DNA of 61,979 bases from an uncultured Spirochaetota bacterium (GTDB lineage: Bacteria; Spirochaetota; UBA4802; UBA5550), in the NCBI GenBank assembly GCA_937872225.1, contig CALMRZ010000001.1, positions 1 to 61,979 of the forward strand, in the 5' to 3' direction. The notes under the pieces were generated by a model, which ran no database searches, was not told the DNA's origin, and was given only the letters and a program-made list of their open reading frames with translations. Position 1 is the stretch's first letter. Every line of letters starts with the position of its first letter. The position numbers and the translations under genes are program-made. Positions 1-61,979 of the stretch are shown piece after piece.

Positions 1-72
1 GTTTACCCGCTTAATTCAACCCATTAAAATTCCCGTTTGGGTGAAGCGAAACAAACTTTGTATGATTTTTAA

Positions 73-1368
73 ATGCATATGGATATGACAGATACCCTTA
101 GCCCCCTGGCAGATCGGTGTCGCCCCCGAACTATCGAGGAGTTCATCGGCCAGGAACACCTTCTTTCGGAACATAAAATACTTAAAACTATCATAGATAA
201 AGGGACGGCCTTTTCCCTCATTCTTTGGGGAGAACCCGGTTCCGGAAAGACTACTCTGGCTCGCCTTATTGCCTCGTATTGCAAGCTGGATTCTCATTTT
301 TTAAGCGCCATATCAGCCGGTGTTGCTGATGTTCGAAAGGTTATAGAGAAGGGGAAAGAGAATAGGCAGAAAGGAGCCCAGACGCTGCTTTTTCTTGATG
401 AAATTCATCGTTTCAATAAGGCCCAGCAGGATTCCGTTCTTGGTTCAGTAGAGTCAGGTGATATCATTCTCATTGGTGCCACTACGGAAAATCCTTCATT
501 CAATGTTATATCACCGCTCCTGTCCCGTACCCGGGTCCTTAAACTTTCGAAGCTTTCAGAGAAAAACCTTCTGGCGATACTAAATCAGGCATTACGCAGC
601 GATGATATTCTTAAAGAAGGAAATGCTCGTTTTAGCGATGAAAAGGTTAAGGATAGGCTCGTTGCCATATCCAATGGCGATGCTAGGCGCATGCTGAATA
701 TCCTGGAAACGGCTTTTACTCTGACCCCTGATGGTCTTATTACGACTGATCACCTTGAGGAGGCCGTCCGCAACAGCATGCTCTACTACGACCGCGCCGG
801 AGACAGGCACTATGATACCATTTCCGCCTTCATAAAGTCCCTGCGAGGCTCTGATCCGGATGCAGCGGTATATTACCTTGCGCGCATGATCCTGGCGGGA
901 GAAGACCCGGTATTCATTGCCCGCAGAATGGTCATATTCGCATCAGAGGACATAGGAAATGCTGCGCCGAACGCCATTTCACTTGCAGTGGCAGCCATGA
1001 CCGCGACCCAGAATATCGGCCTGCCTGAAGCACGGATAATCCTCTCCCAGTGCGCCACATTCCTGGCTTCAGCACCAAAAAGCAATGCTTCGTACCTTGC
1101 CATTGACGGTGCCATGGCGGCGGCCAAGGGTTCTAACTATGAAATTCCCCTCCATATCCGTAATGCCCCCACGGAACTCATGAAAAGCCTCGGATACCAT
1201 AATGGCTATAAGTACCCCCATGATTTTAACCGTCATTTTGTAAAGGAAGTATATCTTCCAGCTGAATTAAGGGAACAGGTGTTCTATAATCCATCCGAGG
1301 AGGGGGGAGAAAAGGCAATTCGGGAGCGTTTAAAGTCCCTCTGGCCGGAACGGTATAAAAAAAATTGA
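73..1368 (+). CDS. rarA: Replication-associated recombination protein A (RarA/MgsA), AAA+ ATPase
   Basis: A 431-residue AAA+ ATPase of the RarA/MgsA/WRNIP1 family, which acts at stalled replication forks. Walker A GEPGSGKTT lies near residues 53-61, Walker B LLFLDEIHRFNK near 104-115 and the sensor-1 region GATTENPS near 135-142. The C-terminal half has the family blocks RAGDRHYD, ASEDIGNA, APKSN and HIRNAPT. Length matches the family. Three in-frame ATGs (73, 79, 85) compete and none has a strong ribosome site; I keep the first. The gene looks richer in A+T than smc or uvrA. It also contains one copy of the dispersed tag at 714-728, read as FTLTP without breaking the frame. No clear co-transcribed partner: three tag copies lie between and into the next gene. 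Confidence 0.95.
   Translation: MHMDMTDTLSPLADRCRPRTIEEFIGQEHLLSEHKILKTIIDKGTAFSLILWGEPGSGKTTLARLIASYCKLDSHFLSAISAGVADVRKVIEKGKENRQKGAQTLLFLDEIHRFNKAQQDSVLGSVESGDIILIGATTENPSFNVISPLLSRTRVLKLSKLSEKNLLAILNQALRSDDILKEGNARFSDEKVKDRLVAISNGDARRMLNILETAFTLTPDGLITTDHLEEAVRNSMLYYDRAGDRHYDTISAFIKSLRGSDPDAAVYYLARMILAGEDPVFIARRMVIFASEDIGNAAPNAISLAVAAMTATQNIGLPEARIILSQCATFLASAPKSNASYLAIDGAMAAAKGSNYEIPLHIRNAPTELMKSLGYHNGYKYPHDFNRHFVKEVYLPAELREQVFYNPSEEGGEKAIRERLKSLWPERYKKN
714..728 (+). repeat. Dispersed tag TTTTACTCTGACCCC inside rarA
   Basis: Exact 15-base copy of the tag found elsewhere between genes. It lies inside the rarA reading frame in a region that is variable in the family. The identity to the intergenic copies is seen directly; whether it was inserted or arose by chance is not known. 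Confidence 0.6.
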
Positions 1369-1491
1369 TTTTACTCTGACCCCCTGACAGACTGGGAAAA
1401 CAATATAGGCTGATTACATCAATTTACTCTGACCCCTGGATCTAACCAAATGGGATGAAACCATCATGGATACTAAATTTACTCTGACCCC
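1369..1491 (+). repeat. Cluster of three dispersed tags between rarA and the transglutaminase-like gene
   Basis: Three direct copies of (T)TTTACTCTGACCCC at 1369-1383, 1423-1436 and 1478-1491, spaced 54 and 55 bases apart. The first starts just after the rarA stop. The third is inside the first codons of the next gene and supplies its residues FTLTP. The near-constant 54-55 base period suggests a small tandem array. Confidence 0.75.
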
Positions 1492-2155
1492 CACATATTT
1501 CATAGACAGCGATAATCCGGCCATTATCGACCGGGCCCTCGCCATCGCCGCATCCGGCGACACCGCCCTTGACAAGGCCGTAAAGATTTTCTACTGGGTC
1601 AGGGACTGTATCCCGTATAATCCTTACCGGACTACCTATGACCGGGACCATTACCGGGCAAGTTTCATCCTGAGCCAGGGGGACGGATTCTGCGTGCAGA
1701 AGGCGGTCCTCACAGCCGCTCTGTCCCGGGCCGCCGGCGTACCCTGCAGGCTCCGCTTCGCCACGGTGCGCAACCACCTGGTGACGAAACGCCTCAGGGA
1801 AGCGATGCGGACCGATATCTTCGTGTTTCACGGCCTGGTGGAATTTTTCCTGGAGGGCAGATGGATAAAGGCCACGCCGGCCTTTAACCTGTCCCTCTGC
1901 GAGAAGTTCGGCATCCTGCCCCTTGATTTCAACGGCCGGGAGGATTCGATACTCCATCCCTTTGACCGGGAGGGCCGCAGGCACATGGAGTATCTCCATG
2001 ATTTCGGCCCCTTTGATGATTTACCTTTCGGGCAGATGGCCGGTGAATTCAGGCGCCACTACCCCCACCTTGAGGAACTGCTGAAGATGGCAAAGCGGAC
2101 CCGGGCGCCGGCGGCGGATTTCGAGAAGGAAGCAGAACAGGAGAACAGTACATGA
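1466..2155 (+). CDS. Transglutaminase-like (cysteine protease fold) protein
   Basis: A 229-residue cytoplasmic protein with a transglutaminase-like core. The pattern GDGFCVQKA, with the candidate catalytic Cys near residue 76, is followed by RAAGVPCRLRFA, a His near 122 (VFHGLVEFF) and WIKATPAFN near 133-141, where the third catalytic residue of classical members (Asp) is replaced by the TPAFN variant seen in bacterial homologues. Substrate unknown. There is no signal peptide. The first residues (KFTLTP) are encoded by a copy of the dispersed tag, so the start may be displaced, although no better downstream ATG lies before the domain. The stop overlaps the next gene's start (ATGA, 2152-2155), implying translational coupling. 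Confidence 0.8.
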   Translation: MDTKFTLTPTYFIDSDNPAIIDRALAIAASGDTALDKAVKIFYWVRDCIPYNPYRTTYDRDHYRASFILSQGDGFCVQKAVLTAALSRAAGVPCRLRFATVRNHLVTKRLREAMRTDIFVFHGLVEFFLEGRWIKATPAFNLSLCEKFGILPLDFNGREDSILHPFDREGRRHMEYLHDFGPFDDLPFGQMAGEFRRHYPHLEELLKMAKRTRAPAADFEKEAEQENST

Positions 2156-2709
2156 GCGGCGGTCCGAACATAACGGAAATCCTGGAATACATTCTGCGCC
2201 ACGCCACGCGGCATGAGCTTGAGCTGGTAGGGGAGGCCCTGCGGAAGCGCATGGAGCGTGAGTCGACCCTGGGCCTCGGGCAGATCGATGTCAACCAGAT
2301 GGCCCGTACCATCGCGGAAGACATCGAAAAGCAGATGGGGATCGGCGGCGACCAGGTGCACGAGATGTCGCGCCGTCTCGTCGCTGACATGATACGCCGG
2401 GAAAAGCCGGAGATACCGGAGCGGGAACTTCAGGCGCTCCTGAACCAGTGGGTGCCAGGAAGGAACAGCAGAAAAGCGGGAGAGATGCCGCGGGAAATGC
2501 TCCTCGCCATGATAACCCAGTTTGTTTCATACGGCATGGGCGAAATGAGCGAGGAGGATAAAAAGCAGTTTCCCAAGGGATGGCACAAGAAATACTGGGA
2601 GGCCTTCCCGCCCCAAATCCAGGTCCTCATCCGCGATTACATCATGGGCAAGATCGGGAAGAACCAGTTCTGGAAGGGGATCGGGGAATCTCCTGCCATG
2701 CGAAAATAA
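2152..2709 (+). CDS. Conserved hypothetical protein, coupled to the transglutaminase-like gene
   Basis: A 185-residue, mostly helical, charged protein that I do not recognise. The N-terminal part (ITEILEYILRHATRHELELVGEALRKR) looks like a small helical bundle. The middle is rich in EKPEIPERELQALLNQWVP-type segments and the C-terminus ends in a basic stretch. There is no signal peptide, membrane segment or cysteine cluster. The ATGA overlap with the transglutaminase-like gene suggests that the two products are made together and may act together. The gene stays open over its full length and has high third-position GC like its neighbours, which supports it being real. Confidence 0.75.
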   Translation: MSGGPNITEILEYILRHATRHELELVGEALRKRMERESTLGLGQIDVNQMARTIAEDIEKQMGIGGDQVHEMSRRLVADMIRREKPEIPERELQALLNQWVPGRNSRKAGEMPREMLLAMITQFVSYGMGEMSEEDKKQFPKGWHKKYWEAFPPQIQVLIRDYIMGKIGKNQFWKGIGESPAMRK

Positions 2710-2802
2710 TACTTGCCTTGAGATAATGGTGCGTCACATCGTGTAATAAATACGTTCTCCCCGCCTTCATGTAAGACATGCAGGAAGATTGTTTCTCACG
2801 TG

Positions 2803-2815
2803 CCCCCTTCGGGGG
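2803..2815. repeat. Short GC hairpin upstream of pyrE
   Basis: CCCCCTTCGGGGG forms a tight tetraloop hairpin, followed by a second G-run (ACAGGGGGGC) that could compete for the same C-run. It sits about 57 bases before the pyrE start. It could be an attenuator or a relative of the GC hairpins at 41277 and 48352; no U-tract follows. Confidence 0.4.
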
Positions 2816-2871
2816 ACAGGGGGGCAAAGATATCCAACGGGCCGGGGGGTAATAAAATTCGAGGTCATTCC

Positions 2872-3450
2872 ATGAGTTCCAATCGCGACAAATTATTCGA
2901 CATCCTTTACGCAAAATCCTTCATCTACCGGGAAGACCCGCCCTTCACCCTGGTCTCCGGCAGGCAGAGCTTCTATTATTTTGACTGCAAGGCCACGACC
3001 CTTGACGCCGAGGGCGTGTCCCTCATAGGCGAAGTCATGTTCGAGGCAATCGAGCCTTTCCTCGTCCCCCTGGCCATTGACGGCATCGGCGGGCTGACCC
3101 TCGGCGCCGATCCCATATCCATTTCAACGGCCATAGCGGCAGGAAAGAAAGGGCGCAGGATATCGCCCCTCATCGTGCGGAAGGAGCCGAAAAAGCACGG
3201 CACGCAGAAATGGATCGAGGGCGACGCAGGCCGGGTCAGGAACGTGGTGGTCATCGACGATGTCATCACCACGGGCGGGTCCACCGTTACGGCCATCGAA
3301 CGCCTGCGCGAATCGGGGCTCACGGTGGTGAAGGCCGCGGTCATCATTGACCGCGAGGAAGGCGGCCGCGAAGGCATCGAAAAAACCGGCGTCGAGGTGA
3401 TCTCCCTCTTTAAACGGTCTGATTTTGACGCCCGGAGGCTCGGGAAGTAA
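2872..3450 (+). CDS. pyrE: Orotate phosphoribosyltransferase
   Basis: A 192-residue enzyme converting orotate and PRPP to OMP in pyrimidine synthesis. The PRPP-binding motif VVVIDDVITTGGST is clear near residues 122-135. The regions DGIGGLTLGADPIS and LIVRKEPKKHGT fit the flexible loop with the catalytic lysine of PyrE. I chose ATG 2872 (MSSNRDKLF), preceded by GAGGT, over an upstream in-frame ATG at 2800 that would add 24 low-complexity residues unlike the family. It converges with the lipoprotein gene on the other strand: the stop codons abut at 3450/3451. Confidence 0.92.
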   Translation: MSSNRDKLFDILYAKSFIYREDPPFTLVSGRQSFYYFDCKATTLDAEGVSLIGEVMFEAIEPFLVPLAIDGIGGLTLGADPISISTAIAAGKKGRRISPLIVRKEPKKHGTQKWIEGDAGRVRNVVVIDDVITTGGSTVTAIERLRESGLTVVKAAVIIDREEGGREGIEKTGVEVISLFKRSDFDARRLGK

Positions 3451-4026
3451 TCAGTCGATGGTATCCATGAAGGTGACGGAACAGTCGGCGTTTATCCTGA
3501 CGGTGTAATCGACCGGTTCCGTCGAGAAGGTCGTAAACCTTATCCGGTACACTGAGTTGCCGTCCAGTTCCCTGAAGGGCACGGTCTTCTTCGAGACCAG
3601 GGTTATCTCCTTTTCCCGGTTCCAGTCAGGGTCGAAGTTCCTTCCGAGTTCCGCGTAATGGATCCTGTTTTTCGCCAGCTTGAAGTGGGACATGTCGACG
3701 GCTTTCTCCACGACAAAATAGGTTTTCCTGACTTTTTTCGTGCCCATGATGTCGGCAGTGTGTTCCGCCGTGATGGAGATGGAAAGGGCGTCGACGCTTG
3801 TGTCCAGCTTGAAATATATCATTGAAGCGGCATGCCGGTCGATCGGTTCCGCAGATTTTACCGCTTCGATGCTCGAAAAGGTTTTCACGCTGCTCTGCTT
3901 GTATTTCCTGTCCTTATTAATAATACCCGCGGTGGCGCACCCTGACGAAAACAGGGCAGGGAGCCCTGCGAGGGCAATGATAATAAGGATGTTGAATATC
4001 CTGTAAGCCGGATGGCGGGTATCCAT
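3451..4026 (-). CDS. Putative lipoprotein of unknown function
   Basis: 191 residues. The N-terminus has a basic start, a hydrophobic stretch (IFNILIIIALAGLPALF) and a Cys at SSGC, a relaxed lipobox acceptable in spirochaetes, so a lipoprotein is likely. The rest is predicted beta-rich with alternating hydrophobic and polar residues (YFKLDTSVDALSISITAEH). I recognise no family. It is a single gene running against pyrE and divergent from smc across a 260-base gap. Confidence 0.7.
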   Translation of the reverse strand: MDTRHPAYRIFNILIIIALAGLPALFSSGCATAGIINKDRKYKQSSVKTFSSIEAVKSAEPIDRHAASMIYFKLDTSVDALSISITAEHTADIMGTKKVRKTYFVVEKAVDMSHFKLAKNRIHYAELGRNFDPDWNREKEITLVSKKTVPFRELDGNSVYRIRFTTFSTEPVDYTVRINADCSVTFMDTID

Positions 4027-4149
4027 GCTTTTGGATGGCGGTTGTTTTGACGATGAGTCAAGGACAATTTTCCGTATTGGATATGATTTTTTTTTGGTTT
4101 ATTTTAAAATATTCTTGCATTATGTCGTCATAATTACCACTTTCTGCTA

Positions 4150-4192
4150 GGGCCGGGCTTAAGCGCGGCCCTTATGCGGGCTGTACCCGCAT
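4150..4192. other. Two tandem hairpins in the smc upstream region
   Basis: GGGCCG (4150-4155) pairs with CGGCCC (4166-4171), with GCTTAAGC nested inside. It is followed directly by ATGCGGG (4174-4180) pairing with CCCGCAT (4186-4192). They lie about 95 bases before the smc start in an otherwise AT-rich gap. They could shape the smc leader RNA; there is no U-tract, so a terminator is unlikely. Confidence 0.45.
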
Positions 4193-4286
4193 CACGGTGG
4201 GAAATGCTTGACCTCGTTTATAAGCAGTTACAATTCCTCAATAGTGAAATGATGCAGAATTACTGACACGGAAACTGGAAAGATCT

Positions 4287-7034
4287 ATGTTTCTTAAATC
4301 GATGGATTTATACGGCTTCAAGTCCTTTGCCGACAAGACCCAGGTCACCTTCGAGCCGGGGATCACCGTCATCATCGGCCCCAACGGGTGCGGCAAGTCC
4401 AATGTCGTTGACGCCATAAAATGGGTCCTGGGCGAGAAGCAGGCGAAGAACATCCGCGGCGAAAAGATGGAGGACATCATCTTCGCCGGCACCGAGCACC
4501 GGAAGCAGCTCTCTCTTTCGGAGGTCTTCGTAACCATCGACAACTCCAACCGTGTCCTTGATTTCGATTCGGATTCGGTCACCGTGGGCCGCCGCATATT
4601 CCGCGACGGCGAATCGGAGTACCTCATCAACAAGTCTCCGGTCCGCCTCAAGGACGTTGAAAAGCTCTTCATGGACACCGGCATCGGCAAGGCTTCCTAC
4701 TCGGTGATGGAGCAGGGGAAGATGGACCTCATCCTTTCGACGCGGCCCGAAGACCGGCGCTATATTTTCGAGGAAGCGGCGGGGATATCCAAGTACAAGT
4801 TCCAGAAGAAGGAGTCCCTCAGGAAGCTCACCGAAACGAGCGATAACCTGGAGCGGATCAACGATATCATAAAGGAAATCGAACGCGAGAAGGACTTCAA
4901 GTCGAAGCAGGCCGAGACCACCAAGGTGTACCTCTCGCTGAAGACGGAGCTTTCCGAGCTTGACATAAAGACCAACGTTCTCCGCTTCCGGGAGCTTTCG
5001 AAAAAGCAGGCGAAGATACAGGAGGATATCGAGCGGCACAACATGGAGCGCGAGGCGATATCCTCCCGGGTCTCCACCACCTCCGCCGACAATGAAAAGG
5101 ACGAGAAGCGCAAGAACGACATACAGCACCAGCTCTTCGAGTTGGAGAAGCGGCTCCATGCCTACCGGATACGCGTCGAGGACATCGACGTAAAGACGGA
5201 AAAGAACCGGGGCCTCATAGAAGAGGAACAGAACCTCAAGAAGGGGATCGAAAACAAGATCGTCGAGCGCACGAAAAACCTGGACCGCCTCCTGGAGGAA
5301 AAGCAGAAGAGCGAGCAGTCCGGCGTCGAGATCGGCAGGAAGATCGAGGACGACAGGGAGAAGCTTTCGGCCTTCTTCACGACGCGCAAGCGGAAGATCG
5401 ATTCCATCCACGCCTCCCGGGACTCCATTGAAGAGAAGAAGGCGGCCATAAAGGACGCCGAAAAGGGCCACAAGGAGCTCCAGGCCCTGCTCGAGGAGGT
5501 TATCCGCAAGCTGGTGGACGCCATTGAAAAACGCAAGGCCGAACTGGAGGGTTCCGAGCACGAGCGGACCCAGGTGCGGGGCGTCATCCATGAACGGTTG
5601 CGCGCCATTGAGGAATCGCTCCGCAGGGCGGCGGCCGACCTCCGCGGAGGCATGCCGGACAGCGCCCTGGCCCTGCTGGAGACCATCGACATGGATTCCT
5701 TGAAAGATGATATCCTGAAATTTGAAAGCTACGAGGACGGCTTCCGGTCCATCCTCTTCGACAAGACGGGCATCCACGCGGAAAAGGAGAGCCTGGACCG
5801 CAAGATCCGGGAAAAGCTGGACAGCATCGAACGGCTCCGCGGCGAGATTACCGCCCTGGAGGCCCACATCCAGCACGAGCAGGTGGAGCTGGAGGACGTC
5901 AACCAGATGATCACCAGGGTGGAGAAGGACCTCTCGCGCAACGAGAACGAGCGCGACTGGATCGAGAAGCACCTCCAGTCCCTGGGAAGCCAGATCGTCG
6001 ACTTTAAAAAGCAGATAGACAACTACCGCGAGGAGATCCTGCGGGCCGACAAGAAGATAAAAGAGCTCTCCGAGGAGATCAAGGAATGGGACCAGCGCCT
6101 GGTCGAGTTCAACGAGCGGAGCGAATCGCTGCTGAAGGAGATAGCCGACCTCACGGCGAAGAGGGAAGAGATCGAGAACAAGATCCACGACCGGAAGAAC
6201 GTGGCGCGCAAGGACGAGGAAGAACTGCAGCGCATCGTCGACAGGATCACCGCCCTGGACAAGTCGCAGGTGGAGCTTATATTCAAGAAGAACAGCATCG
6301 AGGAGCACCTCTGGATCGAATACGAGAAGAAGATCAAGGACGTCGAGGCCCTGAACGTCCTGGAGTCCCAGATGGAAGGCCTGATGTCCCGAAGCCAGGA
6401 CATCAAGAAGCAGATACAGGACCTGGGGCCCATCAACAACCTGGCCATCGAGGAATACCGCAATTTAAAGAAGCGTTTCGAGTACTACATCAAGCAGAAG
6501 AAGGACATCGAAAAGGCGCGGGAGGACATCTTCACCGTCATAGAGGACATCAACCGGACCTCGATCGAGATGTTTATGGAGACCTTCAAGAGCATCCAGA
6601 AAAATTTTTCCGATATATTCCGCCAGCTTTTCGAGGGGGGCGAGGCCGCCATCGAGCTGAACGAGCCGGACAATCCCCTGGAAAGCGGCATCGAGGTCAT
6701 GATCCGGCCGCCGGGGAAAAAGCTGAAAAACATCAACCTGCTCTCCGGCGGGGAGCGGGCGCTGACCGCCATTGCGCTCCTGTTCGCGACCTACATGGTC
6801 AAGCCGTCGCCCTTCTGCTTCCTTGACGAGATCGACGCGCCCCTGGACGAGCAGAACATCGGCCGGTTCGTCAGGATGCTCAAGGAGTTCGCCCGCGGGT
6901 CACAGTTCATAATCGTGACCCATAACAAGAAGACCATGAGTATCGGCGAGACATTGTATGGCGTAACCATGGAAGAACCCGGCGTTTCAAAGCTTGTGTC
7001 TATAAAAATGGACAAGATTGAAGGGAGTAATTGA
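4287..7034 (+). CDS. smc: Chromosome segregation ATPase SMC (short form)
   Basis: 915 residues. The N-terminal head has MDLYGFKSFADKT and Walker A GPNGCGKSN (residues 31-39). Two long coiled coils follow. The C-terminal head has LLSGGERALTAIALL near 819 and Walker B FCFLDEIDAPLDE near 844. The product compacts and segregates chromosomes. It is clearly shorter than the roughly 1180-residue SMC of Bacillus. The middle section (around residues 430-490) lacks the usual globular hinge motifs and holds instead a short predicted helical stretch (MPDSALALLETIDMD). Short SMCs are known in spirochaetes, to my knowledge. Start chosen at ATG 4287 with GGAAAG upstream. scpA and scpB are not adjacent. Confidence 0.93.
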   Translation: MFLKSMDLYGFKSFADKTQVTFEPGITVIIGPNGCGKSNVVDAIKWVLGEKQAKNIRGEKMEDIIFAGTEHRKQLSLSEVFVTIDNSNRVLDFDSDSVTVGRRIFRDGESEYLINKSPVRLKDVEKLFMDTGIGKASYSVMEQGKMDLILSTRPEDRRYIFEEAAGISKYKFQKKESLRKLTETSDNLERINDIIKEIEREKDFKSKQAETTKVYLSLKTELSELDIKTNVLRFRELSKKQAKIQEDIERHNMEREAISSRVSTTSADNEKDEKRKNDIQHQLFELEKRLHAYRIRVEDIDVKTEKNRGLIEEEQNLKKGIENKIVERTKNLDRLLEEKQKSEQSGVEIGRKIEDDREKLSAFFTTRKRKIDSIHASRDSIEEKKAAIKDAEKGHKELQALLEEVIRKLVDAIEKRKAELEGSEHERTQVRGVIHERLRAIEESLRRAAADLRGGMPDSALALLETIDMDSLKDDILKFESYEDGFRSILFDKTGIHAEKESLDRKIREKLDSIERLRGEITALEAHIQHEQVELEDVNQMITRVEKDLSRNENERDWIEKHLQSLGSQIVDFKKQIDNYREEILRADKKIKELSEEIKEWDQRLVEFNERSESLLKEIADLTAKREEIENKIHDRKNVARKDEEELQRIVDRITALDKSQVELIFKKNSIEEHLWIEYEKKIKDVEALNVLESQMEGLMSRSQDIKKQIQDLGPINNLAIEEYRNLKKRFEYYIKQKKDIEKAREDIFTVIEDINRTSIEMFMETFKSIQKNFSDIFRQLFEGGEAAIELNEPDNPLESGIEVMIRPPGKKLKNINLLSGGERALTAIALLFATYMVKPSPFCFLDEIDAPLDEQNIGRFVRMLKEFARGSQFIIVTHNKKTMSIGETLYGVTMEEPGVSKLVSIKMDKIEGSN

Positions 7035-7041
7035 AAAAAAC

Positions 7042-7070
7042 TTGACATTTCATATAGATTAATTTAAATT
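7042..7070 (+). promoter_or_regulatory. Putative sigma-70-type promoter
   Basis: TTGACA (7042-7047), a 17-base spacer and TAAATT (7065-7070), in the gap after smc and about 100 bases before the next start. The perfect -35 and ideal spacing make this one of the better promoter candidates in the window. Confidence 0.55.
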
Positions 7071-7171
7071 TCTAAATGAGCAGTAATGTGTATCTAATGA
7101 CCGCCAGAATTTAGAACTGTATCACTGCCCGGGCATGAGGTGGCCCGTGATGACACAAAGGAAGGTGTGAA

Positions 7172-7738
7172 ATGAAAATATCCATTGATGGAATCCTCGG
7201 TACAGCGCAGAAGATCAACAGCCAGAAGGAACTGGAAGAAAACAATCCGAACAAAAAACGAAGCGACGTCAAAACCGATTCCGTTTCCATTGGAAGCAGG
7301 GTCAACACGCGTCTTGACGCCATGGAAACCGAGTTCAGGGAAGTGCAGTCGTCCCTCACGCGCAACCAGATCATCCGCGACGGCATCGAGCAGCTCAGGA
7401 CCGACCTCCAGAAGGGGGCGCCGGAACAGAGGAACATCCTCGATACCGTGACCTTTGAGGGGAACCGGGTACTCCGCAGCTTCATCGGCGAAACGATCAC
7501 AGAACAGCAGATCTCCGAGAAGATGGAAATAAACAGCAGGTACATCAACGATGATGTCACCAGGCTGAAAAAACTCCAGGTGGAGCTTGACAATATTACC
7601 GCCTCCGACCTTGTGGGCCAGGACAGGCTGAAGAATATCGTTGCCAATGTCGATTCTATCTTCACCCGTTCAGGCGCCGCCAACCTGGAGAACATATCGA
7701 CCCTCAGGCCGGACGCCGTCATGAGGCTCATCAAATAG
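7172..7738 (+). CDS. Conserved hypothetical protein, helical
   Basis: 188 residues, preceded by AAGGTGTGAA with a good ribosome-site spacing. The N-terminus (MKISIDGILGTAQK) is not a signal peptide. The rest is charged and helical, with a probable coiled coil (METEFREVQSSLTRNQIIRDGIEQLRTDL shortened here to its start) and a C-terminal helical part. A short DSVSIGSR segment precedes the helices. No family recognised; a structural or flagellum-related role would be a guess only. It likely starts its own transcript from the promoter at 7042-7070. Confidence 0.75.
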   Translation: MKISIDGILGTAQKINSQKELEENNPNKKRSDVKTDSVSIGSRVNTRLDAMETEFREVQSSLTRNQIIRDGIEQLRTDLQKGAPEQRNILDTVTFEGNRVLRSFIGETITEQQISEKMEINSRYINDDVTRLKKLQVELDNITASDLVGQDRLKNIVANVDSIFTRSGAANLENISTLRPDAVMRLIK

Positions 7739-7787
7739 GGGCCGGTTGTATCCGGTCCACGGCCGCGGATGTCAATGATCGTTACGG

Positions 7788-8432
7788 ATGTTTCAACGCA
7801 AGCGAAATAACCTGACACCTTTCTTCCTGGTTTTCTTCCTGTGCATTCTTTTCCCCTATCCGGCCTACGATAGGGACAGTCACTTCGTCAACGTGGTAAA
7901 TCCTTGCTCTGGCCGTTATGAACAGCACATGAAAGACTGGCGTATGCCCTTCAGCCGTCGCGACATCAGGGAATGGGGAGCGTCCCGGGCAATGACGCTC
8001 CTGGAGGACCGCGAACCCGTCGTGGATGATACGGCCGCCTACGTGGGGCCCTTTGGCTCGTCAATTCAGATCAACGGCTTTTCCCGGGAAACAGGGTACG
8101 TGATCTGGATAGATTTCGTCAGGTTCACGGCGCGGGGGGCGTATCCCGATTCAGTTTTGAAGATATTCGCCGCCGCCCCGGGAATGGAACCGCGCCTGGT
8201 CGATGCGGTAAGGTATTCCGATGTTCATAATTCCTATTACCATGTTGATATTCCCCCTGCCGTTACCTCCCGGGGCAGCGCCGAGATACGCTTTGTGGAG
8301 TTCTCCGGCGCTCCCGGCGCCTGGGGCATCTGGGACATCATCGTGACCGGCGCCGGTGATTTGCCCCGCCGTAGCGAGATCCCCGGCGATGAAGGCGTTA
8401 ACCTTGAGATCAATGACAGGATTGTACAATAA
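7788..8432 (+). CDS. Putative exported protein of unknown function
   Basis: 214 residues with an N-terminal basic start and hydrophobic segment (FFLVFFLCILFPYPAYDRD), consistent with a signal peptide. The mature part looks beta-rich and suggests a single jelly-roll-like domain: YVIWIDFVRFT, SVLKIFAAAP, AEIRFVEFSG, WGIWDIIVTG. I recognise no family by name. It follows the 188-residue protein by 49 bases on the same strand and may be co-transcribed. A 533-base non-coding stretch follows. Confidence 0.7.
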   Translation: MFQRKRNNLTPFFLVFFLCILFPYPAYDRDSHFVNVVNPCSGRYEQHMKDWRMPFSRRDIREWGASRAMTLLEDREPVVDDTAAYVGPFGSSIQINGFSRETGYVIWIDFVRFTARGAYPDSVLKIFAAAPGMEPRLVDAVRYSDVHNSYYHVDIPPAVTSRGSAEIRFVEFSGAPGAWGIWDIIVTGAGDLPRRSEIPGDEGVNLEINDRIVQ

Positions 8433-8965
8433 GTTTTATATGTAAATGTTTTGCCATGTTTTCCGGCATATCCGGGAATTATTGATATCCTTCACTTTCC
8501 TTCCGGGGCTCCGATACATTTCAACATCACAGTGCCGTCATCTTCAAGATTGTCATAATCCATAACTATTTTATTTTATAGAGATGAAAAGGATGAATTG
8601 AAAATGGTTCTTTCCCGCACGCGCCCTCCGGAGGATGTTGGGAGAAATTTCATGCCAACAGGATTTAATCCTTATATAAAAACATGTTTGGGTGGAATTT
8701 AATCTGCGATTTTACTCTGACCCCGCCGGGGCGGCAGTAAAAATTTTCATCGATTAACAGTGCCCGGAGCGCCCTTGAATAATTTATTCAAAAAAAAGAA
8801 TTTTTTTTGACAAAAAAAAGGGGTGATATTTTCTGATTCACATATTTACACTGGGTGAAAAAAGTGTTATTTTAGTACCGTGTATTTCGTAACGTCAGTG
8901 TAACCCGGCAGAACTGACGGAGTTCCGCGGGTCCGTAATTTAATCATGAGAACCAGGGTGGGGAT
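8433..8965. other. Non-coding stretch with a tag hairpin and an A/T-rich leader
   Basis: No credible gene in 533 bases. It holds the tag-derived hairpin at 8710-8742 and a run of A and T with a TTGACA at 8807-8812 about 155 bases before the acidic zinc-ribbon gene. That hexamer is a possible -35, but I see no good -10 at the right distance. Confidence 0.6.
8710..8742. repeat. Dispersed tag folded into an inverted repeat
   Basis: The tag TTTTACTCTGACCCC (8710-8724) is followed by sequence that lets it fold back. TTTTACT (8710-8716) pairs with AGTAAAA (8736-8742) and CCCC pairs with GGGG around a GCC loop. This is the only copy I saw that carries its own complementary arm. Confidence 0.6.
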
Positions 8966-9321
8966 ATGGCTAAGGACTTCCACGAAAAAGATTACGATGA
9001 TGAAGTATATGAAGACGACTATTACGAAGAGCATTATGAAGAGGAAGAACTGGCGGACGAGTCCGACCTGATCGAAGAGGAGGAAGGCGAGGACCGTATC
9101 GTTGACGAAGAAGCCGAGGAAGATGCCCATGGCGAAGGCGATGAAGAGCTCGATGAGGTCGGCTTTGACGATGACGACACCAAGAAGGTGACGGTCAGCT
9201 ATGCCTGCGAGGAATGCGACTACCGCTGGGACGATGTCGTTATAAAAAAGAAAAACGTTATCGAAGACGAAGAGCCTGATGTCATCTGCCCCATGTGCGG
9301 TTCAATGAACGTCACCCTGAT

Positions 9322-9325
<4 letters not shown>
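8966..9325 (+). CDS. Acidic protein with C-terminal zinc ribbon, coupled to uvrA
   Basis: 119 residues. The first 70 are extremely acidic (runs of Asp, Glu and Tyr such as [20 protein letters not shown]). The C-terminus holds two CxxC pairs, CEEC and CPMC, about 32 residues apart, typical of a zinc ribbon. A GTGGGGAT sequence precedes the ATG. The stop overlaps the uvrA start (ATGA, 9322-9325), so translation is probably coupled. An acidic tail with a metal-binding knuckle would suit a protein that binds a DNA-binding protein or RNA polymerase. That is inference, and I know of no described function. Confidence 0.8.
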
Positions 9326-12156
<2,831 letters not shown>

Positions 12157-12348
12157 TGACTCCCGGCGTTGTCCCGCCCGGGAGGTGGCCCGGATCTCGG
12201 GGAAGGGCGGAGCCGTGACAAAAAAATACTTGTCGATTTATCCAAATCCGATAAAGTTGTGTTAACAAACGGCAATTTTTCAATGCTGTATGGATCATTG
12301 GGGGGTGGTTCTGCGTCAAACAAGGAAAAATCATTTCGGGGTGGCATC

Positions 12349-12990
12349 ATGAAGATGAACAGTACAGCACTCATCATGGTTCTTGTCATTGCTCTCTTTG
12401 CCGGCTGCGGTTCACTGTCTCGATCGGCTTACCGCGGCGACCTTGAGGGCGTTAAAAAGCACCTCGAAAAAGGGGCCGATATCAACCAGTATGACCGGTG
12501 GGGGTGGACGCCGATCATGTGGGCCATATATTACAATTACTACGACATCGTCAAATACATGCTGGAAAACAAGGCCAATCCCAACCTGCGCTCGATGCAT
12601 GATTACGGCTCCATCGCAAAGGACAGCACTCCCCTCATGATCGCGTCATACTACGGGAGCGCCGGCATAGCGCGCCTGCTGCTCAGGTACGGCGCCGATA
12701 AAAACATGGAAAACCGCCAGGGCGAGACCGCTTACTCCATAGCGGAAAAATACAATTTCATCGAGATCATTGATCTCCTCGGGGGCAGGGGCGCCAACCG
12801 GTCCGCGATTGAAAGAAAACCGGTGGAAACTCCGGTACAGGATGAGTCACGCCAGGTCATCCTGCTCAATGACGGGAGTAAAATCGTGGGTACCATACTT
12901 TCCCAGACGAGGACGACCGTGACGGTAAAAACAAAATATAACACGATGACCATAGACAAGAGCAGGATCACCGAGATGAAGTACAAGTAG
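12349..12990 (+). CDS. Ankyrin-repeat lipoprotein with C-terminal beta module
   Basis: 213 residues. A lipoprotein signal (MNSTALIMVLVIALFAGC) precedes about four ankyrin repeats (residues 30-150: DLEGVKKHLEKGADINQYD, GWTPIMWAIYYNYYDIVKYM and on). The C-terminal 44 residues form a small beta-rich module beginning ILLNDGSKIVGTIL. The FecR-domain protein encoded convergently next door ends in a very similar module. ATG 12349 is preferred because it gives the signal peptide and has GGGGTGG upstream. Probably an envelope protein that binds other proteins; no enzymatic residues are visible. Confidence 0.85.
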   Translation: MKMNSTALIMVLVIALFAGCGSLSRSAYRGDLEGVKKHLEKGADINQYDRWGWTPIMWAIYYNYYDIVKYMLENKANPNLRSMHDYGSIAKDSTPLMIASYYGSAGIARLLLRYGADKNMENRQGETAYSIAEKYNFIEIIDLLGGRGANRSAIERKPVETPVQDESRQVILLNDGSKIVGTILSQTRTTVTVKTKYNTMTIDKSRITEMKYK

Positions 12991-13053
12991 GGGCGATCCC
13001 CGCCTGTCAGGCCCGCCAATGATATACGGTGGAAATATATGGGGGAGGGAAGT

Positions 13054-13070
13054 GCCCGCTGCGCGCGGGC
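13054..13070. terminator. GC hairpin between convergent genes
   Basis: GCCCGC (13054-13059) and GCGGGC (13065-13070) with a 5-base loop, at the junction of two convergent genes and touching the stop of the minus-strand gene. There is no U-tract on either strand, so this is only a candidate. Confidence 0.35.
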
Positions 13071-13975
13071 TACCTCATCCTGATGTTTTTGATGCTGCTT
13101 GTGGGCACCTGGATGACGCCGCTGGAGGTATGAATTTTCGCCACCGAGGCATTCTGGAATATGACCGCGCCCACGAGGGTTGTGCCGTCATCAAGGTCCA
13201 CCTCTTCGAGTTTATGATAAAACTCCTTGATGGCCGCTTCGGTTTTAAGCACCGGCGGCGTTGACCCTGCACGGGCGGGAGTTTCCTCTTTCTTCTTGAC
13301 AGTCTCCTGCTGGACGGTGCCGGCTTTACCGAGGTCCTTTTCCTCTTCCTGGAGCTCCTTCATCTCTTTTTCCGGTATGGTCTTTTTATCTTCCACCACC
13401 GATTCATTGGAAAGGGCGATCATCTCTCCTTCGCTGACCATGGCGCTGACCTGCGGTTTGTCCTTCGCCTCGACGTAGACCGTGCCGTTCAGGACCCTGA
13501 CGTCGGTGACCCCGCTTGTTCCTTTTGCCGGCGCTTCCCTGACGGACACGTCAAAGGTCGTGCCCCGCACCGCGGCGACGGCGGTCGGTGTTTTAACCCT
13601 CAACCGGTCACCCTTAGCCAGTTTCTGCACGATGAGCATGGTCCTGCCCCTGTCGAGGCTGAGGACCGTGTCTGCTTCCCTCCCTTCTCCGGCGGCGATT
13701 CGGCCGGACACCGTAAATTCCGATTTTTCGAATATCCTTACCAGGGACGTATCCGGCAGGATCAGCGTAGCCATGGATTTCTCGCCGGTAATGATCCTGT
13801 CACCTGCTTTCACCGCGTCGCCGGGACGCAGCACGCTCCCGGGCCGGTTGAGGCTGACGCTACCGAGTATGGCGGATACGGTCATGGGCTCCGCCTGCCG
13901 TGCTGCTTTCATGCACCCGGCGGCACCGAGAATTATCAGCGAGAGCAGCAGTGTCCGCTGCAGGTTGTACGTCAT
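13070..13975 (-). CDS. FecR-domain lipoprotein with C-terminal beta module
   Basis: 301 residues. A lipobox (LLLSLIILGAAGC) is followed by a FecR-type domain: RPGDAVKAGDRIITGEKSMATLILPD, then VKTPTAVAAVRGTTFDVSV and DVRVLNGTVYVEA. A charged Lys/Glu linker rich in coiled-coil heptads comes next. The last 43 residues (VDLDDGTTLVGAVIF...) resemble the C-terminus of the adjacent ankyrin lipoprotein. FecR domains occur in envelope signalling and surface proteins; no sigma factor or TonB receptor is adjacent, so classical Fec signalling is not supported. ATG 13975 chosen over a TTG further upstream. Confidence 0.85.
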   Translation of the reverse strand: MTYNLQRTLLLSLIILGAAGCMKAARQAEPMTVSAILGSVSLNRPGSVLRPGDAVKAGDRIITGEKSMATLILPDTSLVRIFEKSEFTVSGRIAAGEGREADTVLSLDRGRTMLIVQKLAKGDRLRVKTPTAVAAVRGTTFDVSVREAPAKGTSGVTDVRVLNGTVYVEAKDKPQVSAMVSEGEMIALSNESVVEDKKTIPEKEMKELQEEEKDLGKAGTVQQETVKKKEETPARAGSTPPVLKTEAAIKEFYHKLEEVDLDDGTTLVGAVIFQNASVAKIHTSSGVIQVPTSSIKNIRMR

Positions 13976-14188
13976 AGGATCTGTCCCCCGTGCCACGAGA
14001 TATAGTTGTAACAAAAATGGTAATGCATATCCGGGACATCGTCAAGGATATTTCGAGTTTTTCGATGTCAGGGAAAAAAAACTTGCATTATGTCTCATTT
14101 AATGCTAGATATGCAGCACCGCGTGAGGGCCCGGTTCGGGCCAAAAAGTTACGAAAAGCGGCACTGTTTGAGACGATAATATAAGAGT

Positions 14189-16231
14189 ATGGCATCTATC
14201 CGTTCAAACATCATAAAGCGCTCATGGGCGCCGGCTCTTATCGCCGTGCTTATCTGCCTGTATCCTCCCCTGGCGTTTTCCGAAATGGCGGACATGGTGA
14301 AGTTCGAGATCGCCAAGAAATATTTCCGCCAAGGTACCGTCCACTTCAACAGGATGCGCTATCTGGCCGCGGCCGAGTATTTCCGGAAGGCCGTCAGGGA
14401 GTACCCGGACTACTATACGGCGCGGGACCACATGGCCCGGGCATACAAGCTGGCCGGTTTCACCGATTCCGCCCTGAAGGAATGGGAAAACCTTTCAGAG
14501 ATGTCCCCTGACAACGTGGCCGTCACCAGCAAGATCGAAAACCTCCGCTTCCAGGACACCCTGCTGGACCGGGCCGATGACAGCCCCGAGTATGTCCTGT
14601 ACGAAACCTATAAATCCTCCGATTATAACCGGTTCCGCTTTAATAATCCCGTCGATATCGCCGTAGACAATGAAAAGAACATCTATATCACGTCCTTCCA
14701 TGACGGGTCGCTGGTTAAGATTGATTCGAACGGCAAGGGCGTTTTCTCGATCCGGACCTCCATCGACAGCAGGCTCTACGGCATCGATTACCGGGCCGGC
14801 AGGCTCGCCGTCACGGACTTCAAGAAAGACCGGGTGTACATCATGGGCCTGAACGGCGAGGTCCGGAAACGCTTCGGCGCGAGCGGCAACAATGAAGGGG
14901 AATTTCACGGCCCGGAGGGACTCTGCTTCAACAGCAAAGGCGAGCTCTACGTGGTCGATTCGGGAAACAGCCGGGTACAGAAGTTCGATGACGCCGGTAC
15001 GTTCATCCTCCAGTTCGGGAAAAAGGGCGAGTACGAGGGCGAGCTGTCCAGGCCCACGGACGTGGCCGTGTACCGTGACCGGGTCTATGTCACCGACACC
15101 GGCAACAGGCGGATCGCGTGCTTTGACGATTCGGGAAATTTCATCGAGAACATCACCGTCGACGGTGTTGAATCCCCACGGGGCATCGTGAGATCCGGTG
15201 AAACCCTCATGGTCTCGGACGAAAAGGGGGGACTCCTCTGGTTCAATCCCTCGAACGGGTCCGCGTCGCGGCTCAGCGCCGACGCGAAGGGGAACAGCCT
15301 TTCGAAGCTCATGGCGGCCGTGTCGGACCGCGACGGGTACCTCTACTGCCTCGATTACAGCAGACAGGCGGTAGCGCTTTTTTCCCCCGCCCATAAGCAG
15401 TATTCGAACGTAAGTCTTGAGATCACTTCGGTGGACCTGGGAAGCTTCCCGGTGGTTGCCTTCTATGTCAACGTGCGCAACAGGGACGGCAGTCCCCTCT
15501 ACGGCCTCGATAAAACGAACTTCACCGTCACCGAGGACAGCGCCCTTATCACGAACCTCTATACCGACTATCTGAAGCGGCTCGCGCCGTCGGTGTCCAT
15601 TGCCCTGTGCGTGGACCGCTCCGTCAGGGCGGAGGACCACCATGGCGACCTGCCCTGGACGGCCGAGTTCATTCTGCAGAAAATGAGAAAGAACGATTCC
15701 CTCGAGGTGCTGAATTTCAACAGCGAAACGTGGATCGGCAACAAGTTTGACTGGAGCAGACGGAGGGCCCTCAGGGCGCTCAGGGAGCGCGATTACGCGG
15801 AGGGGAAAAACGTCGGCAAGGCCCTCTATGACGCCGTCGGCGACCTGGTGCCGCGGCTGAACCGCCGCGGCGTGGTCCTGGTGACCGACGGCAGCGTCGA
15901 TGACAACTCTTTCAGGAGCTACACGCCGACGAACATCATACGGTTCGCCCGGTCCCATTATATCCCGATATACATCATATCCTTCAAGGAGCCCCATGAG
16001 CTTCTCCGGAGCATAGCCTCCGAAACCGGCGGAGCGATTTTCCGGCCCCGCGACGTGGACGGTCTCAGGTCCATCTATTCGCGGATCAAGAATTCCGAGG
16101 AATACCGGTATGTGCTGGTCTACTCCACCTTCAAGCTCAGGTCCTTCGCCGGGTGGTGGTCCGATGTGAAGATCGAGGTGAACCATAAAGGCCAGAAGGG
16201 CGTTGAGTGGGGCGGATATTTTGTGCCATAG
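14189..16231 (+). CDS. Exported TPR-NHL-VWA multidomain protein
   Basis: 680 residues. A signal peptide (ALIAVLICLYPPLAFS) is followed by two or three TPR units (about residues 35-115). An NHL beta-propeller (about 145-390) shows blocks such as GPEGLCFNSKGELYVVDSGN and RPTDVAVYRDRVYVTDTGN. A von Willebrand A domain (about 440-640) follows. The MIDAS is degenerate: CVDRSVR instead of DxSxS, and no Thr at the second site, though LVTDGS is kept. Probably a periplasmic or surface scaffold for protein or carbohydrate contacts. A -35/-10 like pair (TTGCAT, 17 bases, TAGATA) lies at 14083-14111. pcm follows after 15 bases, likely in the same operon. Confidence 0.85.
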   Translation: MASIRSNIIKRSWAPALIAVLICLYPPLAFSEMADMVKFEIAKKYFRQGTVHFNRMRYLAAAEYFRKAVREYPDYYTARDHMARAYKLAGFTDSALKEWENLSEMSPDNVAVTSKIENLRFQDTLLDRADDSPEYVLYETYKSSDYNRFRFNNPVDIAVDNEKNIYITSFHDGSLVKIDSNGKGVFSIRTSIDSRLYGIDYRAGRLAVTDFKKDRVYIMGLNGEVRKRFGASGNNEGEFHGPEGLCFNSKGELYVVDSGNSRVQKFDDAGTFILQFGKKGEYEGELSRPTDVAVYRDRVYVTDTGNRRIACFDDSGNFIENITVDGVESPRGIVRSGETLMVSDEKGGLLWFNPSNGSASRLSADAKGNSLSKLMAAVSDRDGYLYCLDYSRQAVALFSPAHKQYSNVSLEITSVDLGSFPVVAFYVNVRNRDGSPLYGLDKTNFTVTEDSALITNLYTDYLKRLAPSVSIALCVDRSVRAEDHHGDLPWTAEFILQKMRKNDSLEVLNFNSETWIGNKFDWSRRRALRALRERDYAEGKNVGKALYDAVGDLVPRLNRRGVVLVTDGSVDDNSFRSYTPTNIIRFARSHYIPIYIISFKEPHELLRSIASETGGAIFRPRDVDGLRSIYSRIKNSEEYRYVLVYSTFKLRSFAGWWSDVKIEVNHKGQKGVEWGGYFVP

Positions 16232-16246
16232 GAGCGTGACAGCCGT

Positions 16247-16870
16247 ATGCAGTACATCAAGCAGGGCCTGATTGCCGACCTGAAAAGAAAGGGCATCTCC
16301 TCCGGATCGGTGCTTGAGGCAATGGCCTCCGTTCCCCGGCACCTCTTCGTGTCGGAAGCGCTGAGGTTCCACGCCTATGACGACATATCCCTCCCCATCG
16401 GCAACGGCCAGACCATATCGAAGCCTTCGGTTGTCGCGAAGATGGTCCAGGCCATTGGGCTGACCGGCGACGAGCGGGTCCTCGAGATCGGGACCGGCTC
16501 CGGCTACCAGTCCGCCGTCATATCCCGCCTTGCCGGCTCCCTGGTCACCATGGAGCGCATCGAAGAGCTGTTCAACCGGGCCCGCGGGGTGCTCTTCGGG
16601 CTCGGCTATCGCAACATAACCTTCCTCCATTCCGGCGACTTCAACGAGGCGAAGGGCGTGTTCGATGCCGTCATCGTCGCCGCCGGGGCGGACATCCTGC
16701 CGGTATCGCTCTTCGGCAAGATCGCGCCGGGGGGCAGGCTCGTCATACCCGTCGGGAACAGGAGCGGTCACCGCATTAAGAAATTCATCGTCAAGCAGAA
16801 CGGCGTCGTCATAGAGGAGGATATCGGCGAAGCCATCTTTGTGCCGTATATTATAGAAGAAACGGCATAG
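16247..16870 (+). CDS. pcm: Protein-L-isoaspartate O-methyltransferase
   Basis: 207 residues, an SAM-dependent enzyme that methylates isoaspartyl residues to start protein repair. Visible motifs: LPIGNGQTISKP, the SAM-binding VLEIGTGSGYQSAVIS near residues 80-95, and GRLVIPVG near the end. Length is normal. It lies 15 bases after the TPR-NHL-VWA gene with GGAGCGTGAC upstream, so it is probably co-transcribed. A functional link could be repair of exported proteins, but this is only suggested by position. Confidence 0.93.
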   Translation: MQYIKQGLIADLKRKGISSGSVLEAMASVPRHLFVSEALRFHAYDDISLPIGNGQTISKPSVVAKMVQAIGLTGDERVLEIGTGSGYQSAVISRLAGSLVTMERIEELFNRARGVLFGLGYRNITFLHSGDFNEAKGVFDAVIVAAGADILPVSLFGKIAPGGRLVIPVGNRSGHRIKKFIVKQNGVVIEEDIGEAIFVPYIIEETA

Positions 16871-16931
16871 CTCTCCGCCCATGCCGTCAGCATGTCTGTA
16901 TCACTCCGCCACGGCAGTAACACCGGGTTAT

Positions 16932-17465
16932 TCAGAACTTCGACCCGATGAATTTCGCCAGGTTCGTCATGGCAAAATTCAGCTGACCCTCCATGGTGAA
17001 GTTGCCTATGCCGAAACCGGAGGAATCGATCATCACGTCCCCATAGTACTTCGTCTGACCGGTGGCCATGTCGGTGAACCGTATGTCCAGGTAAAGGTAC
17101 TGGATCCGGTTCATTCCCGTCTCGATCTCGTGTTTCTTTAAATGCAGCTTGACGTACAGGTCGTTTTTCGCCGGCGCATCGGCGCCCCTGGAACCGGTGA
17201 CGGTCCTGCCGGAAAGCTCGGAACGGCAGTAGTCCTGGAGGGCATTGACATTCAGTTCCCTGATCGCATTTGACCAATCCTTCGGCGCTTTAAAGCCGTA
17301 TTTTCTCCAGTTGCCTTCGCCGAAATCAAGCCATCCGATATAGACCTTCTTGTAGTTTTTGAGGTTCGGCGACGCCGGCTGTTCGGTCCGGATCGTTGCG
17401 CCCGATGAACACATGAGAATCATGAATGAAAGAATAAGAATACCGCAGATGTAGAGCCGTCTCAT
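16932..17465 (-). CDS. Putative lipoprotein of unknown function
   Basis: 177 residues. A lipoprotein signal MRRLYICGILILSFMILMC is followed by SSGA. The mature domain contains KVYIGWLDFGEGNWRKYGFK and later YLDIRFTDMATGQTKYYGDVMIDSSG. This pattern recalls small lipoproteins that assemble in the envelope, but I cannot name the family. Start ATG 17465 has a strong GGGAGGT site 8 bases upstream, so the longer frame upstream is not used. Transcribed alone on the minus strand. Confidence 0.8.
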   Translation of the reverse strand: MRRLYICGILILSFMILMCSSGATIRTEQPASPNLKNYKKVYIGWLDFGEGNWRKYGFKAPKDWSNAIRELNVNALQDYCRSELSGRTVTGSRGADAPAKNDLYVKLHLKKHEIETGMNRIQYLYLDIRFTDMATGQTKYYGDVMIDSSGFGIGNFTMEGQLNFAMTNLAKFIGSKF

Positions 17466-17581
17466 TACACACCTCCCGTGATCATTGTTGTGCAGGAAAT
17501 TGATGCTTATAAGTATAGTACAGCGGCCATGGGGGAAAAACAGGAAAATCTCTGCGTCAATCCATGCTTCTGACGGAGGCC

Positions 17582-18433
17582 TTATCCGCGGTAATCCGCC
17601 CCGGTAATGCGGGCGCTTATATCCCATAATTGCCCGTGGAAGTCCGCGCCTGACTTCAGTTTCGAATCTTTCATTTTCATGAAGCGGAAATACTTTCCGG
17701 TCATCCCCTCAACCTCGGGGGATGAAGCCAGGTATATGGCGGTGCGGGCCGCGCGGGCCGGGGTGGGAAAGGTGAGCTGGATGACGGCGTCCGCGATCCG
17801 GGGGAGAATACCCGGCTTTTTGGCGATGCTGGACGCCATGGGGCCCGGGTCAAGGGCGTTTACCGTTACGCCGGTCCCGCCCAGCCTGCGCGCAAGCTCC
17901 TGCGTGAAGTAGGCCACGCCCAGCTTCGACCTGCCGTAGGAGCCCATGACGGAATAGCTTTTTCCGCTGCCGTCGATGTCGTCGGGATCGATGGCGGATA
18001 ACATGTGGGCGTCTGACCCAACATTAACGATCCGCGCCGGCGCCGCGTCGAGAAGAGCGTGCAGGACCTGCAGGGTGAACTGGAACATGGCCAGGTAATT
18101 CACCGCGAAGGTTTCCTCGATGCCGTCCACGGTGAGGCGGCGCTTCCGGTTGACCATTCCCGCGTTGTTCACGAGGACGTGGATGGGGCGTTTCCATGAA
18201 AGGACTTCCCCGGCGCCCCGGGCGATGTCCCGCCGGGAGGAAAAATCGCACGCCAGCGTGCCGGCCAGGGAGCTGAACCTGTTCCGGACGGATTCGCAGG
18301 CATCACGGGTGGGCCCGTGAAGGATGATGTCCGCGCCCATGGCGTGGAGCGCTTCGGCAACGGCAAGGCCGTGTCCGCTGGTTGACCCGGTGATGAGGCA
18401 TGTTTTTCCTTTCATGCTGACGGACGTGTTCAT
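17582..18433 (-). CDS. Short-chain dehydrogenase/reductase
   Basis: 283 residues, an NAD(P)-dependent SDR. The cofactor motif is TGSTSGHG (residues about 14-21) in place of TGxxxGIG. NNAG lies near 91 and the catalytic pair is Ser plus YGRSK (YxxxK). The layout resembles retinol-dehydrogenase-like members. Substrate unknown. Start ATG 18433 has GGAGG about 9 bases upstream; a second Met at 18415 would also keep the domain. It follows mgsA by 163 bases on the same strand. Confidence 0.85.
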   Translation of the reverse strand: MNTSVSMKGKTCLITGSTSGHGLAVAEALHAMGADIILHGPTRDACESVRNRFSSLAGTLACDFSSRRDIARGAGEVLSWKRPIHVLVNNAGMVNRKRRLTVDGIEETFAVNYLAMFQFTLQVLHALLDAAPARIVNVGSDAHMLSAIDPDDIDGSGKSYSVMGSYGRSKLGVAYFTQELARRLGGTGVTVNALDPGPMASSIAKKPGILPRIADAVIQLTFPTPARAARTAIYLASSPEVEGMTGKYFRFMKMKDSKLKSGADFHGQLWDISARITGADYRG

Positions 18434-18596
18434 GGGCGGCCTCCGGCTGCGGGGTAAGGCGTTGCGGGTTTGATCATGGCGATTCACGCCTCCTCCGGGA
18501 TATGCGGTAACAGTCCTCGACGCGCAGGGTCGATGTGGTATACATCCGTCAGAGGGCGGTATATATCAATACTTTTTTTTACAAACTAAAAGACGG

Positions 18597-19064
18597 TCAT
18601 ATATTGCTGAATGTTCTCCCGGTGTAGGATGTGAAATCGGACTGCAGCGGCGTGTATTCCTGGTTCAGCAGCGATGACGAAATAAGGTAATCGGCCGTGG
18701 CTCGGTTGCACGCCGTGGGCACGTTGTACAGGACGCAGATCCTGAGGAGGGCCTTGACGTCGACGTCATGGGGCTGCGGCTGCATCGGGTCCCAGAGGAA
18801 AATCATCATGTCGATCTTTCCTTCAGCGATGAGTGCTCCCAACTGCTGGTCCCCTCCCAGGGGGCCTGACTTAAGCTTTTCGATGCTGATTCCTGCGCCA
18901 TTGGGCTCTGTTTTTTTCAGGAGCGCCTCCTCTATCAGTCTGCCCGTGGTGCCGGTGCAGACAAGGTCGTGTTCGGCGAGGACGTGCCAGTTCCACTCGG
19001 CCCATTCGATGAGGTCTTTCTTTTTATTGTCATGCGCCACGAGGGCGATTCGTTTTCGGTTCAT
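18597..19064 (-). CDS. mgsA: Methylglyoxal synthase
   Basis: 155 residues. Converts dihydroxyacetone phosphate to methylglyoxal, a phosphate-releasing glycolytic bypass. Family motifs are unmistakable: VAHDNKKKDLIEWA, CTGTTGRLIEE, SGPLGGDQQLGALI (catalytic Asp) and FLWDPMQPQPHDVDVKALLR. Length is standard. Divergent from the TetR gene across about 200 bases. A short repeat-like tail (AAAAAATAGTGGACAG at 19197) sits in that gap. Confidence 0.95.
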   Translation of the reverse strand: MNRKRIALVAHDNKKKDLIEWAEWNWHVLAEHDLVCTGTTGRLIEEALLKKTEPNGAGISIEKLKSGPLGGDQQLGALIAEGKIDMMIFLWDPMQPQPHDVDVKALLRICVLYNVPTACNRATADYLISSSLLNQEYTPLQSDFTSYTGRTFSNI

Positions 19065-19267
19065 CTGTTAAGCCTCCCATATGGAAAAATCGCGCCGTGA
19101 CCGGCGCAGCATTAATAGTTAGTGAGACACAGAATGCGCGATATGGTTACTGTCAATAGTTTATTTTTATAAACCGCCGAATCGGCAATCCTGATTAAAA
19201 AATAGTGGACAGAGGCCGAACAAAATGACATGTCTTTTCCGGCAGTGTACTGCACGGATGAACAACG

Positions 19268-19906
19268 ATGCCCGGCACCGGTAAAATAAAAAAGACCCCA
19301 TCCCGGCCCAGAAATAGCGGCCGTCCCTTCGGCAGGGATGACGTGGTGGCGGCGGTCATCGAGGCCGCTGGCGAGCTGTTTTCCCGGCGAGGCTTCGACG
19401 GCGTGTCGGTGCGGGACATCGCGAAAAAAGCCGGCGTCAACCACGGCCTGATCCACCGCCATTTCGGGTCCAAGGAAAACCTCCGCCGCCAGACCCTCCA
19501 GCGGATGGCCGATGCCATGCTTGCCGATGTGCGGGGCGCCGGCTCTTTGCAGGAAATTTCCCGCCTTGCCTTCCAGTCGCTTACCAAGCACGAGCGCTTC
19601 TGGCGCATCCTGGCGCGCACCATCCTGGACGGCCATGGCACCGGGGACCTGCACCGGCGCTTTCCCATAGCGCGGCACCTGACCGAACAGGTGAAGGCGG
19701 CCGTGAAAGGGGGGGGCCTCCGGGGCGACCTGGATCCGCGGATGGTCGTTGCCGCCATGTTCTCTTTTTCGTGCGGATTCATCATGTTCGAGCCGTTTAT
19801 CCTGGCGGCGGCGGGCCTTGACGGCGTAAAGCCGGATAAGGCCAGGGACGCGGTACTTGCCGCGGCGATGTCGCTTCTGACGGGACCGGATGATGTAAAA
19901 CGGTGA
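19268..19906 (+). CDS. TetR-family transcriptional regulator
   Basis: 212 residues. The N-terminal helix-turn-helix is typical: VIEAAGELFSRRGFDGVSVRDIAKKAGVNHGLIHRHFGSKENL (described, residues about 30-72). The C-terminal helical domain should bind a ligand, unknown. The 94-base gap to the next gene contains two short palindromes, a plausible operator. The adjacent phosphodiesterase is the most likely target, along with autoregulation. Confidence 0.9.
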   Translation: MPGTGKIKKTPSRPRNSGRPFGRDDVVAAVIEAAGELFSRRGFDGVSVRDIAKKAGVNHGLIHRHFGSKENLRRQTLQRMADAMLADVRGAGSLQEISRLAFQSLTKHERFWRILARTILDGHGTGDLHRRFPIARHLTEQVKAAVKGGGLRGDLDPRMVVAAMFSFSCGFIMFEPFILAAAGLDGVKPDKARDAVLAAAMSLLTGPDDVKR

Positions 19907-19940
19907 GATTGCGCGGCGCTAAATAATTTCGGAAAATGTA

Positions 19941-19983
19941 TTGACACGTAGTCAACTGTATACATAAGTGTAGTCAAATGACT
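19941..19983. promoter_or_regulatory. Putative operator with two palindromes and a promoter
   Basis: TTGAC-ACGTA-GTCAA (19941-19955) and AGTCA-AA-TGACT (19972-19983) flank the sequence TGTATACATA. The octamer GTAGTCAA recurs at 19948 and 19970, 22 bases apart. TTGACA at 19941 can act as a -35. The arrangement fits binding of two regulator dimers on one face of DNA, probably by the TetR protein just upstream. Confidence 0.6.
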
Positions 19984-19999
19984 GCAATTGGAGGAGCCC

Positions 20000-21805
20000 A
20001 TGGACCATGCCGGTACTATGACGAAGAACCTGATGAGCCGCAGGAGACTGCTGCAGGGTGCAGGGGCCCTGGCGGGTCTGGCGGCCTCGGGGGCCGTTGA
20101 ATCCGCCCTGCGGGCGTTTCCGGGAATCGTGAAAAAAGGCGACAGGCCGCGGAAGATGATCTATGTCGCCATCGACGCGCTGCATCCCGCCTACGCCTAC
20201 CTTGATTCGAAGGGCAGCGCGGTCGGATCGCCGGGGAACTGGCTTGTGCCGAACATCCGGGCGTTCCTGGACCGGTCCCTCTGGTACCCCAATGCCATGG
20301 CGCACCTGCCGGCCGCCACGGACATGAACCACCTCAACGCTCTGGCCGGGACCAGCTCGGCCCAGACGGGAATCATCGGCGTGTGGGCCCAGCCGGCATC
20401 GTGGGACGGTGACGAGGCCGTACTGAAGCGCTCGCACCTTTCCTTTGCCAGGGACGACAGGGGGCGGCCGGTGGACACGATCTTTCACGCCTGGAAGAGG
20501 CGCTGGCCGGATTCGAAAACAATGCTGATCAGCGGCAAGGAATGGGTGGCGGAGATGTTCAGGGACGGGGGCGCGCCGGCGGTGGACCTCCTGGTTACCG
20601 GCAAGGACCATCCCGCATACCTGAAGCCGCCGCGTAGAGAAGGCTTCGCGGACCCCTTCGGCGATTCCGACGCCGCCTGCGACCCGGAATCGGGAAGGAT
20701 GGGCTTTTTCGATTTCAAACATATGCGGCGGGGAAGCATTCGGAAGCACATGAGCCCGTCAAATGTGATGACGCGTCTCTACACGGGACAGCGGAGCCTC
20801 CTGACGGTCCAGATGGAGGGCTTCCCGGAGCGGTTCCCCCACGATTCATGGGTGGCGGACTCGGCGCTGGAGCTGTTTCGGCGGCATGACCCTGACCTTG
20901 CCTACATACTCCTCGCCCAGTGCGATGACGGCGGACACTGCATCGGCACGGCCCATGATCCCTCCGAATTCGTTCCCGGCGACCCGGACATCGTCGGAAA
21001 CAGGTGCGCGGGGAAACCGGCGTATAACCGGGTGAGCGCGCGCAACCGCATGATCGTGCGGGAAGCGGCCCTGGACTGCATACGCGACGTGGACCGCCAG
21101 TTCGGCCGTCTCATGAGGGGGCTAGAGGAGCAGGGAATCGCCGGCGACGCCCGCGTCATTCTTCTCAGCGATCATTCGGCGATAAACCATCTTTCGACGG
21201 AGGAATTCCTCGATACGGACGTCATGGGCATACTGCGGTCGCGCGGCATCGATACCCGGGGCGTGTATGCCTTCAGCGTCAGCAGTTACGGCGTGGTATA
21301 CTGGCGCGGACGCAAGAAGGAGATAGCAAAGGCGCGGGCGGCGCTTCTGGCGCACCGTGCGAAAAATCCGCAGACCGGCGCGGTCGAGTGTCCCTGGTGG
21401 GTCCTGGACCGGAAGGACATGCGGGAAGGGGTCCCCGGCGTCAGCCTTCCCGGCGAGCTCTATCACGCCTATTATATTGACGCGGACCGTGAGCGGAACA
21501 TGCTCTGGCCGGACCTTGTCGTGCTGGCCAGAAACGGGTGGCAGATCCCGGTCTACAACGGGCACATCCCCAACGTGGGCATCAACGTGCCGAAATGGGC
21601 GCCGCCCTGGCGCGTGTATAACGGCGGGCACGGGTCCGTGGACACCCTGCCCATCATGGCGGCCATTTCAGTGCCGGGTGGGAGGCGGGCCGTGAACGGC
21701 CGCGCGGTCAGGATATCCGACCTGGGCGCCACCGCCCTGTCCCTCGCGGGGCTCAGGACAAAAAGCACGATGACCGGACGGGACCTGACATCTGATTTGA
21801 GATAA
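20000..21805 (+). CDS. Tat-exported type I phosphodiesterase / alkaline-phosphatase-superfamily enzyme
   Basis: 601 residues. The N-terminus carries a twin-arginine signal (MSRRRLLQGAGALAGLAASG). The core keeps metal-site motifs of the superfamily: YVAIDALHPAY, ATDMNHLNALAGTSSAQTG with the probable nucleophile Thr, DDGGHCIG, LLSDHS and GGHGSVDTLP near the end. These fit the nucleotide pyrophosphatase/phosphodiesterase branch, so hydrolysis of phosphate mono- or diesters in the periplasm is expected. The substrate is not predictable. ATG 20000 with GGAGGA upstream is preferred to the TTG at 19988. Likely controlled by the upstream TetR protein. Confidence 0.85.
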   Translation: MDHAGTMTKNLMSRRRLLQGAGALAGLAASGAVESALRAFPGIVKKGDRPRKMIYVAIDALHPAYAYLDSKGSAVGSPGNWLVPNIRAFLDRSLWYPNAMAHLPAATDMNHLNALAGTSSAQTGIIGVWAQPASWDGDEAVLKRSHLSFARDDRGRPVDTIFHAWKRRWPDSKTMLISGKEWVAEMFRDGGAPAVDLLVTGKDHPAYLKPPRREGFADPFGDSDAACDPESGRMGFFDFKHMRRGSIRKHMSPSNVMTRLYTGQRSLLTVQMEGFPERFPHDSWVADSALELFRRHDPDLAYILLAQCDDGGHCIGTAHDPSEFVPGDPDIVGNRCAGKPAYNRVSARNRMIVREAALDCIRDVDRQFGRLMRGLEEQGIAGDARVILLSDHSAINHLSTEEFLDTDVMGILRSRGIDTRGVYAFSVSSYGVVYWRGRKKEIAKARAALLAHRAKNPQTGAVECPWWVLDRKDMREGVPGVSLPGELYHAYYIDADRERNMLWPDLVVLARNGWQIPVYNGHIPNVGINVPKWAPPWRVYNGGHGSVDTLPIMAAISVPGGRRAVNGRAVRISDLGATALSLAGLRTKSTMTGRDLTSDLR

Positions 21806-21957
21806 ACGGCCGGAGCAGGGGAAGGGGGTAGATCCCCCCCTGACGCCGGGCGGTCTTAACTTCTTGACTTTTCCGGTATAACCGCTACACTGAAATACGC
21901 ACATCAGGCTGATAATTATCCGGCATTAAAAAACCCGGTATTGACTGGAGGGGGCAT

Positions 21958-22530
21958 ATGATGCAAAAAGTTTCCCTGACGGACATTCAAAACGCCCTGA
22001 CGCCGAATTACATCAGGGTATCGCAGATAATCTATTTCAGCATCATCATGGGCGTCACCGTATTCTTCCTGATCATCGTATTCATGTATATGCAGGGTCA
22101 GGGGGCAGAAGCGGTGAGTGAAGAAGCAATAGAGGCGGTAAACAGGTTCAGCCTGATCCATGCCGCGCTTTTTACCGGCGCATTGTTCCTTTCCAGTTTT
22201 ATGTATAACAGGTTCCTCCGGGAAGACAGGATCGAATCCATGACGGGCGGGATGAAGCCTGATGACGGGGCCAGCGCCGCCTGCGGATACCTGGCGGTTG
22301 TCCGCACCGCGAAAATCATACAGGTGGCGATTATTGAGGCGGCGGTATTCTTCGGCCTTGTCACGTGCTTTATCGCGGTAACGAACCGGGTGCTGTATCA
22401 GCACCCCTTGTACTGGGCGAATACGCTGTCATACGTGATCTTCATTATCTTTCTGATAAGGGATTTTCCCGGCAAAGACAGGTTGATGGAACTCTTCAAG
22501 GGGAAATTGAAGTTTTTGCTTCAGTATTAG
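21958..22530 (+). CDS. Integral membrane protein, unknown function
   Basis: 190 residues with four probable membrane segments (around residues 22-44, 66-84, 112-135 and 146-166). GGAGGGGGC precedes the ATG. The long loop between segments 2 and 3 is charged (REDRIESMTGGMKPDD). No family recognised. It converges with the AXE1-like gene, whose stop is only 6 bases away. Confidence 0.75.
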   Translation: MMQKVSLTDIQNALTPNYIRVSQIIYFSIIMGVTVFFLIIVFMYMQGQGAEAVSEEAIEAVNRFSLIHAALFTGALFLSSFMYNRFLREDRIESMTGGMKPDDGASAACGYLAVVRTAKIIQVAIIEAAVFFGLVTCFIAVTNRVLYQHPLYWANTLSYVIFIIFLIRDFPGKDRLMELFKGKLKFLLQY

Positions 22531-22536
22531 CGCCGA

Positions 22537-23478
22537 TCACTGGTTGATCTGCTTCACCAGCCACTGGATGGACTTCTTGAACTGGGCTGCGCCGCCGGCC
22601 GCGTTGCCTTCCTCCGGGTATACCTCGATCACCTTTTCGCTCCGGATATGGTTGAACAGGCTGAAGACGCATTCCGGCGGCGAAATGGTGTCCTTGAACC
22701 CGACCGTGGCCAGGACCGGACAGGTGATCCTGTCCGCGAAGTTCAGGGCGTCAAAATAGGTCAGGTTGTCCTTGATCTGTTTTTTCTTGGCCTTGACCGT
22801 GGACACGAATTCATTTATTTCGTTTGACGCGTCGCTTTCGGAGATGTTCTGACTAAGGGACAGGTGGCAGAAGGCCGGCGTTTCCATGACCAGCGCCGCG
22901 ACCCGGTCGGAAAAGGCGGTGGTGAAGACCGCGGCCGCGGCCCCGAAGCCCTTGCCGATAATGCCGATGGCGCTGCAGTTGATGTCCGGGATAAGGCGCA
23001 GCATGTCAATGGATCGGTAGAGATCGAGATACACGGCCTTGACGTAGTAGGTGTCGCGGTCGAGGATGTTCTCCACCATGAAGCCGGGGGAGGCAGGCTC
23101 TTCCTCCGTATCGGCCGGCTTCACTATTTCGGTGTGTCCCCGGAGATTTATGAAGAAATACGACGCCGAATCGTCGAGGGTCTGCTGCGAGAACTGGACT
23201 TCGCTGTTGTAATCATGGACATACATGATCACTTTCGGTTTCGGTGTGCCCCGGGGTATCAGGAGCTCCCCCGTTACGGTTGTCTTGGTGAAACCCTTGT
23301 AGGATACGTCATAGGACGCGAAACGGTGCGTTGTCCTCCTTCCGTTTTTAACCAGCTCCGTTTCGAGGGGTATCTTCTTTATGTCCGCAATGGCTTTTTC
23401 CCAGAACTGGTCGAAGTCATTTTTTTTGTCCTGCGGCGGAAGGTTCAGGAAATATTTATCGAAATTGCTGAGGGGCAT
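22537..23478 (-). CDS. AXE1-type alpha/beta hydrolase fold protein, catalytic residues missing
   Basis: 313 residues similar in layout to acetyl xylan esterase (AXE1) proteins: N-terminal DFDQFWEKAIADIKKIPLE, then VTGELLIPRGTPKPKVIMYVHDYNS, INLRGH, a three-turn helical insert YYVKAVYLDLYRSIDMLRL, and GFKDTISPPECVF. The nucleophile elbow reads GIIGKGFGAAAA, so the GxSxG serine is Gly. The region where the His should be reads EEGNAAGG. The Asp is kept. I therefore expect no esterase activity, and perhaps a binding role. A membrane protein gene lies 6 bases upstream on the same strand, so they probably form an operon. Confidence 0.8.
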   Translation of the reverse strand: MPLSNFDKYFLNLPPQDKKNDFDQFWEKAIADIKKIPLETELVKNGRRTTHRFASYDVSYKGFTKTTVTGELLIPRGTPKPKVIMYVHDYNSEVQFSQQTLDDSASYFFINLRGHTEIVKPADTEEEPASPGFMVENILDRDTYYVKAVYLDLYRSIDMLRLIPDINCSAIGIIGKGFGAAAAVFTTAFSDRVAALVMETPAFCHLSLSQNISESDASNEINEFVSTVKAKKKQIKDNLTYFDALNFADRITCPVLATVGFKDTISPPECVFSLFNHIRSEKVIEVYPEEGNAAGGAAQFKKSIQWLVKQINQ

Positions 23479-23484
23479 CGCTTT

Positions 23485-23904
23485 TTATTTGTTGGTAAGT
23501 TTATATAAAAGATAGTAGTTGTTGCTGAGCAGAACATAGAGCAGGAAGACAAGCACCGCCGAGGTGATTATAAAGAAGAAGAAGATCGTTATATAATAAA
23601 GGGGTTTCTTCGCCAGGTAGATGATGATGTCCCGGGTCGCGAGGCCTTCCTTTCTGAGCCGGTGGATCCTTACACCCAGGAAAGCCGCAAGTATGGCCGC
23701 CAGGCCGAATATGGAAAGGTCTTTGACGATGAAGTTAAAGGCGTTTTTGTGGTTTACCGCGAAGATGGTCACCGGGTATACCAGGATGTTCATGACGACA
23801 ACCGAAATGACGGCAACGGCCAGGGTGAACAGGGCGAGGGTGGTTATTTCCCTGAATCGGTCGCGGAGCTTCATCTTTTCATAGAGGTTGCCGTTGTACA
23901 TCAA
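23485..23904 (-). CDS. Small integral membrane protein, unknown function
   Basis: 139 residues with three strong hydrophobic segments (about residues 24-46, 62-82 and 105-128) and a short charged loop RIHRLRKEGLATRD. It sits 6 bases upstream of the AXE1-like gene on the minus strand, a tight spacing that argues for co-translation and possibly a membrane anchor or partner role. No family recognised. Confidence 0.75.
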   Translation of the reverse strand: MMYNGNLYEKMKLRDRFREITTLALFTLAVAVISVVVMNILVYPVTIFAVNHKNAFNFIVKDLSIFGLAAILAAFLGVRIHRLRKEGLATRDIIIYLAKKPLYYITIFFFFIITSAVLVFLLYVLLSNNYYLLYKLTNK

Positions 23905-23980
23905 TGTTCCCTGCCGGTTTCAATCATCAGGCGGCCGTATCTTGGGGCTTCCCGGCGGTTCGCCGCCGGTGATACGCCGG

Positions 23981-25189
23981 TCACTTCGACTTTTTCGTGT
24001 CCGGTTTTTTTTCTTCCTTCTTTTTTGCAGTTTTCTTTTCTTCTTTTTTTTCTTCGCCCACGTCAACGCCCATCTCCTTCAGGGCCTTCCGTGCCGCGGA
24101 CTGTACCTTTTGATTCTGATCATAATTCATTTTGTATTTTAAAATGTCAATAGTTCTTTTATCCTTAAAATCTTTTATGAGGCTGATGGCCTTCAGCCGG
24201 ACCTGGGAGCTGTTGCTCCTGAGGGCGTTCATGAGCTTCGGTATGGCCTCCTGGTCTCCCAGCTTTGCCAGGGCGGCAATTGAATAGAGGTAGAGGTTAT
24301 AGTATTTTTTCCTTTTCTTGACGTCGTAGGAATCGATTGTCTTGATAGTTTCCTTTATATCGGCCGCCACCTCTCTGGCGCCGAGCTTGGAGAGGGAGTT
24401 GACCGCGTAGGACCTCAGGGCGGCGTCTTCCTCCTCGTCCTTGTATATTTTAAGCAGGATATCTTTCGATTCCGCTGCCGGCGCGTTCCCCATGAAGATG
24501 ACCATCTCTTCCTTGATTCCCTTGCTGGTCTTGGGGCTTTCCAGCGATTCCCTGACGAAGGGCAGCAGTTCCACCGCCTTGAATTCGCCCAGGGCCTGGA
24601 TGAGGGCGGAGGTAAAGTTGGTGTTGTTTTCGAGGTCCCGTGATTTCAGCTTCTGGACCAGCTTTTCCTTTGCCGCGGTGCCCTTCATGTTCTTGAGCGC
24701 ATACACCGCCGCGGTGCCCACGTCTTCGGAACGGTGGTCGATCTTGTCCATCACCATCGGTATCGCGGAAGTCTCTTTCATCTCGCCCAGGACGGTGATT
24801 GACTTGATCAGCAGCTCCGGGTCATCTTCGTCTTTAGCCATGTCGATGAGCTTTGTAACGAGCCTGCCCCGGATGGCCGGGTCTTTTATATGCTGTATCT
24901 TGCTGACGGCGGAAAGGCGCTCCTCCTGAATGCCGTAGTCCAGGGTCTGCACGATCCATTCGGCCTTCTTTTCATCGCTCTGCCCGGGCTCCTTATCGGT
25001 TCCCTTTTTGTCCGGCGTTTTCTTCGGGTCCTTGTCCGAGGGTTTGTCGGCCGACGTCTTCTTTTCAGCCGTTCGGGTTGACGCGGCTTTTACCGTTTCG
25101 GTTGTTTTTATTTCGGCAGCCTGCAGCGCAGGCCGGCCCGCGGAGGCGGCCATCAGCGGTATCAGCAGGCACAGTATTGTTTTTTTCAT
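23981..25189 (-). CDS. Exported HEAT-repeat protein with lysine-rich tail
   Basis: 402 residues. A signal peptide (MKKTILCLLIPLMAASAGRP) is followed by a low-complexity Thr/Lys/Asp linker (residues 25-85) and then about seven HEAT/PBS-like repeats (100-370) of the form DPELLIKSITVLGEMKETSAI and DQEAIPKLMNALRSNSSQVRLKA. The last 25 residues are almost all Lys, Glu and Thr. Likely a periplasmic protein-binding scaffold. ATG 25189 was chosen because it yields the signal peptide; the frame is open further upstream. Confidence 0.82.
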   Translation of the reverse strand: MKKTILCLLIPLMAASAGRPALQAAEIKTTETVKAASTRTAEKKTSADKPSDKDPKKTPDKKGTDKEPGQSDEKKAEWIVQTLDYGIQEERLSAVSKIQHIKDPAIRGRLVTKLIDMAKDEDDPELLIKSITVLGEMKETSAIPMVMDKIDHRSEDVGTAAVYALKNMKGTAAKEKLVQKLKSRDLENNTNFTSALIQALGEFKAVELLPFVRESLESPKTSKGIKEEMVIFMGNAPAAESKDILLKIYKDEEEDAALRSYAVNSLSKLGAREVAADIKETIKTIDSYDVKKRKKYYNLYLYSIAALAKLGDQEAIPKLMNALRSNSSQVRLKAISLIKDFKDKRTIDILKYKMNYDQNQKVQSAARKALKEMGVDVGEEKKEEKKTAKKKEEKKPDTKKSK

Positions 25190-25382
25190 GGCGTACACCC
25201 GGGTTTTCTGTTTGATCTGCGGCTGTTGAGCAGCCCTATTAATATCGGACATGATTATGATTTGACAAATATAATTATCGCGCCTGATAGTATTGGTCGC
25301 ATCGGGTGCCGGCCGCGGATGCCGGTCCCTCTCAGGCCATGTTTTAATTCCTGTCGCTGATACTATATGAGGAACGCGGGAT

Positions 25383-27446
25383 TTGTCCATTAAAAAAAAA
25401 TTCGGGGATATCATCAGGTCCCTGGCGCGGCCGGGAACCGGGGAGCAAGCCCTTTCGGGGATAGACGCAGCCGGACTTCTGCGTCCCGGTGAAACCGATG
25501 AACTGTCCACGGCAGGGAGCCTGGTCGCTTCTTTTTTCGCGGTCCTGTCCGGCCCGGCCGGCGCTGACCATGATAACGCCCTGCGCTTCCTGGAGGGAAT
25601 GAAGGGAACGCCCTGGGAGGACGCCTCCAGGTTCCTCCTCGATGGCGCTTCACTGGCGGTGAGGGAGATCGAATCGCGTTATAATGCTGATGAACGGTTC
25701 CGCGGCGATTTTGACGCGCTCCATGAAGCTGTCAGCGGCGGAACTGAAATCGGCACTGTCATTGACCTGATCTGGCGCGTTTTTTTTCCCGAAGGCGTTA
25801 TCGGTCACGACCGGTCGGCGGCCGCATCGTCCCTGAGGGAAAAGAGGAGTATCCGCATAACCGCGCTGAACCCCGAGCCGGTCCGGGACCCCGGGAGGGA
25901 GGTCCTGTTCACCGCCAACGCCCTCCTCACTGTCCCGGCGTCGGAAACCGGACTGGGCACCCTGGAAGGGAGCCTGCGCGAGGCTGTCAAAGCCGCCATG
26001 GAAGAGGACCAGCTCCACTGGTACGATCATCCGGTGCCCATGGGGACGCCGGCTGAACGCAATGAACTGGTTTACGGACTCGGCCGCCTGTCGGAGGCGC
26101 TGCGCTTCGAGGAATACGCGGGATTAAAGGATCCGGGACGGGACATCGATTGCGTCGTGTCGGTCTCGGTGACCCACCGGGGCCTGCGCGGCATTGCCAG
26201 GACCTGGCTTGCGTCGCAGCTGGCTGGCAGGGAGGGAATGCGCGGCATCAACGTGCACCTGGTCGCCGAGGAGGACGCGGAGCGGCTCCTGGACGATATC
26301 CTTGTACCCGCCGCCCGGAAGTACCTGCCCGGCTCGGATACGGACGCCCTGCGGCGGGTCTTCGGCGTGGACGGCGAGTACGGGAGGCATTATAATTTCT
26401 TAAAGGCCATCGCGCGGTTCTGGAGCGTCTTCATTTCCCCGGAGATCAGGGCGACGTTTAAGATAGACCTGGACCAGGCCTTTCCCCAGGAGGAGCTTGT
26501 CCGTGAAACAGGGATTTCCGCCTTCGGGCACCTGCGCACGCCCCTCTGGGGAGCCCGGGGGACCGACAGCAGGGGTGAGGACGTATATCTCGGCATGATC
26601 GCCGGCGCCCTGGTGAACCGGAAGGACATCGGCGATTCGCTCTTTACACCGGACGTTCCGTATCCCCGATCGGCGCCCGCCGGGGACGAGGTCGTGTTCC
26701 GGAGCGCCGTGCCCCAGGCCCTTTCAACCGAGGCGGAGATGATGACGCGGTACGGGGAAGGGCAACTCCACGACGGCACGACATCATGCATACAGCGGGT
26801 CCATGTCACCGGCGGCACCACCGGCATACTGGTAGAGGCCCTGAAGCGTTACCGGCCCTTTACGCCGTCCTGCTTCGGCAGGGCCGAGGACCAGGCCTAT
26901 ATCCTGTCCGCGCTGTACCGCCCCGGTGATCACGGCTATCTCCGCTATGCCCACGTGCCGGGCCTGGTGATGCGCCATGACGCGGAGCTTTTTGCCGACG
27001 CCGCTGATGCCGCCCGGGCCGGCAAGACCCTCGGCGATTACGTGCGCATCCTCCTGTTTTCAGATTATGCCCGGGCGCTGCCGTGGGGTTTTGACCGCAT
27101 AAAGGACGCGGTGGACCCCTTTACCGGGTGCTTCATATCAGCCTTACCGATAACTATCGTGTATCTGCGGTTCGCTCTCAGGGCGGCGGTCATGCTTACA
27201 GCCGGTGATCCTGATGCGTTGCGCTTTTTTAACGACGCCGTGAAGAGACTTTCGCCCCTGGTAGAGTATTACAAAAAGGGAGAGAATCCGCTGAAGGAAA
27301 TCTATTATCGGGAAAAGAGCGGTTGGGACCTGTACTATGATGCGCTGGACGCGGCGGAAGCGGGGATACAGGCAGGGGACACCTTTGCCCTGGAACTGAG
27401 GGATAAGGCAAGGGCTTTGATTGATGCGGTAAGGATAGGCAAATAG
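25383..27446 (+). CDS. Large protein of unknown function, possible GT-A glycosyltransferase
   Basis: 687 residues with no signal peptide or clear membrane segment. In the middle, NFLKAIARFWSVFISPEIRATFKIDLDQAFP carries a DLD triad that could be the metal-binding DxD of a GT-A fold. Downstream RVHVTGGTTGILVEAL, SCFGRAEDQAYILSAL and VPGLVMRHDAELF fit the acceptor and His regions of such enzymes. The N-terminal 200 residues have no recognised domain. The start appears to be TTG 25383 with AGGAACGCGGG before it. It is convergent with the MTH1187-type gene and alone on its strand. The glycosyltransferase reading is tentative. Confidence 0.55.
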   Translation: MSIKKKFGDIIRSLARPGTGEQALSGIDAAGLLRPGETDELSTAGSLVASFFAVLSGPAGADHDNALRFLEGMKGTPWEDASRFLLDGASLAVREIESRYNADERFRGDFDALHEAVSGGTEIGTVIDLIWRVFFPEGVIGHDRSAAASSLREKRSIRITALNPEPVRDPGREVLFTANALLTVPASETGLGTLEGSLREAVKAAMEEDQLHWYDHPVPMGTPAERNELVYGLGRLSEALRFEEYAGLKDPGRDIDCVVSVSVTHRGLRGIARTWLASQLAGREGMRGINVHLVAEEDAERLLDDILVPAARKYLPGSDTDALRRVFGVDGEYGRHYNFLKAIARFWSVFISPEIRATFKIDLDQAFPQEELVRETGISAFGHLRTPLWGARGTDSRGEDVYLGMIAGALVNRKDIGDSLFTPDVPYPRSAPAGDEVVFRSAVPQALSTEAEMMTRYGEGQLHDGTTSCIQRVHVTGGTTGILVEALKRYRPFTPSCFGRAEDQAYILSALYRPGDHGYLRYAHVPGLVMRHDAELFADAADAARAGKTLGDYVRILLFSDYARALPWGFDRIKDAVDPFTGCFISALPITIVYLRFALRAAVMLTAGDPDALRFFNDAVKRLSPLVEYYKKGENPLKEIYYREKSGWDLYYDALDAAEAGIQAGDTFALELRDKARALIDAVRIGK

Positions 27447-27491
27447 GGAAATTTGTGTATTTTTTGATCTGGCTGATGTTGTGTCTCACAG

Positions 27492-27634
27492 TTTTACTCT
27501 GACACCGGTGTTTCTTTTGCATTTGCCGATAGTTATCGGTGATAGAATCTGTCGGTATTGTGCTCTGACCCCGAAAAACACAGGGAAATGCGGATACACG
27601 GCCCGATAGTTATCGGTAATGCTGCTTTGACCCC
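27492..27634 (+). repeat. Composite repeat: three tags and two CCGATAGTTATCGG palindromes
   Basis: Between two convergent genes. TTTTACTCTGACACC at 27492-27506, palindrome CCGATAGTTATCGG at 27526-27539, tag remnant TGCTCTGACCCC at 27561-27572, the same palindrome at 27603-27616 and TGCTTTGACCCC at 27623-27634. A related arrangement occurs at 35202-35377. Confidence 0.75.
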
Positions 27635-27696
27635 ATGCTACAGTTGCATCAGGTACAGATAATACCCGGCCGCCTTTTCAGGCGGCCGGTTAATTT

Positions 27697-27999
27697 CTAT
27701 TCAGCCCCCATAATCTTTTTCAGCGAATCAACCTTTCCCTTCATCCGGTTGTCCAACCCTTCGCGGTAATCGACCTTGAGCACCATGTAGACCCGGCTAC
27801 TGTGGTTCTTCATCGCGTCCATGCTCTCCTTCGCGACGCGTATCACCTCGTCCCAATCCCCCTCGAAACAGGTGCCCATGGGTCCCATCTGGTAATCCAG
27901 TCCGCTTGTTTTGATCACTTTAACGGCTTCCGCCACGTAGGAGCTGACGCTCTCTCCCTTGTCCAGGGGAAATATCGTAAGATCTGCCAGTGCGCTCAT
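27697..27999 (-). CDS. MTH1187/YkoF-type thiamine-binding domain protein (UPF0045-like)
   Basis: 100 residues. The pattern ADLTIFPLDKGESVSSYVAEAVKVIKTSGLDYQMGPMGTCFEG (residues 4-46) matches the MTH1187 family of small ferredoxin-like-fold proteins, some of which bind thiamine or its precursors. Length is typical. ATG 27999 with AGGAGAT upstream is used rather than a start 33 bases earlier. Upstream lies an AT-rich gap with two inverted repeats. No thiamine gene is adjacent. Confidence 0.85.
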   Translation of the reverse strand: MSALADLTIFPLDKGESVSSYVAEAVKVIKTSGLDYQMGPMGTCFEGDWDEVIRVAKESMDAMKNHSSRVYMVLKVDYREGLDNRMKGKVDSLKKIMGAE

Positions 28000-28524
28000 C
28001 GGTATCTCCTTGGTTATGGAATAATTAACCATAGCGGTAAATAATCATGTTTGTCAATAAAGTAGTAATATTAAGAGACCTGAACATAAACAAATATATG
28101 TTCAGTCAAGAGTAACTTGTTCAGAAATAAAGTTACACATAATAGAATTTAATAAGTATATATCTGGTACTTTATTAATCCACTTTTCGTTATATATAAA
28201 AGATTATTATAAGTTTGTTGCAGCAATAAATCGGACTATACTTAGCCGGTTGGTCGATAATCTAAATAAATAATGTTATTATTTGTCTAAATTATAAAAA
28301 TATACATAAAATTATAAAAGTATAATATAAAAAACCCAACCGGGCTGAAAAAATTTGATATTCCCATTGCCGCTGATTATATTTATACGGTTGCCCGGGG
28401 TATAAGGGGCTAATAAGCATGGCGACATTAAATGACCTATAGCAGGTAGCAGACTTGATCTAGATATGCCGATGGATGCAGGAACGATTTGAAAACGTAT
28501 TTTGAAATATTAATGCAGGATGTT
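28000..28524. other. AT-rich non-coding gap with inverted repeats
   Basis: About 525 bases without a gene, markedly richer in A+T than the rest of the window, particularly 28060-28340. CTGAACATA (28080-28088) pairs with TATGTTCAG (28097-28105). Right after it GTAACTT (28112-28118) pairs with AAGTTAC (28130-28136). It separates divergent genes, so it should hold promoters in both directions; I cannot fix the -10 boxes because many AT matches exist. Confidence 0.65.
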
Positions 28525-30330
28525 ATGCGGCAATGGATACGGAAAATCCTTATCTCCATGGCCCGAGCCCTGTTGTTGCTGCTGTCCCTCTCCACCGGCG
28601 CTTTCGCATCCATGATTCTGTCCGAGGAGGGGATATTGCCGACCCGCAGCGCCGAATATGTCCGCACCCAGAGCAGGAACGCTTCCACCGAAGCGGATGC
28701 GGTGAACTATAATCCCGCGGGCCTCTCTTTTCTCCAGGCTGGGGGTATCTACCTGATGATAAACTCAGTTAATCTCTATACCCGGAAAGGAGATTCGATC
28801 CGCATGTGGGGCGCCCAGGGAAATGATGCATTCAGCAGGCTGATTTCCCCGCTGCCGAGCACCTATCAGTCGAATAACAAATACCTTTCATCGATAGCGA
28901 CTGCCGCGCCGACAAACCTGAGCTTTATCTTCAAGCGTGAGAACTGGGCGGTGTTCGCCGACGTGTCGGTTCTGCGAGGGCAGCCCGGGGTAACTTATAC
29001 GCAGGGAGCTTCATCTCTGGAGCGGCTCCTGGTCGCGTACAACACCCTTCTTGCTTCCCGCTTTTCCCAGGAGCTGGTGAGCGTGTACAGCACAAGCTCC
29101 ATGAAACGGCAGGAGTTCCATATCGGCGCCACAGTAGGAGGATCATATGCATTTATTGATCAGCTTGCAGGTTCGTTATCCGTGCGTTATATCAACGTGA
29201 AGGCAAATACCAGAATTACGCAGAATCCGTATTACGTCCAGGCCACCGGCGGCTCGACCCTTAACCAGTACCAGGTTCCGATGAACATTGATACCGATGT
29301 GTCCGGGAACGGTATGGGTCTCATCCTGGGGATAGATTATAAGCCGCTGGACAACCTGAACCTCTCGAGCCGACTTGAATATTATCCGCCGATGGTGCTG
29401 AACAAGAAAACCAATAAATTCATAGCCAATCCTGTCCTGGCCCAATCGGGACAGTTAAATGAATTCTGCGACGGAATCTGGCCCCTGGTCATGAACGACC
29501 GCCTTAACGCCGGCGGCGTAGGCAATATATTCAACATGGCCCTGATGGACCCGCGGACGGTCAGGAACATCGGCAATAAGGTGAAGGCCACCTATCCGAT
29601 ATCACTGTCGCTGGGGCTGTCCTGGCGTATCATTCCGGCTCTGAAGGTCGATACTTCAGCCGATCTCACCTTTCCCCGGGCAAGGGACCTGGACGGGCGG
29701 GAGCGCAACTGGAACGCCGTGGGATTCAGGCTGGGCCAGAGCATCGAGTGGAGCGTCGCCACATGGGCTTCGCTCAGCGCGGGCTATTCATACAACGATT
29801 TCGGCCTGCGCAAAGATAAGCTGACCGAATATGACGATCTCCTCTCGAGCCATACGGTCGGGGCGGGATGTTCCCTGAGACCGTGGGATTTTCTGGCTGT
29901 TTCGGTGGGCGGTTCCTACTCGATCTTCAACAGGGTCCGTCAAAGCAGATCCGATGTGCTTGAATCGGTGCTTATGGGGAGCCCGTTTGTTTACGCCCAT
30001 GGCTGGAGCCAGACATTGTCGAGGGACGAATGGTCCGTGTCAGTCGGGGTCACGTTTTCGTTCTATCCGGTGGCGGAGGCCATGAGGAAAAAAGCAGAAG
30101 AGCATTACTGGAAGGGGATGTCGCAATTCCTTTCGAATGATATCGATTCCGCAGTTGAAGAATTCAGGTCGGCGCGGAGGTATAATCTCTATTACAAGGA
30201 CGTGGGGAAAAAGGTCAAGGAGCTTGAAGAGCTCCAGAAAGTCATAAAGAAAAATATCCAGCAGGAAAAGGAAGAGAAGCTGGAAAAGACGAACAAAGGG
30301 AAGGGGGTTCCCGGAGATGAAAACGATTAA
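28525..30330 (+). CDS. OmpP1/FadL-type outer-membrane porin with C-terminal helical tail
   Basis: About 601 residues. A signal peptide (MARALLLLLSLSTGAFA) precedes the FadL-type N-terminal block RNASTEADAVNYNPAGLSFLQAGG, typical of outer-membrane channels for long-chain or hydrophobic compounds. Then come many amphipathic beta strands ending about residue 520. A helical, TPR-like tail (AEEHYWKGMSQFLSNDIDSAVEEF) and a Lys/Glu-rich end follow; the tail is unusual for FadL proteins. Start uncertain: TTG 28489, ATG 28513, 28525 or 28558. I chose 28525 because AGGAT precedes it and a full signal follows. The stop overlaps the repeat lipoprotein gene by 14 bases, so they are co-translated. Confidence 0.8.
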   Translation: MRQWIRKILISMARALLLLLSLSTGAFASMILSEEGILPTRSAEYVRTQSRNASTEADAVNYNPAGLSFLQAGGIYLMINSVNLYTRKGDSIRMWGAQGNDAFSRLISPLPSTYQSNNKYLSSIATAAPTNLSFIFKRENWAVFADVSVLRGQPGVTYTQGASSLERLLVAYNTLLASRFSQELVSVYSTSSMKRQEFHIGATVGGSYAFIDQLAGSLSVRYINVKANTRITQNPYYVQATGGSTLNQYQVPMNIDTDVSGNGMGLILGIDYKPLDNLNLSSRLEYYPPMVLNKKTNKFIANPVLAQSGQLNEFCDGIWPLVMNDRLNAGGVGNIFNMALMDPRTVRNIGNKVKATYPISLSLGLSWRIIPALKVDTSADLTFPRARDLDGRERNWNAVGFRLGQSIEWSVATWASLSAGYSYNDFGLRKDKLTEYDDLLSSHTVGAGCSLRPWDFLAVSVGGSYSIFNRVRQSRSDVLESVLMGSPFVYAHGWSQTLSRDEWSVSVGVTFSFYPVAEAMRKKAEEHYWKGMSQFLSNDIDSAVEEFRSARRYNLYYKDVGKKVKELEELQKVIKKNIQQEKEEKLEKTNKGKGVPGDEND

Positions 30331-32581
30331 CGTGAATATAAAAAATTATATCATTGCCGCGATAACAGCCCTTGCGGTGACCGCAACCGGCTGCAGCGGC
30401 TACATGAAATCAAACAACCTTTCTCAGCTGGTATACGGTCTCTTTTTCACCACAACGCCGGTATTGAATGCCCTGGGCATAACCGCCGTCAGTTCAACTT
30501 CGATAACCCTGGCGCAGCCGACACTCTTTACGTCGGGGAATCCGTACCCGACGATACAGGCCTATATCGGTCCGGACGGTTTAATTACGATTACCGGTTC
30601 GACGGTGGGCGGCACGATCACGGAAGGACCGGTGGACGTATCAGCGGGGGCATATACATTCAATGGTCTTGCGGGGAATACCGTATACCGCATTTATGTT
30701 GTGGCGCAGAACAGTTCGGGCTATTCTGTCGCGACGATTACCGATAGCACGGGGGGCATCGCGCCGGTAATGAATGCACTGGCCACGTCCGGAGTAACAT
30801 CTACCGAAATAACAGTAGACCAGCCAACCTTCTCCACGGTGGGAAATCCGGCGCCGACAGTAGATGCATGGATCGGTCTGGATGGCACCATATCTGTTAC
30901 CGGGTCTACCGTAAACAATTTCTCTGATGGGCCTTATGATGTGTCCGGCGGGAACCATCAGTTCACGGGCCTGTCCCCAACAACGATATATCGGGTTATT
31001 GTGGTGGCGCAGAACAGCAGCGGTTATTCCGTCAGACAGATTGTTCAGAGCACGGGCAGCATCACCCCTGTAATGAATGCCCTGTCTGTATCAGGAGTAA
31101 CGACGTCCGAGATAACGATAGACCAGCCGACCTTTTCAACGGCGGGGAACCCGGCGCCGACGGTGTATGCTTATATCGGCCTGGACGGCACCATATCCGT
31201 TGCCGGATCAGTCGTCAGCAATTACACGGACGGTCCCTATGACGTATCCGCCTCATCCCATCAGTTCACCGGGTTGATGCCCACCACTGCCTACCGTATT
31301 TACGTGGTGGCGCAGAATGTACTTGGTTTTGATGTAGAGACGATTACGACGAACACGGGAGGAGCTGCGCCGGTGATGAACGCCCTTTCCACGTCCGGTG
31401 TGGATACGACAAATATCACGATAGATCAGCCGACCTTTTCCACGACAGGGAACCCGACCCCGACGGTGCGCGCCTATATCGGCCTGGACGGCACCATCTC
31501 CGTTGCCGGATCGGTGGTGAGCAATTACACGGACGGCCCCTATGACGTGTCCGGCGGCTCGCACCAGTTCACGAACCTGATTCAGGGCGTGGCATACCGT
31601 ATCTACGTGGTGGCTCAGAACGGCCTAGGCTTCGACGTGGAGACGATCGCGCAGAGCACGGGGGGCGCAGCGCCGGTGATGAACGTCCTGGCCACCTCCG
31701 GTGTGACAACAACTGCGATAACGATAGATCAGCCGACCTTTTCGATAACGGGGAACCCGTCGCCGACTGTGTACGCATACATAGGTTTTGACGGCACCAT
31801 TTCCGTGGCCGGCTCGGTGGTGAGCAATTACACGGACGGCCCCTATGACGTGTCCGGCGGCTCGCACCAGTTCACGAACCTGATTCAGGGCGTGGCATAC
31901 CGTATCTACGTGGTGGCTCAGAACGGCCTAGGCTTCGACGTGGAGACGATCGCGCAGAGCACGGGGGGCGCAGCGCCGGTGATGAACGTCCTGGCCACCT
32001 CCGGTGTGACAACAACTGCGATAACGATAGATCAGCCGACCTTTTCGATAACGGGGAACCCGTCGCCGACTGTGTACGCATACATAGGTTTTGACGGCAC
32101 CATTTCCGTGGCCGGCTCGGTGGTGAGCAATTACACGGACGGCCCCTATGACGTGTCCGGCGGCTCGCACCAGTTTACGGGGCTTCTGCCCAATACGGCG
32201 TACCGGGTCTACGTGGTGGCTAGTAATGTCGTCGGTTTTGATGTGGAGACAATCGTCCAGAGTACGGGGGGGGCCGCGCCGGTCATGATTACGCCGCTGA
32301 CCGTTTCCGGGGTGACCCAGTTTGAAATAACGATAGATCAGCCGGCCTTTTCAACTACTGGAAATCCGACGCCAACGATTTATGCCTACATTGGTTTTGA
32401 TGGCGTCATTTCAGCTACAGGATCAGTGATAAGTAATTTTACGGACGGCCCCTATGATGTGTCCGGCGGTTCGCACCAGTTCACCGGCCTGTTGGCGGGA
32501 ACGGCATACCGGATTTATGTGGTGGCAAAGAATGTCGTCGGTTTTGATGTGGCGTCTGTCCTTCAGTCCACCAATCCCTGA
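30317..32581 (+). CDS. Lipoprotein with seven tandem Ig/FN3-like repeats
   Basis: 754 residues. The signal IIAAITALAVTATGC gives a lipidated Cys. Then come seven beta-sandwich-like repeats of about 101 residues, starting at 30458, 30764, 31067, 31370, 31673, 31976 and 32279. Each opens PVMNALxxSGV and ends with YRIYVVAQN...G, a pattern like FN3 or bacterial Ig-like domains. Repeats 4-6 are nearly identical at DNA level. No catalytic motif. The ATG at 30317 overlaps the porin stop, with CCCGGAG upstream. Likely exposed at the outer membrane and associated with the porin. Copy number may vary between strains. Confidence 0.85.
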   Translation: MKTINVNIKNYIIAAITALAVTATGCSGYMKSNNLSQLVYGLFFTTTPVLNALGITAVSSTSITLAQPTLFTSGNPYPTIQAYIGPDGLITITGSTVGGTITEGPVDVSAGAYTFNGLAGNTVYRIYVVAQNSSGYSVATITDSTGGIAPVMNALATSGVTSTEITVDQPTFSTVGNPAPTVDAWIGLDGTISVTGSTVNNFSDGPYDVSGGNHQFTGLSPTTIYRVIVVAQNSSGYSVRQIVQSTGSITPVMNALSVSGVTTSEITIDQPTFSTAGNPAPTVYAYIGLDGTISVAGSVVSNYTDGPYDVSASSHQFTGLMPTTAYRIYVVAQNVLGFDVETITTNTGGAAPVMNALSTSGVDTTNITIDQPTFSTTGNPTPTVRAYIGLDGTISVAGSVVSNYTDGPYDVSGGSHQFTNLIQGVAYRIYVVAQNGLGFDVETIAQSTGGAAPVMNVLATSGVTTTAITIDQPTFSITGNPSPTVYAYIGFDGTISVAGSVVSNYTDGPYDVSGGSHQFTNLIQGVAYRIYVVAQNGLGFDVETIAQSTGGAAPVMNVLATSGVTTTAITIDQPTFSITGNPSPTVYAYIGFDGTISVAGSVVSNYTDGPYDVSGGSHQFTGLLPNTAYRVYVVASNVVGFDVETIVQSTGGAAPVMITPLTVSGVTQFEITIDQPAFSTTGNPTPTIYAYIGFDGVISATGSVISNFTDGPYDVSGGSHQFTGLLAGTAYRIYVVAKNVVGFDVASVLQSTNP
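31511..32175 (+). repeat. Exact tandem duplication, 303-base period
   Basis: The 362-base stretch 31511-31872 recurs without a single change at 31814-32175, an offset of 303 bases (101 codons). The neighbouring repeats 1-4 and 7 differ at many positions, so this copy arose recently by unequal recombination or slippage, or reflects an assembly artefact. Confidence 0.9.
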
Positions 32582-32612
32582 GAGTATCCTTCTGCCGGGA
32601 ATGCTCTCAGGG
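32576..32612. terminator. Hairpin between convergent genes
   Basis: CCCTGAGAG (32576-32584) and CTCTCAGGG (32604-32612), a perfect 9-base stem with a 19-base loop, starting in the last codons of the repeat lipoprotein gene. No long U-tract follows, so efficiency is uncertain. Confidence 0.5.
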
Positions 32613-32614
32613 TC

Positions 32615-33721
32615 TTAAAGCCCCTTCCTTCCGCTCAGCTCCTGCACCGTTTTCTGCAGAAGGTTTTCGAGGGCGACCTTTCCGGCGATGGAGAGGTCGC
32701 CCACCTCGATTTTCCTGATGCTCTTCATCAGGGCGATGGCTTTGAATATATCGTTCTTCTGAAAGGTCCCGCGCTTGATCTCCTGGAGCATGATCTTTTC
32801 CTCTTTTTTAAGCACGTATATGACTGTTTCCATTGTGGATAGCCCTGAATTGAACAGTATGGAGTCGATCTCCCCTATCGGAATGGAGAATTGTCCCGAT
32901 TTAATGATGCCGCCGAGCTTTCGATACGTGAAGGTATCCCCGGTGATATCTATTTGATGCTTCCTGCCGATGTTGTTCAGGAGGGAGAAAACGGCGGTTG
33001 CGGTGACGAGACAGATAAAACCCACGGCGATGCAATACTGGACCGGTCCTTCCGCGTAAGGCTTTGATCCGTACATGAGCATTCCCATTGATGACAGCGC
33101 CAGGATGAGAAAGATCCAGGATTTAAGGGTGTGCCTGTTTTTCCAGGTTAAGGTCGTTGCGCCGGCGCTTTTCGCGATCTCAACATGATCCGGTTTTTTT
33201 TGCTCCCCGGTTTTTGACGAAGCAACGGAAAGGTTTACGCTTTGAGCAAGGCGTTCGTGGAACGCCTCTGCCGCCTCCCTGCTCTTCACCGAGAACAGGG
33301 TCCAGAAGGCCCCGTCTTTCTTTTCCATCTCCACCGCGTGGGATTTGGATCGATCGTTCATGCGAGAATGCACGTGAAATCCTTCGATTTCACCGTAGGG
33401 AATAACCGCCCTATCAGAATCATCTTTTTTCGTGTCCCTGACGATGCAGGCGCCTTCGCCATTGTCGAACTCGATGAATTCCGGGATCTTCAGCTGCGTG
33501 CTCACCATGATGCCCCCCATGAGAAAGAGGAGGCCGAAGCCGGTCCAGAAAAAAGGATAGTGGATGTCATATTCTGGAGCGAGGAAAAGGATAAGGCCGA
33601 TGGGCAGGAAAACAATCCCGATGAGGAAAAAGATTACCCCCAGGATCCGTTCCAGGGTGCGGGTCCTCTGCAGCCTGATAACGGCGGTTTCTTCTTTTGA
33701 AGAAATGATTTTGTAGTTCAT
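32615..33721 (-). CDS. Membrane protein with two hydrophobic hairpins, unknown function
   Basis: 368 residues. Two pairs of membrane segments are visible: about residues 26-50 with 60-80, and about 205-225 with 232-252. Each pair is followed by a soluble, beta-rich part (IEFDNGEGACIVRDTKKDD and HQIDITGDTFTYRKLGGIIKSGQF). The tandem arrangement suggests an internal duplication of a membrane-hairpin plus PH-like domain. No named family recognised. ATG 33721 has GAGGAAA upstream. The C-terminus faces the repeat lipoprotein gene. Confidence 0.75.
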   Translation of the reverse strand: MNYKIISSKEETAVIRLQRTRTLERILGVIFFLIGIVFLPIGLILFLAPEYDIHYPFFWTGFGLLFLMGGIMVSTQLKIPEFIEFDNGEGACIVRDTKKDDSDRAVIPYGEIEGFHVHSRMNDRSKSHAVEMEKKDGAFWTLFSVKSREAAEAFHERLAQSVNLSVASSKTGEQKKPDHVEIAKSAGATTLTWKNRHTLKSWIFLILALSSMGMLMYGSKPYAEGPVQYCIAVGFICLVTATAVFSLLNNIGRKHQIDITGDTFTYRKLGGIIKSGQFSIPIGEIDSILFNSGLSTMETVIYVLKKEEKIMLQEIKRGTFQKNDIFKAIALMKSIRKIEVGDLSIAGKVALENLLQKTVQELSGRKGL

Positions 33722-33895
33722 GGCGCTTTCCTCGTGAATTACGAAAGATATCGTTTCGGACCCGGAGTTGGCGGTATTATGTAATATTGTGCGCCGGGGC
33801 CCGCTTTCGCGCATAGGGAACAGGATGTTCCCGCCCGCCTTGGTGCATGGAGGTGCTTTTGTAACGGGTGGGTAAAAGCGGGCCACGGCGCACTG

Positions 33896-34465
33896 CTAAT
33901 ACCACTTGGTCTCCAGCTCGATGGGTTCGTAGTTCTCCAATACCCTGATGGCGCTTTCCGCGTCAGGAACAATGCTATACAGGTTCTGGTATACGCTTTT
34001 CGCGAAGCTTTCCCTGTACATCGTATTAAAAAAGCCGAGCAAATTATCGTAGAAGCCGTTGGTGTTGATGAAAATTACCGGCTTGTTGTGAGCCTGGAGC
34101 TGCTTCAGTGTCAGGATCTCCATCACCTCCTCAAGAGTGCCGAACCCGCCGGGGAGGGCGATAAAGGCCTCGGACTGGTACTCCATGATAGCTTTTCTTT
34201 CGCGTAAATTTTTCGTGTAGATGATGTAATCAGCCTTATCGAAGGTGATCCCGCGGTTCTTAATCGATTCGGGTATGACGGATATGATTTTGCCTCCGTT
34301 GATATATACCGAGTGGGCCACTTCTCCCATGAGGCCGACGGATACGCCTCCATAGACAAGGGTGTAGTTGTTGATGCCCAGGCATTGTCCCAGGTTATAG
34401 GCCTCCTGGTAATATTCCCGGGACACGGCCGAGCTGGACGAGCAGTAAACGCATATGTTCCTCAT
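33896..34465 (-). CDS. LOG-family nucleoside 5'-monophosphate phosphoribohydrolase
   Basis: 189 residues. The family motif PGGFGTLEE lies near residues 103-111, and VYGGVSVGLMGEVA near 37-50 fits the Rossmann-like core. LOG proteins release a base from a nucleotide monophosphate (cytokinin activation in plants) and are often misnamed lysine decarboxylases. The true bacterial substrate here is unknown. The start overlaps the cupin gene stop by 4 bases (ATGA, 34462-34465), so they are coupled. Confidence 0.9.
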   Translation of the reverse strand: MRNICVYCSSSSAVSREYYQEAYNLGQCLGINNYTLVYGGVSVGLMGEVAHSVYINGGKIISVIPESIKNRGITFDKADYIIYTKNLRERKAIMEYQSEAFIALPGGFGTLEEVMEILTLKQLQAHNKPVIFINTNGFYDNLLGFFNTMYRESFAKSVYQNLYSIVPDAESAIRVLENYEPIELETKWY

Positions 34466-34848
34466 AATACGGTGTCTTCCTTTACTTCCACTTTTCTTAT
34501 AAAGGCGCCGGTTTTGCGGTCGATGTATTCGGTGGTAAAGGCGGTCCGCTCGATCACCAGGAAATATCCCTCCGGGTCGATGGCAAAGCCGTTATGATAC
34601 TCCGTGACCAGGAGGGCCTGGTTCGGGGCCATTTCAACGATTCTTTCGTCAGTGCCGTTTTTCAGGACCAGGCCGGCCCTGCCCTGGAGGCACACGAAAA
34701 GCTCAGGGCAGGTGTGCCGCTCCAGCACGGTCACGTCCTCCGGCCGTGCAGCATCCGGCCGGTACAGGCCAGCGCGCCATGAGCCGCTGTCCCTGAAGAT
34801 GACGGACCAGCGTGAGTCGGGCACCAGCGCGGTGATATCTATATCCAT
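34462..34848 (-). CDS. Cupin-like protein, coupled to LOG gene
   Basis: 128 residues, predicted all-beta, consistent with a small cupin or sugar-isomerase-like barrel: RHTCPELFVCLQGRAGLVLKNG near residues 45-66 and ALLVTEYHNGFAIDPEGYFLVIERTAF near 78-104. The metal ligands of classical cupins (HxHx4E) are not all present: the first block reads HTCPELFV, so His and Glu but not both His are seen. ATG 34848 is supported by AGGGAAA upstream. First gene of the cupin-LOG pair, just after the tRNA terminator. Confidence 0.7.
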   Translation of the reverse strand: MDIDITALVPDSRWSVIFRDSGSWRAGLYRPDAARPEDVTVLERHTCPELFVCLQGRAGLVLKNGTDERIVEMAPNQALLVTEYHNGFAIDPEGYFLVIERTAFTTEYIDRKTGAFIRKVEVKEDTVL

Positions 34849-34912
34849 GTAGTTTTCCCTGGATGATTGGATTTGCTGCAATTTAATTGCTGCCGGATAT
34901 TATTCAAGCCAT

Positions 34913-34946
34913 AAAAAAAGCGAACCGGTAAAAGTTCGCTTTTTTT
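34913..34946 (-). terminator. Strong hairpin terminator after tRNA-Gly
   Basis: A 13-base stem: AAAAAAAGCGAAC (34913-34925) and GTTCGCTTTTTTT (34934-34946) with an 8-base loop. On the minus strand it directly follows the tRNA and ends in a U-run. It is symmetrical enough to work in both directions. Confidence 0.85.
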
Positions 34947-35017
34947 AGCGGGTGATGGGAATCGAACCCACGTGACCAGCTTGGAAGGCTGGAGTTCTAC
35001 CACTGAACTACACCCGC
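34947..35017 (-). tRNA. tRNA-Gly (anticodon TCC)
   Basis: 71 bases on the minus strand. Acceptor GCGGGTG pairs with CACCCGC, the D-arm is GTTC-AGTGGTA-GAAC, the anticodon stem CCAGC/GCTGG has loop CTTCCAA (anticodon TCC, reading GGA and GGG), and the T-arm contains TTCGATT. The discriminator base is T and CCA is not encoded. A TATTAT box lies about 11 bases upstream of the 5' end. Confidence 0.97.
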
Positions 35018-35201
35018 GGTTTTACGGCATAATATATTTTGTATGGGGTCTTAATGTACCTCCGGAGCCCCATTTTCCGCACTGTTATTGCAACATTATT
35101 TAACCAATGTTTTTAACAAAAAATATTTTACCATGGAAGTGTCAAGGAAAATTTACTAAGATATTATTTATAGACAAAAACCAGGTTACATACAAATAGG
35201 A

Positions 35202-35377
35202 TTTTACTCTGACACCGGGTAAATAATAATTATAGTCCGATTGTTATCGGTTCTATGTTCAGAGCATTCTGTTAGTATCTGTTCAAGGCATATCCTTAAC
35301 TTGAATACATTTATATTTCATGTTATGGTTATTTTTTTACTCTGACCCTGTGTTTACTCCATTTCACCGATAACTAG
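35202..35377 (+). repeat. Composite repeat: two tags each followed by a CCGATA palindrome
   Basis: TTTTACTCTGACACC at 35202-35216 with CCGATTGTTATCGG at 35237-35250, then TTTTACTCTGACCC at 35335-35348 with the half-palindrome CCGATAACTAG at 35367-35377. Distances from tag start to palindrome start are 35 and 32 bases, close to the 34 bases at 27492. Confidence 0.7.
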
Positions 35378-35453
35378 CCACATGAATCAACCCGATGGAA
35401 GGCCCCACAATCTTCCAACACAAATTCAGAAAGTGTATATTTTTTATTTTATT

Positions 35454-35500
35454 GTTGACAAATTATGTCGCATGTGTCAACTTGTGGGGAAAAGTGGGGA
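35454..35500 (+). promoter_or_regulatory. mraZ control region: inverted repeat and MraZ-type TGGGG repeats
   Basis: GTTGACA (35454-35460) and TGTCAAC (35475-35481) form an inverted repeat with a 14-base spacer; the left arm doubles as a -35-like TTGACA. Two copies of TGGGGA start at 35485 and 35495, a 10-base period, matching the TGGG-type direct repeats bound by MraZ upstream of dcw clusters. Self-regulation by MraZ is therefore likely. Confidence 0.7.
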
Positions 35501-35538
35501 TTAATGTTGAATATATCCTGATGGTGGTGAACCAGAAG

Positions 35539-35976
35539 ATGTTCATGGGAGAATACAACCCCACCCTGGATGAAAAAGGCAGGGTCGCGATTCCGGTGAA
35601 GCTCCGCAAGGCCTTCGGGGAGAACGCCGTCATCAACAAGCTCGTGCTCACCTACGGCTTTGACCGGTGCATCATGGCATTCAGGGAAGAGGATTGGGAG
35701 CGGTTCGTGCGGGAGAAGCTGGTGCCGCTGCCGCAGTCAAATCCCACCAACAGGAACTGGGTCCGCCACCTCATGGGCGGCGCGCGCGACCAGGAGCTGG
35801 ACAAGCAGGGCAGGATCATCATCCCGTCCAGCCACCTGGAGTATGCGCAGATAAAGAGCGAGGTAACCATCCTGGGGCTGAACGACAAGATCGAGATCTG
35901 GGCCACCGAGATATACAACCGGTACCGGCCCGACCAGGACTCGCTGAACGCCCTTGCCGTGGACCTTGGCGTGTGA
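35539..35976 (+). CDS. mraZ: Transcriptional regulator MraZ
   Basis: 145 residues, first gene of the division and cell-wall cluster. Two AbrB/MraZ half-domains are present: MFMGEYNPTLDEKGRVAIPVKLRK at the N-terminus and QELDKQGRIIIPSSHLEYA near residues 90-108. MraZ forms rings that bind TGGG repeats in its own promoter, which are present here at 35485-35500. ATG 35539 gives the classical start; an ATG at 35521 would add six residues. Confidence 0.93.
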   Translation: MFMGEYNPTLDEKGRVAIPVKLRKAFGENAVINKLVLTYGFDRCIMAFREEDWERFVREKLVPLPQSNPTNRNWVRHLMGGARDQELDKQGRIIIPSSHLEYAQIKSEVTILGLNDKIEIWATEIYNRYRPDQDSLNALAVDLGV

Positions 35977-36061
35977 GTGATGCAGACCCGGCATGTGGGA
36001 TGCCGGTTATGTATAGAGAAAAAAGCTTTTTCTAATGCGACATAACACATGAGAGGCGAGT

Positions 36062-37012
36062 GTGCAGTATTTCCATATTCCGGTAATGCCGAGGGAATTG
36101 GTCCGCTTCGTGGAGGATTCGGCGCACCGGGGAACGGGAATGTTGGTCGACTGCACCTCCGGAGAGGGTGGCCACTCGGAGTTGTTCCTGGAGCGGTTCG
36201 CGGATCTCACCGTCACGGCCTTCGACAGGGACAGCGAGATCATGCAGAAGGCAAAGGAGAGGCTGGGGCGTTATGGAAACCGAATTAATTTCGTTAACGA
36301 TAATTTTGCTCATATCTATCAGCATCTGGGCCATCTGAAAGGCCAGGTGAATTACTTTTTGTATGATTTCGGGATATCCTCGTACCACTACGAGGCCAGC
36401 GGCAGGGGGTTTGGATTTGCCAGGGATGAAAGGCTTGATATGAGGCTGGACGAAAGCGCGGAGAGCGCGTACCGCATCGTCAACACCGCCGACGAAAAGA
36501 CGCTTGCCGACATCATCTTCCGCTACGGCGAGGAGCGCTGGTCGCGGAGGATCGCATCCGCCATTATCAGGGCGCGGAGCGCGAAGCCGGTTGAGGGCAC
36601 GGCCGAGCTCGCGGAACTGGTACTCAAAGCGATCCCGAAAAAATTTCACGTGAAGAACATACATCCCGCGACAAGGGTTTTCCAGGCCCTGAGAATAGCG
36701 GCAAATGACGAGCTTTCCGCCATCGGGGAGAGCATCGGGCAGGCCCACGGCCTCCTGGCCCCCGGCGGAAGGATCATGGCGATATCCTTTCATTCACTGG
36801 AGGACCGCATCGTGAAGGAAGCTTTCCGGCGCATGGCCCGGGGCTGCTCCTGTTCGGAAGAGCCGCGGAACTGCCGCTGCACCGGAACGCCCGATGTAAA
36901 ACTATTGACGAAAAAACCTCTTCGCCCTGAAGTAGACGAAATTGAAGGCAACAGCCGGGCCCGGAGCGCTCGTCTCAGGGTCTGCGAGAAGATAGCGGAG
37001 GAACGGCCATGA
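36062..37012 (+). CDS. rsmH: 16S rRNA m4C1402 methyltransferase RsmH (MraW)
   Basis: 316 residues. SAM site LVDCTSGEGGHSE near residues 28-40; LYDFGISSYHYE replaces the usual DLGVSSxQ; the region RIMAISFHSLEDRIVKEAFR is kept. A C-rich knuckle GCSCSEEPRNCRC near 256-268 matches the family. It methylates N4 of C1402 in 16S rRNA. Starts at GTG 36062 with GAGAGG upstream. The stop overlaps the ftsL-like start by 4 bases. Confidence 0.95.
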   Translation: MQYFHIPVMPRELVRFVEDSAHRGTGMLVDCTSGEGGHSELFLERFADLTVTAFDRDSEIMQKAKERLGRYGNRINFVNDNFAHIYQHLGHLKGQVNYFLYDFGISSYHYEASGRGFGFARDERLDMRLDESAESAYRIVNTADEKTLADIIFRYGEERWSRRIASAIIRARSAKPVEGTAELAELVLKAIPKKFHVKNIHPATRVFQALRIAANDELSAIGESIGQAHGLLAPGGRIMAISFHSLEDRIVKEAFRRMARGCSCSEEPRNCRCTGTPDVKLLTKKPLRPEVDEIEGNSRARSARLRVCEKIAEERP

Positions 37013-37278
37013 AATACATGGTCATAATATTTTCGATGAGCCTGTTTGTCATATTGTATGTCTGGCAGAACATCGAGGTCGTGCAGATAAAGATGAGAAA
37101 CCGCGCGCTGTCCCGCGCGGCGGCGGAGCTGGCGAAGGACAATGACCGCCGGCTCTACGAAATCGAACGATACCGCCGCATGGAGGCGGTCGAGGAGCAC
37201 GCGCGGAAGAACGGCTACCGGGCCATGCTTCCGGGCGATGTCAGCGTGGTCGTGATGGATAAAGCGGATGCTCAATAA
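37009..37278 (+). CDS. ftsL: FtsL-like division protein
   Basis: 89 residues. One hydrophobic segment (MVIIFSMSLFVILYVW) and a following helical stretch with heptads (RALSRAAAELAKDNDRRLYEIERYRRMEAVEEHARKNG) give the FtsL/DivIC layout of a bitopic septum protein. Sequence similarity in this family is weak, so the call rests mainly on position between rsmH and murE. GGAGG precedes the ATG; it overlaps rsmH (ATGA) and murE by 11 bases. ftsI would be expected next but is absent. Confidence 0.75.
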   Translation: MKYMVIIFSMSLFVILYVWQNIEVVQIKMRNRALSRAAAELAKDNDRRLYEIERYRRMEAVEEHARKNGYRAMLPGDVSVVVMDKADAQ

Positions 37279-38797
37279 TAACGGACAGATAAAAATATCC
37301 CTCGCTGATCTGGCGGAACGGTCGGGCGGCGCTGCCGAGGCCGTAAACGGCGGCGGCGTCGTTGTCTCCTCCGTTGAATACGATTCCCGGAAGGTCAGGA
37401 GGGGAAGCCTTTTCATCGCCGTTGAGGGCTTCACCAGCGACGGGCACCGCTTCGTTGATACCGCGGTGGATAACGGAGCTTCGGCGGTCTGCGTCGCGCG
37501 GGAACGGCTTGCCGACTTCGGCTGGCTTAAGGACCGGGGCGTCGGCCTCCTGGCCGCCGGCGACACCAGGACGGCCCTGTCCCGCCTGTCAGCGGCCTTC
37601 TTCGGGTTTCCGTCCCGCTCCATGCTGGCCATCGGCATCACCGGCACCAACGGCAAGACGTCGATCACCTACATGCTCGAAGCCATCATGAAGCGCCACG
37701 GCCGCAACCCCGGCGTTATCGGCACCATCAATTACCGGTGGGGCCGACGGGAGACGCCGGCGGCTAACACTACCCCTGAATCAAGGGACCTTCAGGAGAT
37801 ACTGTACCGGATGATGAAGGACGGCGTCGACACCGTTATCATGGAGGTATCGTCCCACGCCCTGGAGCTCCGGCGGGCCGATGACATCGACTTCGACGCC
37901 GCCGTGTTCACCAACCTGACCCGGGACCACCTCGATTTTCACCGTGACTTTGAACATTACTTCAACGCGAAGAAGCGGCTCTTTCGGCTCCTTGAAAACA
38001 GCTATAAAAAGGGGCGCTGCGGCGTGGTGAACGCCGACGACTTCTACGGCCATGAGATCTACATGATGAGGAACCATTATTCGTATCCGGTCAAAAGCTT
38101 CGGCATAGAAACGGCTTCGGACTACATGCCCCTCGCGGGGAGCGTCAACAATTCGATGCATGGACTATCCTACCGCCTCGGCCTCCCCGACACGGGCGTC
38201 GCGGTGAACCTTAACCTGCTGGGCACGTTCCAGCTCTACAATTCCCTGGCGGCCCTGGCCGTCGCCCATCAGATGGGCATCCCCTATGACGACATCACCG
38301 GCGGCCTGGCGGACCTCGAAACCGTGCCCGGCCGCTTCGACGTGCTCAAGACCGGCAGGGGCTTCATCGCCATCGTGGATTACGCCCACACCGTGGACGC
38401 CCTCCAGAAGCTCCTCAGATCGGTGAACGAGCTGGAGCACCGCAGGGTGATCACCGTGTTCGGCTGCGGCGGCGACCGCGACCGGACCAAGCGGCCCCTG
38501 ATGGGCAGGGCCGCCGAGGAGAACTCGGACCTGGTCATCGTAACCAGCGACAACCCCCGCACCGAGGACCCGGCGCTGATCATCAGTGAGATCGCCGGCG
38601 GCATGACGGGTAACAACCATGAAATCATTCCCGACCGGGAAGAGGCGATCGGCAGGGCCATGGCCGAGGCCGGCGACGGCGACATCGTGGTCATCGCCGG
38701 CAAGGGACACGAGGATTACCAGATTATCGGCACCGAGAAGCGCCACTTCGACGACAAGGAAGTGGCGGCGCGGTTTTTACAGGAGACGGTCAGGTGA
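37268..38797 (+). CDS. murE: UDP-MurNAc-L-Ala-D-Glu:meso-DAP ligase MurE
   Basis: 509 residues. ATP site GITGTNGKTSITYML near residues 116-130; VSSHALELRR and FTNLTRDHLDFH follow; DYAHT near 374. SDNPRTEDP near 420 carries the DNPR signature of enzymes adding meso-diaminopimelate, so the peptidoglycan should be meso-DAP type rather than ornithine as in Treponema or Borrelia. Starts within the end of the ftsL-like gene; its stop overlaps murF (GTGA). Confidence 0.96.
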   Translation: MLNNNGQIKISLADLAERSGGAAEAVNGGGVVVSSVEYDSRKVRRGSLFIAVEGFTSDGHRFVDTAVDNGASAVCVARERLADFGWLKDRGVGLLAAGDTRTALSRLSAAFFGFPSRSMLAIGITGTNGKTSITYMLEAIMKRHGRNPGVIGTINYRWGRRETPAANTTPESRDLQEILYRMMKDGVDTVIMEVSSHALELRRADDIDFDAAVFTNLTRDHLDFHRDFEHYFNAKKRLFRLLENSYKKGRCGVVNADDFYGHEIYMMRNHYSYPVKSFGIETASDYMPLAGSVNNSMHGLSYRLGLPDTGVAVNLNLLGTFQLYNSLAALAVAHQMGIPYDDITGGLADLETVPGRFDVLKTGRGFIAIVDYAHTVDALQKLLRSVNELEHRRVITVFGCGGDRDRTKRPLMGRAAEENSDLVIVTSDNPRTEDPALIISEIAGGMTGNNHEIIPDREEAIGRAMAEAGDGDIVVIAGKGHEDYQIIGTEKRHFDDKEVAARFLQETVR

Positions 38798-40191
38798 TAG
38801 TGGACTGCGCGACAACGGTGGGCAGGATCGCCGAGGCGGCCGGGGGCCGCATCACCAGCGGAGACCCTGCCGCGGAGATCGGTACCATAACAACCGATTC
38901 GCGCGAGATCGGCGCCAAGGGCCTCTTCATTCCCCTGGTGGGAGAGAGATATGACGGCCATGACTTTATCCGGCCCCTGTCCGAAAGCAGGAGCATCCGC
39001 TCGTACCTGACGATGAAGCCGGGGTTCACCGACACGGCGGCGCGGCTGGGCATTGCTGAGATACTGTGCGATGACACGCTCCGTGCCCTGGGGTCGATCG
39101 CCGCGCGGCACCGCGACGAGATCGACCCGACGGTTGTCGGCATCACCGGCACCAACGGCAAGACCACCACCAAGGAACTGGTCTACGCGATCCTCGGTTC
39201 AAAATGGAACTGCCTGAAGAATGAAAAGAACTACAACAATGAAATCGGCGTCCCCATGACCCTCCTGGGCCTTTCGGCCGGCCACCGGATGGCGGTGATC
39301 GAGATGGGTATGAACCACCCCGGCGAGCTTGACCGCCTCTCGAAGATAGCGAAGCCCGACCTGGCCCTGATCACCAACGTGGGAGAGGGGCACCTGGAAT
39401 TCCTGGGCTCCGTCGAGAACGTGGCGTCGGCAAAGTCGGAGATCATGCACGGCATGAAGCCCGGATCCATGCTGATCATCAACCGCGACATGGCCTTCCT
39501 TGACATCGTAATGGAACGGGCCCGGAAATCGGACCTGGTCGTGAAGAGCTTCGGGCTGTCCGAAAAGGCCGATGTCCGTCCCGATTCGTACCGCCTCTAT
39601 CGGGACAGCCTTTCCGTAACGTTCCGCGGCACGGAGATCGCGGTCTCCCTCTACGGCGTCCATAACGTGTACAACGTCATGGCCGCGATCGCCGTGGCAA
39701 CCGAATACGGGATGGACCCCGCGGCAATCGCGACCGCGCTGTCCGGCTTCGTCAACGTCGACGGCCGCAGCCAGATCATAGACCGGGGCTTCATCGTGAT
39801 CAATGACAGCTATAATTCCAATCCCCTGTCGCTGCGGTACGCCCTCAGGTCAACGGGGGAGATTTTTCCGGAGCGGAGAAAGATCGCGGTCCTTTCCGAC
39901 ATGAAAGAGCTGGGCGGCACCGCTGAGCGGTACCATGCCGAATGCGGCAGGGCGGTCCATGAAAATAAATTTGACATGCTCCTGGTCTGGGGGGATATGG
40001 CGAACCACTACGCCGAAGGCGCCCGGCGGGCCGGGTTCGACAATGACAGGATCAGGCAGTTTGAGACCAAGGATGAAATGTCCCGTTACCTGAATACCGT
40101 TGCCGATGAGAACGACGTGATTTTAATCAAGGGGTCGCGGTCGATGAAGATGGAAGACGTGGTGCGCGCCCTTACCGGAAGAGAGGAGTGA
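38794..40191 (+). CDS. murF: UDP-MurNAc-tripeptide:D-Ala-D-Ala ligase MurF
   Basis: 465 residues. ATP loop GITGTNGKTTTKEL near residues 111-124, NEKNYNNEIGVP and EMGMNHPGELD typical of MurF, TNVGEGHLEFLGS, and NDSYNSNP near 334. It adds D-Ala-D-Ala to the cytoplasmic precursor. Starts at GTG 38794 inside the last codons of murE. mraY follows 1 base after its stop. Confidence 0.96.
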   Translation: MIVDCATTVGRIAEAAGGRITSGDPAAEIGTITTDSREIGAKGLFIPLVGERYDGHDFIRPLSESRSIRSYLTMKPGFTDTAARLGIAEILCDDTLRALGSIAARHRDEIDPTVVGITGTNGKTTTKELVYAILGSKWNCLKNEKNYNNEIGVPMTLLGLSAGHRMAVIEMGMNHPGELDRLSKIAKPDLALITNVGEGHLEFLGSVENVASAKSEIMHGMKPGSMLIINRDMAFLDIVMERARKSDLVVKSFGLSEKADVRPDSYRLYRDSLSVTFRGTEIAVSLYGVHNVYNVMAAIAVATEYGMDPAAIATALSGFVNVDGRSQIIDRGFIVINDSYNSNPLSLRYALRSTGEIFPERRKIAVLSDMKELGGTAERYHAECGRAVHENKFDMLLVWGDMANHYAEGARRAGFDNDRIRQFETKDEMSRYLNTVADENDVILIKGSRSMKMEDVVRALTGREE

Positions 40192-40192
40192 G

Positions 40193-41278
40193 ATGTTTTA
40201 TCATTTTATACTGCCGCTGAAAGAACACCTGGGCTTCCTGAGGCTGTTTCAGTACATAACCTTCAGGTCCGCCTACGCCGCCCTCACGGCGCTCCTGCTG
40301 GTGCTGATACTGGGGAACCTGGTGATCCGCTGGCTGCGGGTCCTCAAGTTCGGCGAAGAGATCCGGGCCCTGGGCCCCGAGAGCCACAAGAAGAAAGCCG
40401 GCACTCCCACCATGGGCGGCATCATCATCATCGGCGCGGTCCTCATATCGATCATGCTGTGGGGAAATTTCACCAGCGTCTACCTGGTCACCCTGATCGC
40501 CGCGACGCTGCTCCTGGGCGGCCTCGGGTTCGCCGACGATTACATCAAGTCGATCCTTAAAAGAAAGGAGGGGATCCCCGCCCGCGTGAAGCTCCTATTC
40601 CAGATCCTTGTCGGCCTGGCGGTGGCCCTTGTCGTATACTATCTTCCCTCGAACAGGGCCGAGGCGACGACCCTCTACGTTCCCTTTATCAACGCGGCGG
40701 TCGCCGACCTGGGTTTCGTCTGGGTCATGTTCGCCGTCGTGGTGATCGTGGCGGCCACCAACGCCGTGAACCTGACCGACGGCCTTGACGGCCTCGCCAT
40801 CGGGTCGGTCATGACCGTGGGCGTAAGCCTGGGCATCATGGCCTATCTCGCCGGGCACGCCAAGATCGCGGCGTACCTCCGGATCCCCTACGTCCCCGAT
40901 GCCGCGGAGCTCACGGTGTTCCTGGCGGCCCTCATGGGCGCCGCCATCGGTTTTCTCTGGTTCAACAGCAACCCGGCCACGGTCTTCATGGGGGACACCG
41001 GCTCCCTGGCCCTGGGAGGCATCATCGGCATCGTGGCGGTCATGATTAAAAAGGAAATTTTCCTGTTCATCGTGGGCGGGGTCTTCGTCATCGAGGTCCT
41101 GTCCGTGATTATACAGGTGGCGTCGTTCAAGTTGAGGGGCAAGCGGGTGTTCAAGATGGCGCCCTTTCATCACCACCTCGAGCTTTCCGGGTGGCCGGAA
41201 CAGAAGGTGGTCGTGCGGATGTGGGTGCTCGGGATAATACTGGCTATTTTGGGAATGAGTTCGCTGAAGATACTGTAG
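40193..41278 (+). CDS. mraY: Phospho-N-acetylmuramoyl-pentapeptide transferase MraY
   Basis: 361 residues with about ten membrane helices. Family motifs: KKAGTPTMGG near residues 64-73, FADDYIKS near 112, NLTDGLDGLAIG near 190, FMGDTGSLALGG near 266 and the signature APFHHHLELSGWPE near 319. It makes lipid I. GAGGAG precedes the ATG. A 126-base gap follows, with GC hairpins, before murD. Confidence 0.97.
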   Translation: MFYHFILPLKEHLGFLRLFQYITFRSAYAALTALLLVLILGNLVIRWLRVLKFGEEIRALGPESHKKKAGTPTMGGIIIIGAVLISIMLWGNFTSVYLVTLIAATLLLGGLGFADDYIKSILKRKEGIPARVKLLFQILVGLAVALVVYYLPSNRAEATTLYVPFINAAVADLGFVWVMFAVVVIVAATNAVNLTDGLDGLAIGSVMTVGVSLGIMAYLAGHAKIAAYLRIPYVPDAAELTVFLAALMGAAIGFLWFNSNPATVFMGDTGSLALGGIIGIVAVMIKKEIFLFIVGGVFVIEVLSVIIQVASFKLRGKRVFKMAPFHHHLELSGWPEQKVVVRMWVLGIILAILGMSSLKIL

Positions 41279-41361
41279 CCCCCTGAATCCCCCGCAGGGG
41301 GACTTGACGGAATGGTGGTTGCAGAAAGCCCCCCGCCGGTGGGTCGGGGGGACGTTCCGAA
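41277..41361. repeat. GC hairpin pair between mraY and murD
   Basis: CCCCC-GCA-GGGGG within 41290-41302, then a second hairpin-prone block of C and G runs near 41328-41355. The whole resembles the element at 48352 between ftsA and ftsZ. It begins at the mraY stop codon and sits in one of only two sizeable gaps inside the core cluster. Confidence 0.6.
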
Positions 41362-41404
41362 AGTTTATGGGATGAGGTCTTATAGAACATAAGAATGTAA
41401 TTAT

Positions 41405-42787
41405 ATGAAAGGAACTAATATACATAAGGCACTCGTGGTCGGACTGAGCTACCGCACCGGCCTGGCGGTTTCGAATTTTCTCGCGGCCCGGGAAGTCACC
41501 GTTGTCGCGTCCGACAGCAAGGGCGAGGCGGAGCTTGCCGACGTGATCCGCAAGCTCGACCCCGCGGTGCGGGTCGTCGCCGGCGGGCAGAACCCGGCGC
41601 TCCTTGACGAGGGGTTCGACGCCGTGGTCCTGTCCCCGGGGGTGCCGAAGACCATACCCCTGATCGTGGAGGCTTATAAAAGGGGAATACCGGTCATGGC
41701 CGAAGTGGAGCTGGCCTTCCGGAACATGAAGGGGGACCTCATAGGGATAACCGGGACGGACGGCAAGTCCACCACCACGGCCCTTACCGGCCACGTGTTC
41801 CGGGAGCTGGGCATCGACACCTACGTGGGGGGGAACATCGGCATCCCCCTTGTCTCCTTCGCCGGCAAAACCTCGGAACAGTCGGTGGTCGTGGCCGAGC
41901 TCTCCTCGTTCCAGCTTGAGACCATCATCGACTTCAAGCCCGATGTGGCCGCCCTCCTGAACGTGACGCCGGACCACCTGGACCGCTATGACGGCATGGA
42001 GGCGTACCTCGATGCGAAGATGAGGATCGCCATGAACCAGGACGGCGGCGATTATTTCATCTATAATAAAGACGACGTCATGAGCTCGCGCAGCGCAGCC
42101 CGGGTGAAATCGAGGGCCGTCTCCTTTTCGGTCGAGACCGAGGACGCCGACATATTCTATCGCGACGGCGCCGTTTTTCTCAAAGATGGCGACCTGAAGG
42201 TCCTCGATGCCGGCCGGATGAAGGTCCTGGGACTCCACAATGTCCAGAACGCCATGGTGGCGGTTCTTTCGGCGCTGGCGATCATGAACAAGAGGGGAAT
42301 GGGGCCCGACTATAAACGCATCGCCGAGGCGGTCTATTCCTTCCCGGGACTTGAGCACCGCCTGGAGCGCATCGGCGTCTTCCACGGCAGGGAGTTCATC
42401 AACGATTCCAAGGCGACCACGGTGAACGCGGTCCTCACGGCGCTCCGCAGCTTCCCCGGCATGGGTGTCCTCATCCTGGGGGGCAGGACCAAGGGCGACG
42501 ATTACTCACGGCTCAAGATCGGCCTGGAGGGGAAGATACGGACCCTGGTGCTGATAGGGGAGTCGAAGGAATACTTTTCGAAGATATTGAACGAAGTCCG
42601 CTGCGTGTTCGCGGACACCCTGGACGACGCGGTGGTGAAGGCGATGAAGGAAAGCCGTGAAGGCGACGTTATTTTATTGTCGCCGGCGTGCGCCTCCTTC
42701 GACATGTTCAAGAATTACGAAGAGCGGGGAGCGGAGTTCGTAAGATCGTTCCGCCGCCTGGAGAGAGGGGAACTGCAGTGGACCTGA
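41405..42787 (+). CDS. murD: UDP-MurNAc-L-Ala:D-Glu ligase MurD
   Basis: 460 residues. GITGTDGKSTTTALTG near residues 113-128, AELSSFQLE near 160-168, LNVTPDHLDRYDGM near 178-191 and NDSKATT near 331. It adds D-glutamate to UDP-MurNAc-Ala. ATG 41405 lacks a strong ribosome site. The stop lies 10 bases into ftsW. Confidence 0.95.
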   Translation: MKGTNIHKALVVGLSYRTGLAVSNFLAAREVTVVASDSKGEAELADVIRKLDPAVRVVAGGQNPALLDEGFDAVVLSPGVPKTIPLIVEAYKRGIPVMAEVELAFRNMKGDLIGITGTDGKSTTTALTGHVFRELGIDTYVGGNIGIPLVSFAGKTSEQSVVVAELSSFQLETIIDFKPDVAALLNVTPDHLDRYDGMEAYLDAKMRIAMNQDGGDYFIYNKDDVMSSRSAARVKSRAVSFSVETEDADIFYRDGAVFLKDGDLKVLDAGRMKVLGLHNVQNAMVAVLSALAIMNKRGMGPDYKRIAEAVYSFPGLEHRLERIGVFHGREFINDSKATTVNAVLTALRSFPGMGVLILGGRTKGDDYSRLKIGLEGKIRTLVLIGESKEYFSKILNEVRCVFADTLDDAVVKAMKESREGDVILLSPACASFDMFKNYEERGAEFVRSFRRLERGELQWT

Positions 42788-43929
42788 AATCCTTCATAGA
42801 TATCCGGCGCTCGAAAGAGCCGGACCTGGTCCTCTTCGTGGTGATCCTCACCCTGACGGGCATCGGCATCGCCATGAGCTACAGCGCCAGCGCCGTGTAC
42901 GCCCTCAAGGTTTTCGGCGACCCGTACTATTTCTTGAAGAAGCAGATCCTCTGGTTCGCCATCGGCTTCGTCTTCATGCTGGTTTTCATGCAGATCGACT
43001 ACCGCAATTACATGAAGTACACCAAGGTTCTGCTCCTGGCATCCATCGCGGCCCTCGCCCTGGTCCTGGTGCCCGGCATCGGGCACAGCGCCAAGGGATC
43101 GGTCCGGTGGCTCGGCTTCGGCCCGGTGGCGTTCCAGCCGGCGGAATTCGTCAAGGTCGTCGTGGTCGTCTACCTGGCCAAGGTGTTTTCCTCCGAGGCC
43201 GAGGACCACTTCATCCGCCTCCTGATCCCGGTCATCATCGTGGCCGTCATATTCCTGATGATCATCGTCCAGCCCGATTTCGGCACCGCCATCGACATCC
43301 TGATCGTGTCGGTCTTCATCCTCTTCGTGTCGGGGTTCCCCTTCACGTACCTGCTCTCGCTCTTTGTCATCAGCATCCCTATGTTTTACCTGATGATATC
43401 CCTGGTTCAGTACCGGAAGGACCGGGTCGTCGCCTTCCTGAATCCCTGGGCCTACCGTTACGGCATCGGCTATCATATTATACAGTCTTTCATAGCGTTC
43501 AAGAAGGGCGGATTTCTCGGCGTGGGACTGGGCAACGGGACGCAGAAGCTGTCCCGCCTCCCCGAGCCGCATACCGATTTCATTTACGCCGTCATCGGGG
43601 AAGAGGCGGGGCTCGTGGGCACGGTGCTCATCGTGCTCCTTTTCGCGGCGGTGCTCTGGCGCGGGATCGTCGTCTCGACCGAGGCCCAGGACAATTTCGG
43701 CAGGCTCCTTGCCGTGGGGCTATCCCTCATGATCGTGGTGCAGGCCTTCATCAACATGGGCGTGGTCACCGGGGCCCTGCCGACGAAGGGCATCCCGATG
43801 CCCTTCATCAGCTACGGCGGGTCGTCGCTCCTTTCCAATATGATTGCGGCGGGTATTTTGCTCAACGTCTCCCGATACCGGGGCGCCGTTAAGCAGGACA
43901 TGAAATTATTCGAAGAGGTATGGCAGTGA
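42778..43929 (+). CDS. ftsW: Septal peptidoglycan polymerase FtsW
   Basis: 383 residues, about ten membrane helices, SEDS family. RWLGFGPVAFQPAEFVK near residues 106-122, QPDFGTAIDI near 162, RLPEPHTDFIYAVIGEE near 259 and GIPMPFISYGGSSLL near 337 are family hallmarks. Start GTG 42778 with GAGAGAGGGG 7 bases before it. It normally works with FtsI, which is not in this cluster. Its end overlaps murG by 10 bases. Confidence 0.95.
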   Translation: MDLKSFIDIRRSKEPDLVLFVVILTLTGIGIAMSYSASAVYALKVFGDPYYFLKKQILWFAIGFVFMLVFMQIDYRNYMKYTKVLLLASIAALALVLVPGIGHSAKGSVRWLGFGPVAFQPAEFVKVVVVVYLAKVFSSEAEDHFIRLLIPVIIVAVIFLMIIVQPDFGTAIDILIVSVFILFVSGFPFTYLLSLFVISIPMFYLMISLVQYRKDRVVAFLNPWAYRYGIGYHIIQSFIAFKKGGFLGVGLGNGTQKLSRLPEPHTDFIYAVIGEEAGLVGTVLIVLLFAAVLWRGIVVSTEAQDNFGRLLAVGLSLMIVVQAFINMGVVTGALPTKGIPMPFISYGGSSLLSNMIAAGILLNVSRYRGAVKQDMKLFEEVWQ

Positions 43930-45030
43930 ACAGCGTGAACAATATAAGCGTACTCATCGTGGCGGGCGGCACCGGCGGGCACATCAGCCCGGGGGTGGCC
44001 CTGTACGAGGCCTTCAGGGAGGCCGGCGTCCGGGCCCTTTTCCTCTCGGGGAGGCGCGACGCGCGGTTTTCATCCCTTAACGACGTGGCGAAGGAAGACC
44101 TCTTCCTCTACCGCGCGCCTTCCTTCTCGAAGAACCCCGGACGGCTCCTCCTGTTTCCGGCTGTTTTCTCGGCGGCCATGCTCGCCGTGCGGAAGATCGT
44201 GAAGAACAACGATGTCCGCGCCGTCATCGGCATGGGCGGGTACGTTTCCGCGCCGGCCCTGATGGCGGCGAAGCTCATGAAGGTCCCTTTGTTCGTGTGC
44301 GAGCAGAACTCGGTACCCGGCAAGGTGACACGGTTCTTCGAAAAACATGCGGCCAGTATCTTCGGGACCTTCCGCGGCGCGACGGAATACCTCAAGTTCA
44401 AGGAAAAGTACGTGCTGGCCGGCAACCCGATCAGGAAGAAAGTCCTGGTGGACGCCAAGAAGGAGGAGGCGCGCAGGGTCTTCCACCTGGGACACAGCAA
44501 GAAAGTCGTCCTGGTCATCGGCGGCAGCCAGGGGGCGGTGCGAATCAACGAACTGGTATTCGGCCTCAAGAAGGATTATGCCGACGACCTTAAAAATATC
44601 GGCTTCATATGGAGCACCGGCGATTTTTCCTATCAGGCATATAAAGAAAAGATCAACAGGGAAATTGACGAGGGCTCGGTGTACCTTTCGCCCTTCATTG
44701 ATAAAGTCGGCCTTGCCTACCGCGCGGCGGATATCGCCATATCGCGCTCCGGCGCGGGGGTCATGATGGAGCTGGCGGCGATGGGCGTGCCGTCGATCCA
44801 GATACCCTATCCCTTTGCCGCGGACAACCACCAGGACAGGAACGCCGACGAGTTCGTCCAGGCCGGGGCCGCGGTCAAGATCAGCAACGCCGACGCGGTG
44901 CCGGAAAAGGTGATGCCGGTGCTCCATGACCTGATGAACAATCCCCGCGCCCTGGAGCGCATGGCAAAGAAGGCCCGTGAAGCGGCCATGGTGAACGCGG
45001 CGGAAACGATTGTGAAGGAAATTGTGAACC

Positions 45031-45041
<11 letters not shown>
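43920..45041 (+). CDS. murG: UDP-GlcNAc:lipid I transferase MurG
   Basis: 373 residues, GT-B fold. VAGGTGGHISPGVAL near residues 15-29, MGGYVSAPAL near 101, VIGGSQGAVRINE near 198 and SRSGAGVMMELAAMGVPSIQIP near 273. It makes lipid II at the inner membrane face. The length is usual. Starts inside the last codons of ftsW; its stop overlaps murC by 11 bases. Confidence 0.96.
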
Positions 45042-46407
<1,366 letters not shown>

Positions 46408-46411
46408 GATC

Positions 46412-47107
46412 ATGAAGGGCATGGCATTGAACATGACGGTAATTATGGCGGTCCTGGCCGTATCGGCCGGAGTTGCCAGCGGGGCTGACGTACGCCTGGT
46501 GAAGGCCATCGAATTCAAGGGCCTGAAGCTGCTGTCGAAATACGAGGTCGTCCGCGGCGCCCGGATCAAGGCCGTTGCCGGCGGGATCGCCATCGACGTG
46601 GATTCCCTCGAAGAGGCCCTGGAAAAGAACGCATTCCTATCCTCGCACAGCATTGACGAGAGCGGGCACAGGCTCGTCGTGACGGTCGAGGAGAAGAAGC
46701 CGGCCCTGGTGCTCGCCATGGTGAAGGGCGGCAGGACGCACCTGTATGAGCTTGACGGCGGCCATGCGGTCATAGCAAGAGACGAGGCGCATACCGGCCG
46801 CGTCCCGTTCATCTATGCGGCGGCCGACGACGCGGGCAACGGGCCGGTGCCGGCGCGGGTCAGGCGGCTCCTGGCGGTCCTCGGCCGGGTACGCGAACAA
46901 AATGCGGTTATATACAGGGAATTATCGGAAATTTATTGCAATGATAACAGCATCAGGGTAGTATTGCGGGGAAGAAAGACCGGCTTCATCCTGAGGCCGG
47001 ATGCGGCGGATTTCATGAAGCTGAAATATGTCGCCGGCTACTGCGACCGTGCGGAGCGGTACCCGGAGGAGATTGACATGACCGGCAGCGCGGTCGTTGT
47101 CAGGTGA
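46412..47107 (+). CDS. ftsQ: FtsQ/DivIB-like protein (POTRA domain)
   Basis: 231 residues. After a short hydrophobic stretch (MTVIMAVLAVSAGVASGA), a POTRA-like segment begins: VKAIEFKGLKLLSKYEVVRGA...DSLEEALEKNAFLSSHSIDESG, then a beta-rich part. Position between murC and ftsA supports FtsQ, the scaffold of the FtsQLB complex. The hydrophobic segment is very near the N-terminus and ends like a cleavable signal (VASGA), so it may be periplasmic rather than anchored. Sequence evidence alone is moderate. Confidence 0.7.
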   Translation: MKGMALNMTVIMAVLAVSAGVASGADVRLVKAIEFKGLKLLSKYEVVRGARIKAVAGGIAIDVDSLEEALEKNAFLSSHSIDESGHRLVVTVEEKKPALVLAMVKGGRTHLYELDGGHAVIARDEAHTGRVPFIYAAADDAGNGPVPARVRRLLAVLGRVREQNAVIYRELSEIYCNDNSIRVVLRGRKTGFILRPDAADFMKLKYVAGYCDRAERYPEEIDMTGSAVVVR

Positions 47108-47123
47108 CACGGAGGAACATGGT

Positions 47124-48347
47124 ATGGAAGACATACTCGTAGGGCTGGACATCGGTACCACGAAGACCTGCGCGGTCATCGGCACCATGAACCAGAACGG
47201 CATGGTCGAAGTGATCGGCGTCGGCGTGACGCCGTCCAAGGGCCTGAAGAACGGTGTCATCGTGAATATCGACAACACGACCTCGGCAATCGGGAAGGCC
47301 ATAGACGAGGGCGAACTGATGGCCGGCTACGAGGTGAACGACTGCATCATAGGCGTCAGCGGCCAGCATGTCAAGGGGCAGAATTCGCGCGGCGTGGTCG
47401 CGGTGTCGAGCCGCAACAGGACCATCACGACCAACGACGTGAAGCGGGTCATCGAGGCCGCCCAGGCGGTGGTGATACCGATGGACCGCGAGATCCTCCA
47501 CGTGCTGTCCAAGGAATTCTCCGTGGACGACCAGATCGGCATCAAGGACCCGATCGGCATGACCGGCGTCCGCCTGGAGGCGGAAGTCCATATCGTGACC
47601 GGCGTGACATCGGGCATCCAGAACATGATCAAGGCGGTGGAGAAGGCCGGGTTCCAGTACCGGGACATCGTCTTCAATCCCCTGGCCGCGGCGGACGCGG
47701 TCCTCTCCCGGGACGAGATGGAGCTCGGGGTCGCCCTGATCGACATCGGCGGCGGCACCATTGACATCGTGGTTTACCTTGAAGGCGGCGTGGCCTATTC
47801 GACGGTCCTTTCCATCGGCGGGATACACGTCACCAACGACATATCGATCGGCCTGCGGACGCCCATCGAGTCCGCGGAGCTCATCAAGAAGAAATACGGG
47901 TGCGCGGTCCTCGACCTGGTTGACCCGTCGGAAGTGGTGGAAGTCCCCTCCGTGGGCGGACGTCCTCCGCGGAAGCTGCTCCGCCAGGAACTCACCCAGA
48001 TCATCGAGCCGCGGGTCGCCGAGATGATGGAGATGGTCGACCGCGAGCTGACCCTCTCGGGCAAGAAGGAGATGCTCTCGGCGGGCATCGTGCTGACCGG
48101 CGGCGGGAGCATGCTGGACGGGTCCATAGAGGCGGCCGAGCGGGTCTTCAACATGCCGGTGCGCATCGGCTCGCCGCGGGACATCGCCGGTCTGGCGGAC
48201 CGTGTGGCGACGCCTCAGTTTGCCGCCTCGGTGGGTCTGCTCAGGTACGGCCTCCGGATGAACCAGCTGCGGGCCGGGAAGCTCGCGCCTGAGAAGGGCG
48301 GCAGTATGTTCGGCAGGATGAAGAAGTGGCTGGAGGAATACTTGTAA
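47124..48347 (+). CDS. ftsA: Cell division protein FtsA
   Basis: 407 residues, an actin-like ATPase that anchors FtsZ to the membrane. LVGLDIGTTKTCAVIG near residues 5-20, NCIIGVSGQHV-like block near 73, LIDIGGGTIDIVVY near 205 and GIVLTGGGSMLDG near 322. The C-terminus GRMKKWLEEYL is the amphipathic membrane helix. ATG 47124 with GGAGG 8 bases upstream is preferred. Confidence 0.96.
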   Translation: MEDILVGLDIGTTKTCAVIGTMNQNGMVEVIGVGVTPSKGLKNGVIVNIDNTTSAIGKAIDEGELMAGYEVNDCIIGVSGQHVKGQNSRGVVAVSSRNRTITTNDVKRVIEAAQAVVIPMDREILHVLSKEFSVDDQIGIKDPIGMTGVRLEAEVHIVTGVTSGIQNMIKAVEKAGFQYRDIVFNPLAAADAVLSRDEMELGVALIDIGGGTIDIVVYLEGGVAYSTVLSIGGIHVTNDISIGLRTPIESAELIKKKYGCAVLDLVDPSEVVEVPSVGGRPPRKLLRQELTQIIEPRVAEMMEMVDRELTLSGKKEMLSAGIVLTGGGSMLDGSIEAAERVFNMPVRIGSPRDIAGLADRVATPQFAASVGLLRYGLRMNQLRAGKLAPEKGGSMFGRMKKWLEEYL

Positions 48348-48351
48348 AGTA

Positions 48352-48428
48352 AGCCCCTCAAATACCCCGGAGGGGGACTGCGGGCTTAGTGGGATCCTTG
48401 GCCCCTTTTCCGGGTGGGCGGAACAGAA
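48352..48428. repeat. GC hairpin element between ftsA and ftsZ
   Basis: AGCCCCTCAAATACCCC then GGAGGGGGACT at 48352-48379, followed by a second C/G block (GGCCCC near 48402 and CCGGGTGGGCGG near 48411-48422). Same order of parts as the element at 41277. The first part can fold as CCCC/GGGG. Confidence 0.55.
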
Positions 48429-48531
48429 GTAAGAATGTTAGGAGTAAGCAGAACATTGTTTCATATCAAACGCCAAGGCGAAAAAATATAAGACGCAATG
48501 AGACATAATACCGAATCGAAGGGGGACTGAC

Positions 48532-49692
48532 ATGTTTAAACTTGAAGAAGAAAAGCCTCTCGCAACAGTCATCAAGGTCGTCGGCGTCGGCGGGGCAGGA
48601 TGCAACGCGGTCAACAGGATGATCGCCACCGGGATGGAAGGGGTGGAGTTCATTGTCGCCAACACCGACGCGCAGCAGCTCAGGGACAGCCTGGCCCAGG
48701 TCAAGATCCAGATCGGGACCAAGCTCACCCGCGGTCTCGGCGCCGGCGCGGACCCGAGCATCGGCCGCGAGGCGGCCAACGAGGACCGGGACAAGATCCA
48801 CAAGGCGCTCAAAGGGGCCGACATGGTATTCATCACCGCGGGCATGGGCGGCGGCACCGGGACCGGCGCGGCGCCCATCGTTGCCGAGGTCGCCAAGGAG
48901 CTTTCCGCCCTGGTGGTCGGCGTGGTGACCAAGCCCTTCAAGGTGGAAGGGAAGAAGCGCCTCTCCCAGGCCGAGACCGGCATCGCCAACCTGAAGGAGA
49001 AGGTGGACACCCTCATCACCATCCACAATGATCTTTTACTTAAAATCATCGACCGCCGCACGCCCATCGAGGACGCCTTCAAGCTCGCGGACGACATCCT
49101 GCGCCAGGGCGTGCAGGGCATCGCCGACCTGATCATGGTCACGGGCCTGGTCAACGTCGACTTCGCCGACGTGCGCACCGTCATGAAGGAGACCGGCGAC
49201 GCCCTCATGGGGGTCGGCATCGGCACGGGCGAGAACAAGGCCCTGGAGGCGACCCAGCAGGCCATCAACAGCCCGCTCCTGGAGGAGACCAGCATCGAAG
49301 GCGCCAAGGCGGTCCTCATCAACATCGCCGGCGGCAACGACCTCTCCCTCCACGAAGTGAACGAGGTCACCGACGTCATTACCCGCCAGGTAGATCCCGA
49401 GGCGAACATCATCTTCGGCACCACCATCGATCCGGCCCTCTCCGACCGGGTGCGCGTGACCGTCATCGCCACCGGCTTCGACCGGCGCCGCAACATGATC
49501 AACCGCGGCGGCGCGCAGCAGCCGGTCAACGGCACCTCACTCACCCTCATCGAGGGGAGCCAGACCAGGTCCGAGAAGCGGGTGTCCGCCGGCATGCAGA
49601 CCTTTTCCCTCGATTACGAGCGGAAGCGGACCCGCGATTTCCAGAACGAGGACCTGGACATACCGGCGTTTCTGCGCAGGGGCGTGGAGTAG
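48532..49692 (+). CDS. ftsZ: Cell division protein FtsZ
   Basis: 386 residues, the tubulin-like GTPase that forms the division ring. GTP motif [10 protein letters not shown] near residues 105-114; NADxxxLxxS-type [11 protein letters not shown] near 42; a T7-loop region [12 protein letters not shown]. The C-terminal tail ends [12 protein letters not shown], the conserved peptide that binds FtsA. GGGGG 8 bases before the ATG. An intergenic 184 bases separates it from ftsA. The AmgK-like gene begins 18 bases after its stop. Confidence 0.98.
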
Positions 49693-49710
49693 GGTACCGT
49701 GAGAGCGGCG

Positions 49711-50709
49711 ATGGATATACAGGTTGATGAAGACATACGGTCCTTTCTCGCCGGGGCCATGGGGGGCTTCACCGCGGTGGAGCCCCTGGCCGGCGACGCC
49801 TCAACCCGTCGGTACTGGCGGGTCAGGGCAGGGGAACGCACCTGCGTTCTCTGCAGGGACCCCGGGTTCATCAACGGGCCGGAAGCCGGTTATCCTTTCC
49901 TGGTGGTGCACAATCTCCTGAAAGATACGGTACCGGTGCCGGAAATCCTCGCCATGGACAGCGGGCCGGGGCTCTTCCTTCTTCAAGACCTCGGCGACGA
50001 CCTGCTCGAATATGTCTGCCCCCTGTCCGACGAACAGACTGTCACGCGTCTCTACCAGTCCAGCATTGAAAACCTCTTTTCGATTCAGATGATCCGGGGG
50101 AAGGGCTCCGTGCCCTTCTCCCTCTCTTTTGATGTTGAGAAACTCATGTTCGAGTTCGATTTTTTCATCGACCACGCACTGCAGGGCTATTTCCGGGCCG
50201 GCCTCTCCGAGCGCGACCGGGAGGGGCTGCGGACGGCGTTCCTTGAAATAGCCGGTGCCCTGTACCGCCCCGAGTTCTTTGTCCTGAACCACCGGGACTA
50301 TCATTCCCGCAACCTCATCATCTTCAACGACATCCCCTACGTCATTGACTTCCAGGACGCGCGGATGGGGCTGCCCCAGTATGACGCGGTATCCCTGCTG
50401 CGGGATTCCTACATCACCCTCGGCGACGGCATCTTCGATTATCTTAAGAACTATTATTACGAGGGAGGCAGGGAGATGGACATCCACTCAATGGGGCGAG
50501 ACGAGTTCAACTATTACTTCGACCTGATGGCCTTCCAGCGCAACGTCAAGGCCCTGGGCACCTTCGGGTACCAGGTCTCCGTGAAGGGGAACGCCCGGTA
50601 CGAACGCTACATGCGGCCGACGGCGGACTACCTGGGCGATTACGCGGAGCGGCAGGAACAGCTCGGCAAGGCCTGGCGGGTGCTCCGCAATTACCTGAAC
50701 GGCAGATAA
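49711..50709 (+). CDS. amgK: AmgK-like anomeric MurNAc/GlcNAc kinase
   Basis: 332 residues, aminoglycoside-phosphotransferase fold. The catalytic loop NHRDYHSRNLIIF near residues 197-209 and the metal motif VIDFQDARMG near 214-223 match AmgK, which phosphorylates MurNAc at C1 in the peptidoglycan recycling route with MurU. Other APH-fold sugar or choline kinases share these motifs, so specificity is inferred from position beside ftsZ and from the MurU-like gene at 56460. An in-frame GTG at 49699 is an alternative start. Confidence 0.75.
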   Translation: MDIQVDEDIRSFLAGAMGGFTAVEPLAGDASTRRYWRVRAGERTCVLCRDPGFINGPEAGYPFLVVHNLLKDTVPVPEILAMDSGPGLFLLQDLGDDLLEYVCPLSDEQTVTRLYQSSIENLFSIQMIRGKGSVPFSLSFDVEKLMFEFDFFIDHALQGYFRAGLSERDREGLRTAFLEIAGALYRPEFFVLNHRDYHSRNLIIFNDIPYVIDFQDARMGLPQYDAVSLLRDSYITLGDGIFDYLKNYYYEGGREMDIHSMGRDEFNYYFDLMAFQRNVKALGTFGYQVSVKGNARYERYMRPTADYLGDYAERQEQLGKAWRVLRNYLNGR

Positions 50710-50888
50710 TCCACTGCTTTGCGGACATGTAATCCAACCCTGAATTCAGCGAACTTCTCAGACGACTAACCACCAGAATAAATCCCGGAATATCAGTAAA
50801 GGCCAGGGTGATTGACCGGGCTTTGATGAACCGCTATCAGTTTAGTATGCCTGCGCACCGGCGACGAAACCCGGCAAAGTCATGGGTG

Positions 50889-51329
50889 TCATGATTTTTC
50901 CTGCGAGTCCGTGACCCCCGGGCGCCGCAGAACGGCGAGTTTGTCGCCGATTCGCTCGCGGTAATCGGTGATTTCGTTCCGAAGGATGGTGAGGTCGGCG
51001 ATGCGGTCGTCGAGCCGCCTGAGGTGTGTGTCCAGGAGTTCGTGCATGCGCGCCAGAAGCTTCTCGTTCGATTTTTCGAACGACCAGATGGTGTTCAGCT
51101 CCTGTATCTCCGTAAGGCTGAGGCCCATGATCTTGAGCCGCTTGATGAGTTTGAGGCGCTGCATGTCGTCGCCGGAATAGACGCGCTTTCCGCCCTCCAG
51201 CCGCTTGACCGGGCTCAGGAGGCCTATCTCCTCGTAGTACCGGACCGTGCGCTGGCTCATATCAAGGGCCTGCGCCAGCTCCCCGATCTGGTATATGCGC
51301 TCGTTCCTCTGCGGTGTTTGCTCTTCCAT
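50889..51329 (-). CDS. MerR-family transcriptional regulator
   Basis: 146 residues. The MerR winged helix is clear: YQIGELAQALDMSQRTVRYYEEIGLL (described, residues about 13-38), then RVYSGDDMQRLKLIKRLKIMGLSLTEIQEL, followed by a dimerising coiled coil. No Cys metal site, so it probably senses an organic ligand. It lies downstream of the acyl-CoA synthetase on the same strand, separated by a terminator. The TTTACGTTAAC-like operator of that gene fits the palindromes recognised by MerR regulators of acyl-CoA metabolism such as LiuR, from memory. Confidence 0.88.
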   Translation of the reverse strand: MEEQTPQRNERIYQIGELAQALDMSQRTVRYYEEIGLLSPVKRLEGGKRVYSGDDMQRLKLIKRLKIMGLSLTEIQELNTIWSFEKSNEKLLARMHELLDTHLRRLDDRIADLTILRNEITDYRERIGDKLAVLRRPGVTDSQEKS

Positions 51330-51360
51330 GATGTAATGAGAATGGCAACGGCAATTATTG

Positions 51361-51425
51361 CAAGAATAAAATATAAAATAAAAAAGCGCACCCTTCGCCG
51401 GACCCTGCAGACGATGGGTGCGCTT
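51361..51425 (-). terminator. Rho-independent terminator after the acyl-CoA synthetase
   Basis: Ten-base stem GGGTGCGCTT/AAGCGCACCC (51384-51393 with 51416-51425) with a 22-base loop. On the minus strand it is followed by a T-rich run over 51361-51385. It ends the synthetase transcript ahead of the merR gene. Confidence 0.8.
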
Positions 51426-51516
51426 GTTGACTGATCAATGCGGTTCCATTATTGCAGCCATTGCTTCTTCGTCCGCCGCATTCCTGAGGCGGGCGATAGG
51501 CGCGGGCATTGCCATG

Positions 51517-53079
51517 TTACTGGCACACCGCCTCGGTGTATTGTTTTTTAAGCTCACGCTTGAGTATTTTCCCCGATGGATTTTTCGGAAGCCGTTCCAG
51601 GAAGAATATTTTTTTCGGGCACTTGAACGCCGCGAGCTCCCGCCGGCACTGCTCTATCAATCCCTGCTCGGTCAGCGTGACGCCTTTCTTGGGGACGATG
51701 ACCGCGGCCACGATCTCGATCCACTTCGGGTCCGGCAGGCCGATAACGGCGGCTTCTTCCACGCCGGGAATGCGGTAGAGCGCCTCCTCGACTTCACGCG
51801 AAGCGACATTCTCGCCGCCGGTCTTGATCATGTCCTTCTTGCGGTCAACTACATAGAGGTAGCCGTCCTCGTCGAACATGCCAAGGTCGCCGCTGTGGAA
51901 CCATCCGTGGGAAAAGGCCTCGGATGTTTTTTCTTCGTCGTTAAGGTAGCCGGTCATCACCTGGCCCGAGCGGTGGACAATCTCCCCGACGCTGCCGGTC
52001 TCCACGAATGTCCCGTCATCGTCCATGAGGCGTGTCTCCACGTTGAGCACCGGCTGTCCCGCCGAACCGGGCTTGCGGATCTGGTCTTCGGGCCTGAGGA
52101 TGGTGGCCACGGGACCCATTTCGGTCTGCCCGTAATAGTTCCAGAGCCGTATACCCGGAAAGGTCGCGTGGATCTGGTTCATGATTTCAACCGGCATGAT
52201 GCTCGCCCCGTAGGCGCCCTTCTTGAGGCTCGAGAGGTTGAACTCCCTGAAGCGGGGATGGTTCAGGATCCCGATCCACACCGTGGGCGGCGCGAAGAAG
52301 TGCGTGGCCGAGTAGGTGTCGATATTTTTCATGATCTCCACCGGGTCGGCGCGGTGGAGGATGACGCTGGTGGCGCCGATGTACACGAAGGGCACCAGAA
52401 AGCAGTGCAGCTGCGCGCAGTGGAACAGCGGCAGGGCTTGGACGCTCGTGTCGGAGCGCTGGTATTCGCCCTCCACAAGGCAACTGAAATACTGCGACAT
52501 CAGGGCGCGATGGGAGAGCATGGCTCCTTTCGGCTTCGATTCGGTGCCGCTGGTATAGGGGATCTGGACGATGTCCTCCGGGAGGACCGCAACATCAGGC
52601 TCGCCGTCCGGCATGGACCCCATTTCGTAGGCGAGATTGAAGAAACCCTTGGGGACCGTCCCTGCCTTGAGCTGGATGACTCCCCAGCGCTCAATGGTCG
52701 GGAAAAGCTCCATGTTTTTCTCAACAAGATGGAGGAGTTCGTCTTCCACGAGAAAGATCCTTGATCCCGAGTGCGACACCACGTAGGCGATCTCCTCCGT
52801 GTTGAGCATGTAATTCACCGGCACCTGCACGGCCCCGATCTTGGCGAGGCCCAGGAACGATATCAGGTAGTAATGGGAGTTGTAGGCGTTGATGGCGACC
52901 CTGTCGCCCTTTCCTATGCCCATGGACTGCATGAGGTTCGCGAAGCGGCATGCCTCCCGCTCGAGTTCCGCGAAGCTGAGCACGGTGTCGCGGAATATCA
53001 CCGCGGTTTTGCCGGGATATTTCGAGGCGACCCTCCTGGATATATCGCCGATGGTTTCACGGTTCATCATACTTTTCAT
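51517..53079 (-). CDS. AMP-binding acyl-CoA synthetase (fatty-acid CoA ligase)
   Basis: 520 residues of the ANL superfamily. Signature YTSGTESKPKGAMLSH near residues 174-189 (P-loop-like A3), YGQTEMG near 311, HSGDLG near 390, DRKKDMIKTGGENVASREVE near 408 and the catalytic Lys region PSGKILKRE near the end. It activates a carboxylic acid, probably a fatty acid, to acyl-CoA; chain length is not predictable. ATG 53079 is seven bases after AAGGAG. Two direct operator repeats lie just upstream. Confidence 0.93.
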   Translation of the reverse strand: MKSMMNRETIGDISRRVASKYPGKTAVIFRDTVLSFAELEREACRFANLMQSMGIGKGDRVAINAYNSHYYLISFLGLAKIGAVQVPVNYMLNTEEIAYVVSHSGSRIFLVEDELLHLVEKNMELFPTIERWGVIQLKAGTVPKGFFNLAYEMGSMPDGEPDVAVLPEDIVQIPYTSGTESKPKGAMLSHRALMSQYFSCLVEGEYQRSDTSVQALPLFHCAQLHCFLVPFVYIGATSVILHRADPVEIMKNIDTYSATHFFAPPTVWIGILNHPRFREFNLSSLKKGAYGASIMPVEIMNQIHATFPGIRLWNYYGQTEMGPVATILRPEDQIRKPGSAGQPVLNVETRLMDDDGTFVETGSVGEIVHRSGQVMTGYLNDEEKTSEAFSHGWFHSGDLGMFDEDGYLYVVDRKKDMIKTGGENVASREVEEALYRIPGVEEAAVIGLPDPKWIEIVAAVIVPKKGVTLTEQGLIEQCRRELAAFKCPKKIFFLERLPKNPSGKILKRELKKQYTEAVCQ

Positions 53080-53104
53080 TATCATTCTCCTTGCTGTTAA
53101 TCAG

Positions 53105-53144
53105 TTAACGTAAACTGGCAAACCACTTAACGTTAACTGGCAAA
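53105..53144. promoter_or_regulatory. Duplicated operator upstream of the acyl-CoA synthetase
   Basis: TTAACGTAAACTGGCAAA (53105-53122) and TTAACGTTAACTGGCAAA (53127-53144), 17 of 18 bases equal, 22 bases apart, about two helical turns. The second contains the perfect palindrome TTAACGTTAA. Position just before the synthetase start makes it a likely regulator binding site. Confidence 0.75.
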
Positions 53145-53421
53145 TTGAATATTTTGAGATATTTTGTCAAATAAAAAAATGAAAAAAACATATAAAGCAT
53201 CGTGGTTATTGCGTCGGTTCTAACCACATGCCGTGAAAAAAGCAGCGACAACAGCAATAATGCTGCAGTGGCGGGGCTTCGGTTGGGTGCTGCCTGCCGA
53301 CAGGTACTTGCATGGGAATCGGAGGAACCTGTGTGGGTTCAGGGAACCCGTGCCCTGCCGGTACTACTGACGCGACAGCACTTGTCAATGATTCGTCATG
53401 CACGAAATGCTGTATTCCTGA
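53145..53421. other. Non-coding gap upstream of the operator
   Basis: Nothing supported here beyond AT-rich sequence near 53145-53200. Short open frames in 53202-53430 have no family features, and I do not count them as genes. Confidence 0.5.
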
Positions 53422-53927
53422 TTAATTAAAATGTACCGCTTCCATGGTTATGGCGCCCTTGATTTTTTTCGCGATAGGGCTGCCATGTATGACCAGGTGA
53501 ATGAGGTCTGATGGATATTTCGTCAAGTTCTCGTAACCGTCCTTTGTCACCAGAACGGTGTCGGAATGGCGGAAACCGCCTATTTCGCCGAAGTAGAGGG
53601 CTGGTTCTATGCTGATGAAAATGTTATCCTCCAGTAGTTCCGTGCTGCCGCAGCTGAGCCACGGCCGTTCATGGTTGCCCAGTCCGATGCCGTGGCCGGC
53701 GCGGTGGAGGGTCCTGTCACCGTGGCCTTTAACGCCCTGCCGGTCCCGGGCATTTTTCCGGCTCCGGTCAGGTCGTGTACGTCGCCAATGCTTTCGGCTT
53801 TCAGTGTCGGTTTTATGACGACTCCGACGATTATCCCGTATTCTGCGGGTTTTTCTTTCGCGCGGGAATATTTCACGATCTTCATCTGCACGCCCTCCGG
53901 ACAGTTTCTTGTACCGCAAGATGCCAT
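53422..53927 (-). pseudogene. Decayed M24 metallopeptidase (aminopeptidase P-like) fragment
   Basis: The 3' part (53422-53727) encodes a good M24 C-terminus: LHRAGHGIGLGNHERP, then ISIEPALYFGEIGGFRHSDTVLVTKDGYENLTKYPSDL. This covers the His and Glu metal ligands of creatinase/aminopeptidase P enzymes. The upstream part of the domain is not in the same frame. A different frame over 53607-53927 has possible remains (AGKMPGTGRALKATV), suggesting a frameshift near 53725, and the whole N-terminal domain and the Asp ligands are missing. I conclude it is a pseudogene. The exact upstream limit is uncertain. Confidence 0.65.
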
Positions 53928-54000
53928 TATTGATCACTGTCTGCCCGAATGATGGGTTATATGAAACAATCAAGGCATATCGGAGACCCCTGAAAAGTAA

Positions 54001-54016
54001 AAAAAAATAGTGGACA
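54001..54016 (+). repeat. Short repeat AAAAAATAGTGGACAG
   Basis: Identical over 16 bases to 19197-19212, both followed by a purine and GG. Each sits before a gene. The A-run makes chance agreement possible. Confidence 0.35.
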
Positions 54017-54087
54017 GGGGTTCTCTTGGTATTTATAAAAAGATACACTAATAATATTTCAGTAAACATCATTAATGAGGTAAAACG

Positions 54088-55533
54088 ATGAAGCAAAGAA
54101 TCAGCTGGTATGCAATTGCCTTGGTTGCCGCATGTGTCATTCCGCTGTATGGGCTCATCCAGACGGACCTTGACAAATTCAAGAACGGCGAGAAAAACCT
54201 TCCGGGAGCGCACCTGATGAATGCCGATCTGTCGGGGAGAAGAAACGAAGGGGTGAATTTGAGCGGAGCGAATTTGCAAAATGCCAACCTGACGCGAGCG
54301 TTTTTGGCCCGCTCGAACCTTTCGCGCGCAAACCTCATGTACGCCAACTGCACTTCCGCCAGTATGAGCGGCAGCAATCTCGATTATGCTATGATGCGGG
54401 GCGCCAACTTTACCGGCGCCAGCCTGAACCGGACGTCGGTCATGCGCGATTTCTTCGAGATGATGCTCCGGAACGCGGACCTGACCGAAACGAAATTCAA
54501 CAACGCGATGATCATCAACGCGAATTTTAGCCGGGCGACTCTTAAATTCACCGACTTTTCGAACGCGGCGGTGGTTTCCTGCGATTTTACCAACGCCATG
54601 ATCCAGGGCTGCACCTTTACCGGGACAAACCTCGAGACCTCAAAATTCATAAACCTCAGTCTTTCCAGCTCTACATTCGAAGGGGCGAAGCTCAACGGAG
54701 TCCTGTTCCAGAACGTCATCTTCACGGCTAATAATTTCAAAAAGGCGGTTTTCACCGGCGCCGTCATGAGTTCCCTGAACCTCGCCGGCATTTCCTTCGA
54801 AGGCGCAACCCTCACGCAGGCGAACCTGTCGAAGAGCGACATGAGCCGGTGCATTCTTAACGGTGCCACTATCGAGCGGGCCAACCTCCAGGAGACAGAC
54901 CTGTCACTGGCTTCGCTGAACGGCTCGATCCTGCACGGCTCGGCCATGAACAAGGCAAACCTCAGCAGCGCCCGCCTGCAGAATGTCCGCATGTATTCCG
55001 GGAGCCTCAGGGAAACAAACTTTTTCCGTACCAGCTTGACGGGCTCCTACTTGTCGGAGGTCGATTTCACCGGCGCGATCTTTCAGTACGCGACGCTGCA
55101 GGACATGAGTGTTAAGATGTCGAACTTCACCCGGGCCGAGTTCAGGAACACGACATGGTCCGGCGCCGGCGGGATGATGGCGAATTACTCTTCGGCTAAA
55201 TTCGAAAATTCGACGCTGACCGGCCTCAACATGAGTGAATGCATATTTGCCGGCGCGACCATCAAGGATACGAAAATCGAAGGGACCAATTTTACCGGTG
55301 CTGACATGAAAGGAGTCGTCATGAGCGGGAACTGCGTCATCACCGTTACGGATTTCACGAACGCCGACCTGACCGGCGCTGACCTGCGCGGAGCCGATTT
55401 CGGTAAAGGGGTAAAATTCAGCAACACCAAATTGACTAATGCCGACATGGCGGGAGCGCGCGTCAACAGAGGGCTCTATTCCTACATCCAGAATTCCGGA
55501 GCAAAAAACATTTCGCAGATTGTTTTCAAGTAA
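54088..55533 (+). CDS. Exported pentapeptide-repeat protein
   Basis: 481 residues. A hydrophobic N-terminal segment (YAIALVAACVIPLYGLIQ) serves as a signal or anchor. From about residue 40 to 470 the sequence is nearly all A(N/D)LxX-type pentapeptides (LSGANLQNANLTRAFLARSNL and so on), predicting a long quadrilateral beta-helix. Some stretches (residues 110-125, 325-340) break the pattern. The function of exported pentapeptide proteins is rarely known; DNA-gyrase mimicry, as in Qnr, is unlikely for an exported one. Single-gene unit. The gene is preceded by GAGGTAAAACG. Confidence 0.88.
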   Translation: MKQRISWYAIALVAACVIPLYGLIQTDLDKFKNGEKNLPGAHLMNADLSGRRNEGVNLSGANLQNANLTRAFLARSNLSRANLMYANCTSASMSGSNLDYAMMRGANFTGASLNRTSVMRDFFEMMLRNADLTETKFNNAMIINANFSRATLKFTDFSNAAVVSCDFTNAMIQGCTFTGTNLETSKFINLSLSSSTFEGAKLNGVLFQNVIFTANNFKKAVFTGAVMSSLNLAGISFEGATLTQANLSKSDMSRCILNGATIERANLQETDLSLASLNGSILHGSAMNKANLSSARLQNVRMYSGSLRETNFFRTSLTGSYLSEVDFTGAIFQYATLQDMSVKMSNFTRAEFRNTTWSGAGGMMANYSSAKFENSTLTGLNMSECIFAGATIKDTKIEGTNFTGADMKGVVMSGNCVITVTDFTNADLTGADLRGADFGKGVKFSNTKLTNADMAGARVNRGLYSYIQNSGAKNISQIVFK

Positions 55534-55663
55534 GCAAGCCGTGTCCTGCTTCGCCGCTGTTCCGGAACCACGATCCGGGACAGCGACCGGCAGGCATCAA
55601 GATATGGTCATCAACAGGCTCTCTCTCTCATATCCCCGCCAGACCCGGGACCGCATGGACGAA

Positions 55664-56263
55664 TTAAATGAGATGGTTGGCCAAGGCGAAGACCGCGGCG
55701 GCGAAAAACATGCGCGCCGATGACATGGCGTCATGGTCGGGCCATATCCGGTGAAAATGACGGATGAAGGCCTGCACCCCGGACCCGTATTTCTCCAGCG
55801 GGGCCACGATCCCGACGCCGAGAAGCATCGCGGCGAAAAACAGGAGGGCCTGGAATACCCCGTGTATAATGCATTCCTGCGATGTTGCCGTCGCCAGCCT
55901 GACCAGGATCGGGACGAAGAAAAGGACCATAAAAAGACCCAGGCGCAGACCCAGCATGAATCCCAGCGCCCCCAGCAGGACCAGCGGAAGGACCGCCCCC
56001 ACGGAGACAAGTCCCGCCAGCGTCAGGCAGTAGAGCGGTCCGGTTCCCCCGACCGCGTCGTTGGCCACCCTGGCGATGGACGGCCACCGGTCCGGTCCCC
56101 CGATAACCATCAGCATGTACGAAACGCAGATCGTGCCGAGGCAGGCGAAGAGGAGCATGCGCGTGTATTCCGAGTTCTCCCCTGGCGATACCATGTGCCT
56201 GATGATGGCAACGATAAAATACCCGGATATGCACAGGTTCAATGCCGTCAGGATACGGTTCAT
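55664..56263 (-). CDS. Integral membrane protein, unknown function
   Basis: 199 residues with about five or six membrane helices (LNLCISGYFIVAII, MLLFACLGTICVSYMLMVIGG, LYCLTLAGLVSVGAVLPLVLLGALGFMLGL and others). A conserved-looking loop, GGPDRWPSIARVANDAVGG, lies between helices 2 and 3. No family recognised. It is transcribed alone on the minus strand, divergent from the nucleotidyltransferase gene. Confidence 0.75.
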   Translation of the reverse strand: MNRILTALNLCISGYFIVAIIRHMVSPGENSEYTRMLLFACLGTICVSYMLMVIGGPDRWPSIARVANDAVGGTGPLYCLTLAGLVSVGAVLPLVLLGALGFMLGLRLGLFMVLFFVPILVRLATATSQECIIHGVFQALLFFAAMLLGVGIVAPLEKYGSGVQAFIRHFHRIWPDHDAMSSARMFFAAAVFALANHLI

Positions 56264-56459
56264 GCGACTGCCCCTGCCAGGTAAAGGATTGAGGTATGCG
56301 TGATAATCCTTTCATGGACGGAGATATTATACAAGTGATTTTCATTCCAAAAAAATATCTCAGCGTCCCGGCACCCGTGAGTGTTTCTCCCTGTCGATTG
56401 ATGGCGCTCTACTTCCGTACTCTTCTTGACATTTTTCCCCATCCCGCCAGAATTAGAGC

Positions 56460-57362
56460 ATGAAAGCATTTCTCCTTGCAGCCGGCTTCGGCGAGCGCCT
56501 CAGGCCCCTCACCGATACCATGCCCAAGCCGCTGGTCCCGGTATTGAATGTCCCTGCCATCTGCTATGCCCTGTCCCTCGTCAAACATGCCGGCATAACC
56601 GATGTTGTCTGCAATCTCCATTACCGCCGGGAGCAAATCATGGAGTTCTTCCGCCGGAACGGCAATTTTGGATTGAATATAACTTTTTCTATAGAAGAAA
56701 CAATACTGGGGACCGGCGGGGGCCTGGAGAACTGCAGGGAACATCTTATGGAAGCGCCCTTTGTCTATCTGAACAGCGACATCATTGCCCCCCTGGATCT
56801 GAAGACGTTCGTGGCCACGTATAACGCTGCTCGGTCCGCCGGCTCCCTGCTGGTGTGCAGAAGCGCCGGTCACGGCGGCCGCGTCACCGTGAAGGACGGC
56901 CGGGTCATCAACCTCCGGACCCTCCTGCCGGTTGATGAAAAGCCGGACCACGACTTTCTCGGCATTGCCGTGCTCTCCCCGGATATCTTCCGGCATCTGA
57001 AGCGCGGTTTCTCCGATATCGTCGAAAACGGCTTCATCGACCTGGCGAAGGAAGGCTCCCTCGGATTCCATGAATACAACGGCCCGTGGCACGATATCGG
57101 CTCCATCGAGTCGTACCGGCTGGCCAGCATGGCGCTGCTGGACATGGAGGATGACTGGAAGGGAAAAGTCCTTGCAGCCACGAACATGGAACCACGGGCT
57201 ATTGCGGCGACCGCCCGCATCGGAAAGGATTGCACGATAACGAAATCGGTCATCGGCGAGGGATGTGTTGTCGGAGACGGCGCTGTTATCGAGGAGTCAG
57301 TCCTGCTTTCGGGAACAATTGTGGAGAGTGGAGCCAGGATAGTCAGGAAAGTTATATTTTAG
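56460..57362 (+). CDS. Sugar-1-phosphate nucleotidyltransferase (MurU-like)
   Basis: 300 residues. The N-terminal motif LAAGFGERLRPLTDTMPKPLVPV is the nucleotidyltransferase signature. YLNSDIIAPLDL (metal Asp) near residue 100 and FIDLAKEGSLGFHEYNGPWHDIGS near 190-215 fit the core. The C-terminus has hexapeptide-like repeats (CTITKSVIGEGCVVGDGAVIE), a left-handed beta-helix seen in mannose-1-phosphate and related enzymes but not in short MurU. It could act with the AmgK-like kinase at 49711 in making UDP-MurNAc, or serve another NDP-sugar. Specificity is unknown. Confidence 0.85.
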   Translation: MKAFLLAAGFGERLRPLTDTMPKPLVPVLNVPAICYALSLVKHAGITDVVCNLHYRREQIMEFFRRNGNFGLNITFSIEETILGTGGGLENCREHLMEAPFVYLNSDIIAPLDLKTFVATYNAARSAGSLLVCRSAGHGGRVTVKDGRVINLRTLLPVDEKPDHDFLGIAVLSPDIFRHLKRGFSDIVENGFIDLAKEGSLGFHEYNGPWHDIGSIESYRLASMALLDMEDDWKGKVLAATNMEPRAIAATARIGKDCTITKSVIGEGCVVGDGAVIEESVLLSGTIVESGARIVRKVIF

Positions 57363-57384
57363 ATATCCTTGTCTTCCCTGAAAA

Positions 57385-57475
57385 GCATCAGAAAAAAGAG
57401 CCGAACGGCCGAGGACTGCCTGAGTCCTCATTTTTTTGTCCGAGTCCCGCAGGCCGTGAGGCTTTTTTCTGATGC
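57385..57475. terminator. Nested bidirectional terminator between convergent genes
   Basis: Outer arms GCATCAGAAAAAAG...CC (57385-57402) and GGCTTTTTTCTGATGC (57460-57475), middle stem ACGGCC/GGCCGT (57405-57410 with 57452-57457), and inner GAGGACT/AGTCCTC (57411-57417 with 57423-57429) followed by seven T. The inner hairpin suits the plus-strand gene and the outer arms suit either direction. Confidence 0.75.
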
Positions 57476-57484
57476 GCCATCCGT

Positions 57485-59692
57485 TCAGATCTTAAAATCC
57501 GTCTTCACGTCGCAGGAAGTGACGATCTGGGAGTTGGAATAGCGCCGGTTGTCGCTCAGGTTCTGGAAGTAGTACCAGCGGTGTTTGAGGGAGACGCCCA
57601 GGACGTTGTTCATCTTTATGGTTATGGCGTTCTCGATCTCGCTCCGGAAATAGTTGTTCTCCTTGTTGCTTCCCCTGGCGCCGATCAGCGACAGGAAGGA
57701 ATCGAGTTTGAGGCTGTAGGCAAGGTTCGGCAGGAACTCATACTTCATGTTCACCAGCATTTCAAAACCGAACACGACCGGCCGCACCGGGTCGTGGACG
57801 TATTTTTCGATGCCGCACCCGAAGGTACCGGTCAGGAACTTGGTATGGATGTTCATCCCCAGGGTCTCCCGGATGGTGACCGGCCGGAGGAGCTTACGGT
57901 ACTGCATGAACTGGTTCAGGCTGTCATAATCGGACACCTTGGCCGGCATCGTGGCGCCGCGCACCGGCAGGAGCACCGTGTCGATCTGGCTTTTGATGTA
58001 GGGATTGACGATGGGGTGCAGGTTCGGCATGTACGCGACGGTTCCCCGGATGAGGTTCTTAAGGTAGTCCCTGTTCTGGCGCAGGTAGTTGATGTAGGGC
58101 GTTACCATGATGGTGTGGTGGCGGTTGTAGAACACGAAGTCGATCTTTCCCTCGACCCCCCACTTGGTGTAGGATTTTGACGTTTCCCCCACGGGGACCT
58201 TCACCCCCCTGTCCACGATGATACGGGACGCCTCGTAGTAGGCCGAGAAGAACATGTCGATCAGGTACCTGAAACGGCGCTCGATGTAACCGAAGTCTTC
58301 GGCAAGGACAGCCTTGCGGCCCCTGAGATCGCCGATGATGACGTCGGGGATCGTTTTCCACGTGTTCTTGTAGGCGATCTTTTTCTGGAGCGCCTTCTGT
58401 ATCTCCTCGAATACCGTCTGGGTCGAAACCACCAGGTATTTCCTCCGGGGCATGACGATGTAGCCCTGGATGAGCCGGTCCCGGTATCCGGCCACGGCAT
58501 AGTTCCCCAGCATGTTCCTGATAGCGATGAGTTCCTCCCCGGTGAGGCGGTACGTGTACACGGCGTAATTGTCGTTGACCGCCGAAAGGACGTCGACGAG
58601 CCGGATATCGTTCCCCAGGTCCATCGGGTTCACCGTGTTGTTTTTGACGATGGCGACCTCGGCGGAGGTGTAGTCCTGGAGCAGGTGGGCGATCCTTCCC
58701 TGGTCGAGGCGCACCGGCCTGTCGATCCGGGTAAGGGCCATGTCCTGCTCGGCGGCAAACTGTTTTTTCCATTGCGTGAGCCTTCCGACGAAGTCCTCGT
58801 AGTCCCCGTCATCAACGGCGTAATGGGCCGGCTTTCTGAACTGGATGCCCGATACGGCCAGGCCGCCGTCAAGGGTGAGGGTGAGAAGGCAATAGCCCAT
58901 GTCCGGCGGCACGGTGATGATGGAGCGCCGGTCCGCCAGTTCCAGGCGCACCACGCGGCCGCCGGTGAGGACGCCCCGGTGGTCCCCGCCGGAAAGGACG
59001 AGGCGCACCCGGGGGAAGGCGTTGAGGAGCTTTACGTTTTCGCGATAGGTGAGGCCCGAGATGAGAACGATGTCCCCGACCGATTGCCTGTCAAGCTCCG
59101 GAATGACGGCGTTGAGGACTGCTGCCTCGTCCTCGATGGCGATCCGGTACAGGTTCTTCTCCGCGATATCGAAGAGAATTTTTTTCGATGAAAGGCCGAC
59201 GAAGGCCACGCGCTTCCCCTGGATTTCCTGGATTACGTAAGGAGTGAACAGCGGCGACCCGTCCTTCCGGATGTTTGCCGACAGCAGGGCGGTCCCGCCC
59301 TGCTTCCGGAGGAACTCAAGGCCGGCAACGCCGATGCGCAGGTCCATGGACGAAACCAGGGTCGACCGGCACCGGAAATGCCTGAAGAAATCCATCATGG
59401 CGCCGCCGTAGTTATGCTTTGACAGAACGCCGGGATAGAAGGAATTGCCCAGGTCCATATAGAGCACCTTTCCCTTTCTCGACTCCATGACGACGGACTG
59501 GCCAAGGAGCAGCATCGGGTCCCGCGTCTCCTGGCCTTCGATGTCCGGGATAAACCGCCCCTCGAGGTTAGACGTGAGAAGCAGCGTCACCGGTTCGGCT
59601 GCCCCTCCTGCAGGCCGGAGAAGCGCAATGAGCAGCGCAGCACCGATCAGGAAAAATGTCGTCCCCGCGCGGCCGTTCCGGAAGGTTTTCAT
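57485..59692 (-). CDS. 5'-nucleotidase-like protein fused to an outer-membrane beta-barrel
   Basis: 735 residues. After a signal peptide comes a calcineurin-like/5'-nucleotidase (UshA-type) part: LLLTSNLEGRF, VLYMDLGNSFYPG, TALLSANI and IVLISGLTYRENVKLL. The metal ligands of active enzymes are not there (LTSNLEG for NDxH; DLGN for DxGD; SSMDLRIG for GNHEF). A UshA C-terminal-like domain follows near residues 330-400: IAHLLQDYTSAEVAIVKNNTVNP and TYRLTGEELIAIRNML. The last 250 residues alternate in strand pattern (KWGVEGKIDFVFYNRHHTIMVTPY...) as in outer-membrane barrels. Start ATG 59692 or 59719. The coiled-coil lipoprotein gene is just upstream on the same strand. Confidence 0.75.
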   Translation of the reverse strand: MKTFRNGRAGTTFFLIGAALLIALLRPAGGAAEPVTLLLTSNLEGRFIPDIEGQETRDPMLLLGQSVVMESRKGKVLYMDLGNSFYPGVLSKHNYGGAMMDFFRHFRCRSTLVSSMDLRIGVAGLEFLRKQGGTALLSANIRKDGSPLFTPYVIQEIQGKRVAFVGLSSKKILFDIAEKNLYRIAIEDEAAVLNAVIPELDRQSVGDIVLISGLTYRENVKLLNAFPRVRLVLSGGDHRGVLTGGRVVRLELADRRSIITVPPDMGYCLLTLTLDGGLAVSGIQFRKPAHYAVDDGDYEDFVGRLTQWKKQFAAEQDMALTRIDRPVRLDQGRIAHLLQDYTSAEVAIVKNNTVNPMDLGNDIRLVDVLSAVNDNYAVYTYRLTGEELIAIRNMLGNYAVAGYRDRLIQGYIVMPRRKYLVVSTQTVFEEIQKALQKKIAYKNTWKTIPDVIIGDLRGRKAVLAEDFGYIERRFRYLIDMFFSAYYEASRIIVDRGVKVPVGETSKSYTKWGVEGKIDFVFYNRHHTIMVTPYINYLRQNRDYLKNLIRGTVAYMPNLHPIVNPYIKSQIDTVLLPVRGATMPAKVSDYDSLNQFMQYRKLLRPVTIRETLGMNIHTKFLTGTFGCGIEKYVHDPVRPVVFGFEMLVNMKYEFLPNLAYSLKLDSFLSLIGARGSNKENNYFRSEIENAITIKMNNVLGVSLKHRWYYFQNLSDNRRYSNSQIVTSCDVKTDFKI

Positions 59693-59728
59693 TTCAGTTG
59701 TGTGTGAGGGATCCGCCATGGACACCGG

Positions 59729-60403
59729 TCATTTCACGTTGGTCTTGTTCGCTTCCAGGGTTTCCAGTTTCGATTTCAGGCCGGTTATCTCGGCACTTTT
59801 ATCTTTAAGCGATGAGTTCAGCGAGTCGACTTCCCCCCGGAGTGAGCGCAGCGCCGCTTCCCGTTCTTTCAGGAGCAGGTCATTTTTGTCAATGGTGGCT
59901 TTCAATTTTTCAATCTCTGAAACGAGGTCCCGGTTCTTTTTGTCCCCGAGGCTTATCTCCGCGTCTTTTTTAATCAGCTCGGCTTTCATCCGGTCTGCGG
60001 CGGACTGGAGATCCCTGAGGGCCGATTCCTTCCGGGACAGTTCCTCGTTCTTTTCCCCGAGTTCCTTTTCAAGCGCGGCAATGGCGGCATTGAGCCGGGC
60101 GGATGTTTCGGCGTAATCCGCTTTCAGGCGCGCGTTCATCCCCGCAAGGTCCCTGATCCGGGCATCGGCCTCGGCCTTCTGCACCGCGCAATCGTTTTTA
60201 AGCCGCTTGAGGCGTTCCTTCCGGTCGCTGTTTTCAGCTTCAAGGAGGGCGTTCTTTTTCTCGATCATGTTGACCTGCTTCTTTAAAACGGCAAGCTCCG
60301 ATTCAAGGTCTGTTGCGCTCCTGTCCCGGTACGCCATGAGGCCGGAGCACGACAGGGCCAGCAGCGAGGCGGCGGTTAACATGGTTGAGGTTGTTCGGTA
60401 CAT
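59729..60403 (-). CDS. Coiled-coil lipoprotein
   Basis: 224 residues. A lipobox (TMLTAASLLALSC) is followed by about 190 residues of nearly continuous coiled coil with heptads of Leu, Ala and charged residues (LAVLKKQVNMIEKKNALLEAEN...). This recalls Lpp-type or periplasmic spacer lipoproteins. It lies upstream of the 5'-nucleotidase/barrel gene, whose start is within 40 bases of this stop, so the two are likely one operon. A role in tethering or spacing of the barrel protein is possible. ATG 60403 is preferred to an upstream GTG. Confidence 0.8.
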   Translation of the reverse strand: MYRTTSTMLTAASLLALSCSGLMAYRDRSATDLESELAVLKKQVNMIEKKNALLEAENSDRKERLKRLKNDCAVQKAEADARIRDLAGMNARLKADYAETSARLNAAIAALEKELGEKNEELSRKESALRDLQSAADRMKAELIKKDAEISLGDKKNRDLVSEIEKLKATIDKNDLLLKEREAALRSLRGEVDSLNSSLKDKSAEITGLKSKLETLEANKTNVK

Positions 60404-60951
60404 GCTCAATGCCACGGGTATGACTCCTGCCGATCACCATAAAACGGGAACGCGGCAGTTGGCAATAATAATTCGGGGCCGGGAAGCATAAAAAACCCGC
60501 GCTGCCGTGTAGGAAAGCTTTTTGAACCTGATACCAGGTGGGTTCCCGCACGGCAGATCAGGCCTTCCCCGCGAGGGGCATGGCCATTGCAGCCAAATAT
60601 TGGGATCCCTAAAAAGCTTTAGGTTCAAAAAAATATAATTCCTATCACCAACAGCGCAGGCGACTTCTTATAAGGTAATGACCCCTTCGTTTGGCAACAA
60701 GTTTTTTTGGCGCAATTCGGGAAAAACCGGCGGTTGAATTTTTCATGGATTTGCTTGAAATATTTGTGGAAATTATTCATTGACATCATTATACTTATTG
60801 GATATCTCATCACTCTCAATGTGCGACTTTGCCGCGTAAGGTGGCAGGGGATGTCCAATCTTATACTAAAGACTGGACAATATGCATGCATATCGTGCGG
60901 CCGGGTCCGGCCGTTCAGCCTTTCAACAGTACATCAACAGGGGTAGTGGCA
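60404..60951. other. Non-coding stretch with structured inverted repeats
   Basis: 548 bases without a gene. CTGCCGTG (60502-60509) pairs with CACGGCAG (60549-60556), enclosing ACCTG-ATAC-CAGGT (60526-60539). TTTTTGAACCT (60520-60530) is the reverse complement of AGGTTCAAAAA (60621-60631). AT-rich sequence with possible promoter elements follows to 60800 and precedes the final gene. Confidence 0.55.
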
Positions 60952-61677
60952 ATGATATCGAAGTTCTTCAAGGATTATGATAAAAAATTATACAAGAAAA
61001 AAGCCGCGGACGAGGCCGAAGGCGACCATGAACACAGGAAGGGAAAGGGGGCAAAGGGCGCCCTTGACATACACCTGTTGCAGAATAACCTTTCAGGCAT
61101 CATCCCGTCGAACCTGAAAATAGCCCCGGTCAAGCCAATTGATTCCGCCGGTTTTTCGCCCGACGGGGCTGACCTCGTGATCTATGACGAATACTGCCGC
61201 GACATTGTCGATGTGATGGGCGGATACGTGCCCTATGAGCTTGTCTACGGCCTGGTCCATGTGGTCCAGACCCTGAACAAGGACTCCCTGATCGAGGTCC
61301 TGAGCAAAATCGCCACGGCTAAAAAATTGAACATGTATGCCGCCCCCGCCGAAGAGGTGGAGCGGGCTCATATCCCTTCTTTCGTGGTGGTGTCGTCGAC
61401 GAAGTACGAGTTCCAGGAGCTGAAGAACGATATCATCAATTTCTACCTTTCAAAAAACATAGAATACCAGTACGAGGTGGATATACTCATGGTGATGCAC
61501 AAGGGGATTGTGGTGAAAAACTGGCGCGAAAAAAGGAGCTTCATCGCCCTTGAAACCAACGAGGACACCTTCATGTGGTTTTTCATACTCATGAACGAAT
61601 ATCTCGACATGAAGAAGGACCGCTCCATCGATTTCAGGAACTATGTGAAAAAAGAAGTCATTTATAACGAGTATTAG
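60952..61677 (+). CDS. Hypothetical protein with a possible degenerate DUF6602/nuclease-like core
   Basis: 241 residues with a basic, charged N-terminus (DYDKKLYKKKAADEAEGDHEHRKGKG). The middle part SAGFSPDGADLVIYDEYCRDI...GYVPYELVYGLVHVVQTLNKDSLIEVLSKIATAKKLN resembles DUF6602 proteins, which are thought to have a PD-(D/E)xK-like fold. The expected IEVK triad reads VHVV, so it would be inactive. The match is from memory and tentative. ATG 60952 has AGGGG upstream. A terminator follows at 61712. Confidence 0.6.
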   Translation: MISKFFKDYDKKLYKKKAADEAEGDHEHRKGKGAKGALDIHLLQNNLSGIIPSNLKIAPVKPIDSAGFSPDGADLVIYDEYCRDIVDVMGGYVPYELVYGLVHVVQTLNKDSLIEVLSKIATAKKLNMYAAPAEEVERAHIPSFVVVSSTKYEFQELKNDIINFYLSKNIEYQYEVDILMVMHKGIVVKNWREKRSFIALETNEDTFMWFFILMNEYLDMKKDRSIDFRNYVKKEVIYNEY

Positions 61678-61711
61678 GCGGATTTGACGGGACGCCGGCA
61701 GGGCAGGATGA

Positions 61712-61733
61712 GCCCTCGCGGGAGGGCTTTTTT
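61712..61733 (+). terminator. Rho-independent terminator
   Basis: GCCCTC (61712-61717) and GAGGGC (61722-61727) with a 4-base loop, followed by six T. It ends the transcript of the gene at 60952. Confidence 0.85.
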
Positions 61734-61894
61734 CGGTGAAGGGCAGCATTGTTTATGTAAAAAAGCGTTATCCGGGCAGTAAATGACGGCGTAAAGGGAA
61801 TGGTGATATCCCGCAGGCCGAATATTTCTTCGGCGGAAATGGATAAAATTAGCCGATTATTGTAATATAATTTTGTATAATTCGATTAATATTC

Positions 61895-61922
61895 TTGACA
61901 TATATTCAAATATTCATATTAT
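61895..61922 (+). promoter_or_regulatory. Promoter for a gene beyond the window
   Basis: TTGACA (61895-61900), a 16-base spacer and TATTAT (61917-61922) in AT-rich sequence at the window end, facing a gene not included here. Nothing else is seen in 61734-61979. Confidence 0.55.
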
Positions 61923-61979
61923 TATTCACTGCTGTCCCATAGATTTTGTGGGTTTGAATAAAAAATGCTATTAATTTCT

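Follow-up and report, generated by a model that had tools for sequence, protein, structure and literature searches.

Composite intergenic repeats of a TIRYT-type terminal repeat and a directional palindrome in a genus of Spirochaetota

Background

The closest described systems are the TIRYT/TIRtron elements, whose TIRs share the motif GGGGWSAS (Di Nocera et al. 2013, PMC3733652); TIRYT has also been treated as subclass 2.1 TnpA-Y1 (Quentin et al. 2018, PMC6006769), and a literature search on the name TIRYT returned these two papers only. The repeats considered here consist of two short modules, a tag, T (TTTACTCTGACMCC), and a 14-base palindrome, P (CCGATAGTTATCGG), on whose exact words a literature search found no related report. 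They resemble the TIRYT/TIRtron system in their association with an IS200-like Y1 transposase of about 200 aa with HuH and Y...NP motifs, in flanking repeats that include GGGGTCAG, which fits GGGGWSAS, and in moderately abundant dispersed copies that are single, dimeric or grouped. They differ from it in that the flanking repeats of one transposase clade (clade A) are direct, not inverted, an unrelated palindrome alternates with the dispersed copies at a phase of ~21 bp, and the host phylum is Spirochaetota.

The REP/BIME/REPIN repeats with RAYT are the second point of comparison. Short intergenic palindromes with a conserved neighbouring tag, clusters and alternating arrays, a tie to a Y1 transposase and polymorphism between relatives are common to both, and P is a REP in the broad sense of a short palindrome with many, mainly intergenic copies. 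Unlike REP/RAYT, the palindrome and the tag are separable, have different host ranges, and part company at the transposase genes, where the palindrome is missing from the flanks; unlike GTAG-type REPs, no conserved GTAG/GTGG/GGAG stands at the hairpin foot in the 47 P contexts of the window's genome. Noc boxes, matS and parS are chromosomal recognition motifs that P recalls as a 14-16 bp near-palindrome with tens of copies, some within genes at native codons; P differs from them in its conserved asymmetric centre, its tandem arrays, its large copy-number swings between close relatives and in that no cognate protein was found. The T-P arrays are classed here as a new variant of REP/TIRtron (REP/BIME-like) composite repeats, and the reading that we lean towards is that both modules are handled jointly.

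The T and P modules of the window

The window is the whole stretch of DNA that was analysed, 61,979 nt of contig CALMRZ010000001.1 (GCA_937872225.1) from an uncultured Spirochaetota bacterium, within a metagenome-assembled genome of 4.69 Mb. Its modules are as follows.

1370-1491, forward strand: three solo T modules without P (starts 1370, 1423 and 1478), 53 and 55 bp apart
8711-8724, forward strand: solo T module, intergenic
27492-27506, forward strand: T module TTTTACTCTGACACC, in the clade A TIRYT terminal-repeat form
27526-27540, forward strand: P module CCGATAGTTATCGGT, hairpin with a 6-bp stem and the loop AGTT
27559-27572, forward strand: T module variant TGTGCTCTGACCCC, 30 bp before the second P
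27603-27617, forward strand: P module CCGATAGTTATCGGT, exact copy
27625-27634, forward strand: degenerate T module CTTTGACCCC, 8 bp past P, from direct reading and a one-mismatch scan
35202-35216, forward strand: T module TTTTACTCTGACACC, lying upstream of mraZ
35237-35251, forward strand: P module variant CCGATTGTTATCGGT, the commonest one-mismatch form of P
35335-35349, forward strand: T module variant TTTTACTCTGACCCT
35367-35376, forward strand: half P CCGATAACTA, 3' arm lost, without a hairpin

Exact palindromes are found at 27526-27539 and 27603-27616; the palindrome at 35237-35250 has one mismatch (CCGATTGTTATCGG), and the palindrome-like CCGATAACTAGCC at 35367 is missing its 3' arm and forms no hairpin. 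The window has 7 palindrome matches at two mismatches or fewer (0.38 expected) and 12 tag matches at three or fewer (2.2 expected); the window's tags carry the clade A form of T. The original prediction described partly duplicated units at 27492-27634, with three tag forms and two palindromes, and the sequence bears this out. It had also measured the palindrome as starting 34, 35 and 32 bases after a tag; these distances are correct, but the third of these palindromes is the broken one. The constant spacing drawn from them does not hold even at this site, since 44 bases separate the start of the tag at 27559 from that of the second P at 27603, and the range of 32-35 is a small-sample coincidence.

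The three tags at 1370-1491 lie between two same-strand genes, and the last of them overlaps the predicted start of the downstream gene. The second T-P site adjoins a tRNA (34947-35017, reverse strand); elsewhere the window holds a 6S RNA (60490-60665, reverse strand; RF00013, 87.4 bits). No Rfam family was found at the T-P site.

Copy number and gene context

Both words are strongly over-represented genome-wide: the 4.69-Mb genome holds 47 exact copies of P and 59 dispersed exact copies of T, with none of either in the backward-read control; that copies would be spread over the whole genome had been rightly anticipated. With up to one mismatch P has 139 matches, a few of which are counted on both strands. 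Context was analysed in stretches around every exact copy, with gene positions taken from our own codon-based gene calls. P is intergenic in 38 of 47 copies and T in 52 of 59, against sampled loci that are ~76% coding; a location between convergent genes, which had been anticipated, applies to only 9 of the 38 and 8 of the 52. Orientation and gene arrangement around the copies are mixed, P also occurring between divergent genes and within genes, and the majority of T, like that of P, are solo copies. Neither module shows replication polarity relative to local GC skew.

A search of 84,980 species genomes for the composite T-P pattern returned only records named 'MAG: Spirochaetes bacterium'. 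T is essentially confined to one genus. P reaches beyond it into several other families of the order, where its distribution is patchy and without T nearby, and is absent from most. T and P thus have separate histories, T with TIRYT transposases and P without T in other families.

T as the end of Y1 transposase units

The window's genome has five Y1_Tnp matches; two (L011 and L012) are flanked by inverted GGGGTCAGAGCC-type repeats and one (L013) has TTTACTCTGACACC on both sides in direct orientation. The comparison took in 16 Y1 genes, drawn from this genome, from five sister species and from a further genus of the same family. TIRYT transposases are Y1 transposases with HuH, W and Y-x-x-x-NP motifs; here NHFH/NHIH and Y..YNP motifs are seen, the Pfam Y1_Tnp match is above the cut-off, and the NCBIfam match to REP-associated tyrosine transposase is just under it (77.5 and 64.1 bits; cut-off 80). 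T flanks all 16 genes, with GGGGTCAG or one-base variants on both sides of each. The genes form two clades that are fully separated in the tree with 100% support: clade A (NHFH or DHFH; 9 genes) has direct flanking repeats in 9/9, and clade B (NHIH; 7 genes) has the inverted repeats of described TIRYTs in 7/7. T is the end repeat of TIRYT-type Y1 tyrosine transposases, with the GGGGWSAS motif, and clade A, whose form the window's tags carry, is a direct-repeat variant.

In most pairs of TIRYT units from different species, similarity begins 3-9 nt outside T on the 5' side; at the clade A-type right end it ceases no more than 1 nt from T's last base (L060_7118/L089_83 and L060_6406/L189_2224). 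No relative of the clade A transposase was found in PDB by sequence. The IS200-like gene L009 was considered as a mobiliser and rejected, having no T or P nearby. Four places share longer repeats containing or ending at T, two of them at the ends of contigs C18 and C40 (L049:1-50 and L059:2159-2208; also L060:7118 and L089:79); because contigs end in such repeats, unassembled multicopy elements bounded by T are suggested.

P does not accompany T at these units: the 400 bp on either side of each of the 16 TIRYT genes contain no copy, so the element of the transposase itself can do without P. Across species, counts of T and P do not track the number of TIRYT genes.

P as a directional word

P is directional. 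On its GT strand the base T follows in 38 of 46 copies of the window's genome and in 13 of 14 in another species, G020, giving CCGATAGTTATCGGT, and the base on its 5' side is free; the 3' base is favoured across families, including in coding copies that encode TDNYR. The word folds weakly (stem of 5-6 bp, 4-nt loop, -4 to -5 kcal/mol).

Coding copies lie at conserved protein motifs, such as GSGPIVIGQA of carB and PIVIGG of a YgiQ-type radical-SAM protein; in alignments to solved homologues, those in ketol-acid reductoisomerase (TDNYR) and HypF (PIVIG) show no insertion at the site. The window's genome has 9 coding copies where 0.4 is expected under a codon-draw model; with 0.2-0.4 expected, G020 has 5, G021 has 4 (two in one protein) and G037 has 8, about 5 of them independent, all on our own gene calls and a model that was trained on P-free genes, genes with P being omitted, and that may underestimate chance. 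On this footing, many coding copies have been gained at native codons without insertion; transposition cannot make such copies, and they tell against the joint-handling reading given below. If the coding excess holds, P is not merely an insert and behaves like a recognition word.

It is conceivable, though we hold it doubtful, that P, like parS, Noc boxes or matS, is a site recognised throughout the genome by a sequence-specific DNA-binding factor, and not a mobile element; its copies would arise by mutation and be kept by selection in and between genes, and the T-P arrays would set this factor and TIRYT-derived T ends on one helix face. The coding copies at conserved motifs without indels, their excess in four genomes, the 3' base favoured across families and the 21-bp steps of the arrays described below, equal to two helical turns, all agree with such a factor, as does the complete lack of exact P in each of 13 P-negative genomes of the same family. 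A housekeeping site would not be expected to swing from 5 to 129 exact copies between species of one genus, and the lack of polarity with GC skew, the conserved asymmetric loop and a codon model that may underestimate chance also tell against it. The search for a gene common to the neighbourhoods of the densest P arrays, as the cognate factor, gave no candidate, and the neighbours differ. In its widest form this reading would make CCGATAGTTATCGGT the word of an undescribed sequence-specific system, patchy in one Spirochaetota order and shaping codon choice in conserved genes, that in one genus became coupled at a 21-bp phase with Y1 transposase ends as composite nucleoprotein arrays; we put this forward only tentatively.

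The copies of P in family f7 (G029 and G037) were rejected as dispersed repeats because they trace mostly to one multicopy gene family encoding TDNYR. No paired palindromes were found in viral contigs. Two copies in G021 (L284:1259 and L285:1222) are each precisely centred in a long, perfect inverted repeat whose arms extend the 14-mer by 20 and 12 bp; it looks as though a P end had folded back and its flanking sequence had been copied around it.

Phasing of T and P

The joint occurrence of T and P was surveyed in six species of the genus, in which they lie within 30 bp of each other at 68 + 66 places (134 pairs). Spacers of 6-9 bp account for 87 of the 134, against 17 expected; by search, they number 45/68 and 42/66, against 8.8 and 8.5 if spacing were uniform (p about 1e-21 and 1e-24). 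This corresponds to ~21 bp from start to start and to alternating units of 42 bp. The composite of tag and palindrome is thus real and not due to chance, as proposed, and it is larger than the window alone shows. Neighbouring P modules, mostly in the same orientation, have a 7-bp spacer, with a 21-bp extension at 28 bp, and their arrays have a period of 21 bp. The extreme case is the species G003, in which T and P alternate in tandem steps of 42-43 bp. In the window's genome, T-P copies are mostly at wider, looser spacings of 15-30 bp, which may reflect decay or relaxed building.

Tandem P arrays with the 21-bp period and changing 7-bp spacers are seen at L053:2060-2158, L112 and L116; the first is at the end of a contig (G000:C27), which breaks inside the array. 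In the T-P arrays of G003, G004 and G005, for example G003:C1:14297-14412, the P loop (GT or AC strand) is found both ways round relative to the neighbouring T at equal spacing; the palindrome therefore appears to change orientation on its own, without T.

The composite was first described as one miniature mobile element, constant in length at ~48 bp, whose tag and palindrome would move together; this form is now largely refuted and very unlikely. Homologous T-11-P units do recur between species, some T-spacer-P stretches of ~40 bp are homologous between loci and species at 86-91%, and G003 has its tandem units; against this, the order and orientation of T and P vary freely across the genus, all 87 close spacers differ in sequence, and most modules are solo. 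The spacing in the window, and with it the 48-base length, is not the rule in the genome, the genus-wide lock being that of 6-9 bp, and the order is no more constant.

Turnover between species

The arrays are polymorphic between species, with sites filled in some and empty in others, and the expected differences between relatives are seen: the window's genome and its closest relative hold different modules at shared sites, which in other species are empty. Upstream of mraZ, the window's genome and G004 (coding region 85% identical) hold different sets of T and P; G003, G005 and G001 lack both modules, and in G002 the gap contains clade B-type tags at another place. Beside the gene for a thiamine-binding protein (27.7 kb), there are two P in the window's genome and three in G004, and the site is empty in G003 and G005. 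G004 shares the T-P pair at 27492 and 27526, in the corresponding position, but its spacer has diverged. At further orthologous sites the outer boundaries are kept and the inner units exchanged. At L209 (G004:C11, ~75000-76050), an apparent antitoxin/PIN-toxin-like gene pair, judged visually from its translation, is enclosed by near-duplicate sequences, each with P or a P-like copy at its end, and is missing from the orthologous place in the window's genome.

Classical REPs have been proposed to act as transcription terminators or mRNA-stabilising RNA hairpins; such a role for P, with T incidental, is scarcely credible: P folds, is often near gene ends and in the two G021 copies sits inside longer inverted repeats, but no U-run follows it, the stem is weak, copies are found within genes, between divergent genes and in either orientation, and a terminator needs neither a conserved loop nor the 3' T.

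Proposed joint handling of T and P

The somewhat favoured reading is that the window site is one local copy of composite intergenic repeats dispersed in this genus of Spirochaetota, made from T, a clade A TIRYT end, and P, which are handled jointly. A resident TIRYT-type Y1 HuH tyrosine transposase, here of clade A, would recognise T and may move or leave copies of it via single-strand DNA; solo and clustered T would then be non-autonomous or scar copies of the TIRYT element. P, as a hairpin-forming word, may serve as a hairpin landmark or a protein site coupled to T at two helical turns, with one module per ~21 bp and the spacer sequence irrelevant. One DNA-processing complex could handle both modules in the same reaction, most simply the transposase with T as end or guide and P as landmark, and the arrays would turn over between species and decay in the window's genome. 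In IS608 the cleavage site and the hairpin are a set distance apart, so that the phase could plausibly have a transposase-based reason; what speaks most against this is that P is missing at the ends of the transposase genes themselves.

If this account is true, a second, independent word can be combined with dispersed repeats of transposase ends into regular composite arrays, and the arrays are a natural test of whether a Y1 transposase needs a hairpin at a set distance from its end sequence. That P stands at native codons in several families suggests an undescribed DNA-recognition system, and the clean split of two sister transposase clades into direct and inverted end repeats bears on how domesticated-looking transposases define their ends.
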